Source: Acarospora socialis
Lineage: Eukaryota; Ascomycota; Lecanoromycetes; Acarosporales; Acarosporaceae
Length of the DNA stretch: 64,000 nt
Reading direction: 5' to 3'
NCBI GenBank assembly: GCA_025617375.2
Contig: JAMYGW020000005.1
Location: 186,001-250,000, forward strand
Of this stretch, positions 1 to 64,000 are shown piece after piece. The first letter of the stretch is position 1. The number at the start of each line of letters is the position of its first letter. The position numbers and the translations under genes were made by a program. A model generated the notes under the pieces. The model made no database searches. It saw only the letters and a list, made by a program, of their open reading frames with translations, and was not told the origin of the DNA.

Positions 1-2999
1 TACTGAGCAAGAGCAAGAATTGAAAATTGAATCACTGATGAAGACAAATAAAAAATAAATTGATCTGAACATATTGTTGAGAAAAGATGCAATGAGAGTC
101 AAATCTGCATAAATTTACTTTGCAATTTACTTTTACAAGTTCAACATGACAGAACTCATCAGCACATCAAAATCACATTTAATATGTTTAGATTGCTCAT
201 TTCACTCAAATCTTGAATTCAACACAAGTAAAGAACTAAGATTCATGACAAAACACAGAAAGTTGAACTGTCTCTGAAGAGAATAACTGAGTTAAGATGA
301 AGAAACTTAAAAAAAGAAGAAGCTTTGTCATCAAAATTGAGTGAAGTGACACAAACTGCTCAACAAACTATTCACTGTAAATTTAGATCTCTTGAAAGCA
401 CTAAACATGAAGAAATGCATGTTGAAGATGCAGAGAATATTGTTGAAAGAACTTGCTTTCAAAGAAAATTATTTAAAGAAACTAGCAGAGATCTCAAGCT
501 ATCTGATTGCAGACTTTGATGAATGAGTTAAAGAGATAAAAGAGATAATACAATTGATGCAGTATTGAGAGAGTTAGTTGAGCTTTGAACTTGAAAATGA
601 GAAGCAAGAGAAGTAAGAGTGAAGATCAAGATCAAGAACACACATCTCAAGAGCAATCAAACACAGATGAAAGACAAAATAATTAAGATCATGAGTAAGC
701 AGAGATTGTTGAAGAGTGAAAAGACAAAATCTCAGAGATTATGAGCAAATGATTAAATTATGTAAAGTAATTGAGAAACATAAGTTATCTGTTGAACAGT
801 TCACTTCATTCACAGAGCATTTAGAGAAATCAGAAAACTCAATTGATTAATGATGTTGAAGAGTCAGTAACATATAACAGCAAGAAAGAATAGAGTTCTG
901 TGACATCTTCTATAATATTAAAAATTTGAGTCATTTATTCAGAAATTTACAGCTACTTGTGTGAGATCTTGATCTTGCTTTTGATATTGAACTTTAGAAC
1001 TGTATCTGCAACACATTGTTCTTAATTATTGATCTGCAAGAAAGAAATGAGAAAGTATAATATATGAATGAACTTGATAAATTAATTTTCATCTTAAAAT
1101 CTAAAGAGACATCAGCACTCTTTAAAATGTTGAGATTATGAAGAGAACTCTTACATAAAAGAAACAGTGATTCAATGAACAAAGACATCATCATGATAAA
1201 TAGTTAATTTGTGAAGTCTGTTAACTATGAATTGCTTAAGTTTTATTTCAGATGTGTGAAAAAATAGAAAGACTGTTCAGTCTTAATTGAATCTTCAACA
1301 ATAATGATGATCACAATGTTATAGATTGCTCATCACTACACTATAAACATTCATCTCATACAACTATCTAGCAACAAATACAAGCATCATTAAATAATCT
1401 TCATAAAGATACTCTTAAGCATTAATCTTTATCAGAGTATTAATTATAGTTACTATCATAACTTTTATCATTAAATAAATATTAATATAAAGAATATGCT
1501 TAAGAAAGCTCAGTACTCAGAGATGCTTTATTATTTACAGTATACTGTCATAAATAAATGAAAAATGTATTGTATAAAGAAAGAACTTGTAAAGAAATAA
1601 GAAATCTTAAAAGAATTTATAAATGACTTGCTAAAAGACAGAGCAAATCATATTCACAATATTTAAATGAAGTGATTGCAGACAAGCAAGAAAGATAAAG
1701 AGTTAGATAAGAAATAACTTCATTATTACAATGAATTTCAGTTTTAAATAGAATCTAAAGTCAATAAAATGAATAAGATTCAGATTATGCTCTTTTACTG
1801 TAAACTAAACAAATTAGTTTACAAAAAAATTTGTAAACAGTTAAAGCTGTCAACTATAAAAAAAGATATGATAACTTTTATAAAGAAATTAAGATTTAAT
1901 CTGTCTCATTACAAACTAAAAATCAAATTAAGCTATTAGAAAAGATCTAAGTCTTTTAATAAGATACAGAATAAGTTTGTAGCAAAGTTAGAAGAAAAAT
2001 CTCATAAAAATGAATGAAATTAATTTATAAAGTGCTTCAAATACAATAAGATTAATTATTTAGTTAAGAACTGCTGAAGCTTTAAAAAAAATAAAACTTT
2101 CACAAACTTCATAAACAAAAAAGATGCATAAGATTCACATAAAGTGTATGTAGTCTTTAAGAAAGAAGATACTGTAAATAAGAAGTTAAAGAATGCATCT
2201 ATAAAGATGAATGCTTTTAAAAAAGAAATTTTATAACTTACAGTACATTTTATGAATCAAAAGCTCAGAATATTGATGAACATCAGAAGTAATATCAATT
2301 TTCTGTAATTAAATTTAGTTATAATTTTAGATTTTATTTTCTTGTTCTCTGTGTGAAACACTGTCAGTGTAAATTAACAGTCTGTAATAATACATGATCT
2401 GTATTATGAAGTGATCTTTATTTGAAATAATGAGAATGAAATTTACAAGCATTACAAATCTCTCACATCTGTGAAGATTAAACTGAACATAATACTTAAC
2501 ATAATCTGATTAATCTAAAAAGACTCAATAGTCAGCTTCTTTTAAGAAACATTAATCTGAAAAGAGAAAACAGAAAACTTTGCAAAGTCAAAAAACAGTG
2601 AGAAACTGAATTTCAGAGTTTTTATGAAGAAGTTAAAGATTAAGAACTTAATATAAATATATTAAGTCTGCATAGAAAATGTGAAGAATCAGAACAACAT
2701 AAATTTAATAAAAATTCTAAAGTTATATCACAATTTTGTGAAAATGTTCTCAGAATAAAATGTAAACACTCTGTCTTTACATTACAAACAGAATTATGTT
2801 ATTGATCTGTTAAATGAAAGAACTTTATTTTTCAGTTTTATTTACAATCTTTATAAAAAGAAACTCACAGAGCTTCAAAGATATCTGAATGAGAATTTAA
2901 AAAATGATTTCATTTGATTTTCACAATCTTTCATGAAAACACTGATGCTGTTTATATCTAAAACTGATGACAAACTGCAATTATATGTTAATTATTATG
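1..2999 (+). mobile_element. Gypsy-D fossil: internal gag-pol part, plus strand, left end outside window
   Basis: Plus-strand translation shows the order expected of a Ty3/Gypsy element. There is a charged, coiled-coil-like stretch (about 325-1200). A CCHC-type zinc-knuckle remnant of gag lies at about 2030-2075 (KCFKYNKINYLVKNC). At about 2800-2995 comes the start of reverse transcriptase, with IDLLNERTLFFSFIYNLYKK and then FISKTDDKLQLYVNYY. The latter pair is the well-known entry of Gypsy RT (acidic-proline, then palm). The element is heavily broken, with many stops, and almost devoid of CC/GG. It ends where the LTR of Gypsy-A begins at 3000, so that LTR marks an insertion into it. I could not find the rest of its pol to the right. 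Assignment to Gypsy is firm from RT; the first 1.5 kb is assigned by continuity only. Confidence 0.68.
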
Positions 3000-3334
3000 T
3001 GTTATGTTCTAGTACTGAGCTTTCTCAGTAATGAAGAACTAGAGATTTGCTTTGATATAAAGAGTATGAAGAACACTTGAGTCTGTATGATAAATCAGTA
3101 GATAATAACTATAAAGTAAGTTGAACATGATTGTTTTCATAAGAAAAACAATTCTATCTATATAGAGTTCTTTCAGAGATCTCTATTCTCTTTACTTCTT
3201 AAAGTAGAGATTATAGAGAGTGTCATCTCTCTATTTCTTTATTTTCTTAATATTGAGAATATTAAGAAAAGTGAGAACACTAGAAATTCTCATTGTTTTG
3301 TTTCAATCTCATGTTTCTAAGCATAATCATAACA
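3000..3334 (-). repeat. LTR of Gypsy-A
   Basis: It begins TGTTATG and ends ATAACA, giving inverted TGTTAT/ATAACA ends. It aligns along its length with the two 316-bp LTRs of Gypsy-B: shared blocks include a run before gatataaag, gttgaacatgattg-like and cataagaaaa segments, a TATATAG motif near 3158, and the terminal cataatcataaca. 335 bp. The five bases before it are ttatg; the far end of the element is not visible, so no duplication can be checked. Right after it comes the same leader as in Gypsy-B (ctatttaag ... gagagtatat). Confidence 0.78.
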
Positions 3335-3412
3335 CATGTTTTCTTCTTCAAGATGCTAGTCTGCTAGTGTCTATTTAAGTGAGAGTATATATCTTATCTT
3401 TGTTTCTCAACA

Positions 3413-3718
3413 ATGATCTTCAAAGATCAGAAAAATCATCTTGCTATTGCAAAACTCATAATCATTCAGAGTCATTTCTCTTCTGTTGTCTGTAATCTCT
3501 GTTTTAATTTTTTTCTTTCTTGTATCATTATGACAGATTGTTTCAAGTGCTCTGAATACACTCATCATGATTGTTCTTGTGGTTCAGCATTCATGAACAC
3601 ACTAAACTGTACTCATGAGAAGTTGCAGTTCAATCTTGAAACTGTGATGAAAGATTGTGAGAGACAAGTCAAAGTCTTGCATCTTCAAACTGAGTTTCTT
3701 CAGGTTCTTGATGTCTGA
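3413..3718 (+). pseudogene. Cysteine-rich ORF antisense in the 3' part of Gypsy-A
   Basis: A 101-codon plus-strand ORF lies between the LTR and the minus-strand pol. It shows paired cysteine motifs (VVCNLCFNFFLSC, then CFKCSEYTHHDC) followed by a coiled-coil-like tail rich in K, E, L and Q. ORFs of the same layout sit at the same place in Gypsy-B (24541-24900) and Gypsy-C (57265-57666). Fungal genomes hold many small unnamed proteins with a CxxC...CxxC head and a Leu-rich coiled coil close to Gypsy elements; from memory this resembles them. Function unknown; a nucleic-acid or RNA-binding accessory role would be a guess. Treated as part of the fossil. Confidence 0.5.
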
Positions 3719-5138
3719 ATTTTAAGATTATGAAAAATCTTGAAACAAAACAAGTCTTACTCAATAGTCTTTGTCAATTGTCTTGCAGCAAAGCTTAATG
3801 ATGATAATGATGAGACAGAGAATGAAAATTCTTAATCATTGTCATAACTTTTCAACTTTATGTTTTCATTCTTCTGAAATTCTATACTATTCTTTTTTCA
3901 AAATATTGAAGTATTCTTGCACAGTTCTTGAGATTCTTCATTGATTTTAAGATGTTTTTCAAAGTATGATATTCTTTTCATTTTATGAAATAATGAACTT
4001 TCTCACTAATCATTCTCTTTCTCAAAATATTCTTGACTTCATATTCTTCATCAGATTCAACAGATGTTTCAGTGATTTGAAGTGATATGAATTGATTGTA
4101 ATGCTGTAGCATGAATGTGTGAAATACTCAGTGTATTCACATTTTCTTAAGTAAGTTTAGCTCATAACTTATTTTCTTGATGTTTCTGACAATCTTGAAT
4201 GATTCTATGCTCTTGCTATTCAATTTCTTGCTTGTCTGTCTGATATGAATGTTATTTGTTTAAAGATACACTCTCTTGTCAATCTGAAAAGACTTTCTAA
4301 GTGTCTTATTACTCATCTGCTGTTGAATTCTGTTCTGTAGATCTTTGTGCAGTTTCTTTATCTCAGTAATGTTCAGTATTACTTTCTGACTTTGAGATCT
4401 GTGCATTCACAGTTCTTGTTATATCTTCAGATTGTATTCATAATTCACAAAGAATGATGTTTTTCTTGTGATTTTGTTTCATATATTGTTATATGTAAAC
4501 TGTGCTGTCAGCAACAGTTATACTCAGTTATTTTGATTCTGATTGACATAGTAACACAAGTATGTTTTCACTGTCTGATTCATTCATTCTGATGATTCAT
4601 TCATCTGTAAATAATATTCTGTTGACATCTTGTGTTTTATTTCAAGCTTTGCTGCAAGCATTTCTCAAAACTTACTTGTGAACAGCTTGTTTCTGTTGAT
4701 GATAAACTCTTTTGATAGTTTGTAATTGCTAATCAATTCTCACAGTATAATGTATGTCAGTACTGATGCTGTTGCAATTTTCTTGAATGAAATGAACATT
4801 GTATATTTTGTCAATCTATTCACTATAGTCAATATACTGTCAAATTTTATACTTTATGTTGAATTCTTTGATGATAACAACTTCACTATGAAGTTCATGA
4901 TGATTGATTTTCATGATCTGCTCAGCACATCTATTTGTGTTACTTCATCATATTGTTTGTCTCAATTGATCTTGTTTTTTTGACATGAATTGCATCTTGC
5001 AATCATCTTGATGATTTAATTTCTAAGATTGCTAACATTGCATCTTCTTTGCACAAGATTCTCAGTGTGTTTAACTTCTAAATGTTCATGAATCTTGTCT
5101 GCATGACATTTTGTGATGAGTTCTTTATCTGTTAATCA

Positions 5139-5288
5139 ATGTAAATTTTGTAAGTTAGTTAATTATGATATTTAATTTACTAATTCTCTGTCTAGATAAT
5201 GAGCAGCTTTTAATGCAAGAGCTAGTTAAGATAAAACAAGCAGCTAGAACACTATACTATAAATGTTAATCTTATGTCAAGAAAAATA
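5139..5288. other. Unassigned AT-rich gap between Gypsy-A and the MITE
   Basis: About 150 bp that no longer aligns with Gypsy-B. No ORF or repeat recognised; it may be highly decayed Gypsy-A or older target DNA. Confidence 0.3.
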
Positions 5289-5290
5289 TA

Positions 5291-6123
5291 CAAAGTGAAT
5301 AACAAAAATATTCACTCACTAACTGAATTCTCATCAAATCTCATAAATTTCATTAATGAATATCTGAAGATGCAGTTAATCAAAAGTTCTGAAAATTGAA
5401 TATGTTATAGATATTTAGTTAGAAAATGCAGATATTAACTCAATTTCTGTTGTATTGCTCTGTTAATATAATAGCTACTCTGTGTTTTCAGTAAACAGTT
5501 AATATCTTACAAATATGTATGTAAAATCATTGATTTTTAGCAAATTTCTCATAAACATTAAAAAATCAGTATATAAAACCATGTATCACACTTCTAACAC
5601 TTTTATTTCTATAATGAGATATCATTTATATAATTATCTACACAATGTTCAATTTTCTGAATTTTTGATTAACTGTATCTTCAGATATTCATTAATGAAA
5701 ACTATAAGATTTGATGAGAATGTTATGATCATGTCTAACAAAGCATGATGCAAACTGCAGACTACAAACTACATCAGAGAATATATGATCAGAACTGCTA
5801 GATAAGCAGTTATGTGATATTTTGCTGAGCACAAGATTTGACAAAGTGTGTCAATAAAGCTCAGAGCACTATTAGCACAAGAAGTGCATCAGTGTGCAAG
5901 ACATGCTGAGCATGCAGCTTCTATATAGTAGAATTGTTTTTTTTATGAAAACAATTATGTTTAACTTAATTATTCAATCACAGTTACTGTTTATCAAGAA
6001 GATCTTTTGAATCTTTATATCAACAAGTCAAAACTCTAGCTTTACATATTCAAGAAAGCTCAGATCAGTTAGAATATAACAGAGAATTTGACTAGTGAGT
6101 GAACATTTTTGTTCTTCACTTTG
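5291..6123. mobile_element. Mariner-like MITE with about 108-bp terminal inverted repeats, split by a solo LTR
   Basis: The left arm 5291-5398 starts caaagtgaataacaaaaat. The right arm is its reverse complement, in two parts: 5650-5720 and 6087-6123 (ending ...ttcttcactttg). Between the two parts lies a 361-bp LTR with its own duplication. Without that insert the element is about 467 bp: arms of about 108 bp, by eye about 90% identical, around a 251-bp loop with no transposase. It is flanked by ta on both sides (5289-5290 and 6124-6125). A TA duplication with long inverted repeats and no coding capacity fits a Tc1/mariner-superfamily MITE. Mismatches between the arms are mainly transitions, as expected of C-to-T decay. 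Confidence 0.85.
5721..6081 (+). repeat. Solo Gypsy LTR (361 bp) inside the MITE, target duplication gagaa
   Basis: Starts TGTTATGATC and ends ATATAACA. It is flanked by gagaa at 5716-5720 and 6082-6086, and the MITE arm reads straight across once it is removed. It belongs to the Gypsy-A/B LTR family but in the opposite direction: its block around 5926-5970 (tatatag...gaattgtttt...atgaaaacaat) matches the reverse complement of 3130-3165. A TATA-like tatata lies near 5932. No internal region remains, so it arose by LTR-LTR recombination or is a lone LTR. Confidence 0.87.
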
Positions 6124-6125
6124 TA

Positions 6126-9060
6126 ACTTTATAGAGTTATTAATGAAGTTCATGCTGTTTAATTCATTAAGTAAGTCTATGTAACTATTTATATATCAGC
6201 TTGCTTAGTTAGCATGCTTAGTAAACATGCTTCAATTATAAAAAGACTGTGTAAATTCATAACATCTTATAATTTTACTTATTACAGAATTCATTGTAAC
6301 TGTAAACTTTGTCATTACTATAGACATAAAGTTGTGTAATTAAAATGTTATATTGATTTAATCTGTAAACTTAACATTTTTAAAGAGTTTGTTAATCAGT
6401 AAAGTTGTTTTTTTTTCAGTCACACATATCAACTAGTAAAATTGATTTCTATCTCTACACAACATCTTTGATAGAATTTAACTGCAAAGTCTCATTGAAA
6501 ACTTAAGATGATCTGTAAAGTAGTTTTACAATATATACACTGATTAGTTAAAGTAATCTAGATCTCTAGACAGTATTAAGATACATAAAACAAGAGATTT
6601 ATTGAATCACAAACTCTTCAGTGAAATATTCTGAATCAATACTTCAGATCAATTCTGTCACAAAGATTACTATTTTGATTCATAGAAAACAAAGTCATAA
6701 GAAAAGAACTGCAGCAATTGCAAAGATATATTCATCAGTTCACACATGCTCATAGATTTTCTCTGAGAGTTCATTTGTGAAGATTAAATCATTGATTGTA
6801 AAGAAACATTTTCTTGTTTCACTTTCTTCATTATATTGAATCAAGTCTACAGTGTCAACAAGAACATCTGCAAGCTCATGAAAATTACATTCTTTATTTC
6901 TGAGTCAGATCTGTTGCAGATTCTCATTCAGATCAAATGAATCATCTTAACTTACAGAATTTGCTCATCAAATTTCACAATTTCATGTACTCAGAAAAGC
7001 ACAAATAACATCTTGTTTTCTGCTGTGATAAGTCTGAAATCATTTTTAAGACAGACTCAAACTCAGTCTTTACTGCTGATAATCACATCATCATTTAATT
7101 TCACATCTGATACATCAGAAATCTGTAGACTTTAAGGTAAAAGAAGTTTTGAGTGTGAGCACAATCAATGATATGTTGCAGTAGTATATGATTGTCAATA
7201 ACAAATTAATGCATCATCTGTCTGAAGAAGTGTCAACTTTGAGTACTGTCACAGTTATGTGTGCAGACAGCACAGCATATCAAGTGTTCTTTGAAGAGTT
7301 AAAGAAGAGTCATGCAAAGTCTGAAAGAATTATTCTCACACAGAAAACAGATAAAATCAGCATCTTTGTGATTCAGACATGTTCTTGATTCTTTTTAAAG
7401 CTTGTGAGATGCAATCATTCTTACACAAACTCTCAGCTCACAGTCATCACTGATGCAACTGTCATTACAATTTTTTTCTCTGACTTCAAGCTAGATGTTG
7501 TTAAGCAACTTGATGTCATGCATATGATCAACTATCACACACATTCAAACTGAAAAAAGAGAATTCTCAAGCTCATCAGTGACAAAGACATCAATATCAC
7601 TCTGAACATAGAGAACACAGATACAATTGTTAAGTTTTTGATGATGATGAAGATGAGTGAATGAGTGATGATGACTGACTTTTTAAGTCAGAATGATACA
7701 ATCAACATGTTGTCAATTACTGTACTTAAAACAAAGATCAGTATTGATTCTTCTTTTGTCTTAGTACAGACAGAACTATGCTGACAATATTATAATTTGA
7801 GATGATTTTGATTCTGCAAGCACTTCAGTGATTGAATTGATGCTTTAATTCATGAATAAGCACAAGATTGATTTCTACATCAGTCAGAAGTTTGTGTTTC
7901 ATGAAGTGAAAAAAACTTTTGAGTTCTATGAAAAGCAGAACTTTATCAGCAAGATGATGATCTATATTACTGTTTAAGTTTCTGAAAAATGTAATCATTA
8001 TTGACTGAATTTAGAAGAAGTAAGATTGTGAGACTTTTACTGAGAAGAAAGAATCATCATGTAGTTTAAGTTGTAGCTAGAATTCAATATTTTTGTGCTT
8101 CAAACTTCTAACATTCTCTACTTAGCTGATGAAGATGAACAGATAGTTTTTCACAAAGTTCAGCATCTTTTTTGTAAACTCATCAGAATTTTCTTCTGCA
8201 ATATAATGATCAGCTTCTTTCATCACAGTTATTTTAAAATTTCTGTGCTTATAAAGTTCATTGAACATCTTCAAGACTTCAATTTTATGTGTGCTTTTCT
8301 TTTTACTGAGTGTCATGACTAAAATCTTACTTTTCTTGTTCTCATCTATTCAGTTATGATTCTCTTGTGCATCAACCTCAAAGATTTTATTAATCTTCAT
8401 TGCACATTTCATAGCTTCAGACTGCAAGTACATCTCAGTGTAATTATTCAAATCTGTAATAAATATAGCTGCTGTATTGTAGAGAAGCTTGAAGAAGAAA
8501 TGATTAAAATAGATGTGCTCTCAGTCATTTATTAAAACTTCTGACAGATCTAGTATACTGTGAAAGATAAAATGAAACTGCTAATACTTCTTGTCAAATC
8601 TCTCACAATTTAGTCAACACTTAAACATTTAATGAAGTTTCAGAATCTTCAGTCAGTACTGACTTTATGAGATCAGACTCAAAGTCAAGAAAAACATGAT
8701 TATTGTTGATATAGCAAATGCAGACATTCATACATTGTTGTATTAGAATCTGAAGATTTTCATTGAGTGATGCTCTATGACAGAAGACTTGATATTGAAT
8801 TTTATATGAATCAAGCTCATTTCAAATGCAGCTGCAGTTAACTTTCTGAATGCACTGTTAATAGAGAGTAAAGTGTGAATGAAAGAAAAGTGAAGAAGCA
8901 TTCATCAAAGAGTACTGCAATTGCTGCTCAAAGAAAAATGTTAGTAAGATGTGAAGAGCAAAGAGAATAAAATAAAGAATTAATAACTTAAATAGATCTC
9001 TGAATAGCTGAGAAAGCAGTGTGTGTGAAATGAATAAAAACTCTCTATGAGAACAGAAGC
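6126..9060. other. RIP-type decayed DNA, no gene recognised
   Basis: About 3 kb of AT-rich DNA with almost no CC/GG. Open stretches such as 7188-7388 (+) are short and show no family I know. Near 6200-6232 a motif of the type gcttagt-n-agcatgc recurs; a similar motif occurs in the solo LTR at 54711-54874. Probably old transposon remains, but I cannot name one. Confidence 0.35.
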
Positions 9061-11858
9061 ACAAGAATGAGAAGAACTATCAAGATCATCATTTTTGCTG
9101 AGTTCAGATGTGAAATGAAGTGTGTAAAGATATCAAATAGAGAAAAAACAGAACAAGAATCTCTTTATTTTGTGAAGCAAATGAAGAGAACAGTTATAAA
9201 CTCATAGATCTACACATCTCTATTTGATTGTTTAGAATGTGAAAAGAAGAAAAGGAAATGTTTCATCTTGAGTGAGTGTGTGAAATGATTTGTGATATGT
9301 AGATTTGAAACAATGTTGTATGTAGTTTGAGATGCAGTCTCATCATTTAGTGAAATTTGACTTGAGCTTGAAGATCACTTGATGTAATTTTGTTCTTAAT
9401 GAAAGAGTGAATCTGAGATGAAAATCTTGATATGAATCAAATAACAACTTAACAAGAAATTACTAAATTAAATAATGAAGAGCAAGTATGCTCTGAATGA
9501 TGCTTTTTGATGAGAATGTGTTGTGTTTATTTAAGCATCATATTGTACACTTTCAAGCTTTAACATCTATACAAAGTATGTCTCACTCAAAGTCTAGTGA
9601 CTGTCTTCTATCACTATATCACAAAGAAATCTCAGAAACTAGAACTAGAGAAACTTTGCACATGTCACTTGCTTTCTCTGATCTTAATTAAATGACATTA
9701 TTTATTATAGCAAATTATCTGAATCAGAGCAGTCAGCTCAAGAAATTAAACTTGCACAGTACAGATTGAAAGTCATTTAAGTAATTCACATATTAATTCT
9801 TCAATAGCATTTACATATTGATAGCACTTAACTGTCTGCTTAGCATGCAGCAGTAAAAAATATTTACATCATTTCTTTATCATTATTCTATCTGAAGTCA
9901 AGATGCTCTTTATTATGCAGTTGTGATTTTACATGCTATGTCATTCAGCTTTTGCTCTTGTTTTATATTTCTCAATGAGATCTTTCTTTCAGTTGTCACT
10001 TTGTCATCACAATGCTGCATTCTTATCATCAATATTCTGTTATCTGAATTGACTGTTGAAGTAAGAGTAGTGATGTAAGTCTTGATGACAGATTTTCATG
10101 TAAAACACAGAAACTCTATCTTAAAACACAGAAAGCTGCATTTAAGCTTCTTCAAAGATCTTAACTTTAAGACTGAGTTGTTGATTGTACTTATGTCTGA
10201 CTTGTGATCAAAGTTCATCTTCACTTATTGATGCAAAGTGCATTTTACTTTCTACATGATTTCTTCTGCCTCAATGTTATGCTCTGAAAATGCTTCTTTC
10301 ACAAATATTCTGTCTTGAAAGCTGTAGTCATATAACTTGCACAGTGTATAGCTGCTCAATGACCATATCTCAGACACAGTCTTTCTGCTTTATGTTTGTC
10401 TTTGAGTCTGTCTTTTTCTATTCACACTATACAGAGTAGTTCTCAGTCACAAGACTCAGTTTGATGATGCAAGAAATTTATTAATCTTTCAGTCTTCTGT
10501 TCAATGTACTTCTTGTATAGTTTGCAGAACAGCAGTATATATTTACTTCTGTAACTTTTGAATTTTTCTTTTCAATTTTCATTCATCATTTTTAGTTATC
10601 ATTCAATCATACAAGATCATCATGCACTACAGTAGCTTTTATCATATTGTACTTGCAACTGTTGCAGCTGCATTCACAATTGTCTATACTTTGTCATCAA
10701 ACTTTAAGAAAAAAGCTTCTTTCATTTTTAGAAGCAATTCTCAACAGAATAATGCAGTGAATTTTGCAAATAAATATGGTCAGTGATTCTAAGAAAGAAG
10801 ATATAAGTCATGAAACTCTGTTTAGAAGAAAATACTGATTATGATGATGATAGTCTTTCATAAATTCATGTGTTTATGCTATTTACTATCTGTGATCTTC
10901 AAATCTTTCATGATAATCATCTACATAACAACTTTCTGATCAGTCAAATCATCATTTTAATTGTAACAATTTTTATCTGAGTCTGAGAGACAAGTCAAAA
11001 GCAAGCATTTTCAATATTGTGAACAACATCATTGTTATTTGTGACACAAACTCATCAGTATTCATCTCTCTATATTTTGCTGAAATCAACATCAAGATTA
11101 ATTCTGATGAAAGCTCTGTTGCTACTGCTTTCAATAAGACTGTGTTTAAACTCAATGAGTTTGCTCAATTTCAGACATTTATATTGAGTACTGATATTGA
11201 AACTTCACAGTTAGCATTTTTTCTGTCATTCTGTTCTCATTGAAAACACAAATTTAGTGAATACACAAAGTAATGACTGATCTGTGACAGTGTCAATTCA
11301 ATTAAGAACTATGACTTACTTTTTAATGAGATTCATTTCTGTGATTGAGAAGATGAGTAGTAATTAACTGTTCTTGTTCAAAATCATGAACTCAGCTTTC
11401 ATGATGACAGTATGTTGATGCTTAAGTAGCTTGCAAACATTCTGTTGAGAATGATAAAAACTACATTGATATTTATTGACAGAGATGTTTGAGCTGTAAT
11501 ACAGACTCTTTCAGTTGTTCAATCATGTTCTTAATGACAAAATCTGTAACTTAATACTTTTAGTTTAAGTCTCTGAGCATCAAGATTGAAGTTATGCTTA
11601 TGTGCATTTCAAGCTCACAGAATATATTCACATAGTGATTTTATAAAGATTTGATATCTACATGTAGAAACTTGAATATCTGAAGAAATTAATGTTGCTG
11701 TTGAAGTGACATTTCATTTCATCACTTCTCTTCACTATATTCACATTCTTCTTCTAATGTACAAAGAAAATGTCACAAGTGTTTCTTTCTGTCTAAGACA
11801 TGATAAATAACTGCTGTCTTGTCAATGAGTAAGTGAGTACATACACATTGATTGCTGC
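9061..11858. other. Decayed DNA, no gene recognised
   Basis: AT-rich, CC/GG-poor. An ATG at 10624 opens a plus-strand reading with a hydrophobic start (HYSSFYHIVLATVAAAFTIV) that looks like a signal peptide or membrane segment before it meets stops. A single ggaaa (about 9254) and a tatggtc (about 10776) are rare surviving GG pairs. No domain recognised. Confidence 0.3.
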
Positions 11859-12287
11859 ATGACTGAAGATACAAAAATAAATGAATGTTTTTTACTTCTT
11901 GAGCATAGTGTCTACAGTATGCAAGCAATTTTCACACTGATAGTTTTGAGTCAGCATAAAAGCATATCATCTGATCAAGAGAGCATTAAGATGTTGAGAA
12001 CTTCAATAAATGAACTTGATTTATTCAAGTTCAGTAAGTTTGAACAATATAATGACACATCTCTGTATCTTTTAATTCAAGATTTATCACACACATGCAA
12101 TCACAAAAGCTGTCAAAGTTCTACTGAAGTGACACAAGATCATTGTGATTATGATGATCAAGAGAAGAACTATAACTTGAAGTTATTCTTTTACTTTTGT
12201 CTCACTTTGCTCATCAGAATGACATCAGAAGATGCAATGATCAGACTCATTTTACAAGTTATGCTTTTCTTTATTGATCAGACATAG
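11859..12287 (+). pseudogene. 142-codon open reading frame of unknown origin
   Basis: The longest open frame in the left third (M at 11859, stop after 12287). It is rich in S, L, T and I, with a polar middle (NHKSCQSSTEVTQDHCDYDD) and a hydrophobic C-terminal part (LFFYFCLTLLIRM). No motif I recognise. Base composition is the same CC/GG-free type as its surroundings, so it is either a surviving piece of a mutated gene or a chance frame. Sequence just upstream keeps reading in related frames, which mildly favours a relic. Confidence 0.22.
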
Positions 12288-15200
12288 ATTCATGTTATAT
12301 TGTGAGAACTGTGAAGTTAAGCATCAGAAACATTGTTATATTGAAAAGTGATAGCTTTTGAGCTGTTTCTCTTAAGAACAGCACAGCAAACACAGATTTC
12401 ACTTCACTCTACTTAGAGCTTCAATGCTCTTTATTGCAAAACTGAGTCACTCAGTATCTTTGACAGCTAATTACATTATTATTCATCTTTTTCTACATTA
12501 TAAGAAAGAATCTTATCTCTTTATCTTTGCTGTGCTTTGTGTTGATCACTTAAATACTTAGAAAGTCAAGTAGATGTTAACAAACAGTGATATGAAAAAA
12601 AAGCTCTAGACTCTTTCAAGACAATGTCTTGTAGTCAGAATTTCAATTCTTGAACTCTCACTCAAAATCAATAAACTTACACAAAAAGCAGACTGAACTT
12701 CAATGCTGAGACACAATTCATCAAGATCTTAAAGCAGTTCTGAAAAGTCAAAATACTGTCATCAAGAATCTCAATGATGATGATGTACATCTCACAGACA
12801 ATGTGAAGCTTAAAGCTAAGATAAAAGAGTTGTGTGCATATCATCAATGACACATTAATTGAGCACTTATTTCAAAATCATTTTCATTCATCACAGAGAT
12901 CTTCATTCTTTTAGACTGCAATCAAGATGAACTTGTGACTGTGAACAATCACACAGATTAAAAACATTATCTAGAAAATAAAGATCACAAAAAACTATGT
13001 CTGTTGACAACAGTACTTAGTTAAGAAGATCAGACAGTGATCAGCTACAGCTAATAACAAGTTAGCTGAACTATTGATGAAAGAGAAATCAAAGACATGA
13101 AGAAGTCAACTTTTGATGTAATAAAAGAAAGTAAGCATAACTCAGCACATGTTCTATACAGATGAACAGAGACAAGAACTGTAAAAGAGATCAACAGTTT
13201 CAATATAGATAATTGTGTTTCTCAATCATCTTCTATCAATTGATATATCATCTTCTGTCTTCATTTTTGTAGCTTTAAATAGCTTTACATCATAGATTTA
13301 TTTTTTATGAAAGTTAGTGAATGTTTATACCTGATACTCTGAGTAATGAGTAAATCTCAATACATTGATGATGAATAGCTGATTCAATACAATGATGTAA
13401 CAGCATCAAGTAAATCATGATGTTGAATCAGAAATTCAGTAATCAAGATGAGTGACTCATAAGAATGCTGCAAAGACAGAAAGTCTATCTTCACATATTC
13501 TCTCTATAGAGAGTACTAGTAAATGTGAAACTCAAGAAATGCTGATTAAAACAACATTTGTATCATATATCTTTAGAATAGATTATATTTTCAATGCTGA
13601 GCAAAAAATTCTTGAAGTTCACACATTATCTAACTACTCAGTCATGTCTCAAGTCTAGTGATTATTCTTCAGACAGATAAACTCAAATTCTTTATGACTT
13701 TCAGATATCTTTCTTAAGTGTGAACAAGATAGAGAATGACAAAACTTGAAAACAATTCAATAACTTGTTCAGCAGTATCATATTAAGCAAAGCTTAAATC
13801 AAGCAGTTCTCAATAAGCACAGAGCAACAGAGATTCAAGTTTCTCAGATGAAAGCAGTCATAATACAAATGTAAGAAGTCTTAAATGAGTTTGAAGTAAT
13901 AGAGCTGTCTAACTTGACTTTCAATCTCTTGAACTCTTTTTCATTCTATGTGTATGACTTAAACAACATGTAGAACTACTGAATAGTCACATAATTTGTT
14001 AGCATAAAGAAATCAAATCTTCTTTCATTTCATTACTCAATATCAACTTACTCAAAAGAAAGTCAGAGCTATCTGTTTCTGCTTTTCTTATGCAAAAATT
14101 CTCATTTAAAATCAAACTTTCTTTCTATGAATTTCTATATCATTGAGTAAAGACAGATATTGTCATTCTTAATGTTAAATCATGAAGCTTGTACTTCACA
14201 CAGAATCTTTGAGTATGAAATCTTTGAAATCTAATGAAAAATTGTTTTCAAGAAAGCTGAATGACATATTTTCTATCTCTTGATTTTCTGTCACTCTCAA
14301 GACATTATTTTTATCTCAGAAAGAAGATGACTCTTCAATCTCTTCACTCTCACTCACACTAACTGTCTGCAGCAACATAATAACATTTTTGATCTGCTGT
14401 GTTGAGTCTATATTTAATTGTCAGATGTAGAGAGTCTCATTATTTGAAGAATGACTTTGATCAGTTGAGAAAATCTTGTTTATGAATGTCAACTCAAATG
14501 ATGTTGAGTGATCTTCAGATTGTATTGTTTTCTCAATTTGATCTGACTTTTTCTCAGACTTCTGCATAGAAGCATGATCTGTTGATGTTGATGAGACAAA
14601 TATTGAGTGATCAAAATCAGAGATATCTATAAGAAAAAGTTTCTTGCTGTGCTGAGTTATTGAGATTGAGTCTGCAGTGTGAGTTCAAATGTCATAGCTG
14701 AATTTTTCATGAACAAGTTGTTGTAACTAAAGTGTCTGATTCATGCTTCACTCAAGATGTTTATAGCTTTTCAGATTTCTTCATTTTTGTATATAATTAA
14801 TAATATAATTGATGAAAACAGAGAGCAGAAGAAGAAGTGTCTCAATAACTAAGACAATACTGAGATTAAGAATGCTGAAGTTAATATAAGCTGTATTGAT
14901 AGTTTTCTAATCAGAATAGTCAGAAGTGTATGAAATGTTAAAGAGTATAAAGTTAATCTGATTATGACACTGTGCTTGTTTCTTCTTTGTCTGAGATTTA
15001 ACAAGTAAATAATATACTGTCTTGCTTGTGAGTTCAGTGACTTGTTTCACTGTCACTCTTTGCAACAATGTCATAAAGATTGAATGTCAATGTTGTACTT
15101 TGAATTGTCACTGATTGTTTGAAAGTAAATCTTGTACTTCATCACTAAGAAAGTTTCTTGCAGTAAGAGATGAAACATCAAGCAAGACAACAACAATGAA

Positions 15201-18200
15201 TAAATATATATCATACTCAGAAATGATTAAGCTGATGCTGTAAAAGAATATATTCTGAACTGATGATCATCACAGATTTTCTGTCATGTTAACTGTTTAA
15301 TTAAAATTCATAAATAATGTGCAATTTGTACTTGCAGAAGAATGCAAATTGCAGAACTAAAACTGTTTGATACATTCTAGAATGCTGACTGAATTATCAT
15401 GAAATTAAACATTAGTGTTGTCTTTCAAACTGAGAATATACAACACAACTTCTGAAAACTGAAGATGTGCAGAGTATCATGAATCTTTTACTGATTTATT
15501 ATAAATCATGTTATTAACAGATAAAAGAAATAGACTGACATCTGCATCAGATCTTTTGAGTTTAGAAATTGAATTGATGATAAATGATGAGAAGAAATCA
15601 TCTAAAGTCTTAGATCACAGTTAGTACATTTTTTGCAGATATGCTTGACTTAGTGTCTTACTTGATGATGTAATTTAATGTATTTTGAAAATCTTTTGTC
15701 AAACTCATCTTCAGGTGAAACTGATATCTGTAACTGTATGACTGTGAACTTTGAGAAAGATATGATTTATAATAGTACTCAACATAATCACTGATTGTTG
15801 AATTGATAGAGTGATAAAGCATGAAATATTCAACTGTAATAATAAATACACATATAGTAACTTTCTAAACAGTGAAATGATCTTCTGATAATGCATTGAG
15901 ATCAAGATTGAAGTGACTGTTGATGTGTTTAATGTTTAATATAAGTGTGATATTCTCATTTCTTACACACATGTTGTTGAATGAGCACACTGCTGTTGAT
16001 GAGATAGTTAAGATGTTTGATTGAATAAAAGACTTGCAGCTTTATGCAGCTACATCTTGTTCATAGCATTACTGAGCATAATTAGCACTCAGAATCACTG
16101 TCTAAACAAAATATGAGTAAAATTATTGAAATGTATCTGTGATATTCTTGTCTGTGAGAGAAATGAAATGACTACAATTTAAACTAGACACAAGAACTTC
16201 ATTTTTAACAGTGATTGAGACTTACAAGAAAAATATTTGAGCTATCTCAAAGACAGCAATATGAAGAATGCTGAAAGCAATCAGTGAAAGTATTTAATGA
16301 AAGAGCAAACTTGTGTTTTGTCATCAAAATCAGTTTGTCTGTAGAAAGTTTCAAAGATCAACAACATTGATTGCTGAGTTTCTGAGAATAGCTTGTCATT
16401 GATAATACAGTTCATTCTTAAATTTATCAGATGATAGTATTTAATGAATGTTGAAACAGATGATTTTTCAAAAGCTGCTGTCTGCAAGATCAACATAAAA
16501 TATGAGAAAGATGATGAGAAGAGCATCATTATGAAACATCAAGATAATTGTGATGTCACAGACTGATTTATATGATCAGTTTGTTCATGCATCTATGTAG
16601 ACACTGCTGTTGTCATCTAAAATTGAAGTTGAAGTCATGTTAAAAATCAATGAAGATTGATCTTGATCAGAGTATCATTGAATAGACAAGTGACTTAATA
16701 TAGTGATATAGAACTTCAGTAGTAAGATATTAAGACTTGTAGCTGAGTTTTTTGAAAACAATGATTCTTTTTTGTAACTGTTAATTATGAAACAATAATT
16801 TCATCTTGATTCACTCAATCTGAATGTTCTTTTCTTTCTGCATGCAAGATTGTTTGCTTAGTGTTATAAAGATACTCTGAGAATGACTGATGCAATATTA
16901 ATCACAGTTATTGAGTGATATTAAGAAGTATGTCTCTCAAGAAGCTCAGTGACAATAGAAATCATTCAACTGTCTATATATAACAAATGATATAGTTCAG
17001 AAGACACATGCTTTCAATTATGATTCAGCAATAGACTGTATGAGATGAAAGAGTAGTGCAAGATGATTTGTCATATTCAGACAAGATTGATGATGAGTGT
17101 GTATTCAGAAACACACTTTCAACTTTATCATTTTCAAGAAACATGCATGAACAAAAAGAATAGAAACAACAGAACACAAAGATGATTTAACTTCAATTAC
17201 TTGATTACATTTATGAGTGATAGCAGTAATATGTGAACTCACAAGAGACAAAGATTTTGTCTTATGCATTGATGTACAAAGACTATTGACAAAATTCTTC
17301 ATCACTTCATCACTTTGTCTCTTAAAACAATAATAAAGATTTTTTCACTCAGACTCTGATCATTGAGCTCAGAAATATGCAGCTTAAGATTCTTGATCAT
17401 CAGCACTATTTTTTATGTTTCAGAAATAATTGTGTTAGTAACATTTCATGATACTGAAAAAGTTCTGAGAAGTAAATAAAAAACTGAGAATGACAGAGAC
17501 TTTTGCAAACAGTCTTCATACTAAAAGATGCAGTCAAACTAGAGATAAGTAATTATACTAAAACAAAGCACTCACATTGATTTAAACATACAGAATTGTT
17601 CAACATCAGATAGCTTCTCTGCATTATAAAGCAGTAATATGTGATCAGTACAGCAAGTTTTCTGTGCTTGATAGCTAAATTATAACTGTAAGTGTGTAAC
17701 ACAGAGATTAATATGCATGATGCACTGTGCATCACTTCTTGCAAGACTTCATCTTATCTTCAAGTTTCTTTACAAGTCATAACATTACTCAGACTGAGAT
17801 TCACACTGACTCTCTATAACTTAAATATGAGTTGCTATCTTCTTCTGCAATCTAGCTGTTGCAATATCTTTTGATATACTTTCATACTTTCACAACTTTG
17901 TGAGTGTACTAAGCTCACTAGCTTGTGCTTAATTCTTCTGTTTGATATATAGAGCATTTTTTATAGAACAATTTTGCACTTCAACATTTAGCTGTGTAAC
18001 ATAGAGTAACTCTCTGCAAACAATCTCTTATCTATTCACTTTATGATGTTATCTGAATCTCAAGTATCAGACAATATGATCTTGAACAAAAGAAAAAACT
18101 TCTCATAACAAAACAATCACTTCAGACAGAAGTTCTTCTCACTCATCAATTATTTCTTAAATATCTTGATCTCAAAGAAGTCACTCAATTCTGAGAAAAA

Positions 18201-20440
18201 CATATCTAAAGATAAGAATCTTTGAGATCAGAAGAATAACAAGCTGATGCTGACTGAAAAGCATGAAGTAGTGAAAGAACTGTGAAAGCACATTCTGAGT
18301 TTATGACTTATGATATTATATGCAATTATTGTAATTCTCTCATGAAGTATTACTTGCATTTTTTGCTATCAGTCAATTGAGATTTCAATTTACTTTAATT
18401 AAGTCAGCAATTACTTCAGAGCACAATACAAAATGAGTAATAAGTGACACAGAGCAGCTAGTTTCAAGACTTTTATAACTGCAGCAATTGATATTCTGAT
18501 TATATCTACTATCTGTGTTAAAGTGACTGCAGTGTACTGTCAGAGAAGATTGAATGTCAAGACATCTTCTTTAACTTTACAACAAATACTGACATTAATG
18601 AACAAGAACTGATCTGATAGTGCTGTGCTTTAAAATATATTAAGATTAAGTATCAGCTGTTGAACAAGAAGCTCACTATTGCTGTTATTGACAGTTCTTG
18701 TTGAAATTGATGAGTTTGAAAGTGTACTGAAAATTTTTTTCAATGACAGACTGAGAAATGACAATCTATAACAGCATTGCTGATTTTAGTTCTACAAGAT
18801 GTTCTTGTGAGCACAGTTCATATCAAAGTCTTGAGCACAAAAGATCTAAACATCTCAATCATAATAGAAATATCAGATCAGTTTTAAAATTCTGACTGAA
18901 ATATATAATGAGTCAGTCATGAATAATATTATCTTTACTATCTTAAATGAAAAGCTCACTGACAAGCAATCATATTTGTGATTTGCTGATTGTAATAATG
19001 TGAATGTAACTAGTCTTAATGAAAACATTCATAACAGTTTAAATTTCAATATCTTGTCAAAGAAACTTTTTATTGCTACATTCTCAATCAGTACTGATGC
19101 AGAAGTTCTTCACAATCTTACACTATATCTTAACATATCTGTTAGTTATGTGAGTGTGATACAGTCTGAATACTCATCTTTTTGCACTGATATCAATTCA
19201 TTAAATCAGATCTTTTTCAATATCAGAAACAATTCAGATTCAAATTCATTTGATGATTTTAAAAAATCAAGCTATCATGTCTGAATATGTGCTTCTGATG
19301 ACATTTTCACATTATTATGACAGTATATTTCTGATTGACAAGATGTCTTTGAAGAATTCTGACTGAATTTTCAACTGAAGAGTCTACTGTTAGATTTCAA
19401 CAGCATTTGAAGTGTTTATGATGAAAGCAGTAATTTCACACAGCACTGCTACAACAACAGCACACTGAGTTACTTTGAGTTATCAAATCACTGAAATAAT
19501 CATGTTGCAGACAGTCTACTAAACAAGATGTCATTTAACAGACATAATCTTTTCTATCATAACAGATCTGAGAATGTCTTGTTAGAAGTCTACTTCAAAG
19601 AGAAAGTCTTTCTTGAGATAGTAGACTCTTTATTAACAGTCATTGTCATCATCTTCAGCTCAAATATCTTCTTCAATTATGTCATCTCAGAAAGCAACTA
19701 CATCAATGCAGAGTAACTTCTCTGTACTTAACTTCACTTTTTTTTCACAGAAATCTTGATTTTCAACAGCAATAGTGACAACTCATCTGACAGAATATAC
19801 TGAAACTAAATCATTTTCTTTCTCAACTGTTTCTTCATCAACTTCTTCACAGACTTCAACAACTCATTTAATCATTCTTTACTCTCAATGCTTCATACTT
19901 TTCTCAACTGACTGCTCAACTTTAGCAACTCAGTCAAAGTCATCATCACTCTTACTCTTGTCATCTACACTGTCAGCAACATCATCTTGAACATCAGTTC
20001 AGATCTATATCTGTTTTTTATTTCTGCTTATGCAGACTTCAATTTGCAGAAACTGATCATGCTGCTTGCAGTTATAATTGTTATCACACTGCTTCTGACT
20101 GCACAACTGATGAGACTAACATTCTTAATAATTTATGTATTACAGCATTTAAGTTAAACAGAGTTTCTTAATGCATGAGCAATGCTGAGAATTAAAGTCA
20201 AGATTGAAATGAATGTGTCAGCTGTGAGTGCTTTGAAATTACAGCATGTTGAGATGTTGAATGAAAGAAAAGAGTGAGTTGATGATGCTGATGTTGAGTG
20301 AAGTGAAGAGAACATAAAATGTAGAAAACTGATGCTTGACAGTAGAAAAAGAGTCAGAAAACAGACTTTGTATTATATGATCAGAGATAAGAAAGCAAAA
20401 GAGAAGAAAGTGATTTCAGAGATACTGTGAAATGAGTAGA
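12288..20440. other. Long decayed tract with no recognised gene
   Basis: About 8 kb, nearly free of CC/GG. Small open frames occur on both strands: 13452-13658 (+), 15711-15905 (-), 16281-16529 (-), 19000-19284 (+) and 19775-19990 (+, Ser/Thr-rich). 16281-16529 and 19000-19284 look the most protein-like in residue mix but match no family I know. No LTR pair, inverted repeat or RNA gene found by eye. Most likely several old elements or gene copies beyond recognition. Confidence 0.3.
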
Positions 20441-20899
20441 GATAAATAACTTAACATATAACTATCAATAAAATCATAACTAGTCTTCTTCACAGTTTAA
20501 AAACAGCTACATGCAGTCTGAATTGTGCTCTGTTTGCTACAATTGAGTAATTGTCTGAAAAGCTCTTATCTCAATGATGATGCTTGACTTTCACTTATTA
20601 GCTCAAAGAAGACAATCTGATGTCTTCAACTTGCTATTCTCTTTGACTGAAGATTCTGATAAGATTTTCAACAATATTACAAGAGTAAAGATCTTAAAAT
20701 TGAAGCTATTGTACTTAGAACTACATGTGTAGACACTGTGATTTCTATGCTAAGAACATTAAGAAGTAAGTGTGAAATGTCTTTGAACAGAATATTCAGA
20801 CAGAATCTTCTAGCTAAATCAGACATAGATGAGAAGATAATGCAGAACTAAATCTTAGATGATAAACTAGCTACTAGACTGCTGATTAGAATCAAAATA

Positions 20900-22780
20900 A
20901 TTAATATTTGAGAACTCATCACTATTGTGAAGTTAGAGCACACTCAGAAAAAATGAATGTATATAGCTACAGCATATGCACACAAAAACTTGTAGACATT
21001 AGTTGAACAAATTACTACTTAAACTACATACAAAATGAATTCTAACATGCTCATCTATTCTATAATTTTCACTAAATTTATCAAGAACTTTCAGAAAGCA
21101 CATCAGTCTTTTTTCACTGAGCACTTGATAAAGTTCTACAACAATGAAGAAATTAATAACAAGAAAAAGAAATGACAGAGACTTCTAGACTATGTTTTTA
21201 GTTGAATATATATTTTAGTCACTGAGAGCAGCAAGAACAGTTGCATTATTCTTGACTGTGTTCATCATCACAGTGAGTCTTGAAACACTTGAAAGCTGAC
21301 AAAGAAGAAAAGAATAAAAAAGTCAACATTCATTAAGCAGAAAAACTGCTCTTATTTGATCTATATATCATTTAGAGAAGTTCAACAAGAAGAAAGAAGA
21401 AAGACATGACTTATTGACATAAAGAATAACAGTTACAATCACTTTTTCATGTTAAATCTCTTTACATATTTTCCACATTAAATCTGAAAGCCTGAATCAG
21501 ATAGAACTAGACAGTTAATCTATACACATTGAGTGATCTCAATATTCTACACACAGTCAGTCAGAATTCTCAATCTTAACAAGCTGAACATGACTGCAAA
21601 GCAATACTATAACTTAGTATGATTGCAAGAAGCAAAGATCAAGAAGAAGAAGATGAATATCTTACTTACAAGTCTTATTCTAGTCAAGTTTCACATCATT
21701 ATTCTTGAGAAATATAAGATAGATTCTCAAATTCAGAAAAGAACAGTTCACATTATTGATTAAGTCTTCTTCTGCTTCTCTAAGCAAATAATTTTAGTTA
21801 GACACTTTGTTAACAATTGAATGCTAGAAGTGAACACAACATTTAAGACAAACAAGTTTCACTTATCTCTTTCTGTTGTTGTCAGCATCATTAATACTGA
21901 TTTGACATTTTCTGTTATCTTCTTCTTTATAATTTCTGAATTGACTGAGTTCTTCATATTTGTTAAGAAACAAATGCAGTTTCTTATGTGATATAACTGC
22001 TCTGAACTCAGAATTGTTGTAGAAAATCAGATAAAGAATCTCATAATTTTCATAACTCAGATAGAGACTCAACAACAGAAGAAAGAAGAAAGATGAGAAG
22101 AAGAACAAGAAGAAAAACAAGTTATTCTGCAACTGTGTGAGCAACATACTGTTCAAAACATAAAAAAATGAGTGCTTCAATCAGAAAGATATAACAAGAA
22201 AAAGTATAACAAACTTACTGACTATATTTGAAACTATGTGAAGTTTAAGATCATGAATGAGATTGAACAGCAATGAAAATAACTTCTTACAGAGTTCAAG
22301 ACTCTAGAAAGAGACTATCTTATTGAAAACTGAGTCTCTAAAAAGCATCATATTGTCAGAATATACATAAAGAAATACTTAAATCTTGCAGTCAACTTTA
22401 TTCAGTGAGTTGAAAACTATCACAATATTGTTAAGAAAAGTCTCAATCAACAGATATCTGTTTCTGAGATATACACTAAACTGTCAAGTCAGCTGAGTAA
22501 TCTTACTTGAAGACTTGTGAAGAAAGAAAATTGCAGTTAAATTGACATATCTTATCTTATTGACAGAAAGATCTTTCAAATCATGCTGAGTTACATCACT
22601 TATTATGTTCTTATTCTTCTTGCTTCAGAGTGAAAGCACACAAAGACATAAGCATTGCAAATTGAGAAAGAGAAAAAAGAGAAATCAAAGAAATCTGAAT
22701 GCTTGTTAGCATGTGAACTACTCATAAGATATGATTTATCTTGTTGTCACTGAATGTATTCAGCAATTTTAGAAGAAATA
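20900..22780 (+). pseudogene. Mutator-like (MULE, Hop-type) transposase relic
   Basis: The plus-strand reading shows three blocks of a fungal MULE transposase. First, at about 21230-21420, is a basic Cys/His-rich FAR1-like DNA-binding region (ILDCVHHHSESRNT, then KLTKKKRIKKSTFIKQKNCS). Second, at about 21560-21960, is the start of the DDE core (TAKQYYNLV; FCFSKQIILVRHFVNN; MLEVNTTFKTN, then LSLSVVVSIINTDLTF). Third, at about 22250-22755, is the C-terminal half (ERDYLIEN, SKKHHIVRIYIKKYLNLA, VENYHNIVKKSLNQQISVS) ending in a SWIM-type zinc finger at 22697-22752 (ECLLACELLIRYDLSCCH). The first catalytic Asp of the DxTF motif now reads aac (Asn) at 21833-21835, and TGA and TAA stops interrupt the frame many times, mostly where Trp, Arg or Gln codons would fit. 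Dead. The terminal inverted repeats of the element were not found. Confidence 0.75.
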
Positions 22781-23280
22781 TCTCTTTCACTTTTTCTTCT
22801 ACATCTCTGCTGATTGCTTAATGATTTTGCAATTGTTTTTGATAACTAAACAATTGCATTCAATTCAGTAGAGTCAGATAAGAAGACAGAGAAACATTGT
22901 TAACATGAAAGACAAGATCAAAGAGAGAAAAATTAATTTCATGATACTGAACAAGATGTAGTTCTAAAGTCAGCATTAGTCATTGCTGTCACATAGAAGA
23001 AACTCAATTCACAGAACTCAAAACACTTTGCAGTTATCTTTAAAGAAAACAACAAATGTCTGACAGCAGACATGCTGCAGCAAATAAAGTGATAAGAATG
23101 TTCAAATCTTGTTTTACAACTACTCAAAGTTCTTTCAACAGTCTTTGTCAGTTCAAATTAAAAGAAAACATCAGAAAGCAAACAATAATGAGTCTTGAGA
23201 TTGCTGAGACTGAAACTTATTGTAAACAAATAACAGTGACAATGACAGCAACTCAAAGTAGCAATATCTAAGTTGTATCT
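22781..23280. other. Flank right of the MULE, small open frame 23056-23271
   Basis: 23056-23271 (+) gives 71 codons rich in S, T, Q and K with no known motif; the opposite strand is also open (22939-23127). It may be the start of the same decayed reading that continues through the minisatellite to the right. Low support. Confidence 0.2.
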
Positions 23281-23420
23281 TCTTCTTCTCTTTCTTCTGC
23301 TTTTTTTAGTCTCATTTTCACTTTCTTCTTCTTCTTCTTCTTTTTTTTCTTTTTATGACTGAATGATCTGTGATATATTTTCTTCTTTTTTTTCAATCAT
23401 TATACTCTTCACTCTACTCA
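23281..23420. repeat. Pyrimidine-rich tract (CTT-type)
   Basis: Dense ttcttc/ttttttt runs on the plus strand, including five cttctt-type units near 23320-23340. Simple-sequence DNA; no further role visible. Confidence 0.6.
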
Positions 23421-23520
23421 CTTTACTCACTGACTCTTCAGCAAATACAAATTGATTCTTCAGTTAAGTGTTGAAGTTCACAGTCAAGAAGAAGATGAGT
23501 GAGAAGATGAGAAAGAAGTT

Positions 23521-23855
23521 GTACTCAAAAGATATACACATCTTAGAGATGTGCACACTTGAAAGATATACATGCTCTGAGAGTGTGAGCACTTCAAATA
23601 TATACACTCTTGAAAAATATGCAACTAAAAGATGTATGCACTCAGAAGATATACACACTTGAAGAGTATGCATAACTGAAAGATGTGTGTACTCAAAAGA
23701 TATATACACTTGAAGAATATGCACAACTGAAAGATGTGTGCACTCAGAAGATATACACTCTTGAAGAGTATGCATGACTGAAAGATGTGTGCACTTAAAT
23801 GTATACACACTTGAAAAATATGAATGTCTAGAAGTATACACACTTAAAGAGTGTG
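23521..23855. repeat. Minisatellite: 17-bp unit in 51-bp higher-order repeats
   Basis: About 20 head-to-tail copies of a 17-bp unit. Three variant units (gatatacacacttgaag, agtatgcataactgaaa, gatgtgtgtactcaaaa) alternate in fixed order to give a 51-bp higher-order unit, best seen from 23657 to 23810. Since 51 is a multiple of 3, one minus-strand frame stays open through the array (23464-23868) as a 17-residue repeat (type HLSVMHTLQVCISSEC). Unit differences are mostly transitions. It could be the repeat region of a former protein gene or plain minisatellite DNA. Confidence 0.85.
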
Positions 23856-23869
23856 CACATTGCAGCAAT

Positions 23870-24156
23870 TTCTGACTGAGAAATCACATGTAGCTCAAGT
23901 ATCTGAATTTAGTTAGTCTTATGCTTAGATTCAAATCTGTGAGTATAACAAGTCAGAATTAAAGCTACAACAAGTGAGAAAGTCAGAATTGAATGAGTCA
24001 AAGAAACTCTTAAAAAGCAGTCAACAGTGCTTAGCAACAATAGAAAGCAGTGCATTTGAAATAATTACACACTACATCAGTCATCTCAATCAGAGTCTTG
24101 AACAAAAATGAGTCAATCAAACATTATTAACTCTAAGAGAAGACTTAATCACTTAC
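23870..24156. other. Left flank of the Gypsy-B insertion; charged reading on plus strand
   Basis: The plus strand reads a Lys/Glu/Gln/Ser-rich, coiled-coil-like peptide in pieces (near 23955-24060, ELKLQQVRKSELNESKKLL). The right flank beyond 30235 has similar charged character. So Gypsy-B may have landed in a mutated gene or gag-like ORF of unknown identity. Confidence 0.3.
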
Positions 24157-24161
24157 ATTTA
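24157..24161. repeat. Target-site duplication attta, left copy of Gypsy-B
   Basis: attta directly before the LTR start TGTTACATT; the same five bases follow the right LTR at 30231-30235. Confidence 0.9.
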
Positions 24162-24477
24162 TGTTACATTCCAACTGAGATTTCTCAGTTATAGAGCTAG
24201 AGTTTATGCTTCTTGATATAAAGGTCCAAAGGTTCTAGGTAAACAGTAGCTTTGTATTGTGTAACTAGATGAGTTGAACACAGTCAATTTCATAAGAAAA
24301 TCAACTCTACTATATAGAAACAGGCACACTGACACACTCAGCATTCTGGTGTTCTGATGTGTTCTTGACACATACTCATGAGAAAATGCCTGATATTTCA
24401 TTGTTTCATGCTCAGAACTATGCCTGCTTCAGATGTATCTCTTATCATGTTACTCTTCTTAAAGTATGATCATAACA
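24162..24477 (-). repeat. Left (3') LTR of Gypsy-B
   Basis: 316 bp, TGTTACATT...CATAACA. It pairs with 29915-30230 along the whole length. A tactatatag TATA-like motif lies near 24307-24316. The next bases, read on the minus strand, are a purine-rich run (gaagagaagagatga), as expected of a polypurine tract upstream of a 3' LTR, which confirms minus orientation. Confidence 0.92.
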
Positions 24478-24494
24478 TCATCTCTTCTCTTCAG
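24478..24494 (-). promoter_or_regulatory. Polypurine tract of Gypsy-B (plus-strand DNA primer site)
   Basis: The minus-strand sequence touching the 3' LTR reads gaagagaagagatga, all purine but for one t. Position and composition fit the RNase H-resistant primer used for second-strand synthesis in LTR elements. The leader beyond it (caggcactag on plus) is shared with Gypsy-A. Confidence 0.6.
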
Positions 24495-24540
24495 GCACTA
24501 GTCCTCTAGAATCTATTTAAGCAAGAGTATATATCAGCAT

Positions 24541-24900
24541 TTGTTCATCAACTTTTTGATGATGCATCTGAAATCCAAAAATCACCTTCATCTTGCTGAT
24601 ATCATCTTTTGTAAAGAAGATCCTGCTCTTGTTTTCTGTGATTGTTGTCTCAACATCAGTCTTTCTTGTATTGTGATGTCTTCTGATTCTTTGATGTTGT
24701 CTAACTTCTTGAAGTCTGTGAAGTGTGCTGAGTGTATTTGTTGAGGTCATTTCTGCATTGATCTCTCTCTTGATTTCTTGAAGTCTGTTCATTTAAAGAC
24801 TGAAAATGAACTCTTCTTGACTCTTGATGAACAGCTCCCCACACTTTTAGCAAAAATTGCCAGATTGCAGAAAATCTTGAAACAGTCTGAAGCTTGAATA
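24541..24900 (+). pseudogene. Cysteine-rich ORF antisense in Gypsy-B
   Basis: The plus-strand reading lies between the 3' LTR and pol, opposite in direction to pol. It shows the paired-cysteine head (FCDCCLNISLSC, then KCAECIC) and a Leu-rich tail (LPTLLAKIARLQKILKQ) typical of a short coiled coil. The same arrangement occurs in Gypsy-A (3413-3718) and Gypsy-C (57265-57666). Conservation of Cys spacing and position across three copies argues that it once coded a protein. Function unknown; broken here as the rest of the element is. Confidence 0.55.
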
Positions 24901-25114
24901 GACACAAAAATGAGGTGTTTTGCTGAAGAGCTTGTGGATGATAATGATGGAACTGAGAATGAAAATTCTCAAACAATGTCACAACTTGTTGACTCAATAT
25001 CACCATTCTTCTGGGCTAATGTTGACTTCTTTTCTCAAAACATCAAAGTGTTCTCACACAGTTCTTGAGGTTTTCTCTTGACTCTCAAGTGTTTTCTGAG
25101 GTGTCATAGTCTTT

Positions 25115-25444
25115 TCATTTGATGAGGTAGTGAGCTTCCCCACTAATCATTCTCTTCCCTAGAATGTCCTCAACTTTGTATTCTTTGTTGGGTTTGACAG
25201 ATGTTTCAGTGGTTTGAAGTGGTATGAACTGATTGCAATGCTGTAGCATCAATGCATGAAATACTGAATGTATCTTCATTCTCTTGAGTAAGTCTAGCTC
25301 ATAGCTTAATTCCTTGATGTTCCATATGATTCTAAATGGTTCAATGCTCTTGTTCTTCAGCTTCTTGCTTCTTCTCTTAGTCTGTATGTTATTCATTCTT
25401 AGATATATCTTTTCTTCTTCTTCAAATAGTTTTGTCTTTGTCAT
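25115..25444 (-). pseudogene. Gypsy-B integrase C-terminus with chromodomain
   Basis: The 109-codon minus-strand reading contains the integrase C-terminal SH3-like region (RRSKKLKNKSIEPFRIIWNI, then YELDLLKRMKIHSVFHALML), followed by a chromodomain-like start (EYKVEDILGKRMISGEAHYL). In chromoviruses this module directs insertion to marked chromatin. It continues to the right into the integrase core. Part of the Gypsy-B fossil. Confidence 0.8.
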
Positions 25445-26300
25445 CTGTTCTGTCTGCTGTCCAATTCATTCTGTTAGGTCTTGGTGCAGTTTTTTCATTT
25501 GAGTGATATTCAAAATCACTTTTTGGCTTCATCATCCATGTTCTTTGAGATTTTGCCATATCTTTGGGTTGTAGCCATAGTTCACATAGAAAGGTGTCTC
25601 TCCCATGATCTTGTTCTTTGCATTGTTGTATGCAAATTGTGCTGTTGACAACAATCATACTCAGTCATCTTGATTCTTGTCAACATAGTGTCTCAAGTAT
25701 GTTTCTACCATTTGGTTCATTCATTTGCTCTGCTCATCTGTCTGTGAGTGGTATGTTGTTGACATCTTGTGTTTTATTCTGAGTTCTGCTGTGAGCATTT
25801 CTCAAAACTTGCTCATAAACAGCTTGTCTCTGTTGGTGATAAACTTCTTTGATAGTTCATGATTGCTAATCAATTCTCTTAGTATTGTGTATGTCAATAT
25901 TGGTGCTGTTGTGGTTTTCTTGAATGAAATGAACATTGTGTACTTGATCAATCTATTCACTATGATCAATATACTATTGAATCTTACTTTCCATGCTGAA
26001 TCCTTTGATGGTGATAGCTTTGTAATGAAGTTCATGGTAACTGACTTTCATGGTGCATTTGGTGTGTTCAGTCATGTTACTTTGTCATATCATCTATCTC
26101 AGTTGATTCTGTTCTTTTGACATGAATCACACACAACAATCATCTTGACAATTCAATTTCAAAGATTGCTAATGTTGTGTCTTCTTTGCACTAGATTCTC
26201 AGTGCATTTAACTTCTAGGTGCCCTCTGACCCTGCTGTAGTGACATATCTTAATGAGTTCTTCATTCATCAAGAAAGCTTGCTTCACCTTGTACATTGCT
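25445..26300 (-). pseudogene. Gypsy-B integrase core and zinc-binding region
   Basis: Minus-strand core: MNFITKLSPSKDSAWKVRFN and FISFKKTTTAPILTYTI at 25802-26035, typical of the Gypsy integrase catalytic core. The zinc-binding part lies around 26159-26250 (SRVRGHLEVKCTENLVQRRH). It also aligns with Gypsy-A 4726-4983 on the opposite reading. Fossil, many breaks. Confidence 0.8.
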
Positions 26301-27700
26301 GCTAAGTTCTTTGTGAGAATTTTGTTGTTGTCTTTGCTCAGAATTTCAGCATGTACTCTTTGTACATCTTCATGATCAGGTTGTCTACTCAAGGTATCTG
26401 CTTTGCTGTTTTCATTACTCTTCTTGTAATGGATTTGGAATTCATAGTCTGCCAACTGCTTCACTCAATGAACTTGTTGTTGATTGAGTTGCTTTGTCAT
26501 TGCAAAGTTCCTCAGGTTCTTGTGATCTGTGTAGATCTGAATTGACTTGCTTGTTCTCACAAGGTAAGATCTTCAATCTTGTAGTGCTTTCACTATTGCA
26601 AGAAGTTTCTTGTCATGAACTTCATACCTTTTCTTGAGTTCTGATAGTTTTCTAAATCAATATGCTATGAATCTCTGTTGTTCTTCTTTGATCTGATATA
26701 AGTATGTGTTTACTGTGAAATCTGAAGCATCAGTTTTCAGTATCTTCTCACATGCTGAATTGAGTATTCTCAGGTGTGCTGTTCCACTAAGACTTCTCTT
26801 TAATATGTAAAATGCATTCTTCTGTTTCTTATCCCAATGCTATTTTTTGCTCTTATGTGTTAGACATGTTAGTGATTCTGCAATTTTTGCATAATCTGGT
26901 ACAAACTTTCAATAGTAGTTTGTCAATCTCAGAAAGACTTGCACTTTCTTAATTCATTTTGATGTTGACCAGTTCCTGACTGCTTCTGTCTTCTTAGAAT
27001 TCTTCTCAATTTGTTCAGGTTGAATTACATAGTCTAGAAACTCAACTTTCTTGATCTTGAACCTGCTTTTTGACTTTTTCACATACAAGACTCTCTCCTT
27101 GAGCTTTGTCAATATCTTTTGCATATGTTTGCAGTGCTCTTCAAGATCTTCTGAGTATATCAGAATATCATTAAGGTACATGATCACAAAATCATCAAGA
27201 TATTCTCTCAACATGTCATTGATCAATCTCTGAAAGGTGACTGAGACATTCTTCAACTCAAATGACATGATAGTGTATTCATAATGTTCATATCTCATTC
27301 AGAATGTCATCTTTCATTTTTCACCTTCTTTCATTCTAACTTGGTAATAGGTGTCTTTAAGGTCTAAGCTTGTGAACTACTTAGTCTTTTTCAACTGATC
27401 TTGCAACTCTTCTATCAATGATAGAGAATAACTATCTTGGTGAGTTATCTTGTTGAGTTGTCTGTAATTGACACATAGTCATTTCTTGCCATTCTTCTTC
27501 AATACAAACAGAATCAAATATTCTGCTGATGACTTCAATGATCTTATGAATTCTCTCTTCAGATTTTCATCAAGATAAGTTTTAACTTTCTTGAGCTGAT
27601 TCTTGCTCATTGAGTATAATGGCATTCACTTCAGTTGCTTTCCATCCAATAGCAGTATTTCATAATCTCATGACTTATGCTTCAGTAAGCTCATCTCTGG
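26301..27700 (-). pseudogene. Gypsy-B reverse transcriptase and RNase H
   Basis: Minus strand. RNase H end near 26370-26464 (ADYEFQIHYKKSNENSKADT, then LSRQPDHEDV). RT palm and thumb at 26954-27298 (VTFQRLINDMLREYLDDFVI; YLNDILIYSEDLEEHCKHM; FLDYVIQPEQIEKN). The Gypsy RT order is clear and the YxxD-box region is recognisable. Broken in many places. Confidence 0.85.
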
Positions 27701-29888
27701 TTGCTTGAGGATCTTGTATGTGTTCTTGATTGTGCATATCTCTTTTGTAACTCAATTGATTCTTGAATTTCTTCTGTGTAATCAAGGCATTTCTAGTACT
27801 GCATTGTATCTGATTGATTTCATAATGTCAAACATTATCTCTTGTGAATTTTCAAGAATTGAGACTTTCACACAGGTTTCCTCATCAATTCTTTCTATGA
27901 CTTCATTCATCATTCATATGTTGAATGAACAGCACACTCACCTCATTCTCAATTCTAACATATCAACCAATCATTGACTCATGATATTACCATCTGCTCC
28001 AAAGTCCAATAATGCATTGATCTGGTGTTTGTTGATCACAATCTTGGTTCATATTCTATGATCATTGTTTTGTCTTTGAGACATTGCTAGCTCCTTTTTC
28101 TCTAGTCTTGTTGAGAAAGCTCTTTGTTTTTTGACTCACTTGGTTGTTTGACTCATCTTCAAAGTTCTTGAAACCATCTGGGTTCCCTTCTGACCATAAG
28201 GTTTGCATACTTCAGACTATACTGCTCAATGCATCTTTCTGAATGTAGTTGAAGTTCATATTGATTGTACTTCATCTGCAACTGACTCTCTAAGACTCTT
28301 ATTCTTTGCAGAAATTCAAGTGATATATACTCTTCACTGAAGATTCATCTGTCTTCATTTTGTGTGATATACCCTTCAGGTAAGTGTATCTCAATCTTGT
28401 GGCTTTTTGTTCTTCAAACAAGAAATCTTGACAGTACTGTGTTGTCACTGCTGAAACATTCATCTTTAACAGCTATCATCAGCTTCTTTAGCTGACCATA
28501 TGTCTTTTGTTCTTTTGCACTCTTGTGTTGCACTTTCTGTTTCTGAGCTTGCATCTCTTGCTCAAGCTCTTGCTTCTCAAATTGAAGCTTTTCTTCTTTC
28601 AACACTTGGTGTTGGTTCTCAAGGTGCTGATATGTCATTTTCAGCCTCATATCAACTTTTCATTCATTGATTTCTTTCTGGTCTGCATCTGAATTCAGTG
28701 CTTGTCAGATGCTATCACTGTAGTCTTCTTCTATCTGAGTTTCTTGAGTATTGATCTCTTCAATCTCAGCATCAAGGACATCTTTCTTGGTAAGGATAGC
28801 TAATTCTCTCTCATAGATTGATTGACTTGTTGTGTTGTATCATTTCCTCACATCTTTGCACAGTTTCTGAGAGTACCATCTGACTTCATCTTTTGCACTC
28901 ATATGTGCTCAGCACATATCATCATAACAGGCTGTTCAACTCAGAACATCATGCACTATGCTTGGTTTCTTTGTCTTTGCTTTGGTCATTACTGCTGCAA
29001 CATTCTTTCTCTTCATTTGAGGTCTGTTGCATTCTTGAGCAAGGTGTTTGAGTTTTTCACAGTTATAACATGTTCACATCTCATTTCACAGTGTTGTCTG
29101 AGACTTAGTGAATTGCTCTATCTGACATTCAGACTTCACTCATCTAGTCTTTCATGACTTCTGATGGTGCTTCTTGATTGTGTTGAGGTTCATAGAGTTT
29201 AGATATGATTGTCTTTGGTTATTCTCAAGAGTCTATCTGTTCATTCTTGATGTCAGTAGTTCTTTCTCTTCATCTGATGTTCTCATTGATGACTGTCTAT
29301 CATAATTGTTTGATTGATTAGTTTCTGCAAGTTGTCAGATCTCTTGTCTTGTGTGATCTTGTCTTTGATAGACTCTTTCAACTCTCAATAGTATGTTGAT
29401 GTTAACTGATTCATGTTTCATTGTGTGAGTGCTGCAAGTCATTGAAACTCTGTCACATACTTGACTGCAGATTCTTCTTGTCATAGTGTGTGAATCTTCT
29501 GTTCTGCTGCATGTTTCTCATTCACTATCTTGAAGATTACTTTAAGCTTCTTCTTGAACTGTTCTCAGTGACTGATATATGAGGTGTTTGCTTCTTTCTT
29601 TCTCAAGCTCATGGCCAGAAACTCTTTAAGCTTGAGCTTGACTCAGTTGAACACTGTGTTCTTCAGGTAGGATATTGTGAACAAGACTCTGTTGATATTG
29701 CTTGAAAACTTCTTCACATTGAATTTGACATACAGGTCTAGTTGGGCAAGAAATTGTCTCAGGTTTCAATGATTGCCTGTAAAGTTCTCTGATGTCTTGA
29801 CTTTGAGTACTTTTGAGTTGACATTGACTGTCTTTGTTGGTTCAGTGCTCTGTGACACACCATCTGAGATTGATTCTTTGGATGACAT
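27701..29888 (-). pseudogene. Gypsy-B gag and protease region
   Basis: The minus-strand reading opens at an ATG at 29888, 26 bases inside the 5' LTR boundary (MSSKESISDGVSQSTEP). A CCHC zinc knuckle of form C-x2-C-x4-H-x4-C sits at 29029-29070 (CYNCEKLKHLAQEC), which identifies gag nucleocapsid. A Gln/Glu/Lys-rich coiled-coil stretch lies at 28414-28650. The protease region (about 27.7-28.1 kb) is less clear. Fossil. Confidence 0.75.
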
Positions 29889-29914
29889 TCTTTATATTGT
29901 GAGGGTGTTCAAAG

Positions 29915-30230
29915 TGTTATGTCTCAACTGAGATTCCTTGATTATAGGGCTAGAGTTTATGCTTCTTGATATAAAGATTCAAAGGTTCTAGGTAAACAGT
30001 AGCTTTGTATTGTGTAACTAGATGAGTTGAACATGATCAATTTCATAAGAAAATCAACCCTACTATATAGAAACAGACACACTGACACACTCAGTGTTTC
30101 AGTGTTCTGATGTGTTCTCAGCACATGCTCATGAGAAAACATCTGACATTCTGTTGTTCTGTGCTCAGAACTATGCCTGCTTCAGGTGTATCTCTTATCA
30201 TGTTACTCTTCTTGAAGTATGGTTGTAACA
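29915..30230 (-). repeat. Right (5') LTR of Gypsy-B
   Basis: 316 bp, TGTTATGTC...TTGTAACA. Same length as the left LTR. A TATA-like tactatatag lies near 30061-30070. Differences from the left LTR are nearly all C/T or G/A. Confidence 0.92.
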
Positions 30231-30235
30231 ATTTA
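30231..30235. repeat. Target-site duplication attta, right copy of Gypsy-B
   Basis: attta directly after TAACA at 30230; matches 24157-24161. Confidence 0.9.
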
Positions 30236-30535
30236 CAATCTTCAAATCTTGAATTCATCTATAAATATATTGAATTCAATCATTCAGATATGCTCTACTC
30301 AAAACAGACAAATGAGTGAAAACATCTTGTTTCATTCATTGAACAAGATGATGCTTCAAAGAAAGAAAAGATAAAAAAATGCAAGATCACAAATCATTCT
30401 CTAGTCAGCTTTTTCTCACTTGATTCTGAACATTCTTTCAGCATTCTATGCTGCAACATCTCTTTAATGAAGCTGATGCAAGTGTTGAAATCAATTTTAA
30501 ATCAAGTTAACTGATTAGAAGTCACACTGAATGTA

Positions 30536-30889
30536 ATGAGAGAGAAAAAATTCACAATTTATTGTGACACATTCAAAAAGCTTATTCAGACTTACATTAA
30601 GAAAATTATAAAACAAGAAAAACACAGAGAAGATAGAGAGAAGAAGAATACACTGAAGTATATGAAGTGTTCTGATATTGACAGCAAGAATAATAATGAT
30701 GACAATGAAATCAGAAAAGAATTTAAGAGTTTTGATGATAAATCTTTTGTGATAATTGATGAGAAGAATGAATATAAAAGTAGTGAGTATGAGAATGATG
30801 ATGAGAAAGATAAAAAGAAAAATGAGAATGATGAAGATCAGAAAGATGAAGATGATGATGAAGATTATGAGAATGAACTTTCAGTCTAA
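30536..30889 (+). pseudogene. Acidic, charged open frame (117 codons), unknown
   Basis: The N-terminal half is basic and helical (FKKLIQTYIKKIIKQEKHRE). The C-terminal third is strongly acidic and low in complexity (KDEDDDEDYENELSV), as in many fungal nuclear proteins or gag tails. It lies to the right of Gypsy-B in the decayed target DNA. No domain recognised. Acidic tails are GA-rich and resist C-to-T stops on the sense strand, which may be why the frame survives. Confidence 0.35.
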
Positions 30890-31250
30890 TAATTGCAATG
30901 ATTTTTAGCTTTAGAGTGTTCAGATTTCTTTATCTATGTTAAAGAAGAAAAAAATCAAGTTCATATATCTTTGTCACAACTTAATTTAGTTTAATGTCAG
31001 CTCTATGATGTTTCAGTAGACATTTAATTAATGACAATGAACTTGAGTGTATCATAGTACAGAATTATGAACTCACAACAACTAAGTGCTTCACCAACTT
31101 CTTTTCATCTCAAAAGTAATATTTTCTTAATTATGCACTCAAGTCTGATGATCTTTAAGACTGATTAGTCATTAAATTCTGAAATCACTTCAAGTGTAAT
31201 ATACAATCAATTCAGTTCAGAGTCAAACAACATGTCAAATTATTCAGTTA
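30890..31250. other. Decayed spacer, nothing recognised
   Basis: AT-rich, one surviving CC (about 31093). No frame of note. Confidence 0.3.
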
Positions 31251-31259
31251 CAGATTTCA

Positions 31260-31790
31260 GTTGCATTTCAACTTGTTTCAGATGACAGAGACTGTCAACT
31301 GCAAGCAGTTAACTCTTGATTTGTCTTGAAAAATAGATCTGCTCAGATCTCATAAAGATAGTTTTCACATTGAAAAGTAATGTGAGCAGAAACATGAAAA
31401 TGATCACATTTCTGAGATACAAACTTTGCAGAATGAAAATAAGATTCTAAAGAATGAGTTAAGAGCTTTGAAGAAAGAAAATAGTGCTTTAAAGAATGAA
31501 GATCTGAAGAATGAGAGAGAAGACTTCAAGATGATACTTTCAACTTTGAAGATGAAGCATGCAAAAAAATATGATTATTAACTCTGCAGATGTTCATACA
31601 TCAAATTAGATAGATATTATGAGTATCTTCAAAAGAAAGATAATGAGCATCAAACTCTAGCTCAAGAACTTCAGAGAAATACAAGATGTGAAAAGTGTGC
31701 AAAAGATTTTAGTACATGAATTGATTTTCATCAGTATATCTCTTGAAGTAAGCAACACATTGTGAAAATCACAGAAAATGTCATATATTC
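31260..31790 (+). pseudogene. Relic with coiled coil followed by a C2H2-like zinc motif
   Basis: The plus strand reads a long heptad-like charged stretch (near 31420-31560, ENKILKNELRALKKENSALK, then NEDLKNEREDF). It is followed at about 31680-31765 by CEKCAKDFST, a stop, and IDFHQYIS...KQHIVK, that is C-x2-C and then His spaced as in a C2H2 finger. The order coiled coil then finger suggests a former DNA- or RNA-binding protein or a gag. Broken by TGA stops at positions where Trp or Arg would fit. Identity unknown. Confidence 0.4.
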
Positions 31791-31799
31791 AGAGTCAAA

Positions 31800-34700
31800 T
31801 GAAAGTAAGTATCTGATTGCTGCTTCTTGTAGTGCTACTATTTTTAAAACAAGAAAATACTGATTTGTGTATAACAGTGTCTTTTTCATCAAAATCTTTC
31901 TCAATTACACTCAAACTGAAAGATCAAGTATTCAGCATGATAGATCTATGAGTTTTGTCTCATTTATTTTAGCTTTATAATGACTAATTATCTGTAAATC
32001 AAGATTTAAAGTCAACAAAATATACATCTCACAATTCAGAGCAAACTCTTTCATCAGAAATCAAATCAAAGACAAAGTGTTTAATGTCTATTCTGACTCA
32101 GAGTTCAGCTTTTTTCAGACTCACAATCACTGATTTGAACTTTACATTGTCAGATTATCAGAACTCATCAACTTATGATTATGCAGTCACTTTATAAGTC
32201 ATCATCTTTTTCAATCATCAAGTCAGTGATTTGAACTTTATGCTGATTGATAATGAGAACTTATCAGATTATGATCACATGATTATTTTACAAGCTTCAG
32301 TCTTTTTCAATCACATAGTCAGTGAATCAGTTTCTACATCTGTTGATTATCAAAATCTTCTGTTTTGTGATTTTACAGAGAGTTTGAGTGATTCAGACTT
32401 AAGAGACAGCATATTCTGTGCACTAAATTCTGCATATTCTGATAATACACAGTTGTTGTTTCATTCTTTAAAGTCTGTAAGCATTCAATCAAGTCTATTA
32501 ACTGCTGAAGAGCACTGAAATCTCATTGAATAAAACAAGTTCAATCTTACACTATACAATTTCAATTGTTGAGCAGTTCTATAGAAGTTCTAAAGCTATA
32601 TTATATTTTAATAATCATGAAAAACTATCTGAGAAATACTCTCTTCTTAATAGTGACTGAAATGATCTGTGCTCATTTCAGAACTTTGAAGTTTGTTTCA
32701 ATCTTGATTGAAATGCTATCAATTTCTGCAACTTTTCTTTTCAGTGCTGAAGAATATAGAAGTTGTATCTTGACTCATTGATTGATAAGCTTCTGAACAG
32801 CAAAAATGAAGATAATAGTACAATCTCTGATGATAGTAAATGCATAATGAGCATTCATTATTGATTTAGAATTACTGAGTATATAAACTTCAAAATGAGT
32901 GTGAAAAAAGCTCACAAGTCTTCTTTCTTCATGTTCATGATAGTTGAAATACATTCACAAAGATCATCATGAGAAATCTCAAGCATTTCATTATGTGAAT
33001 GCAACAGTCAAAGTGAGAAACAGTGAGATTTCAAGAAGAAAATCATCTGTGACTGACTGCTTCAGATTTACATCACAAGAGTTTTATTCTGTGACTTCTA
33101 AACAATGTAGTTGTGAATGCAAACTGAAAAAGAATTAAGATATCTGAACATTTCTAAAGCAGATTAGTCATAGATAGACTTAAGAATTCTGATAATTTAC
33201 TGTTCATTATGTTAGCTGAGAAAAGAAGAAAGAGAATGATGTCTTTTCACAAAGTCATCAAATGTATAAACTTTGCAGAAGTCAATTTTCTCAATAGTTG
33301 TGATGAGAAATTCTTTTCTGACAAATTTATCTGAGAGTATTCACTGTACTGATTATTCTTCATTACTTTGTACAATGCAATATCTCTTGTAAGTCTTGAA
33401 ATTCTGTACACATTATGAGTGACTTTGAAATCACAGACATGATACTTGAAGCTATACTGATCATAATCAGTGCACTTAAACAATATAAAAGAATATGCAA
33501 AACATGATGTCACTTCTGTCAGAAGACTCTATATATTGATTGATTGATATAGACTTTGAAAGAGCAAAAAGTATTGATTGAGACTGATCTCAACTTATTA
33601 TTGAGAACAGTAGAATTTAAGAATGAAGATATTGTTGCAATGAGCAGTGACAAATGTCATGACTGTCTTCACAACTGAGTGCTAACAACAGAAATAGAAC
33701 AATACTTAAGACAAAGCTATCAGTCATATTATAAAGTGTTGAATCAATGTGAGATTACTTTGAAAGAGATTGCTCAGAAAATAAAAGATCTTGTATCATC
33801 AGTAAGTTCATGACAAGTGTTTAGTGCAAGGCAGTAGCTGATCAATCAAGGTGAAAGAGGTCAATTCATGATCTTTAGTGAAACTGATCAAAGTCAACAT
33901 CAGTTAAAATGAAAAATTGAAGCTGCAGAAAAGATTTAAATTCACTATACAGAAAAATGAATTGAATCAGAGAATATCAGAGCTTGACAGATCTACAAAG
34001 ATACTCAGTCAATTATGACTCTCTGATGCTTTAATGCATGAAGAAAATGTTCAGTCATTCTTCAAAACAATCATCAAGTTTGCTGTTTTTCTTCATAAGA
34101 TTCAGAGACATACAGTCTTGCTTTACTCAGTGATCTTCTTAAGTTAAGCAGTTAGATGTCATTCTAAACATCAGATCAATTTATATTTTAAGAATTGATC
34201 AGTATCTTTGACAAGAGAGAAGTCACAAGTCACATTCAAGCTAAATGTCAACTTCATTAGACAATCAGCAAACTCTAGCATTCTTTGACACAAGACACAA
34301 ATCAATTTACTAGAGAATTAAGAGTCAGAAGACATTGACAACAGATTTGCTACTACATTTTACATGATCTATGATTAGCACTAATTCAAGACAAGAACAA
34401 TGCAACTTAATTCTTCACAAAGAACTAGAGTTACTATAAATCTTTCAATATCATTGAATTCTGCAATAGATTAGATACAGAACATTTGCTCTTGCATAAC
34501 TTGAGCTGTGAAGAACAACAAATCATTGAAACTGTATTTTTCACATCAAGAAACTCTTCACTTCTGTCACATTGCTCTCAATGAAGCTTTCATTTCAGAA
34601 TATGCTAATTCTGCTGTCAGTTTTGTCATATTAAAGTGAATTTAAGCATTCAATCTTCAGAAGCTTTCAAAGTGATAAAATCTGAATTAGTACATGATTT

Positions 34701-35390
34701 TAGCATACAAACTGACATTCTTTCTCTTACAGTATCACTTAACATCATAATTAGCACAGTCATGATCAAAGAAAGAGATCTGTTTTCTTCACTCTGAATT
34801 TTCAGATTCAGCACTTAATGCATTCACTGTTTTTGAGTTTGATTATCTGTTTGTCAGTCATGTCTTTTTTAATTATTGTAAAGAATCACAAACTTCACTG
34901 TTAAGTCTGAAGCAATTACTGCTCAGTCTTGACATCTTGTTACTAAAAATATAACATGTAACAATATTTGAAGCATATGTTGTCATCATGAATCTAATCA
35001 TTGATGACAGTCTTGACTTGCAATATGATGCTGCATCAAAGTGACTAAATAATACTGCTGAGAATATCTTGTCACATTACTTGAATGCTGTGTGTCAGTG
35101 CATTGAAGAGACATTCACAAGTGACACTGCAATGTTGAATTGAAAAGATCTGCAGTTCAGAAAGTTGATGTGTGAAGATATTGTGAAGTCTTTATGAAAA
35201 AATTACTTGAGTCTGATCAGACAGAAAAGATGACATGTTAATTTTTCAGAATCTCAAGAGATATCTTTGATCTATACAAACAATGATTTTCTAAAGACAA
35301 TAATAAACATCAACACAGAAAATCAATGAGTATAGAAAGTCTTAATCTGTCTTTGTCATGAATTGTTACTGCTCACTCTACTTGTATACT
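31800..35390. other. Decayed tract with small open frames
   Basis: Contains 32231-32518 (+, 95 codons, Ser/Asp-rich), 32944-33138 (+) and 33247-33513 (-, 88 codons). None recognised. A short GG-bearing island lies at 33826-33870 (gcaaggcagtag, caaggtgaaagaggtc) in otherwise GG-free DNA. No repeats at its ends found. Confidence 0.3.
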
Positions 35391-35478
35391 TTTCTTGAAG
35401 CATATTCTTGTCTATAATTCATCTATGAATTTCTTATATCACAGACTCACTATCTACAATAATTCTTTCAAGATCACA

Positions 35479-37850
35479 ATGTCCTCAAAGATGACTCTAT
35501 CTACTCTCTGCTCATTATGTCTTCAGTTTGATATGTTTCTCAATAGTTCACATATGAACTCATTCTTGCTGATGAATGCAATCAATTGTCTTGAGCAAGT
35601 CTTGAAAAAGCTTGTTCATGCACTGAAGAAAACTGACATCAAAGACAAAACTCAAGAAGTCAAGTCTGAAGCAATTAAGTCTGAAGCAGTCAAGTCTGAG
35701 ACAGCAGAGATTGTTAAAATTGATGAATCAAAAACTCAAGCTTCAAAGTTGAAATACAATCTGATGAATAAAGTGTACACTATCTGCTCTATAACTATGG
35801 TTTTGCTCATCTCTGTCATACAGTTGAGATAGTACAATTTTGAAATACAAAATTGTGAAGTCATTCATGCTGTCAGAAGAAATGACAAAGCTGAACAAAT
35901 ATGTGTTTCTTGTCTACACTCAAGTCAGTAAGTTTATAGAAATTTGAAGAATTTAAATACTGATATGATCACTCTAGAGAAATGACAATCAAATATATAT
36001 TTTATGTTGATGTTAAATTGAAGAAATTGCAAAATATTCTAAGAATTATTCTACAAGATATGCACAGAATCTCTTACATAGAGAATAAGATTGCAGTATA
36101 AGCTGTTTATGTCTTACTGAGTAATGTCTAATGTTGAAATAGATCAAGCAAAATCTCTTGTTTCACTATATTTCTAAGATAGAAGTGTGTTGAATAAAAC
36201 TTAAAAATGATGATCACAATGAGACAAAGTTCAAGCATCTCAATTTGTTGATGAACTAACATTCTGTCTTGAGCAATACCTTTAAAATTACAAAATCATG
36301 TATGACTTGCTCTGAGCTCTTTTTAAGTCAAATGCAGCAATATATACTATGATTCTTGATACAAAAAAGTCAGCTTGTTTCAGATTTGACTTTGATCAAG
36401 AAAAAACATTCTTCAATGAGATAATGTACTTTTGTATAAAATGTTGCTATCTTGACTACAACAGAAAAGTTTTTGAAGAAGTCTTGACAGCACTTAAAAT
36501 TTAAAGCTTTCAAGACAAGAAACAAATTAATAGTCTTGAGACATATTCTTTGAAGTTTCATTGACAACATGAAGAAATGAGAACATATCTTGTGAGATGT
36601 GATTAACAGTTCATTTCATTCATGAGTGAATATCATGTTCAATATTGTGACAATGTCATTGATTTGAAGATTGAAGAGTACATTTAAGTTTTTGTTAACA
36701 ACTATATTATAATTGATGTGATCTACTTCTGCAAAGTCAATCTTAATTATATCAGATCATGCATCAACAAAATGATCAGATTAAGTTCATCAAATAAAAT
36801 TTACATTTACTTTTTTAACACAGATTTCAAGAGAATCAAGACTAAAGATCTTGATCACAAATCTTAAGTAATGATGACTTAATGATCTGTAGTCAGACTG
36901 TGTATGATTGAAGTTTTGACAACAAACAATGATGTAGATTCTTATTCTTGTCATACTTTAGCAGAGAAATGACTGTGTTAATGTTTATTGTGAAGTTGAA
37001 TTTGTGATTGACAATATTGAATTCATCAAGTAAAATCTTTCTTCTTTTGACAATCTCACAATCTTCTTGATAAAAAAGAATGTCATTACTGTTCTAACTC
37101 AGATTCATATATTCTGTATATTTGATGATATGTTGATGACTTTGTAAAGAAGAAAGAACAAGATCTGATTGCACTTCTGCAGTATGAGATTCAATAAATG
37201 ATTTTCTTATCACAAAACTAACTTGTTTATTATAGTAATATTTCTAAAGTTAAGAAGATCTTAACTGCAGAAGAACTATCTGAATATCTTAAGAGATCAT
37301 TATACACAGTGTGCTGCACATTACTTTGATTTTAAGTCAGTTACACTAAATTTGCAGATATCTGCTGAAAAGCTTGATCAGAAACTCAAGCAGCTTGAAG
37401 ATCAATTATCTTGTATTTTTTGTCTTGTTCATCACTGCAAGACAATTGTTTTATTTGATGAAATTAATGTTTTTGTGCAGACATGCTCTTGCATAAATCT
37501 GCATAACAATCTCATCTTAATATTCTTGTGTACACTTGAGTATTAATGAGAAATCATGTTTTTCATCACAAATCATGTTAAGAAGATTGACAATGCAATT
37601 TAAAGCAGAATCTTGATGACATTGTATTATGAATCTCTAAATTGAAATACAAAAAAAATAATATGAAAAAGCTTCTTGACAGAGTGACTACTGCTAAAGA
37701 TTCAGCAAGATATACTCTCAAAGATCTTAATTGATTAATCTTAAAAGAGTTCAATGATTGACAGATTTCTCATCAGTTAAGATGTGTGTGCACAGATTTG
37801 CTAATAATTCTCTTTAATTTAAATCAAGAATATCATGACTACTTCTTATG
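35479..37850 (+). pseudogene. AAA+ ATPase of the fungal DUF7025-type family, RIP-struck copy
   Basis: The plus-strand reading starts plausibly at the ATG at 35479, in the open frame 35395-35832: a polar KSEAIKSEAVKSETAEIV linker, then LKYNLMNKV. From about 36240 to 36880 it follows the N-terminal domain of this family (LTFCLEQYL; ALFKSNAAIYT; YFCIKCCYLDYNRKVFEEV; KKQINSLETYSLKFH; EYIQ-like block near 36670). The AAA+ domain follows: KILTAEELSEYLKRSLYTVC after the Walker A region (about 37250-37310), Walker B IVLFDEINVF at 37445-37474, sensor 1 FFITNHVKKIDNAI at about 37558, and a C-terminal LNGRQI-like block near 37740. Many TGA/TAA stops fall where Trp or Gln codons would fit, and the Walker A glycine loop is no longer readable. 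No introns seen. A duplicated host gene copy, inactive. Confidence 0.78.
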
Positions 37851-40800
37851 CTTTAACTGTGAGTGAGAAAAAGCTGTTATCATGATCACATTTAGAAATT
37901 GTCATTGTTCTCAACAAGAAATTTCAGAACAACTACAATGACATCAATCAAATTGCAAATTATCAGAGCTATACATAGCTGTTTCTTGATGTTCAGTTCA
38001 TTTTCAACAATCTTTGATATGAGATAATGTCTGTTAATGACTGATGTTGAATAGTTGCAACAGATTATTCAGACATGAATTTTGTCTGTGTTGATGAGTT
38101 TTGCTCATAGCTCTTTCACTTGCATTTCTTTAAATATCACTATAATTGAATATATGTTGAGATTTTACTTCAGACAATTCATCTTCATGAAAATAGATCT
38201 ATTCAGACTAGAGAATTACTGATATCATTCACAATCATCTTCATCACATTCTCATCTCACATTCATCTTACTGTGATGCACTCAATAATCTTGAAATCAA
38301 CATTGATCATATTCATTCAGCAATCATAATTTGAACAATTCAATCTTCTCAAAATCATGTTTGTACAAGTTCTTTAACACTTGTGTTTCAATGACATCTT
38401 TGTCTCTCTTCAGTTTCACAGCACTTTTAAAGCTGTGAGATGAACACTGTTCACTCAAGACTTTATTGAATTAGATATTGCTTTTGAAATCTTCTGCATT
38501 CTTGTCTCACATTTCTTTTTTGTATGATTTCTTTTTCTCAACACTGTTACTTATAAACAACTGTTGTTCAAGAGAGCAAATACTGCTTCAATCTCTTGTT
38601 AACATTCTCAAGCACATCATCAGAACTTAACTTTCTCTCACAGTTTATCAAGAAGAAAGAAAAGAAGAAAAATTAAAGATTTAAGATGCAGCATAGTTTA
38701 AATGCATAACTGCTGATGTCTGACTCAGACTTTATTTTGATTTCTTTATTAAAAGAGAGTGATGATGAAAAGTGATGATGTTTAACACAACACTTTAAAG
38801 AAAGATTCTTTTCAGCAGCAAATTGACATCTTTTCTTTATGAAACACAGCAAAACACTCTTCTCATCATTATTCTTCTGAAGCTTTTCTTTCTTATTGTT
38901 TGCTTTTGCTGTTTTGTCATTTCACTTGATTTCTTTTGTCTTTATTGATTGAGAAATTATTCTTGATGTCATGACAATCTTTGTTAATTAACTTGTAAAT
39001 TTGTGAACAGACTGTCAATAAGAGACAGAAATTGTGATGTGAAGTGATGACATGAGATGTTGAGAATTCATTTTTTTGAAGTATGATGAAACTTTTGAAA
39101 GAAGATTGATCTGTCAGTATAAATTCATTGAGTTAAGCATGAAACTCACTCAGCTTCTGAGCTCATCACAGAAGTTAATGAAGTGCTCAGCAAGCTTCAT
39201 TCTTCATTTTACTTTCTATTTTACTTCTCAGAAGTCAAGCTGTTGCTTGTATAAATGCTACTGTTGCTGTCAATCTTTCACTCAGCTTTCTGAATATTGT
39301 CACTTTGTTATTCAGCTTTCTTGTTATTGCAAATCTCTGAAGATTGATCATTCAATAGTATCTGCTCTTTTACAAATCATTAATATAATGTTGCAGTGAC
39401 ATACAGAGTTGATATAGTCATCTTTGCTTTTATCTCAGTCAGATTTGAGACTGTCACTTTTTTTTCAATTGATATTCACAAAAGAATTAAGACTTTCATT
39501 CAACATTCTCATCAAGTGTGCACCACTCTCATCTGCTCTTTGTGATTCTTGTATTTTCTTAATACTGAATAACAGTTCTTTAAGATATGAAAGATCTTTG
39601 CTTGCTTGACTGCTGATGTGATTGTGTTCATTATTAATACAGATTTTATTCATCATGTCTGCAAAGTTGTCAATCATTATTAATATAAGAAAAAGTAAAG
39701 AAATTTATCTTCAACATCAACTTCAATGACTTTGACCTCTGATCTGAGCTTGTCAAAAGAATTGAGAGACTCATTAAGTAATAAGATGATCATATTCAAG
39801 ATCTCAATCAGATCATAATGTTGAGGTATTTAGCTTAGTTGATTGCTTGATTTTAAAGTTTGATGACTCTTGCACTGTTGATCAACAGTGAGAATATTGT
39901 GATTAAAGACTGAAAATCACTTATTGTCTAACAGATCTATCTTGAACAGAGATTGTCTGTAGAAGTTAATTACATTTATATTAACAAACATCATTTTAAA
40001 ACACAAAGTGCAAACAGAACTAAAGAATTCAGATTGACTGATTTGCTTAAGCAGATGAGGTCTGAGTGGAAAATCTGAAATGAAGAGCAAAATAACAAAG
40101 AAAAATCATTTATGCTGAGAGCTACAATGTCATTCATGAGCATTTTTTCAGAATTCAAAACTTACTTCTTTTCTTCTTTGTCACAAAACATCTGATCACT
40201 GATTGTCAGTTGTTTCTTATGTTGACTGACATGTGCTGACACAGCTCTGATCAAGAAAATTTTGTATTTAATTTAATCATTTGTGCAGTCAAATTTCACT
40301 GTTGTTTTCAGAGACATTCACATCACTGAAGTCATACCAATTGAAGTAAGATGATCTTTGAGCTGAGTTTTTTCATAACACATTAACTTTATCATGTCTT
40401 TCTGATTCTCAGCACAATGCAGATTGATGTCTACAAGTCTTCACTTGTGAACAATATACACAGCAATCATGAAACTCAGATATGACAAAAAGATGTGCAT
40501 GAATCAAACTGACTTTCTTCATGTGTAACAGATTGTGATGACTTGATTAAATCATATTTTTGTTCTTCAATTTGAAGATCTCATCAGAATCAAGCACTTA
40601 TGAATTTTTCAGAGAGTAACTTAATGAATAAAATAAGCTAAAAAAGATCAGCTGATCAAAGCTGAAACATAATTTGTTAAGAAATTTGTCTTTTCATGAA
40701 GTCTAGAGAAGTGCTGATTGAATAATGAAAGAAACTTGAAGAAGAAGATTGAGTTTACTTTTTAATTCAGGCAAGTGCTGCATGCTGTGATTACATCATG

Positions 40801-41470
40801 TCAGACTGAATTAACTCATGAACTCATTTGACTCAATCTTCATCAGCATGATTTAAACAGTTTTCTTCAAATTCAATGCAAAGTTGATCAGCAGACTATC
40901 TGATAGCTCATCATCAAGCTATATCTTGATGATGCAGCAGAAATCTGCTCAGTAGTGTGAGACATATTTTTAATTAACTATTGTCACAAACAGAACAGCA
41001 CTGACCTGAAGTCACTTTAACTACTTAACTTCTCAATTTCACATCAATTCAATCACTCAGCTGATCACAAAGATGCAACAGAGTTAAAACAACAAGAATG
41101 TCAGTCAGAATGCTCACTGAAGTGTCACACAAGATAAGAAGAAACAGATAAGAATCAAAAAGCATGTGTAGAAAGACAGACTGAAGATGCATTTCAGAGT
41201 GCAAAGAGTATGTATGAAGATATATGAATTCAAAATGATCAGTTAATGATCACACTGTAAGAGCTTCTCATTGTTAGACTGACAAAAAGTGATGTCATAG
41301 CTGAAGAAATTGTTGAAGCTGTGTCAATTGATAAGAGTGACAGCTATAAGTCAAGATTCAAGCAAATTGTCACAAGAAGATGAAAAAATGATCAGTAACT
41401 GCACAATTGATGTTAATGAGAAATGAAGAATGAAGAAAAGAAGAATGAAGTGTGAGAAAGAAGATGATAT
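37851..41470. other. Decayed tract, no recognised gene
   Basis: CC/GG-poor. Open frames: 39076-39399 (+, Cys-rich, 107 codons) and 39465-39677 (-, 70 codons, SSQASKDLSYLKELLFSIKK then ADESGAHLMRMLNESL), the latter protein-like but unknown. At 40540-40950 a plus-strand reading includes FLIQASAACCDYIMSD-like text in broken frames, perhaps another former gene. No repeat ends seen. Confidence 0.3.
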
Positions 41471-41479
41471 TTATGTTTG

Positions 41480-42157
41480 AGAAAAAGCAATAACAGATGA
41501 TGCACACACACTTTTCTCAATTAAGAGACATCAAACTCAACAGAGTGAACACCAGCAAGCAAATAACAAACTATATAAAGATAAATAGCTTCTGACACTA
41601 ATTTCAATTAAGATTATGAAAGCAGTTAAAATATTATATTTCTTAATATTCTCACTCAGTGACACTGCATCTATTGACTTTCACTAACAATAAGTTTCAG
41701 TTATTTCATAAAGTACTTAAAGATTTGTTTAAAGAAAAACTTAATTAATTTATTAATTATCATATTTTAACTGAACACAAAGTTCATCTAAATTTAATTT
41801 CTCTTGTGTAAATCTCAAATGTAATAATAAACAATATTAATATATTTTAATTACTTATACACATGTATATTTTTAATCAGAGTTAAAAAAACTTGATTGT
41901 CTTTTTTAAACTAAAGAAATAAAACTACTCAATGAGACTCATCTTTTCTGATACTTACTCAGTATAAATTGTCTTTAAAATGCTTACTTATACTTATGTT
42001 TCTTAATATTTAAATAAGTCAGATTTCAGTTTTTACACATTCTGACATAATTATGTACTTAGTCTCAGTGATTGATGTAATAACAGACTTTTGCTTTTAA
42101 TTTGTTTATAAAATTAATTTATTTTCAAATATATAAATCTGTTTTAAAATAAACTTT
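41480..42157 (-). mobile_element. Copia-A1 fragment: 3' LTR end plus 3' end of pol
   Basis: 41600-42157 runs parallel to 44590-45150 in Copia-A2 and 53470-54020 in Copia-A3: shared LTR end (cttaata at 41642-41648), then the same internal stretch (ctattgactttcac, aattaattta). The LTR's outer end is too decayed to place; about 41480 is a guess. Stops at 42157 against the left LTR of Copia-B. Heavily broken. Confidence 0.65.
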
Positions 42158-42333
42158 TGTTGAAAATTGAAACATTTCTATTGCTTAATATTAGATGTCT
42201 TAATTATTTAGAAGACTAGAATACACAAAGAATAACTTTTGTGCATGATAACTAAGCAATATCATGTGATCAAAAAGATTTCAACACTAGATTAAATAGA
42301 GTTGAACTTTTAAAGAGTCTTCTAATTTCAATA
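42158..42333 (-). repeat. Left (3') LTR of Copia-B
   Basis: Begins tgttgaaaattgaaac and aligns along its full length with 52886-53060 (shared gactagaatacaca, aactaagcaatatcatgtga, attaaatagagttgaact). 176 bp. Confidence 0.9.
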
Positions 42334-43437
42334 CTTTCTCTTAAATTTAATTGATTTAGATGTTCTAGACAATTTAGATACTTATTCACTAGTTAGTATA
42401 GATTCTCTGATTTTATGAAGAGATAAACTCAATAGTGAGATAATAAAGAAATCATGAAAAAGATTGAGACAACAGTGAGATGAGAAAGCAAGAGCAAAAC
42501 AAAAAGAAAATACATAACAAAGACACAAAAAATGAAGCAATAACAAGATCAGAACTTGAATGCACAACAAAAAGAATGAATAATTGAAAAGAACTGACTT
42601 GACAATCTTGTGATGTAGACTATGATCTGTTATATTTCATAAATCTGTTAAGTCAGTTATTCTGATTATCATTAATGAATATTTTATCAATTCAATTTAT
42701 AACATTGTCAACATAAGTTCTAGTCAACAAAGAAAGCAATGATGAGATCAGAACTCAAATGTGCAACTAAAAAATCAGTTAACAATTTAAGAAGTTGACT
42801 TAATTGCTATAATGTAGACTATGATCTGTCATACTTCATAAACAAGTAAGTCAATTATTCAGATTGCAATTAGTTAATGTTTCATTGATTTAATTTATAA
42901 AGTCATCACAGCTAGAAGATCTAGCTGACTAAGAAAGCAATGAAACTTAATGATGAGTAAAGACTTGATGAATTTGTTGACTGCTTGTTCAAACATAGAA
43001 ATGAACTCAAGATCAATAAGATCACAATTGACAGTCTTATGAACAAAGTGATACTGAATATTGATGTGCTTAATGCAGACATGAAACTCAGAGTTTTAAG
43101 CTAGATTTATAGCATCACAATTGTCAGCACAAATAATAATAGAATCATTGTCATCAAGAAAGTCAATTTCTGTAAGAAAATGATGAAGTTATATGATTTT
43201 CTTTGTTGCTTACATTTCAGTCATATATTCAGACTTAATGAACAACAAAATAACAGTCTGTTGATATTTAAAACATTAATTAATAGAATTTCTAAAGAGA
43301 AGAAAAAAATAAGTGTCAGTGAACTTCTGAGTATTATGACATTCATTTTAATCAATATTAATGTAGTTAATGAGATCTGCATCAGTAATGTCATAGATGA
43401 CACTTAAGATTATAGTGTTAGTAAGATATTTGAAGAC

Positions 43438-43782
43438 TTACTTGACAGTATTGTAGTGTGAGATATTCAGATTTTGATCAAACTGACTAACAGTAAAAAT
43501 GATGAAGATAATATCAGAATGCATCTGTAACATAATATACATTAGTGATTTTACTGTCTTTTGATAGCATTGAATAATGATGATGTCAATCTGAATAATG
43601 AACTTCTTTATGAGTACTGCATCAGAATTCATAAATATGTTGACAGAAACTGTCTGCAACTGTTGAAATGTCTTAAGAATCTTATTAATGTAAATTGTCT
43701 GAGTAAGATGAATAGTGCATTCAGAATGATTACACTCAATCTTTATGTTTAAATAATAAAACACAGAGTTGAGATCTGACAT
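43438..43782 (-). pseudogene. Copia-B reverse transcriptase, C-terminal part, into RNase H
   Basis: The 114-codon minus-strand reading holds the thumb/connection signature of Copia RT: IHLTQTIYINKILKTF, then SLMYIMLQMHSDIIF and FDQNLNISHYNTVK. In Copia elements this follows the YVDD palm box and precedes RNase H. Part of the fossil. Confidence 0.85.
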
Positions 43783-44427
43783 CTTATAAATGTTAATAAG
43801 ACATACTTTGATGTCTTGAATGACTGATTTATTCTCTTCTATAAGAAGAAGATCATCAATGTAAATAGTGATGATAACATCATCATTGATTCAAAAGAAG
43901 ATACTATGATCAAAATTAAGACAATGAAAATTAAACAAGATAAGATGATCATGTAAAGTCTTATATTAAAGATGAGATGTCTGCTTTAAATCATATAAGA
44001 TCTTATTAAGCAAGACAATCATATCAGAAAGCTCATATTTATGAAAAAGCTTTATATAGATGATTTGATCAATAGAATCATAAAGAAATGCAGTTGTCAT
44101 ATTCATTTGCTTAGTCTTTAGATCAAAATAAGTGATTAAGATGAAGAGAGCTTTGTAGATTTGTGACTTGATGACAGATGCAAAGATTTGATCATAGTCA
44201 ATGTTGAATTGCTGTTTGTAGCTCTTGACTACTCAGCAAGTCTTATAGTGACTAATTTGATCATGAGCATCATACTTAATCTTATACACTCAGTGTTCTT
44301 GAAGAACATGCTGATCTGACAGCACAGAAATCATTTTTCATGTGTTATTTTTCTTCAAAGAATGTATCTTGTTCTTCATCACTTGTTTTCACTTCTTGCA
44401 CAGTGACAACTCAACAGCTTGTTTATA

Positions 44428-44432
44428 GATAG
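44428..44432. repeat. Target-site duplication gatag, left copy of Copia-A2
   Basis: gatag just before the LTR start; repeated at 49892-49896 after the right LTR. Confidence 0.88.
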
Positions 44433-44642
44433 TATTGAGAGATAAATAAATACTTGTGCTATACTGCTGACTAACTGTCTATCTAGTGAAACATACATCA
44501 TTGACTTAACTATAATCAACATAAGTTGTAGAGATTGTTTATTTACATACTCTGTTATGCAGACTATATGAATAATGAGTAATTTTTGATGTTAATTTCA
44601 ACTAAGACTATGAAAGCAGTTAGAACACTGCACTTCTTAATA
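44433..44642 (-). repeat. Left (3') LTR of Copia-A2
   Basis: 210 bp, aligned with 49682-49891 end to end (shared ataaataaatacttgtgcta, tgctgactaactgt). Terminal inverted ends of the TGTTGAGA/TCTCAACA type, recognisable despite C-to-T decay. Confidence 0.9.
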
Positions 44643-45486
44643 CTTTCACTTGATGATGCTGCATCTATTGACTTTCATTAACAGTAAGTTTCAGTTGTTC
44701 AACAAAGTACTTAAAAATTCATTTAAATAAGAACTTAATTAATTCATCAGTCATCATGTCTTGACTAAACACAAAGTTCACATCAATCTGATTTCACTTG
44801 TGCAGATCATGAATATGATGGCAGACAATGTTAATGTATTTTAATCACTCATGCACATATGCATTCTTAATCAAAGTCAAAACAATCTGATTGTCTTTCT
44901 TGAACTGAAGAAATGAGACTGCTTGATGAACTTCATTCTTTTTGATGTTTACACAGTATGAATTGTCTTCAAAATACTTATTTATATTCATGTCTTACAG
45001 CATCTGTGTAAATCAGACTTCAGTCTTTGTACATATTGATATGATTATGTATTCAGTCTCTATAATTGAGATGATAACAGATATCTGCTTTTGACTTGTT
45101 TATAACATTAATTTGTTTTTAAGCATATACATATGTTTCAGAATTGACTTTCAATCTTGTTTATCTGATGCATAGTTGAAGTCAGAGTATTTAAGCATGA
45201 CTTGACTCTCACTGAGTTTATACACAATGTTAAAATTGATGATTGATCTAACATATTACAGCAGTTTCTTGAGTACATGTTCATGATGTTCTACAAAATC
45301 ATTAAAATATTAACTTAGTTGATCTAGAGCAAAGATGATGTTCAGTTGAGTATGAATTACTGTATATATCAGACTTTTAATTGCATATTGATAATGTTTT
45401 TAATCTATTCTTTGATCAGCTGAGTTAATGATATGAAAAGTATTATATTCATTGAGTGAAATCATTGTGATCTTGTGCTTGTCAAA

Positions 45487-45705
45487 TTACATATAAAGAT
45501 CTCTTAGCATCTTATTTACATAGTGAGTTTGATTTAAATATAGAGTTCTTTTCTTGTGATTATGTGTGACTTGTATATTAAGAATTTTCTGTGTCTTCTT
45601 TAAGTTCTTAACTTTGAACATTTTCACAAGAACTTTCTTAAATCTGAGAACATGTATCAAACTTACTGAGACTACAATTATATTATTTACATAGAGAAGC
45701 AGCAT
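45487..45705 (-). pseudogene. Copia-A2 reverse transcriptase palm region
   Basis: The minus-strand frame covers the YVDD-box region (LLLYVNNIIVV), followed by FKKVLVKMFKVKNLKKTQK and LYLNQTHYVNKMLRDL, the standard Copia RT order. Part of the fossil. Confidence 0.87.
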
Positions 45706-48201
45706 GATTCTTTTGATACTGTTGATGAAAAAACATAAGTTAATGTTACTTTAATGAAAGTTTAATTTGTGCAGATCAGTGATGCATCATTTATGTCAGT
45801 TTTGTGCAGTTTACTTTAGATCATAAAGACTATACAATATACACAGTGCACAGTCAGATGCAACTTGAACTTCAAAAAAGATTATTATGTAAATGATTTT
45901 CTTAAGAAAGAATTTTGTGAAGATGTTGTTGATATTTATCTGATGACATTCAAGATTCTTAAGAACAACAATGACAAGAAAGACTTAAAGAGTGTTAAAT
46001 TTGACTGTAGATGTAAAGATGTTCTTATAATCAATGTTATATATTTGTGAGAAATCTCTTGTCACAATTTTTGTCTTAAATTTGTTCAGAAATTCATCAG
46101 TGTTCAGTTTAAATTTAAATATTCATTTGCTGATCACTATATTTACATTCTTTGATGACACAATCTCTTTTTATATTCTGTTGACTGTCAGAACTGTTAA
46201 TTCTGCATGAATAGTATTTTTTTACATCTTTTTTCAGACTAAGTCTCTCACTGCTTCAATATAGATAACAAACATGAAAATGTCAGATTTAATGTTCTCA
46301 GTGTCTTTTTTATTATCTGTGATGAATACTGTAAGTATTAACATAGTTTATAATATCTTGATTATGAACTCATTAAAGTCTTTATTGTCATCATTTCATT
46401 TTCTCTTCAGCATCTCAACACACAAGAATGTCTTAACTTTCTCAGTTAAAATATTCAGTGCTTTGCTGACAAGAACTTCAATATGTAAAAACTGCTTGAT
46501 TTCATTCTGTTCACTTGTCTGTAATCTGTTTAAATTGATTATGATTGATTTATTTATCATATGAATGTCTGATGAAAATATATTGAGATTGTCTGCAGTT
46601 AACTTGAATTCTTCTTTGTTGTCTGAACTCATGAATCTAAATTTATAAATTTGCTCAAAAACAGTAAACAGAGTTGTAGATGCTGCAGAATTCATGATGA
46701 CTGCATTTTTTCATAATTATTTAACTGACTTCTGTTCAGACAGAATATTCAGCATTTGTCTTTGCAGTTTGAGATCAACACTGTTTTTCTTCTCATTCTT
46801 GACAAACTTCACAACATAATTTTTAATGATTCACTTAAAATCTGAAATTCAAAGCAGATACTGCTTTATGATTTTATCTGCATAACTTATGAAGATTTTT
46901 ATTCATTCTTAATTCATAAACTTATTCTGTCTACTCTTTAACAACAACTTGAGATCAATATAGAAGTAGTACTTGCAATTTTAGACACAAATGTAATCAA
47001 TGAATAACTACACATCAGTGAAGATCTTCTTTGAAGTTATTTGTCTGTCATTGATTAAGAGACTGATTGCTGTTCAATTGTAAAGATAAACATTTATTTG
47101 TGCTATCTTCACTCAGAACTTTATTGAAAGTTCTGTCTTTTTAATCATGATGTACACTGAGTTCTCAGTGATATGAATGACTCTTTCAGCAACATTATTC
47201 TGAATAAACATATAAAACACAGTGTACTGCAGTGTGATGTTAAAAAATCTGCATCAGTCATTCAGAGTTAATTTTAATTTTGTGACATTGTCACTCTATA
47301 CAGCAAGCACTTTTGTACTGATCTGAAGCTCAATTTTTAGTTATTACTCTTGCAGTTTCTGTGAGACATTATTGTATCACTTCAGCAATATTATTCATAT
47401 CTTTTGAAAATAGCTGTTCACAATCTTCAGAAAGTACTGATGTTCAGTAAATGACAGAGATAAAAAACTGCATATATTAATGAAAATCAGAACAAGAATG
47501 TTGATCTTTTTCTTACTCACATTGTATTCTTACTGATTAATAAACTTAATGAGAACATAAATTTCACAGATATTCTTCTTGTCTTCAGCAATGAGAATTG
47601 ACTTCTTAAAAATTGTAACTTTATAAAGATCATGAAGTTTTGCAGAGTCAAGATAAGCAAACTATTGATGTCACAGCTTGTAGATCTTGATCTTTTCACT
47701 CAAAAATGAAGTATCAGCAAAGAATGAAGAGTCAGCAGAACTTAATGAATCAGTCTGCATCTAAAAGTTCATATTTGATATTGTGACTGAAAGAATCATC
47801 TCTGAATTAAATAACATGTGTATGACAGATAACAGAATGAATTTATTCAGTTTTTTTGCAATATATTTGATTATATAGACACTGTTTCACTCAGACACTT
47901 TTATTATAACATTGTTATGTTTATTTCACATATAAAGACTGTGCTGATCAAAGCTTTTCTGCAATTTCATTTTGCACATTTGCTTTTTCAATAGAAGATT
48001 AACTTTTAGTTCAGACACATAAAGTGTTAAACTCAGATTTACAAAGTTTCTGAATTTGTTCTGCATCACAGTTACTTCATAGTAATGAGAGTAGAAGTGT
48101 TTCTTCTCAACTTTAATTCTTTAACATAATATGTATATCAAAGAATCACTGAAGAATTAATATTGATTAGTTATGTATGTGAAATATTCAGAATTCACAA
48201 C

Positions 48202-48540
48202 TCATTCAGAACTAAATATTTTACTGACAGCTTTCTTGAACAGAATGACAATTTTATTATCTTTCTCTGCATTGAACTCAGATGAGAATGAGTCATTATT
48301 TTTCTTAGTTTCAACATCAAAAGCTCTATGCTTTCTGTTTCTGTGCTTGAATCTTATTTTGTTTTTATGATGTGAATTGTCTGCAGACAACTTATCTGAC
48401 TTTTTGACTAACTTGACTGCAGTTAAAACAGATAACTTTTTTAACTTAATGTTCTTGTAAGCAGTGAAAAGATATTCACAGTCTCAAATGTAATGAGAAT
48501 CACAACAGAAAAAACATTTAACTAATTTACACTGAGAAGA
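48202..48540 (-). pseudogene. Copia-A2 gag zinc knuckle and linker to protease
   Basis: Minus strand: a zinc-knuckle motif CFFCCDSHYI...DC at about 48478-48530, then a polar linker (NKIRFKHRNRKHRAFDVETK and SSEFNAEKDNKIV at 48202-48390) leading into the protease start. This is the usual Copia gag/protease junction. Fossil. Confidence 0.7.
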
Positions 48541-49670
48541 GTGATTATTGCTGAAGCTTGATGATCTCTGATAGTGATATCTCACATTATGTTGATATAA
48601 ATGTGTTGAGTTTTTCTCTTTACATTAATCTGTTCATAAAACAGTCTCAACAGTCTTTAATTATGTTTTCTTCTCTTAAAGCTTCTACAGACTTCTCTTG
48701 ATGTTTGAGATGTTTTAAGTGTTAATTATGTCATAAATCACTGTGTAATTCTCAGATAATGCTTGAAGAAGTGTCTGAAATTATTGCTCAGACTTAAATA
48801 GATCAGTCATATCAGACTGAGTCACAGCAATTTTTCTGTTCAGCTTGCTGAGATATGTTTATACTTCATCAATAAATATATTTGTCAGCATTCTGTATTC
48901 AATAAACTTCATTAAATATTGTCTTTCAGTGATCTGCAGCTTCTTCTTGTATTTGAACTTCAAGATATTTTAAGTATTCTTTATATTAATCTTGTCTGCA
49001 ATGTACTTCTGATCATCTGCACTGATATAAATAATGAATTAATATAAAGTCTTTGTGTTAGACTTCTGATTTTCAAAATCAAGATTGCTGAGTAAAAAGA
49101 AGAAATCACTGACAAAAGTATTGATTGTTAAAATCTTAATGATATATTACAGATCTTCATTTATCAGTTATCTTCTTATGAGAATAAATCATTGATTGCA
49201 GTTCTTGTGACTGAGAATTGAGATGAGTTGTTGCTTTGTGAAAGAGTTGTTGAAATTCATAGTGTAGTTTTTAATGACAGTTGACACATAGTATAAGAAA
49301 TGAATAAAGTGAAGTATTAAGATGTATGAAAGAAGATAATGTAAATAAGAGAAAGAAGAAGTGTGAGTGTTTATTTGCTCAACTGTTGAGCATCATATCA
49401 AGTTGCTTATAAGTCTTGTTTTGCTCAATCTTAAAGCTTTGTATTGAGTACTGAGAATGTTATTTTACTTAATTTTAAATTTTATATTGATGATCAAGAG
49501 TGCTTGTTTTAATTCTGTATTAAGCTGTCAAGAATGTCATTTTACTCAATCTTAAAGCTCTGTATTGATGATCAGTAATATTTGTTTTACTTAATCTTTG
49601 AGTCTTCATATCAAGCTGTCAAGACACTAAAACAGTATGCATTTTCTCTGAGAAGCTTCTTGTTAATCTG

Positions 49671-49681
49671 AACTCATAATT
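49671..49681 (-). promoter_or_regulatory. Primer binding site of Copia-A2 (initiator-tRNA anticodon-loop type)
   Basis: On the minus strand the bases directly after the 5' LTR read aattatgagtt. TTATGAG is the complement of CUCAUAA, the anticodon loop of initiator tRNA-Met. Drosophila copia and yeast Ty5 are known to prime from an internal fragment of that tRNA. Copia-B has the same motif at the same place. Confidence 0.6.
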
Positions 49682-49891
49682 TATTGAGAAATAAATAAAT
49701 ACTTGTGCTATACTGCTGACTAACTGTTTATTTAGTGAAACATACATAATTGACTTAACTGTGATCAACATGAGTTGTAAAGATTGTCTATTCACATACT
49801 CTGTCATGCAGACTATATGAGTGATGAGCAATTTCTGATGTTAGTTTCAACTAAGACTATGAAAGTAGCTAGAACACTGCACTTCTTAACA
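49682..49891 (-). repeat. Right (5') LTR of Copia-A2
   Basis: 210 bp, start tattgagaaataaataaat, end cttcttaaca. Followed by the duplication gatag at 49892-49896. Confidence 0.9.
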
Positions 49892-49896
49892 GATAG
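49892..49896. repeat. Target-site duplication gatag, right copy of Copia-A2
   Basis: Matches 44428-44432 exactly. Confidence 0.88.
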
Positions 49897-50699
49897 AAGA
49901 TTTGACAATATTACTCAAAGAAATTGCAGCATATGCATACAAAAAGTGTGCATCAAAGTTGTCAAAGAAGTCAGAAAGTTGAGAATTCTGAGATGAAGAT
50001 GACAAAGATGAGAATTTAAAATGAAGAAAAGAATAATCAATTATAATGTTAAACAATGTCAGTAAAAAGAATGACTGAACAACAGTAAAATACTGAATAG
50101 ATGATGTTGAGTCTTAATTTTCTGTGTTAGACATGCTAAATATAGATGTTTTCAATGAATAAGAATTATTTAAATCAATGTCTCAAAGATCTTGAAAACA
50201 CTGTAAAAGTGAAGATTACAATAATGATGTAACTGATCTGAAAACTTCTTCTAAAGAGAAGAAAGATTGTGATGACAAAGATGTGAATGAAAATGAGAAA
50301 TTAAAAGAAAGATTAACAGTACTAAATGTCTTTTTCTTGCTGTAGATCTTTATGTTAATTATGTTTTCATAGATGTTAATATCTTCTTTCACAAAACAGT
50401 TATGAGTGATGAGAACATGTTCTGATTTTAAATTTCAAATATGATAGATAGAGTTACTGTTCATGTCTAAATAGTGATATTTGAGACTGTAATTGTTAAA
50501 TTTGACTTCTTGTTAACATTGTTTCTTAAAAATATGTGTTTAAGCAGTAATACTGAAGACACAAAGACTTGAGAGATCAGAAACATTGTCTGTTCATGCT
50601 TTATAAAGTATTGTATTGAGTGCATAAGTAGAAGATTGATTCTTTAAATAAACAACAGTTCAAATAACTTTCAGTCAGAGATAAGACTTCAGATTAAAG

Positions 50700-51270
50700 T
50701 CTTTGAGCATAGTTTTAATGAACTCACAAATAATGCAATTCAGTCACTCAGAAATGTCATTTTCTTCAGATGAGTAAAATGTAGTAAATTTTCATGTAAT
50801 TTCATTAATGACAAATCAGTTCTTCAGAACAAGATATTTACACTTAAGATTAGTGTAAAGATGTTTTAAAGAATAATTAGAATAATTTGTCTTCATTAAA
50901 GTGATGAAGTTCTTAATATGCTTGATCATTTTGATCTTGAACTTCATGAGAAACATTCAGAAAAATCTGATAAAGTTGTTGATGAAGATAACAAATCATT
51001 TTGAATTGTTATAAATGATGAGTGTAATAGATTCAACAATGTCTGAATGAACAAGATCTAGTGATTGAGTTACTCACTCAATGAAAGCATTATAGAAACA
51101 ATATATCTATCTGATCTTAATGCATAACTTACAGACATCTTGATGTTTAGAAAGATTCTTGAGATTGATATCATTGATGATCTTGATTAATCACTCAATA
51201 TTAACATGATTTAAGTGATCTAGTCAACAGTGTCACATTTTAAAAGATATCTTGAATTTTTTATTAGTTG
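50700..51270 (-). pseudogene. Copia-B integrase (zinc-binding region and start of core)
   Basis: The minus-strand translation reads, in broken frames, an HHCC-like region (KHQDVCKLCIKIR near 51120) and the entry of the catalytic core (SLDLVHSDIVESITLIIYN near 51010-51065), as in the Copia polyprotein between protease and RT. Fossil. Confidence 0.65.
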
Positions 51271-51649
51271 CAAAGACATGAAACTGAGATGTATTGTTGA
51301 GTTATAATCAGAATAAGTCATCAACTTCAGATGCATATTCAATGATTTTATTGTTATAACATAAAATACAATTCTTCATGTTGAACATAATATCTTCAAC
51401 TCACATACAGATACTGAAAATGAGATTTGCAGAGATGATAAGAAAGTGTATAACATTATTGAGAATGATTTTTTATATGTCTCTGTCAGAACAGACTAAA
51501 CATAAAGAAACTTGATTTTTTTCTATGATCTTAATCATTTCATTAGCTGTAAGAAGAGATCTATCAATAAACTCATAGATGATGAAAAACTCACATATTG
51601 AGCACAAGTGATCAGAAACTGCAGTATCAATAGTTTATATGTTTATGAT

Positions 51650-51790
51650 ACAAGACTCAATGATATGAGCATGAAAATGAAGCTCAATAACATTATAAGC
51701 TTTAAAATGAAGCTCAGAAACATGAGTTTCAGAATAAAGCTTGATAACATGAGCATCAGAATGAAGTTTGTTGATGTGAGTCATAAAGTT
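51650..51790 (-). repeat. Tandem 27-30 bp repeat in Copia-B
   Basis: Four or five units of about 27-30 bp (acatgagcatcagaatgaag type) stay in frame on the minus strand as 9-10 residue units (HVIKLYSETH, HVSELHFKAY, NVIELHFHAH). They lie at the gag end of the polyprotein. A small expandable spacer inside the element. Confidence 0.7.
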
Positions 51791-52872
51791 AAGAATTGTG
51801 ATATTGTTATTATTAAACTTGAATAAAGTGAATGACTTAATCACTTTGTCTTTACTCTTGCTCTTTTGCTTAACAGACTTAGTCACATCAAATTTCTTCT
51901 TCTTATGAGAATATTTAAGAAAACAATTATGCTTCTTATGATCAGTCTTCTTGCAGTGAGTGTAAAAAAGTGACAACATCAATTTGAAGTTCAATCTAGA
52001 AATCAAGTTCAAGTTCTTGTTTCAAAAGATCATGATCACTGAGATCTTGTTATTCTTTATTTTAGTCTCATTGATGAGTTTAATGATGAGAGCATCAAAG
52101 ATTGAAGTAACAACTCAAATAGATTGACATTTAGTCATAACAAAGATGTTGAAAGTAGATTTCAGATTGTTAAGAAGAATCATGAGTATAATTCAGTTTA
52201 AAAAGATAAAATTTATCTTTTTCAAATGTCATGACAAAGTCTTAAGCTGATCAACATAGTTCTTAATAAACTTAAAAATGTTGTAATAATGACTGAAAAA
52301 TGTAGTGAATGTGAAATATCTGATATTAAATTCTTAAATCTTATACAACTTCTTCAGTTTTAATCACATCTGACAAACAGATAGATCTTGAATAAAGTTT
52401 TTAGAACTGTTTTGACAAGAGAGAACTATAATAACACATGTTCTGTCATTTTCTCTACTTCAAATAATGTATTTTAATGAGAACTTCAAGTTCTGATTGT
52501 TGATCACTTCAGATGCAACAATGAGTTTAAAGAAAGTGCTGAAAACAACAGTTTATAGATTTTTGTTCATAAGAACAAACTTAATATTAATAGTTCATGA
52601 GACATAGTTATCAGTGTCAGCAAGACAAGAAAAGTTGAAAGTGTCATTCAAGAAATTCATAATTATGTGAGTTATTTCTGCAGAACAAACATCAAAACAC
52701 ATAGATTATTGAAAAGATGAAAAAGAAGAACATCATTTAAGAATATTGAGACAACAAAAGAGTTGTTTGAGAAAGCACTCAGATAGACTATTGAAACAAG
52801 AAAAGATGCTGTTAAAACAGCAACAGTGAGGTTAATTGAAGACAAGAAAACATTCTAGATAAGATGAAAAGT

Positions 52873-52885
52873 TAAGCTCATAATT
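52873..52885 (-). promoter_or_regulatory. Primer binding site of Copia-B (initiator-tRNA anticodon-loop type)
   Basis: On the minus strand the bases after the 5' LTR read aaattatgagctt; TTATGAG again matches the CUCAUAA loop of initiator tRNA-Met. Same position as in Copia-A2. Confidence 0.6.
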
Positions 52886-53060
52886 TGTTGAAATTGAAAT
52901 GTTTTTATTGCTTAATATTAAATGTCTTAATTATCTAAAAGACTAGAATACACAATGAATAACTTTTATGTATAATAACTAAGCAATATCATGTGACACA
53001 GAAGATTTCAACACTAGATTAAATAGAGTTGAACTTCTAAAGAGTCTTCTAATTTCAACA
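52886..53060 (-). repeat. Right (5') LTR of Copia-B
   Basis: 175 bp, tgttgaaattgaaatg...ctaatttcaaca; near-perfect inverted ends TGTTGAAATT/AATTTCAACA. Confidence 0.92.
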
Positions 53061-53278
53061 AAATTTAATGAAAATTAAATCATACTTAAATACTCTGACT
53101 CAAACTATATATTAAACAAGCAAAACTGAAAGTTCATTCTAAAACAGATCTATATATTAAAAAATAAATCAGTTTTTTTAAATAAGTTGAAAACAGAAAT
53201 TTATTATTACATTAATTATTGAGACTGAGTACATGATTATGTCAGTGTGTGTAAAAATTAAAATTTGATTCATTTAAA
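53061..53278 (+). mobile_element. Inverted Copia-A fragment
   Basis: The reverse complement of this stretch aligns with 41998-42157 (Copia-A1) and 44990-45225 (Copia-A2): it reads through cacactgacataatcatgta, then gatctgttttagaat, then gagtcagagtatttaag. So a Copia-A pol scrap lies here in the opposite direction to all other Copia copies, wedged between the Copia-B LTR and the Copia-A3 LTR. Confidence 0.8.
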
Positions 53279-53512
53279 TATTGAGAAATATTAAAGAATA
53301 ATAGAATACTTATGCTATATTGTTTATCTAGTGAAACATACACTGTTAAAAACAACTGCAGACAATGTATGCAGATTAATTACAGTTAACATAAATGTAA
53401 AAATTGCAGAGTATATTTTGTATAAAAAACAGAATATATAGACAGTGATAAACTTTTAATGCTAAAGTTAACTAAAACAATAAAAGTGACTAGAACACTG
53501 CACTTCTCAACA
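53279..53512 (-). repeat. 3' LTR of Copia-A3
   Basis: 234 bp, start tattgagaaat, end cacttctcaaca, which shows the TCTCAACA end best of all Copia-A LTRs here. Aligns with the Copia-A2 LTRs. Confidence 0.82.
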
Positions 53513-54710
53513 CTTTCACTTGATGACATTATGTCTATTGATTCTCATTGACATTAAATTTTAACTGTTAAACAAAGTGCTCAAAGATCTATTTAGATAA
53601 GAGCTTGATTAATTTATCAATTAATATATCTTAATTGAGCATGAAGTTCATCTGAATCTGATTTTTCTTGTGTAAATCTTAAATGTGATGATAGATAACA
53701 TCAATATACTTTGAGTATTCATATACATGTGTGTTTTTGATTAAGATTAAAAAGATTTAATTATCTTTTTTAAACTGAAAAGATAAAATTTCTCAATAAA
53801 TCTTATCTTCTTTAATGTTTATTCAGTATAAATTATCTTTAAAATGCTTATTTATACTCATGTTTCTCAGTATCTGAGTAAATCAGATTTTAATCTTTAT
53901 ACATACTGACATAATTATATATTCAATCTCAATAATTGATGTAATAGCAGACTTTTGCTTTTAATTTATTCAAGAAACTAATTTATCATCAAATATATAA
54001 ATTTATTTTAAAATAAACTTTCAATTTTATTTATCTAATGCATAATCTGAATCAGAATATTTAAATATAATTTAACTTTCATTAAACTTATATACTATAT
54101 CAAAATTAATAATTGATTTATTATATTGCAGTAAAGTCTTAAGTATATATCTGTGATGCTTTGCAGAATTGCTAAAATATTAATTTAGTTAATTTAGAGC
54201 AAAAAAGATGTCTGATTGTATGTGAATTGCTGTATATATTAAGTTTTTTATTGCTTGTTGATACTATCTTTAATCTATTTTCTGATCAGTTGAATTAACA
54301 AAGTGAGAAGTGTTGTATTCATTAAATGAAATTTCTGTGATTCTGTGTTTGTTAAATTAAATGTGAAGATTTTTCAACAATTTATTTATATAATGAGTTT
54401 GATTCAAACATAGAGTTTTTCTTTTGTGATTGCATGTGACTATAATGTTAAGAATTTTTTGTGTTTTTCTCAAATTCTTAATTTTAAACACTTCAACAAA
54501 AGTTCTTTTGAATCAAAGAACATTGAGTAGATATAATAAAGTTATAATGATGTTATTTATGTATCAAAGTAATATAATTTTTTTAACAGTATAAATAAAA
54601 AAACAAAAATCTGCATTGCTTTAATGAAAGTTTAACTTGAGCAACTTCATGACATATTGTTCATGTTAGTTCTGTGTAATTTACTTTAAATTATAAAGAT
54701 TGTACAATAT

Positions 54711-54874
54711 TGTTAGAGTGTAAATCTAAGCTATGTGATTCAAGATATAATATATAAGTAATAATTGAGGGTCTAAGTGGGTAAAGAGGTGTGACCACTA
54801 TATATGTGGTGAAAATGCTTAGTAAGCATGCTTAGTCAGCATAACCTCATGTGAAGTGACCATGCCCCATAACA
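54711..54874. repeat. Solo LTR (164 bp), little mutated, duplication aatat, empty site known
   Basis: TGTTAGAGTG...CCATAACA with inverted ends TGTTA/TAACA. Flanked by aatat at 54706-54710 and 54875-54879. The same spot in Copia-A2 (about 45835-45850) reads acaatatacacagtg without the insert, which proves insertion and duplication length. It is an island of GG and CC (gagggtc, aagtgggtaaagagg, gaccac, atgccccat) in GG-free DNA, so it arrived after most of the C-to-T decay or was spared. It holds a gcttagt-n-agcat motif twice. No coding. Copia-like by its ends and size. Confidence 0.92.
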
Positions 54875-56786
54875 AATATACACAGTGTACAGTTAAAAAC
54901 AACATTAACTCTGAAAGAAGCTATTATATAAATAATTTTCTTGAAAAAGAACTTCATAAAGACATTGTTGATGTTAATTTAATAATACTTTAAATTTTTA
55001 AGTGCAACAATGATCAGAAAGATCTGAAGAGTATTGAATTTAATAATTAATGTAAAGATATTTTTATAATTAACATTAAATATCTGTAAAAATTCTCTTA
55101 CAATAACTTTTATTTTAAGTTTGTTTAAGAACTCATTAATGTTTAATTTAAGTTTAAGCACTCACTTGTTTGTCACAATGTTTATGTTCTTTGATAATAT
55201 AACTTTTTTTCAAATTTCATTTGCTGTTAAAGCTGTTAACTCTGTATGAATTGCATTCTTTTATATCTTTTTTTATATTAAATTTCTTACTGCTTCAGCA
55301 TAAAGAACAAAAATAAAAATATCAGATCTAACATTATTGAACTTTTCTTTATCTGCTATAAAGACAGTCAATATTAACATAATTTTTGATATCTTGAAAA
55401 AAAATTCATTTAAGTCTTAATTATCATCATTATTCTGTTTTTTCTTTGAGATTTTGACACACAGAAATGTTTTGATTTTTTTAATTGAAATACTTTTCAC
55501 TGACTTGTTCATTAATATATTTACTGATTTGTCTGTCTTGTTCATGAAAATCTCAATATGTAAAAATTATTTTATCTTGTTTAAATCTATTTGCAATGTG
55601 TTCAGATTAATTGTGATCAATTTATTCAATATATTGACATCTAATTTCATAGATTTAAATTTGTAAATTGAGTTGAAGTTATCTACAGATAACTTCAGCA
55701 AAATTATGAGTATAAATGAGTCTGCATTGTTAAGTGTTTTCTTTGTGAACTTTACAGTAATTATTTTTTTTGTGAGTATTTAACTGATCTTCACTTCAAC
55801 AAAATATTTAATGTTTATTGTTGCAGCTTAAAATTAATGCTGTTTTTTTTCTTATTTTCAACAAATTTAACAACATAACTTTTGATGACTCACTTAAGAT
55901 CTGAAATTCAAAGTAGATATTGTTTTGTGATTTTGTCAATGTAGCTTATGAAAACTTTCACTCATTTTTATTTTATAAATTTGTCTTGTTTTCTCTTAGA
56001 CAGCAATTTAAAATCAATATAAAAGTAATATTTGCATTTTCACACACAAATATAATCAATAAATAACTTATTATCAGTAAAGATTTTCTCTGAAGTGATC
56101 TGCTTGTTATTAATTAAGAAGTCAGTTTGCTATTTAATTGTGAAGATAGACATCTGTTTGTGCTGTTTTCACTTAAAACTTTATTAAAAGTTTTGTTTTT
56201 TTAATTATGACATACACTGAGTTCTTAATGATTTGAATTGCTATTTTAACTATTTTATTTTGAATGAATATGTAGAGCATGATGTACTGTGATGTGATAT
56301 TAATAAATGTGCATTAATTATTGAGAATAATTCTGAACTCTGTGTGAGTCTCAATATCTATTTATTACAGATAGATTACTAGAGTAAATTTATGACAGTG
56401 TGAGATATAATGATACACAGACTATTTGATGATAGAGTAACACAATATATTTTTATTGATGTTAAAACTAATCTCTAAAGAATTTTATGTGTGAAGAAGT
56501 CTCATACTTATAGACTCTCACTTAGTTACACTTACTAAAACATAATACTATAACTACACTTCATTATTTACTCTGACAATTGTCTTTCTTCTTAAAGACT
56601 GATTCTTCAGCATCTCTATGACATTGTATTGTTGTTAAGAATTTGTTTCATTCTGAGAATCTCACTAATTAAATTGAGATGCTGCTTAGTATTTCTTATT
56701 ATGTTTCATTTGATCTAATAGAAATTTTCTCATCATGCTTAATTGAATCTGATGATGTTATTCACAGAAAAGAAATAACAAAATGT

Positions 56787-56834
56787 TTCTTTTCTTCTTC
56801 TTTCTTTCTTTTCTCTTTATCTTTTCTTTATACA
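56787..56834 (-). other. Purine-rich run, possible polypurine tract of Gypsy-C
   Basis: The plus strand is almost pure pyrimidine (cttcttctttctttctt type), so the minus strand is about 45 purines. Placed between the expected 3' LTR and pol. It may equally be a simple microsatellite. Confidence 0.4.
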
Positions 56835-57264
56835 TGTCACTGATAACAAGCTCTTCATTAATGTTATCATGATGTGTTTCTTTTGTTTAAATATCTCATC
56901 ACTTGTGCTATGTAAGTCACATTCTTGTTGTTGTTGCTTTACAGTCACTTTGCTTTCATATTTGTTGCATTACACATTAAAGAATCATGTCATCAGTAAA
57001 TTTTTTGAATGTCTTTGCAAAACATGTTAATTTCTTCTTTAAAAAAACAACATCAAGAAGTTCAACAGTAATCAGAAGAAATGCAGTTGACTTTTGATGA
57101 AAGAGTTGAAGAAGTGCTTGATATGTAATGATGAAAAGTGAACTTTTAAGAAAATTACTGTTGAAAATAAAACATCAGATTCTATCTTCAATGAAGAAGA
57201 TGACTTAAGTGAGTTCACTGTTAAGAAGATAAAGCAGAAGTGTTATGTCACTGTTAAGACAATA

Positions 57265-57666
57265 TTGATTGTGTGTGTCACTGCTTTCAAGTCAGTCAAT
57301 AATGTTATCAATATTAAACTTAAATTCTTCTTAATCTTCAATAACATTCTGTTCTTCATGAGTCATCATTGTGTTGTGACAGCATCAAGTATTCATAATA
57401 CTGATGATACATTTATATTGACACTGAATCATTTCTGTCACAATGCTGACACACTGACATTGATCTTAGCTTGCTTTACAGACTCACTGCTGACACTCAG
57501 TCATCTTTGCTGTCTTTACTGCTGCAAGAAAATTGTTATTGATTTCAATTATATTTGCAATATCAAGCTGAATATCTGTTGCAGCTATTGCATTAAAGAG
57601 CACAAGTCTTATAACAGTGTAGATTCAGCATCTGTGCTACATCATCATTTTATTAATTTCTTTTAG
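57265..57666 (+). pseudogene. Cysteine-rich ORF antisense in Gypsy-C
   Basis: 133 codons on plus, opposite to pol, lying left of the chromodomain. It has paired cysteines (HLCCLYCCKKIV, then NICCSYCIKEHKSY), preceded by a His/Thr/Leu-rich part. The reading continues beyond 57666 in a Lys/Asn-rich coiled-coil-like region. Its place and Cys layout match the ORFs in Gypsy-A and Gypsy-B, although Gypsy-C belongs to another family, so the ORF type is shared between families. Function unknown. Confidence 0.5.
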
Positions 57667-58389
57667 ATTTCAGCTGAGTTCTTTTCTCATATCAATCATC
57701 TTTTTGTCACTGTTAATGCATTGAATAAAAATGAAGTTGTTAATTCTGCACTAATTAAGCATCAGAAAGACTACATGATTACTGTTATAACTCATTAGTA
57801 TATTGTTGATTACAAAGATTTTAAGAAGAAATTCATCTCACAGATGAAGATTGATCTTCTTTAACTGATCAAATTTTGTCATCAAACACATCTTTTTAAA
57901 AATATGTTAAACTTCTTTCAGATCATGATATGTCTTTGTTTTGTCTTTATCTTGACTGCACACTGCTAACACATCATAGCATAATCTGTCATCTCTAATT
58001 CAGAATTCAGTTATGATTTTTGAGAAAAATAAGAAGACTGAAGAAAAAGAAAGTAATGAGATGACTTTCAGTTGTTAAACTGTCATTTTGCTTACACATA
58101 ACTGACACTTTATTTCTTTTCTTCTGATGTATCATTAAATCTTGAGTTGTCTTCAGACATAATGACTTTGTCTTTTCTGTACTTTTATGAAGCTTTTAAT
58201 AATAATAGTCAGCATTACATAAATTATCTAAGTTGACTGCAGTCATCTTCTGTCTCTTTTCTTTACTTTAATGTTATATTTCTGTTGTAGTTCTTGTGCA
58301 TTTGTTATGTTCTGTTTTGAAACTCATTAATTATACTCAGTAAAGTAGTTCTTTCATCTAATCTTATATTACAACTTGTCTTTTCATTG

Positions 58390-58656
58390 TCATTTTTCTA
58401 GAATTTCTTCAATCTCATACTTCTCACTCTCATTAACAAGTTCAGAAGACAGAAACATCAGTGTTACATCTTTGTCTTTGTGTTGATTGTACAGCTTTAG
58501 ATAGAAAACATAAAAAATATTATGAATTTGATAGATAGAAGATAGATATAAATAATATACTTGCTTTTCAACAAGATCTGCAATGCAAAAGAGTTCTGCA
58601 AACTTATGTAAAAGTTTCTTATGAGATTGTTTCTGACTTAGATTCTTCATTGACAA
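58390..58656 (-). pseudogene. Gypsy-C integrase C-terminus / chromodomain start
   Basis: 88 codons on minus: KKLLHKFAELFCIADLVEKQ, then YLSSIYQIHNIFYVFYLKLY and NESEKYEIEEILEK. The hallmarks (PF-I-like, IHNVFHVS-like, then E-x-E-x-IL) are those of the Gypsy integrase tail leading into a chromodomain. Fossil. Confidence 0.83.
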
Positions 58657-59082
58657 TAAGACAAGATCACTCTTATTATAAGTCTTTGATTTGTGTTTTT
58701 GATTATAAGTCTTAACTTATGATGTCACAGCACTTTCTCATTGCTTCAACAGCTCTTTTCTAACAGCATGCAGCTTCTTTACTTTATTTTTGACTGTGAA
58801 TATCTTTTCTTTTTAGATGTTGTTCTCAACACTGTAATGAATGAAGACATTATAATCTGTAAGTGCATAGTAAAGACTACATTCAAGTGTTGCTTGCTTT
58901 GCATTTATATATGCAAATTTCACAAGAGATAATAGATTGACTCAGTTATCTTGTTCATTGTTGCAATAACAGTGAAGATAATGTTCTAGAATTTGATTTT
59001 GACACTTAATTTGCTTATCTGTCTGTGAATGAAAGACAGTGCTAAGTTGATGCTTAATCTTTGTCTGATAGCATATCTCTGA

Positions 59083-59560
59083 TTAATAACTGCTTGTAAA
59101 GATAGAATCTTTATTGAAAACAATTTCTTTGAATGATTCATAATGACATATTATTTCTTCAAAGAAGATATCAGCTAATTGTATAGCAATAAGAGTTTTA
59201 CTTATAGAGATGTATCTTATCATCTTAGTATAATAATTGATCACAACTAGAATTGCATTGTACACACTAATATTACACTTGCTTGATGACAATTCAGTAA
59301 TTATATTCATGATTATTTCTTCTTAAGAATCATTTGAATATAATAGTGACTGTATTTTGTCATAAGAATAATGTCTTGACATCTTTATTCTTTGACATAC
59401 ATCATATGAGAAAACATACTTCTTTGTATTCTTAGTCAATTCTGATCAGTAATACTTGCATGATATTAATTTTAATGTTTATTCAATATCAAAGTGTCTC
59501 ATCAGTTTATCATCATGATGACACTTCAGTAGCTTTGTTCTAACTGATGTCTCAGATGAT
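59083..59560 (-). pseudogene. Gypsy-C integrase core and zinc-binding domain
   Basis: 59083-59310 reads MNIITELSSSKCNISVYNAI, then TKMIRYISISKTLIAIQLAD and FNKDSIFTSSY, the Gypsy integrase core. Further right the HHCC-type region reads near 59390-59520 (HHDDKLMRHFDIEQ). Fossil. Confidence 0.82.
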
Positions 59561-59709
59561 ATATATAACTGCTCATTATAGCAAAGCAATTCAGTTGAAT
59601 TAAATGCTCATCTCAGACTTTTGATACAACAATGATGTTTTTTATTTATCTTACTGACTTTTCACACTTATACAAGTGCATCTGTCTCTTGTAGAGAATG
59701 TACTAACAA

Positions 59710-60150
59710 TAGAAAGAATTTGCTACTATCATTATATTAAAATGATCATCAGATCAGGCTGAGCTCAGATTTTAGAACTCAACTCAGCTTGTTGAACAAC
59801 TATTTAGACTCAGCTTAACAACAGAATCAGGTCAGACTGAGTTAATCTGAATCATATTTATAGTAATCTTCTTTGTTTCTAGGGTAATTTTGATAATTTT
59901 TACATCATTTGAAAGGTCTTGCAATTCTCTACAAAACAAAAAAAAAATCACAAAAAATGGATTGCTTTCAAGCTCAATGCACATGATCAAAAATTTGTTC
60001 AAATTTTGAAGAAATTGAGATGTATTTGCCACTATGGCAAAGCATGACTAACAAGTCATGTGAAATAAGCAAAAAACCAACTTTGAAAAAGCTCAGCAAC
60101 CACTCTACATTATATGCTGTTTTGTGATTAATCAATTTCTGAATTAGTAC
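59710..60150. mobile_element. Unidentified insert with GG/CC, inside Gypsy-C between RNase H and integrase
   Basis: Gypsy-C homology is lost between about 59.7 and 60.15 kb. The stretch 59880-60110 keeps GG and CC (ctagggtaatt, gaaaggtc, atggattgc, tttgccactatggcaaa, aaaccaac), unlike its surroundings. It carries two perfect inverted repeats in a row: tttgccactatggcaaa (60025-60041) and catgactaacaagtcatg (60043-60060). An a-run lies near 59938-59948. A minus-strand frame of 66 codons spans 59832-60032. No LTR ends, long inverted repeat or duplication was found, so class is unknown (MITE or SINE-like are both possible). Confidence 0.5.
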
Positions 60151-60300
60151 ACATAAAATGAGTTGTCTACAGTCAACAGTTTCAGCAACAGAATTAAATA
60201 CACTTACTATACTGTGTCTTTGTACAGCTGATAATTCTTTGTTGTCTGATTCTTTCAGTATATGTTAATTGAGTTGAGATTTTCTAAGTTTCATGTCATT

Positions 60301-60525
60301 TCACTCTTCACAAGCATGACAAACTGTCTCAAGATGACTGATAATTGTCAAAGACTTAGATGTAGTTGCAGACATAGCTGCTAACTTTCTTTGTGATGTT
60401 AGCAATAATTTATCAAGACTTTCACTAATAACTTTAATGTAATCTGAGTGTCTTAATGATGCATCAGTGAGATTTGTCTTGTTTGATCTATGCAAAATAA
60501 CAAAGTTAAAGATGATGAGCTTCAC
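60301..60525 (-). pseudogene. Gypsy-C RNase H end
   Basis: 74 codons on minus: FVILHRSNKTNLTDASLRHS matches the usual end of Gypsy RNase H (pattern ...G..N..AD.LSR), followed by a polar linker to integrase. Fossil. Confidence 0.72.
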
Positions 60526-61188
60526 TGTTCATCATGTTTGTCTTTTATTTAATGTTTTAATGTTTATAAATTCACATAGATTATTATGATTTATTAGAAC
60601 TTACACAGAATGCACACTATTTTCAAGATAGTGATGTTACTGCTTGAATGCTTTCACAATAGCTAGAAGTTTAAGATCATGTGTCTCATAATTATTCTCT
60701 GTTAAAAACAGCTTTCATGATCAATAAATGATGAAATGTCACTGTTCAAACACTTATAATTAAGTATAAGTTTCTGTCACAGCATGTTCAGAAGCATCAG
60801 TCTTTATTTGATTTCTGAGTTTGAAATAGAAGTGAATAAAAACAGATGCAGACATAAAAACATCTTTAAACTTACAAAATATCATTGCTGCATCTTCAGA
60901 TCATTCAAATAATTCTGATTTTTTCTCATTCTTATTGTCTTTTAATAGATCTGTAAGTGAATTCAGAATTCATGAGTAAATTTTAATAAACTGTCTATAA
61001 AAGTTAACAAACTCTAAGAAGACTTGCATCTCTTGAAAGATCTTGAGTATCAGTCAATCTGCAATGATTTTTATTCTTTGTGAGTTCATTGTTACATCAA
61101 TGATTAATATTATAAAACTTAAGAATTTCACAGTATTCATAGAGAAAACATACTTCTTCAAATTCACAAAGAGCTTATAGTGCTGAAG

Positions 61189-61620
61189 TCACTTCAGTAT
61201 TTTACACATATAATGCTTGTGCTTCTCTTCTGATTGTGAGTATATAAGAATATTATTTAAATACATTACACAAATGAAATTCATATGTCTCACAAACACA
61301 CAATTAATATAGACTTGAAAAGTAACAGATGTATTGACAAGTTCAAATAATATGATTAAATATTTAAAGTGACTGTAACAGATGTAAAACACTGTCTTTC
61401 ATTTGTTGTCTGTCTTGATGCAGATGCAATGATAGACATCTTTAAGATTCAGCTTGATGAAAATCTTTGTATCACTTAGTTGATTTAAGATTTCACTTAT
61501 TAAAGATAAAGAATGATGATTCTTCACAGTAATTCAGTTCAACTCATGATAGTTGACACATAATCACAAGTCATCATTCTTCTTTGAAGCAAATAGCACT
61601 GAAGCATTAGTTGAGCTGAT
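61189..61620 (-). pseudogene. Gypsy-C reverse transcriptase
   Basis: 61189-61392 minus: FKYLIILFELVNTSVTFQVY, then FICVMYLNNILIYSQSEEKH, the FGLxNAPxTFQ and YxDDILIYS landmarks of Gypsy RT. RT finger sequence continues to the right to about 61.6 kb (RLPxGxxxxYxLP-like region not clear). Fossil. Confidence 0.85.
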
Positions 61621-62440
61621 GAAATATTTAATTCAACTCTTTACTAAAATGTTGTTCAGATAGTTCTGCAAAACTTAAAGCTTCTTGCTTAATAAATTAT
61701 ACAGAGATTCATGTGAAAAATTTTCATCATTAATATCAATGATGTAATCATGCTTCTCATGAAAGACAAAATGTTCTGCTTCAGTCTCTGAGAAAATATC
61801 TGCATACTTAGAATATATTTGAGATATAAAGAGTGTAATGATCATATTTTAAAGATGTACTGTCTGCATCTTAAATATGACTCAAAGAAATGCACAAATT
61901 ACTGAGTCTTCAGTAATTTCTTTAAACTTTTCTAAGTCTTTCAGTGTAAAAGCAGAGACTTTAATGCTGAAGTGTTAGATCTGCAATTCACAATCAATAT
62001 GAACTTACTTTTTTTCTAAAGCAGATAGTCTCATTATAAACTTGAGTCTGTCTTTCTTCAATGCATAAAAAATGTGTTCACAGTTACATTTCTTGTTTCA
62101 ACTGTCTTTTAAATGATACTTCACAAGATAAGCATCATAACAGTATACTGAGTGATCATTCATAAATAAAAAGTTTAATACTTCTGTGTCAAGCTTCATC
62201 ATTTTGTTTATGACAGTGAAACACTGACTTATTATGTTTAATTTGATGACACTATTCAAAAAATAAAAAGCTAAAACTTGATCTTCTTTCACAATAATGA
62301 TTTCTTTGATCACAATACTAAATCTAGTTTTTACTTTTGTTCTTCATTGTATTGTTATAAAAACTTCAATGAAACATTTTCTTTTTTTGACTGAGTCACT
62401 GAGAAAATGCAGATATTGTTAAAGTTGTTTACTGACTTAA

Positions 62441-62500
62441 TGTAATCACTAACATAGTAATTCTTTTCTTGACAGTGATAACATATCACATTCAGCTTTG
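62441..62500 (-). pseudogene. Gypsy-C gag zinc-knuckle remnant
   Basis: The minus-strand reading VICYHCQEKNYYVSDY has the layout of a CCHC nucleocapsid knuckle and sits where gag should end. The TRIM array at 62599 is just upstream in the element's direction. Confidence 0.6.
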
Positions 62501-62598
62501 CTCTTAAGTGAACATTAAATGAATCTGACTTTGCATCAGTGTTATTATGTCATTCTGACTGCACAGTCTTCAAAGTTCTTTGATTATTAGAAGAAAAT

Positions 62599-62704
62599 TG
62601 TTGAGAATCTAACCACTAAGACAAAAGACCCACCTGACTGCAAGATCAGGTTCTAAGTGAATGTATAAGTGAATGTGCAGATTGTGCAGCACATGATCTC
62701 AACA
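62599..62704. repeat. TRIM LTR 1
   Basis: 106 bp; the least mutated of the three, with aaccac, gaccca, cctgac and gatcagg intact. It differs from LTR 2 and 3 at few places, mostly C/T or G/A. Confidence 0.92.
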
Positions 62705-62974
62705 ACTGTTTCATCTTCACAAAAAGATGCTCACTCTCAAGCAAAAACACTATGTAATGAGTCTCAATTCAGGCTCAAATGCACACACATTCTTGTGAAT
62801 TTGAGTCACAAATGAGTGCAGATCTCAGACACAGACAGTAAGCTTAAGTGTAATTAACACTCTCAGTGCAGTCTTCAGTGAGTCTTCAGCATTTGTGATC
62901 TAGTCAGACTGTGCAATTTTGGTGTATCACACTTAGAAATTTGACACTGATAATGATCAGTTGATACTATCATT

Positions 62975-63080
62975 TGTTGAGAATCTAATCACTAAGACAA
63001 AAGATCTACCTGATCACAAGTTCAGGTTCTAAGTGAATGTATAAGTGAATGTGCAGGTTGTGCAGCACACAACCTTAACA
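62975..63080. repeat. TRIM LTR 2
   Basis: 106 bp; shared by both units, as expected for a tandem produced by LTR-LTR recombination or unequal exchange. Confidence 0.92.
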
Positions 63081-63350
63081 ACTGTTCTGTCTTTGCAAAA
63101 AGATGCTCATTCTCAAGCAAAAACACTATGTAATGAGTTTCAATTCAGACTCAAATGCACACACATTTTCACAGATTTGAGTCACAAATGAGCACAGATC
63201 TCAGATGTAGACAGTGAGCTCAAGTATAATTAACACTCTCAGTACAGTCTTCAGTGAGTCTTCAGCATTTGTGATCTGATCAGGCTGCATAATTTTGATG
63301 CATCACACTTAGAAATTTGACACTGATAGTGATCAGTTGATGCTATCATT

Positions 63351-63456
63351 TGTTGAGAATCTAATCACTAAGACAAAAGATCTACCTGATCATGAGATCA
63401 GGTTCTAAGTGAATGTATAAGTGAATGTGCAGGTTGTGTGATGCACAATCTCAACA
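63351..63456. repeat. TRIM LTR 3
   Basis: 106 bp, ends ctcaaca followed by agaat. Confidence 0.92.
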
Positions 63457-63461
63457 AGAAT

Positions 63462-64000
63462 GTTTGACTTGAAGCATTCTTTGTATAAAAATTGTTGTTT
63501 GATTTTCTCATCATTGTAATACTAAATTCATGAAGATTATTCTTTAACTGTGCTGCTAAAGCTACTAAATTATCTTGTTTGTTTGAAAAATCTTAATAAT
63601 TTAACAAAGTCTTTTTAATTTCTGATCATAACTTTGTAAAGAAGTGCATCACTAGCTGTTTCTCATTATAAGATGACAGTTGTGTCTCAAGAGTGCTAAG
63701 ATATGCTGCAAAAACATGCACACTTTGATTTAACTTTTGAACAATCTCAGTGTATACTTGTGCAGTATGTAACTGATGATTCACTGAGTCTTTGATGAGA
63801 TTAAGAAGATAATTAATAAAATATTCTCAAGAGATTGTCTCAAGAAAAATCATTTCTTAATGTCAATATCATGCATTTCATAATTCATTCATTAAGAATT
63901 GTATCACATATAGAATCTTTGTCTTGTTGTTAACAAAGTTCTTGAACATTAAGTGAAATACTGTCTCAACACTACATATAAAGTTAAGATGCTTCTGTAC
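63462..64000 (-). mobile_element. Gypsy-C gag, continuing past window end
   Basis: AT-rich minus-strand gag-like sequence, resuming after the TRIM. No clear motif; assigned by position only. Confidence 0.45.

Follow-up and report, generated by a model that had tools for sequence, protein, structure and literature searches.

Positions 62599-63456 of the window (the whole 64-kb stretch of DNA analysed here) raise the question of whether an exact tandem repeat is satellite DNA or the product of a mobile element. We read the repeat as very probably a minus-strand tandem copy of a TRIM, a non-coding LTR retrotransposon some 480 bp in length. A TRIM in tandem form had already been proposed from the sequence alone, and the solo LTRs, two-LTR copies, 5-bp duplications, primer site and lack of a conserved gene described below favour that proposal.

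The element has the order LTR-internal-LTR-internal-LTR, with three LTRs of 106 bp, two internal parts of 270 bp and a repeat period of exactly 376 bp without an indel. LTR1 (62599-62704), LTR2 (62975-63080, the middle LTR, common to both units) and LTR3 (63351-63456) were delimited on the minus strand by sequence and repeat spacing. Internal part 1 (62705-62974) and internal part 2 (63081-63350), on the same strand, were delimited by sequence and unit alignment, and neither held a recognisable gene in an ORF scan. A 108-nt repeat family starts at 62598, 62974 and 63350 (spacing 376 and 376), and TRF reported a period of 376, 2.2 copies, 89% matches, 0% indels and a score of 1358 for the element; repeat spacing and TRF thus reproduce the dimensions given in the sequence-only reading. 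The 482 bp of indel-free similarity between the units is far beyond chance. On the plus strand TGTTGAGA starts all three LTRs, while TCTCAACA ends LTR1 and LTR3 and CCTTAACA ends LTR2. The flanking 5-bp duplication reported earlier is present as AAAAT (62594-62598) and AGAAT (63457-63461), with four of five positions identical.

The genome (31,147,409 bases in 38 contigs) was searched with the unit, the LTR and the internal part. It is probably fungal, judging by its size, by tRNA genes of a length that could include introns and by its RIP-like blocks. The family occupies at least 40 places in the 31 Mb, and its counts are lower bounds because only the best candidates were scored. These places comprise nine clear two-LTR copies (L026-L034), a heavily mutated copy (L035), a truncated copy with one LTR and an internal part (L036), 28 LTR-only places (L037-L064), some of them truncated, and the window element, which alone is tandem. 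All 12 of the 12 genome matches to the internal part were TRIM copies. A later search with another LTR yielded four further places, and a primer-site search yielded one diverged relative (L090); these five were left out of all family counts.

Target-site duplications were tested in 36 copies, leaving out four damaged places (L036, L049, L051 and L062). An exact 5-bp duplication was present in 26 of the 36, including all nine clear two-LTR copies, compared with 356 of 10,800 random positions under the same rule; this contrast is somewhat flattered because boundaries were placed first by eye with the flanks visible, then refined by one rule, and because TAACA-like ends raised the score of real copies only, no such bonus being given at random places. 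The other tested copies had four of five identical positions (five copies, that in the window included), three of five (four copies) or no boundary (one copy). A four-of-five match by itself says little, since random positions gave 2,187 in 10,800. The imperfect duplication of the window copy and the ten of 36 tested copies without an exact one count against the TRIM reading. The solo LTRs, two-LTR copies and 5-bp duplications that the sequence-only reading expected of a genome-wide LTR search were all found. A satellite or accidental tandem repeat, which the tandem arrangement and exact 376-bp period would fit and which the same reading would have recognised by long tandem arrays lacking duplications, is refuted by this dispersal with duplications, as only one of the 40 places is tandem and no long arrays occur among them, and it retains virtually no probability.

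The orientation of the element follows from its primer-binding site. Beside the right-hand LTR on the minus strand, L031, L032 and L034 carry AA-TGGTAGCACCAACTGG, in which TGGTAGCACCAACTGG is complementary at 16 of 16 positions to the 3' end (compared with CCA added) of the genome's own initiator tRNA-Met. The gene for this tRNA (L072, C6:149279-149350) was located by a tRNA search and a pattern search. In these three little-mutated copies, 2 nt separate the site from the 5' LTR that precedes it. As the primer-binding site is on the minus strand, the sense strand is the minus strand, LTR3 is the 5' LTR and LTR1 is the 3' LTR, which reverses the plus orientation implied earlier. A plus orientation was rejected, as no TGG-type primer site followed the LTR on that strand in the copies compared.

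In the window element, the primer-binding site of unit 1 (TGATAGTATCAACTGA, 62957-62972, minus strand) differs from the complement of the initiator tRNA at four positions and that of unit 2 (TGATAGCATCAACTGA, 63333-63348, minus strand, 2 nt from the LTR) at three, all being G>A or C>T. Among 13 sites in 12 loci, three were identical to the complement, nine had G>A or C>T changes only, and one (L030) also had an A>G, which RIP does not explain and which weighs against the TRIM reading. In L035 the site was changed so much that another place outscored it. A PPT-like end is seen in less mutated relatives at the place that corresponds to the one next to 62705 (minus strand): L034 and L032 carry the tract GGCGGGGCAGT, broken by pyrimidines, which in L034 is followed by TGTTACGG at the other end of the internal part. 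This tract is purine-rich to a moderate degree only, a further point against the TRIM reading.

The longest ORF lying fully inside the window element (among ORFs of 30 aa or more) encodes 48 aa, consistent with the earlier statement that the internal parts carry no gene. On its sense strand, the CpG-rich copy L034 contains a 116-aa open frame (L034:3490-3840, minus strand), the start ATG of which overlaps the primer site, and this frame counts against the TRIM reading. A coding TRIM was nevertheless rejected and the frame taken as chance: 82 of 5,000 shuffles were as open, and the frame was short or broken in all 11 other units read, the same start giving 51 aa in L032, 42 in L031, 22 in L036, 32 in each unit of the window element and no more than 68 in the remaining ones. 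A tRNA- or 5S-derived LTR was also rejected, as ARAGORN, run in bacterial mode, detected no tRNA in any of the 40 TRIM loci, half of them with only about 0.4 kb of flank, and Rfam gave no match at gathering score in five loci, where four matches had E values of 0.016-0.9. The sub-threshold Rfam match SCARNA18 touches the TRIM edge in L034. Folding of four LTRs gave z scores of -1.5 to -2.4, which is not convincing.

These features suggest a life cycle in which RNA transcribed from the LTR would be primed at the primer-binding site by initiator tRNA-Met. Mobilisation would occur in trans, with a reverse transcriptase copying the RNA and an integrase inserting the product, both from another element, and would leave the 5-bp duplications. 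Recombination between LTRs would then yield the solo LTRs and, at one place of the 40, the doubled unit, and a RIP-like process would convert the C of CpG and CpC to T within AT-rich blocks. Among the elements examined, no intact helper for the TRIM was found.

Candidate partners were sought through the primer site. Its pattern had 43 matches in the genome, compared with three for the control: 11 in known TRIM copies, one in the tRNA gene itself and 31 elsewhere. We read 13 of the 31, leaving out 18 with one mismatch each, and assigned nine to family H, two to family K, one to the diverged TRIM relative and one to an unrelated locus (L098). An unmutated H copy (L096/L100, about C14:501466-504488) is about 3.0 kb long, with LTRs of 176 and 183 bp (about 176-185 bp in the family) and a GTTGT/GTTGT duplication.

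A family with H-type ends and the same primer-binding site may supply the machinery for the TRIM, a possibility that we hold tentatively and place somewhat below an even chance. The unmutated H copy matches the tRNA at 16 of 16 positions, likewise 2 nt behind the LTR, and also has a 5-bp duplication; its U5 end, GATCCTAACA, is identical to that of the TRIM solo LTRs L041 and L054; and H accounts for nine of the 13 loci read outside known TRIM copies. Against seven TRIM copies, H agreed at 15-24 of 28 positions at the U5/PBS junction and at 10-16 of 20 at the PPT/U3 junction. 5-bp duplications and initiator tRNA-Met primers are common to many LTR families, a point against the proposal. H differs from the TRIM in its longer LTR and in a 480-aa ORF, which in the one H copy read has a sub-threshold protease match (RVP, Pfam, E 0.068), and BLAST between H and the TRIM found no similarity outside the primer-site region. 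No reverse transcriptase lies at the H copy among the matches listed, the Pfam scan having covered the 480-aa ORF. With only a weak protease match and no reverse transcriptase among those matches, H may itself be non-autonomous, and we take the copy with the 480-aa ORF to resemble the TR-GAG type of non-autonomous elements.

A further element of the window was nearly as good as H at the PPT/U3 junction, which tells against the proposal. This complete LTR element (24162-30230, with 316-bp LTRs, ATTTA on both sides and an RVT_1 match at 27029-27499 on the minus strand), which we infer to be Gypsy-like, agreed with the seven TRIM copies at 10-13 of 20 positions there and at 5-12 of 28 at the U5/PBS junction. 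By its cis signals, H is a candidate helper.

The sequence-only reading had pointed to the neighbouring Copia-A as a possible helper, on the ground that its LTR ends equal those of the TRIM. Copia-A is a complete 5,459-bp insertion (44433-49891) with a GATAG/GATAG duplication and a broken reverse transcriptase match at 45487-46155 on the minus strand. It shares with the TRIM a 5-bp duplication, a presumed initiator tRNA-Met primer and similar LTR ends (TATTGAGA...TCTTAACA as lying in the right LTR of Copia-A). The ends are thus similar, and the TCTCAACA end does occur in a relative near 53.5 kb; within the TRIM family, however, that end is confined to LTR1 and LTR3 of the window element and was absent from the other 39 copies compared.

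Behind its 5' LTR, Copia-A matches an internal (anticodon-arm) stretch of the initiator tRNA (TTATGAGCCCGG, 12 nt, three RIP-type changes) rather than the 3' end, so that the two elements match different parts of the same tRNA and do not share a primer-binding site. Of 2,000 random window pieces, three fitted the 12-nt stretch with up to four changes; a 14-nt fit (GGTTATGAGCCCGG) has five changes, and its null of 0 in 2,000 allowed only four. Such a site would presumably correspond to half-tRNA priming as in Drosophila copia. One genome would then hold two presumed uses of initiator tRNA-Met, by an internal part in Copia-A and by the 3' end in the TRIM.

At the PPT/U3 junction Copia-A agreed with six TRIM copies at only 7-8 of 20 positions, compared with 12-16 for H. 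At the U5/PBS junction it agreed with seven copies at 12-18 of 28; H was ahead in five of the seven, and Copia-A was one base closer in L030 and L033, the L033 comparison being cut one base off. H is therefore closer to the TRIM than Copia-A at most, but not all, junctions compared. Every one of the 148 Copia reverse transcriptase matches listed, from 150 scored out of 176 candidates, contains a stop, and the best has one. Similar ends and a complete insertion with a reverse transcriptase match leave Copia-A a weak and doubtful helper candidate, and we consider it improbable that it is the parent or helper of the TRIM.

The two units of the window element differ by 53 transitions and two transversions, with no indels, in 482 positions. 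Transitions and transversions numbered 11 and 1 between LTR1 and LTR2, 9 and 1 between LTR2 and LTR3, 16 and 0 between LTR1 and LTR3, and 33 and 0 between the internal parts. Compared with ten other copies, either unit showed 8-35 transversions and 5-15 gap events. The ratio of 53 to 2 without a gap therefore indicates that one copy was doubled before most of the transitions arose, whether by duplication at this site or by insertion of a dimer. That only one tandem was found weighs against the TRIM reading.

It is also conceivable, although rather unlikely in our estimate, that the tandem arose from dimeric or two-LTR-circle cDNA, or by insertion of a new copy into an old LTR, and not by unequal recombination. 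All such integration routes yield LTR-internal-LTR-internal-LTR inside one duplication. The sequence nevertheless cannot separate them from recombination in place, and the excess of transitions shows only that the units were nearly identical when mutation began. The doubling of one copy is common to these routes, and we favour recombination between LTRs as its probable origin.

The hallmark of RIP, C-to-T transitions in repeats on both strands, is seen in the differences between the units, in the context of the changes and in composition. The window contains no CpG, compared with about 1,406 expected from composition, and its observed/expected ratios are 0.07 for CpC, 0.09 for GpG, 1.51 for CpA, 1.54 for TpG and 1.30 for CpT. 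At other loci, blocks of about 50% GC rich in CpG adjoin blocks without CpG. Taking L034 to be near the unmutated state, C>T changes were pooled over both units of the window element and eight further loci, with LTR2, which the two units have in common, counted twice and L032 left out as little mutated. They affected 379 of 638 CC (0.59), 96 of 653 CA (0.15), 121 of 569 CT (0.21) and 383 of 726 CG (0.53), the last a rate with a ceiling near one half, since a single change removes two targets at once. L035 was heavily changed in all contexts. The spectrum points to a RIP-like process with CpG and CpC as its targets in place of the CpA usual for RIP. An enzyme is presumed to lie behind these changes; in the genome, DNA_methylase gave four matches at three places.

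We also compared the CpG content of 35 copies with that of their flanks. All 12 copies whose flanks bear CpG (at least 0.3 per 100 bases) have CpG of their own (1.0-8.3 per 100), and short copies in GC-rich DNA therefore seem not to draw mutation. Among the 23 copies whose flanks stand at 0.0, 17 lack CpG and six keep some (L029, L031, L032, L040, L047 and L064); these few seem to have entered mutated DNA later or to have escaped.

Persistence of the family in a RIP genome might be explained by copies too short for repeat recognition and by the unusual CpG-plus-CpC target, with the U5 versions perhaps being adaptations to helpers; this account is speculative, and we rate it as unlikely on present evidence. 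Escape of short copies is favoured by the CpGs kept in GC-rich DNA by LTRs and one 476-bp copy, by the CpGs kept in CpG-free flanks by the six copies named above, and by the stop codon in each of the 148 Copia matches listed. At least 23 RVT_1 matches of 687-753 bp, however, lie in stop-free open frames of up to 1,329 aa, so that some longer elements escaped too, which counts against shortness as the reason. In contrast to the Copia matches listed, these open frames may belong to non-LTR elements that were spared mutation.

Copies of the TRIM LTR differ in both length and sequence at the U5 end, reading TGTTGAG, TGTTATG, TGTTATAG, TGTAATG, TGTAAAG, TGTTAGG or TGTCACAAATG in plus reading, and the adjoining GATCT is more conserved (L025-L064). 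In several copies both LTRs agree in U5 type, and L028 has two different types.

TRIM elements were reportedly described in plants by Witte et al. in 2001 and in fungi by Santana et al. in 2013. The family reported here is new, the kind of element is already known, and the find is moderately interesting for the host's mutation system. As one short element present in both mutated and unmutated DNA, it offers a natural test of the recognition length and sequence context of RIP.

Tandem TRIMs and solo repeats are known in plants, cestodes and bivalves, and TRIM reports in animals numbered only a handful by a 2019 count (available text of PMC6934838). The plant and bivalve elements (biv-TRIM) resemble the present ones in their short LTRs, short gene-free internal parts, solo repeats and tandems of the form TDRx_I(x-1), as far as that text describes them. 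Here, in contrast, there is one tandem, with x = 3, and dense C-to-T change in the copies within AT-rich blocks; the likeness is one of structure. The accessible part of PMC5689174 gives TRIMs, as counts, in three of five Boletales genomes, and these are likewise non-coding LTR elements of low abundance in fungi. In the open-licence literature searched, no fungal TRIM with a primer tRNA, a candidate partner family and a tandem form was found.

RIP in Pezizomycotina and the CpG-biased hypermutation of Basidiomycota favour CpA or CpG, respectively (sections of PMC2621366 and PMC4014442). As those sections describe them, both resemble the present case in C-to-T change in repeats on both strands; here, however, CpG and CpC are hit and CpA and CpT mostly left intact. 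In Rhizoctonia solani AG8, according to a table in PMC4014442, changes at CpC are spaced more closely than those at CpG. The portions available of PMC12210899, PMC13041039, PMC12774611 and PMC3562529 concern TRIMs or RIP and contain no comparable case, and the open-licence literature searched gave no report of RIP at CpG plus CpC.

Two minor observations complete the survey. A TRIM solo LTR (L101, C1:3482933-3483040), flanked by CTGAC at each end, is located some 200 bp upstream of a tRNA gene. In the window itself, TRF also reported a tandem array with a 51/102-bp unit at 23547-23826.
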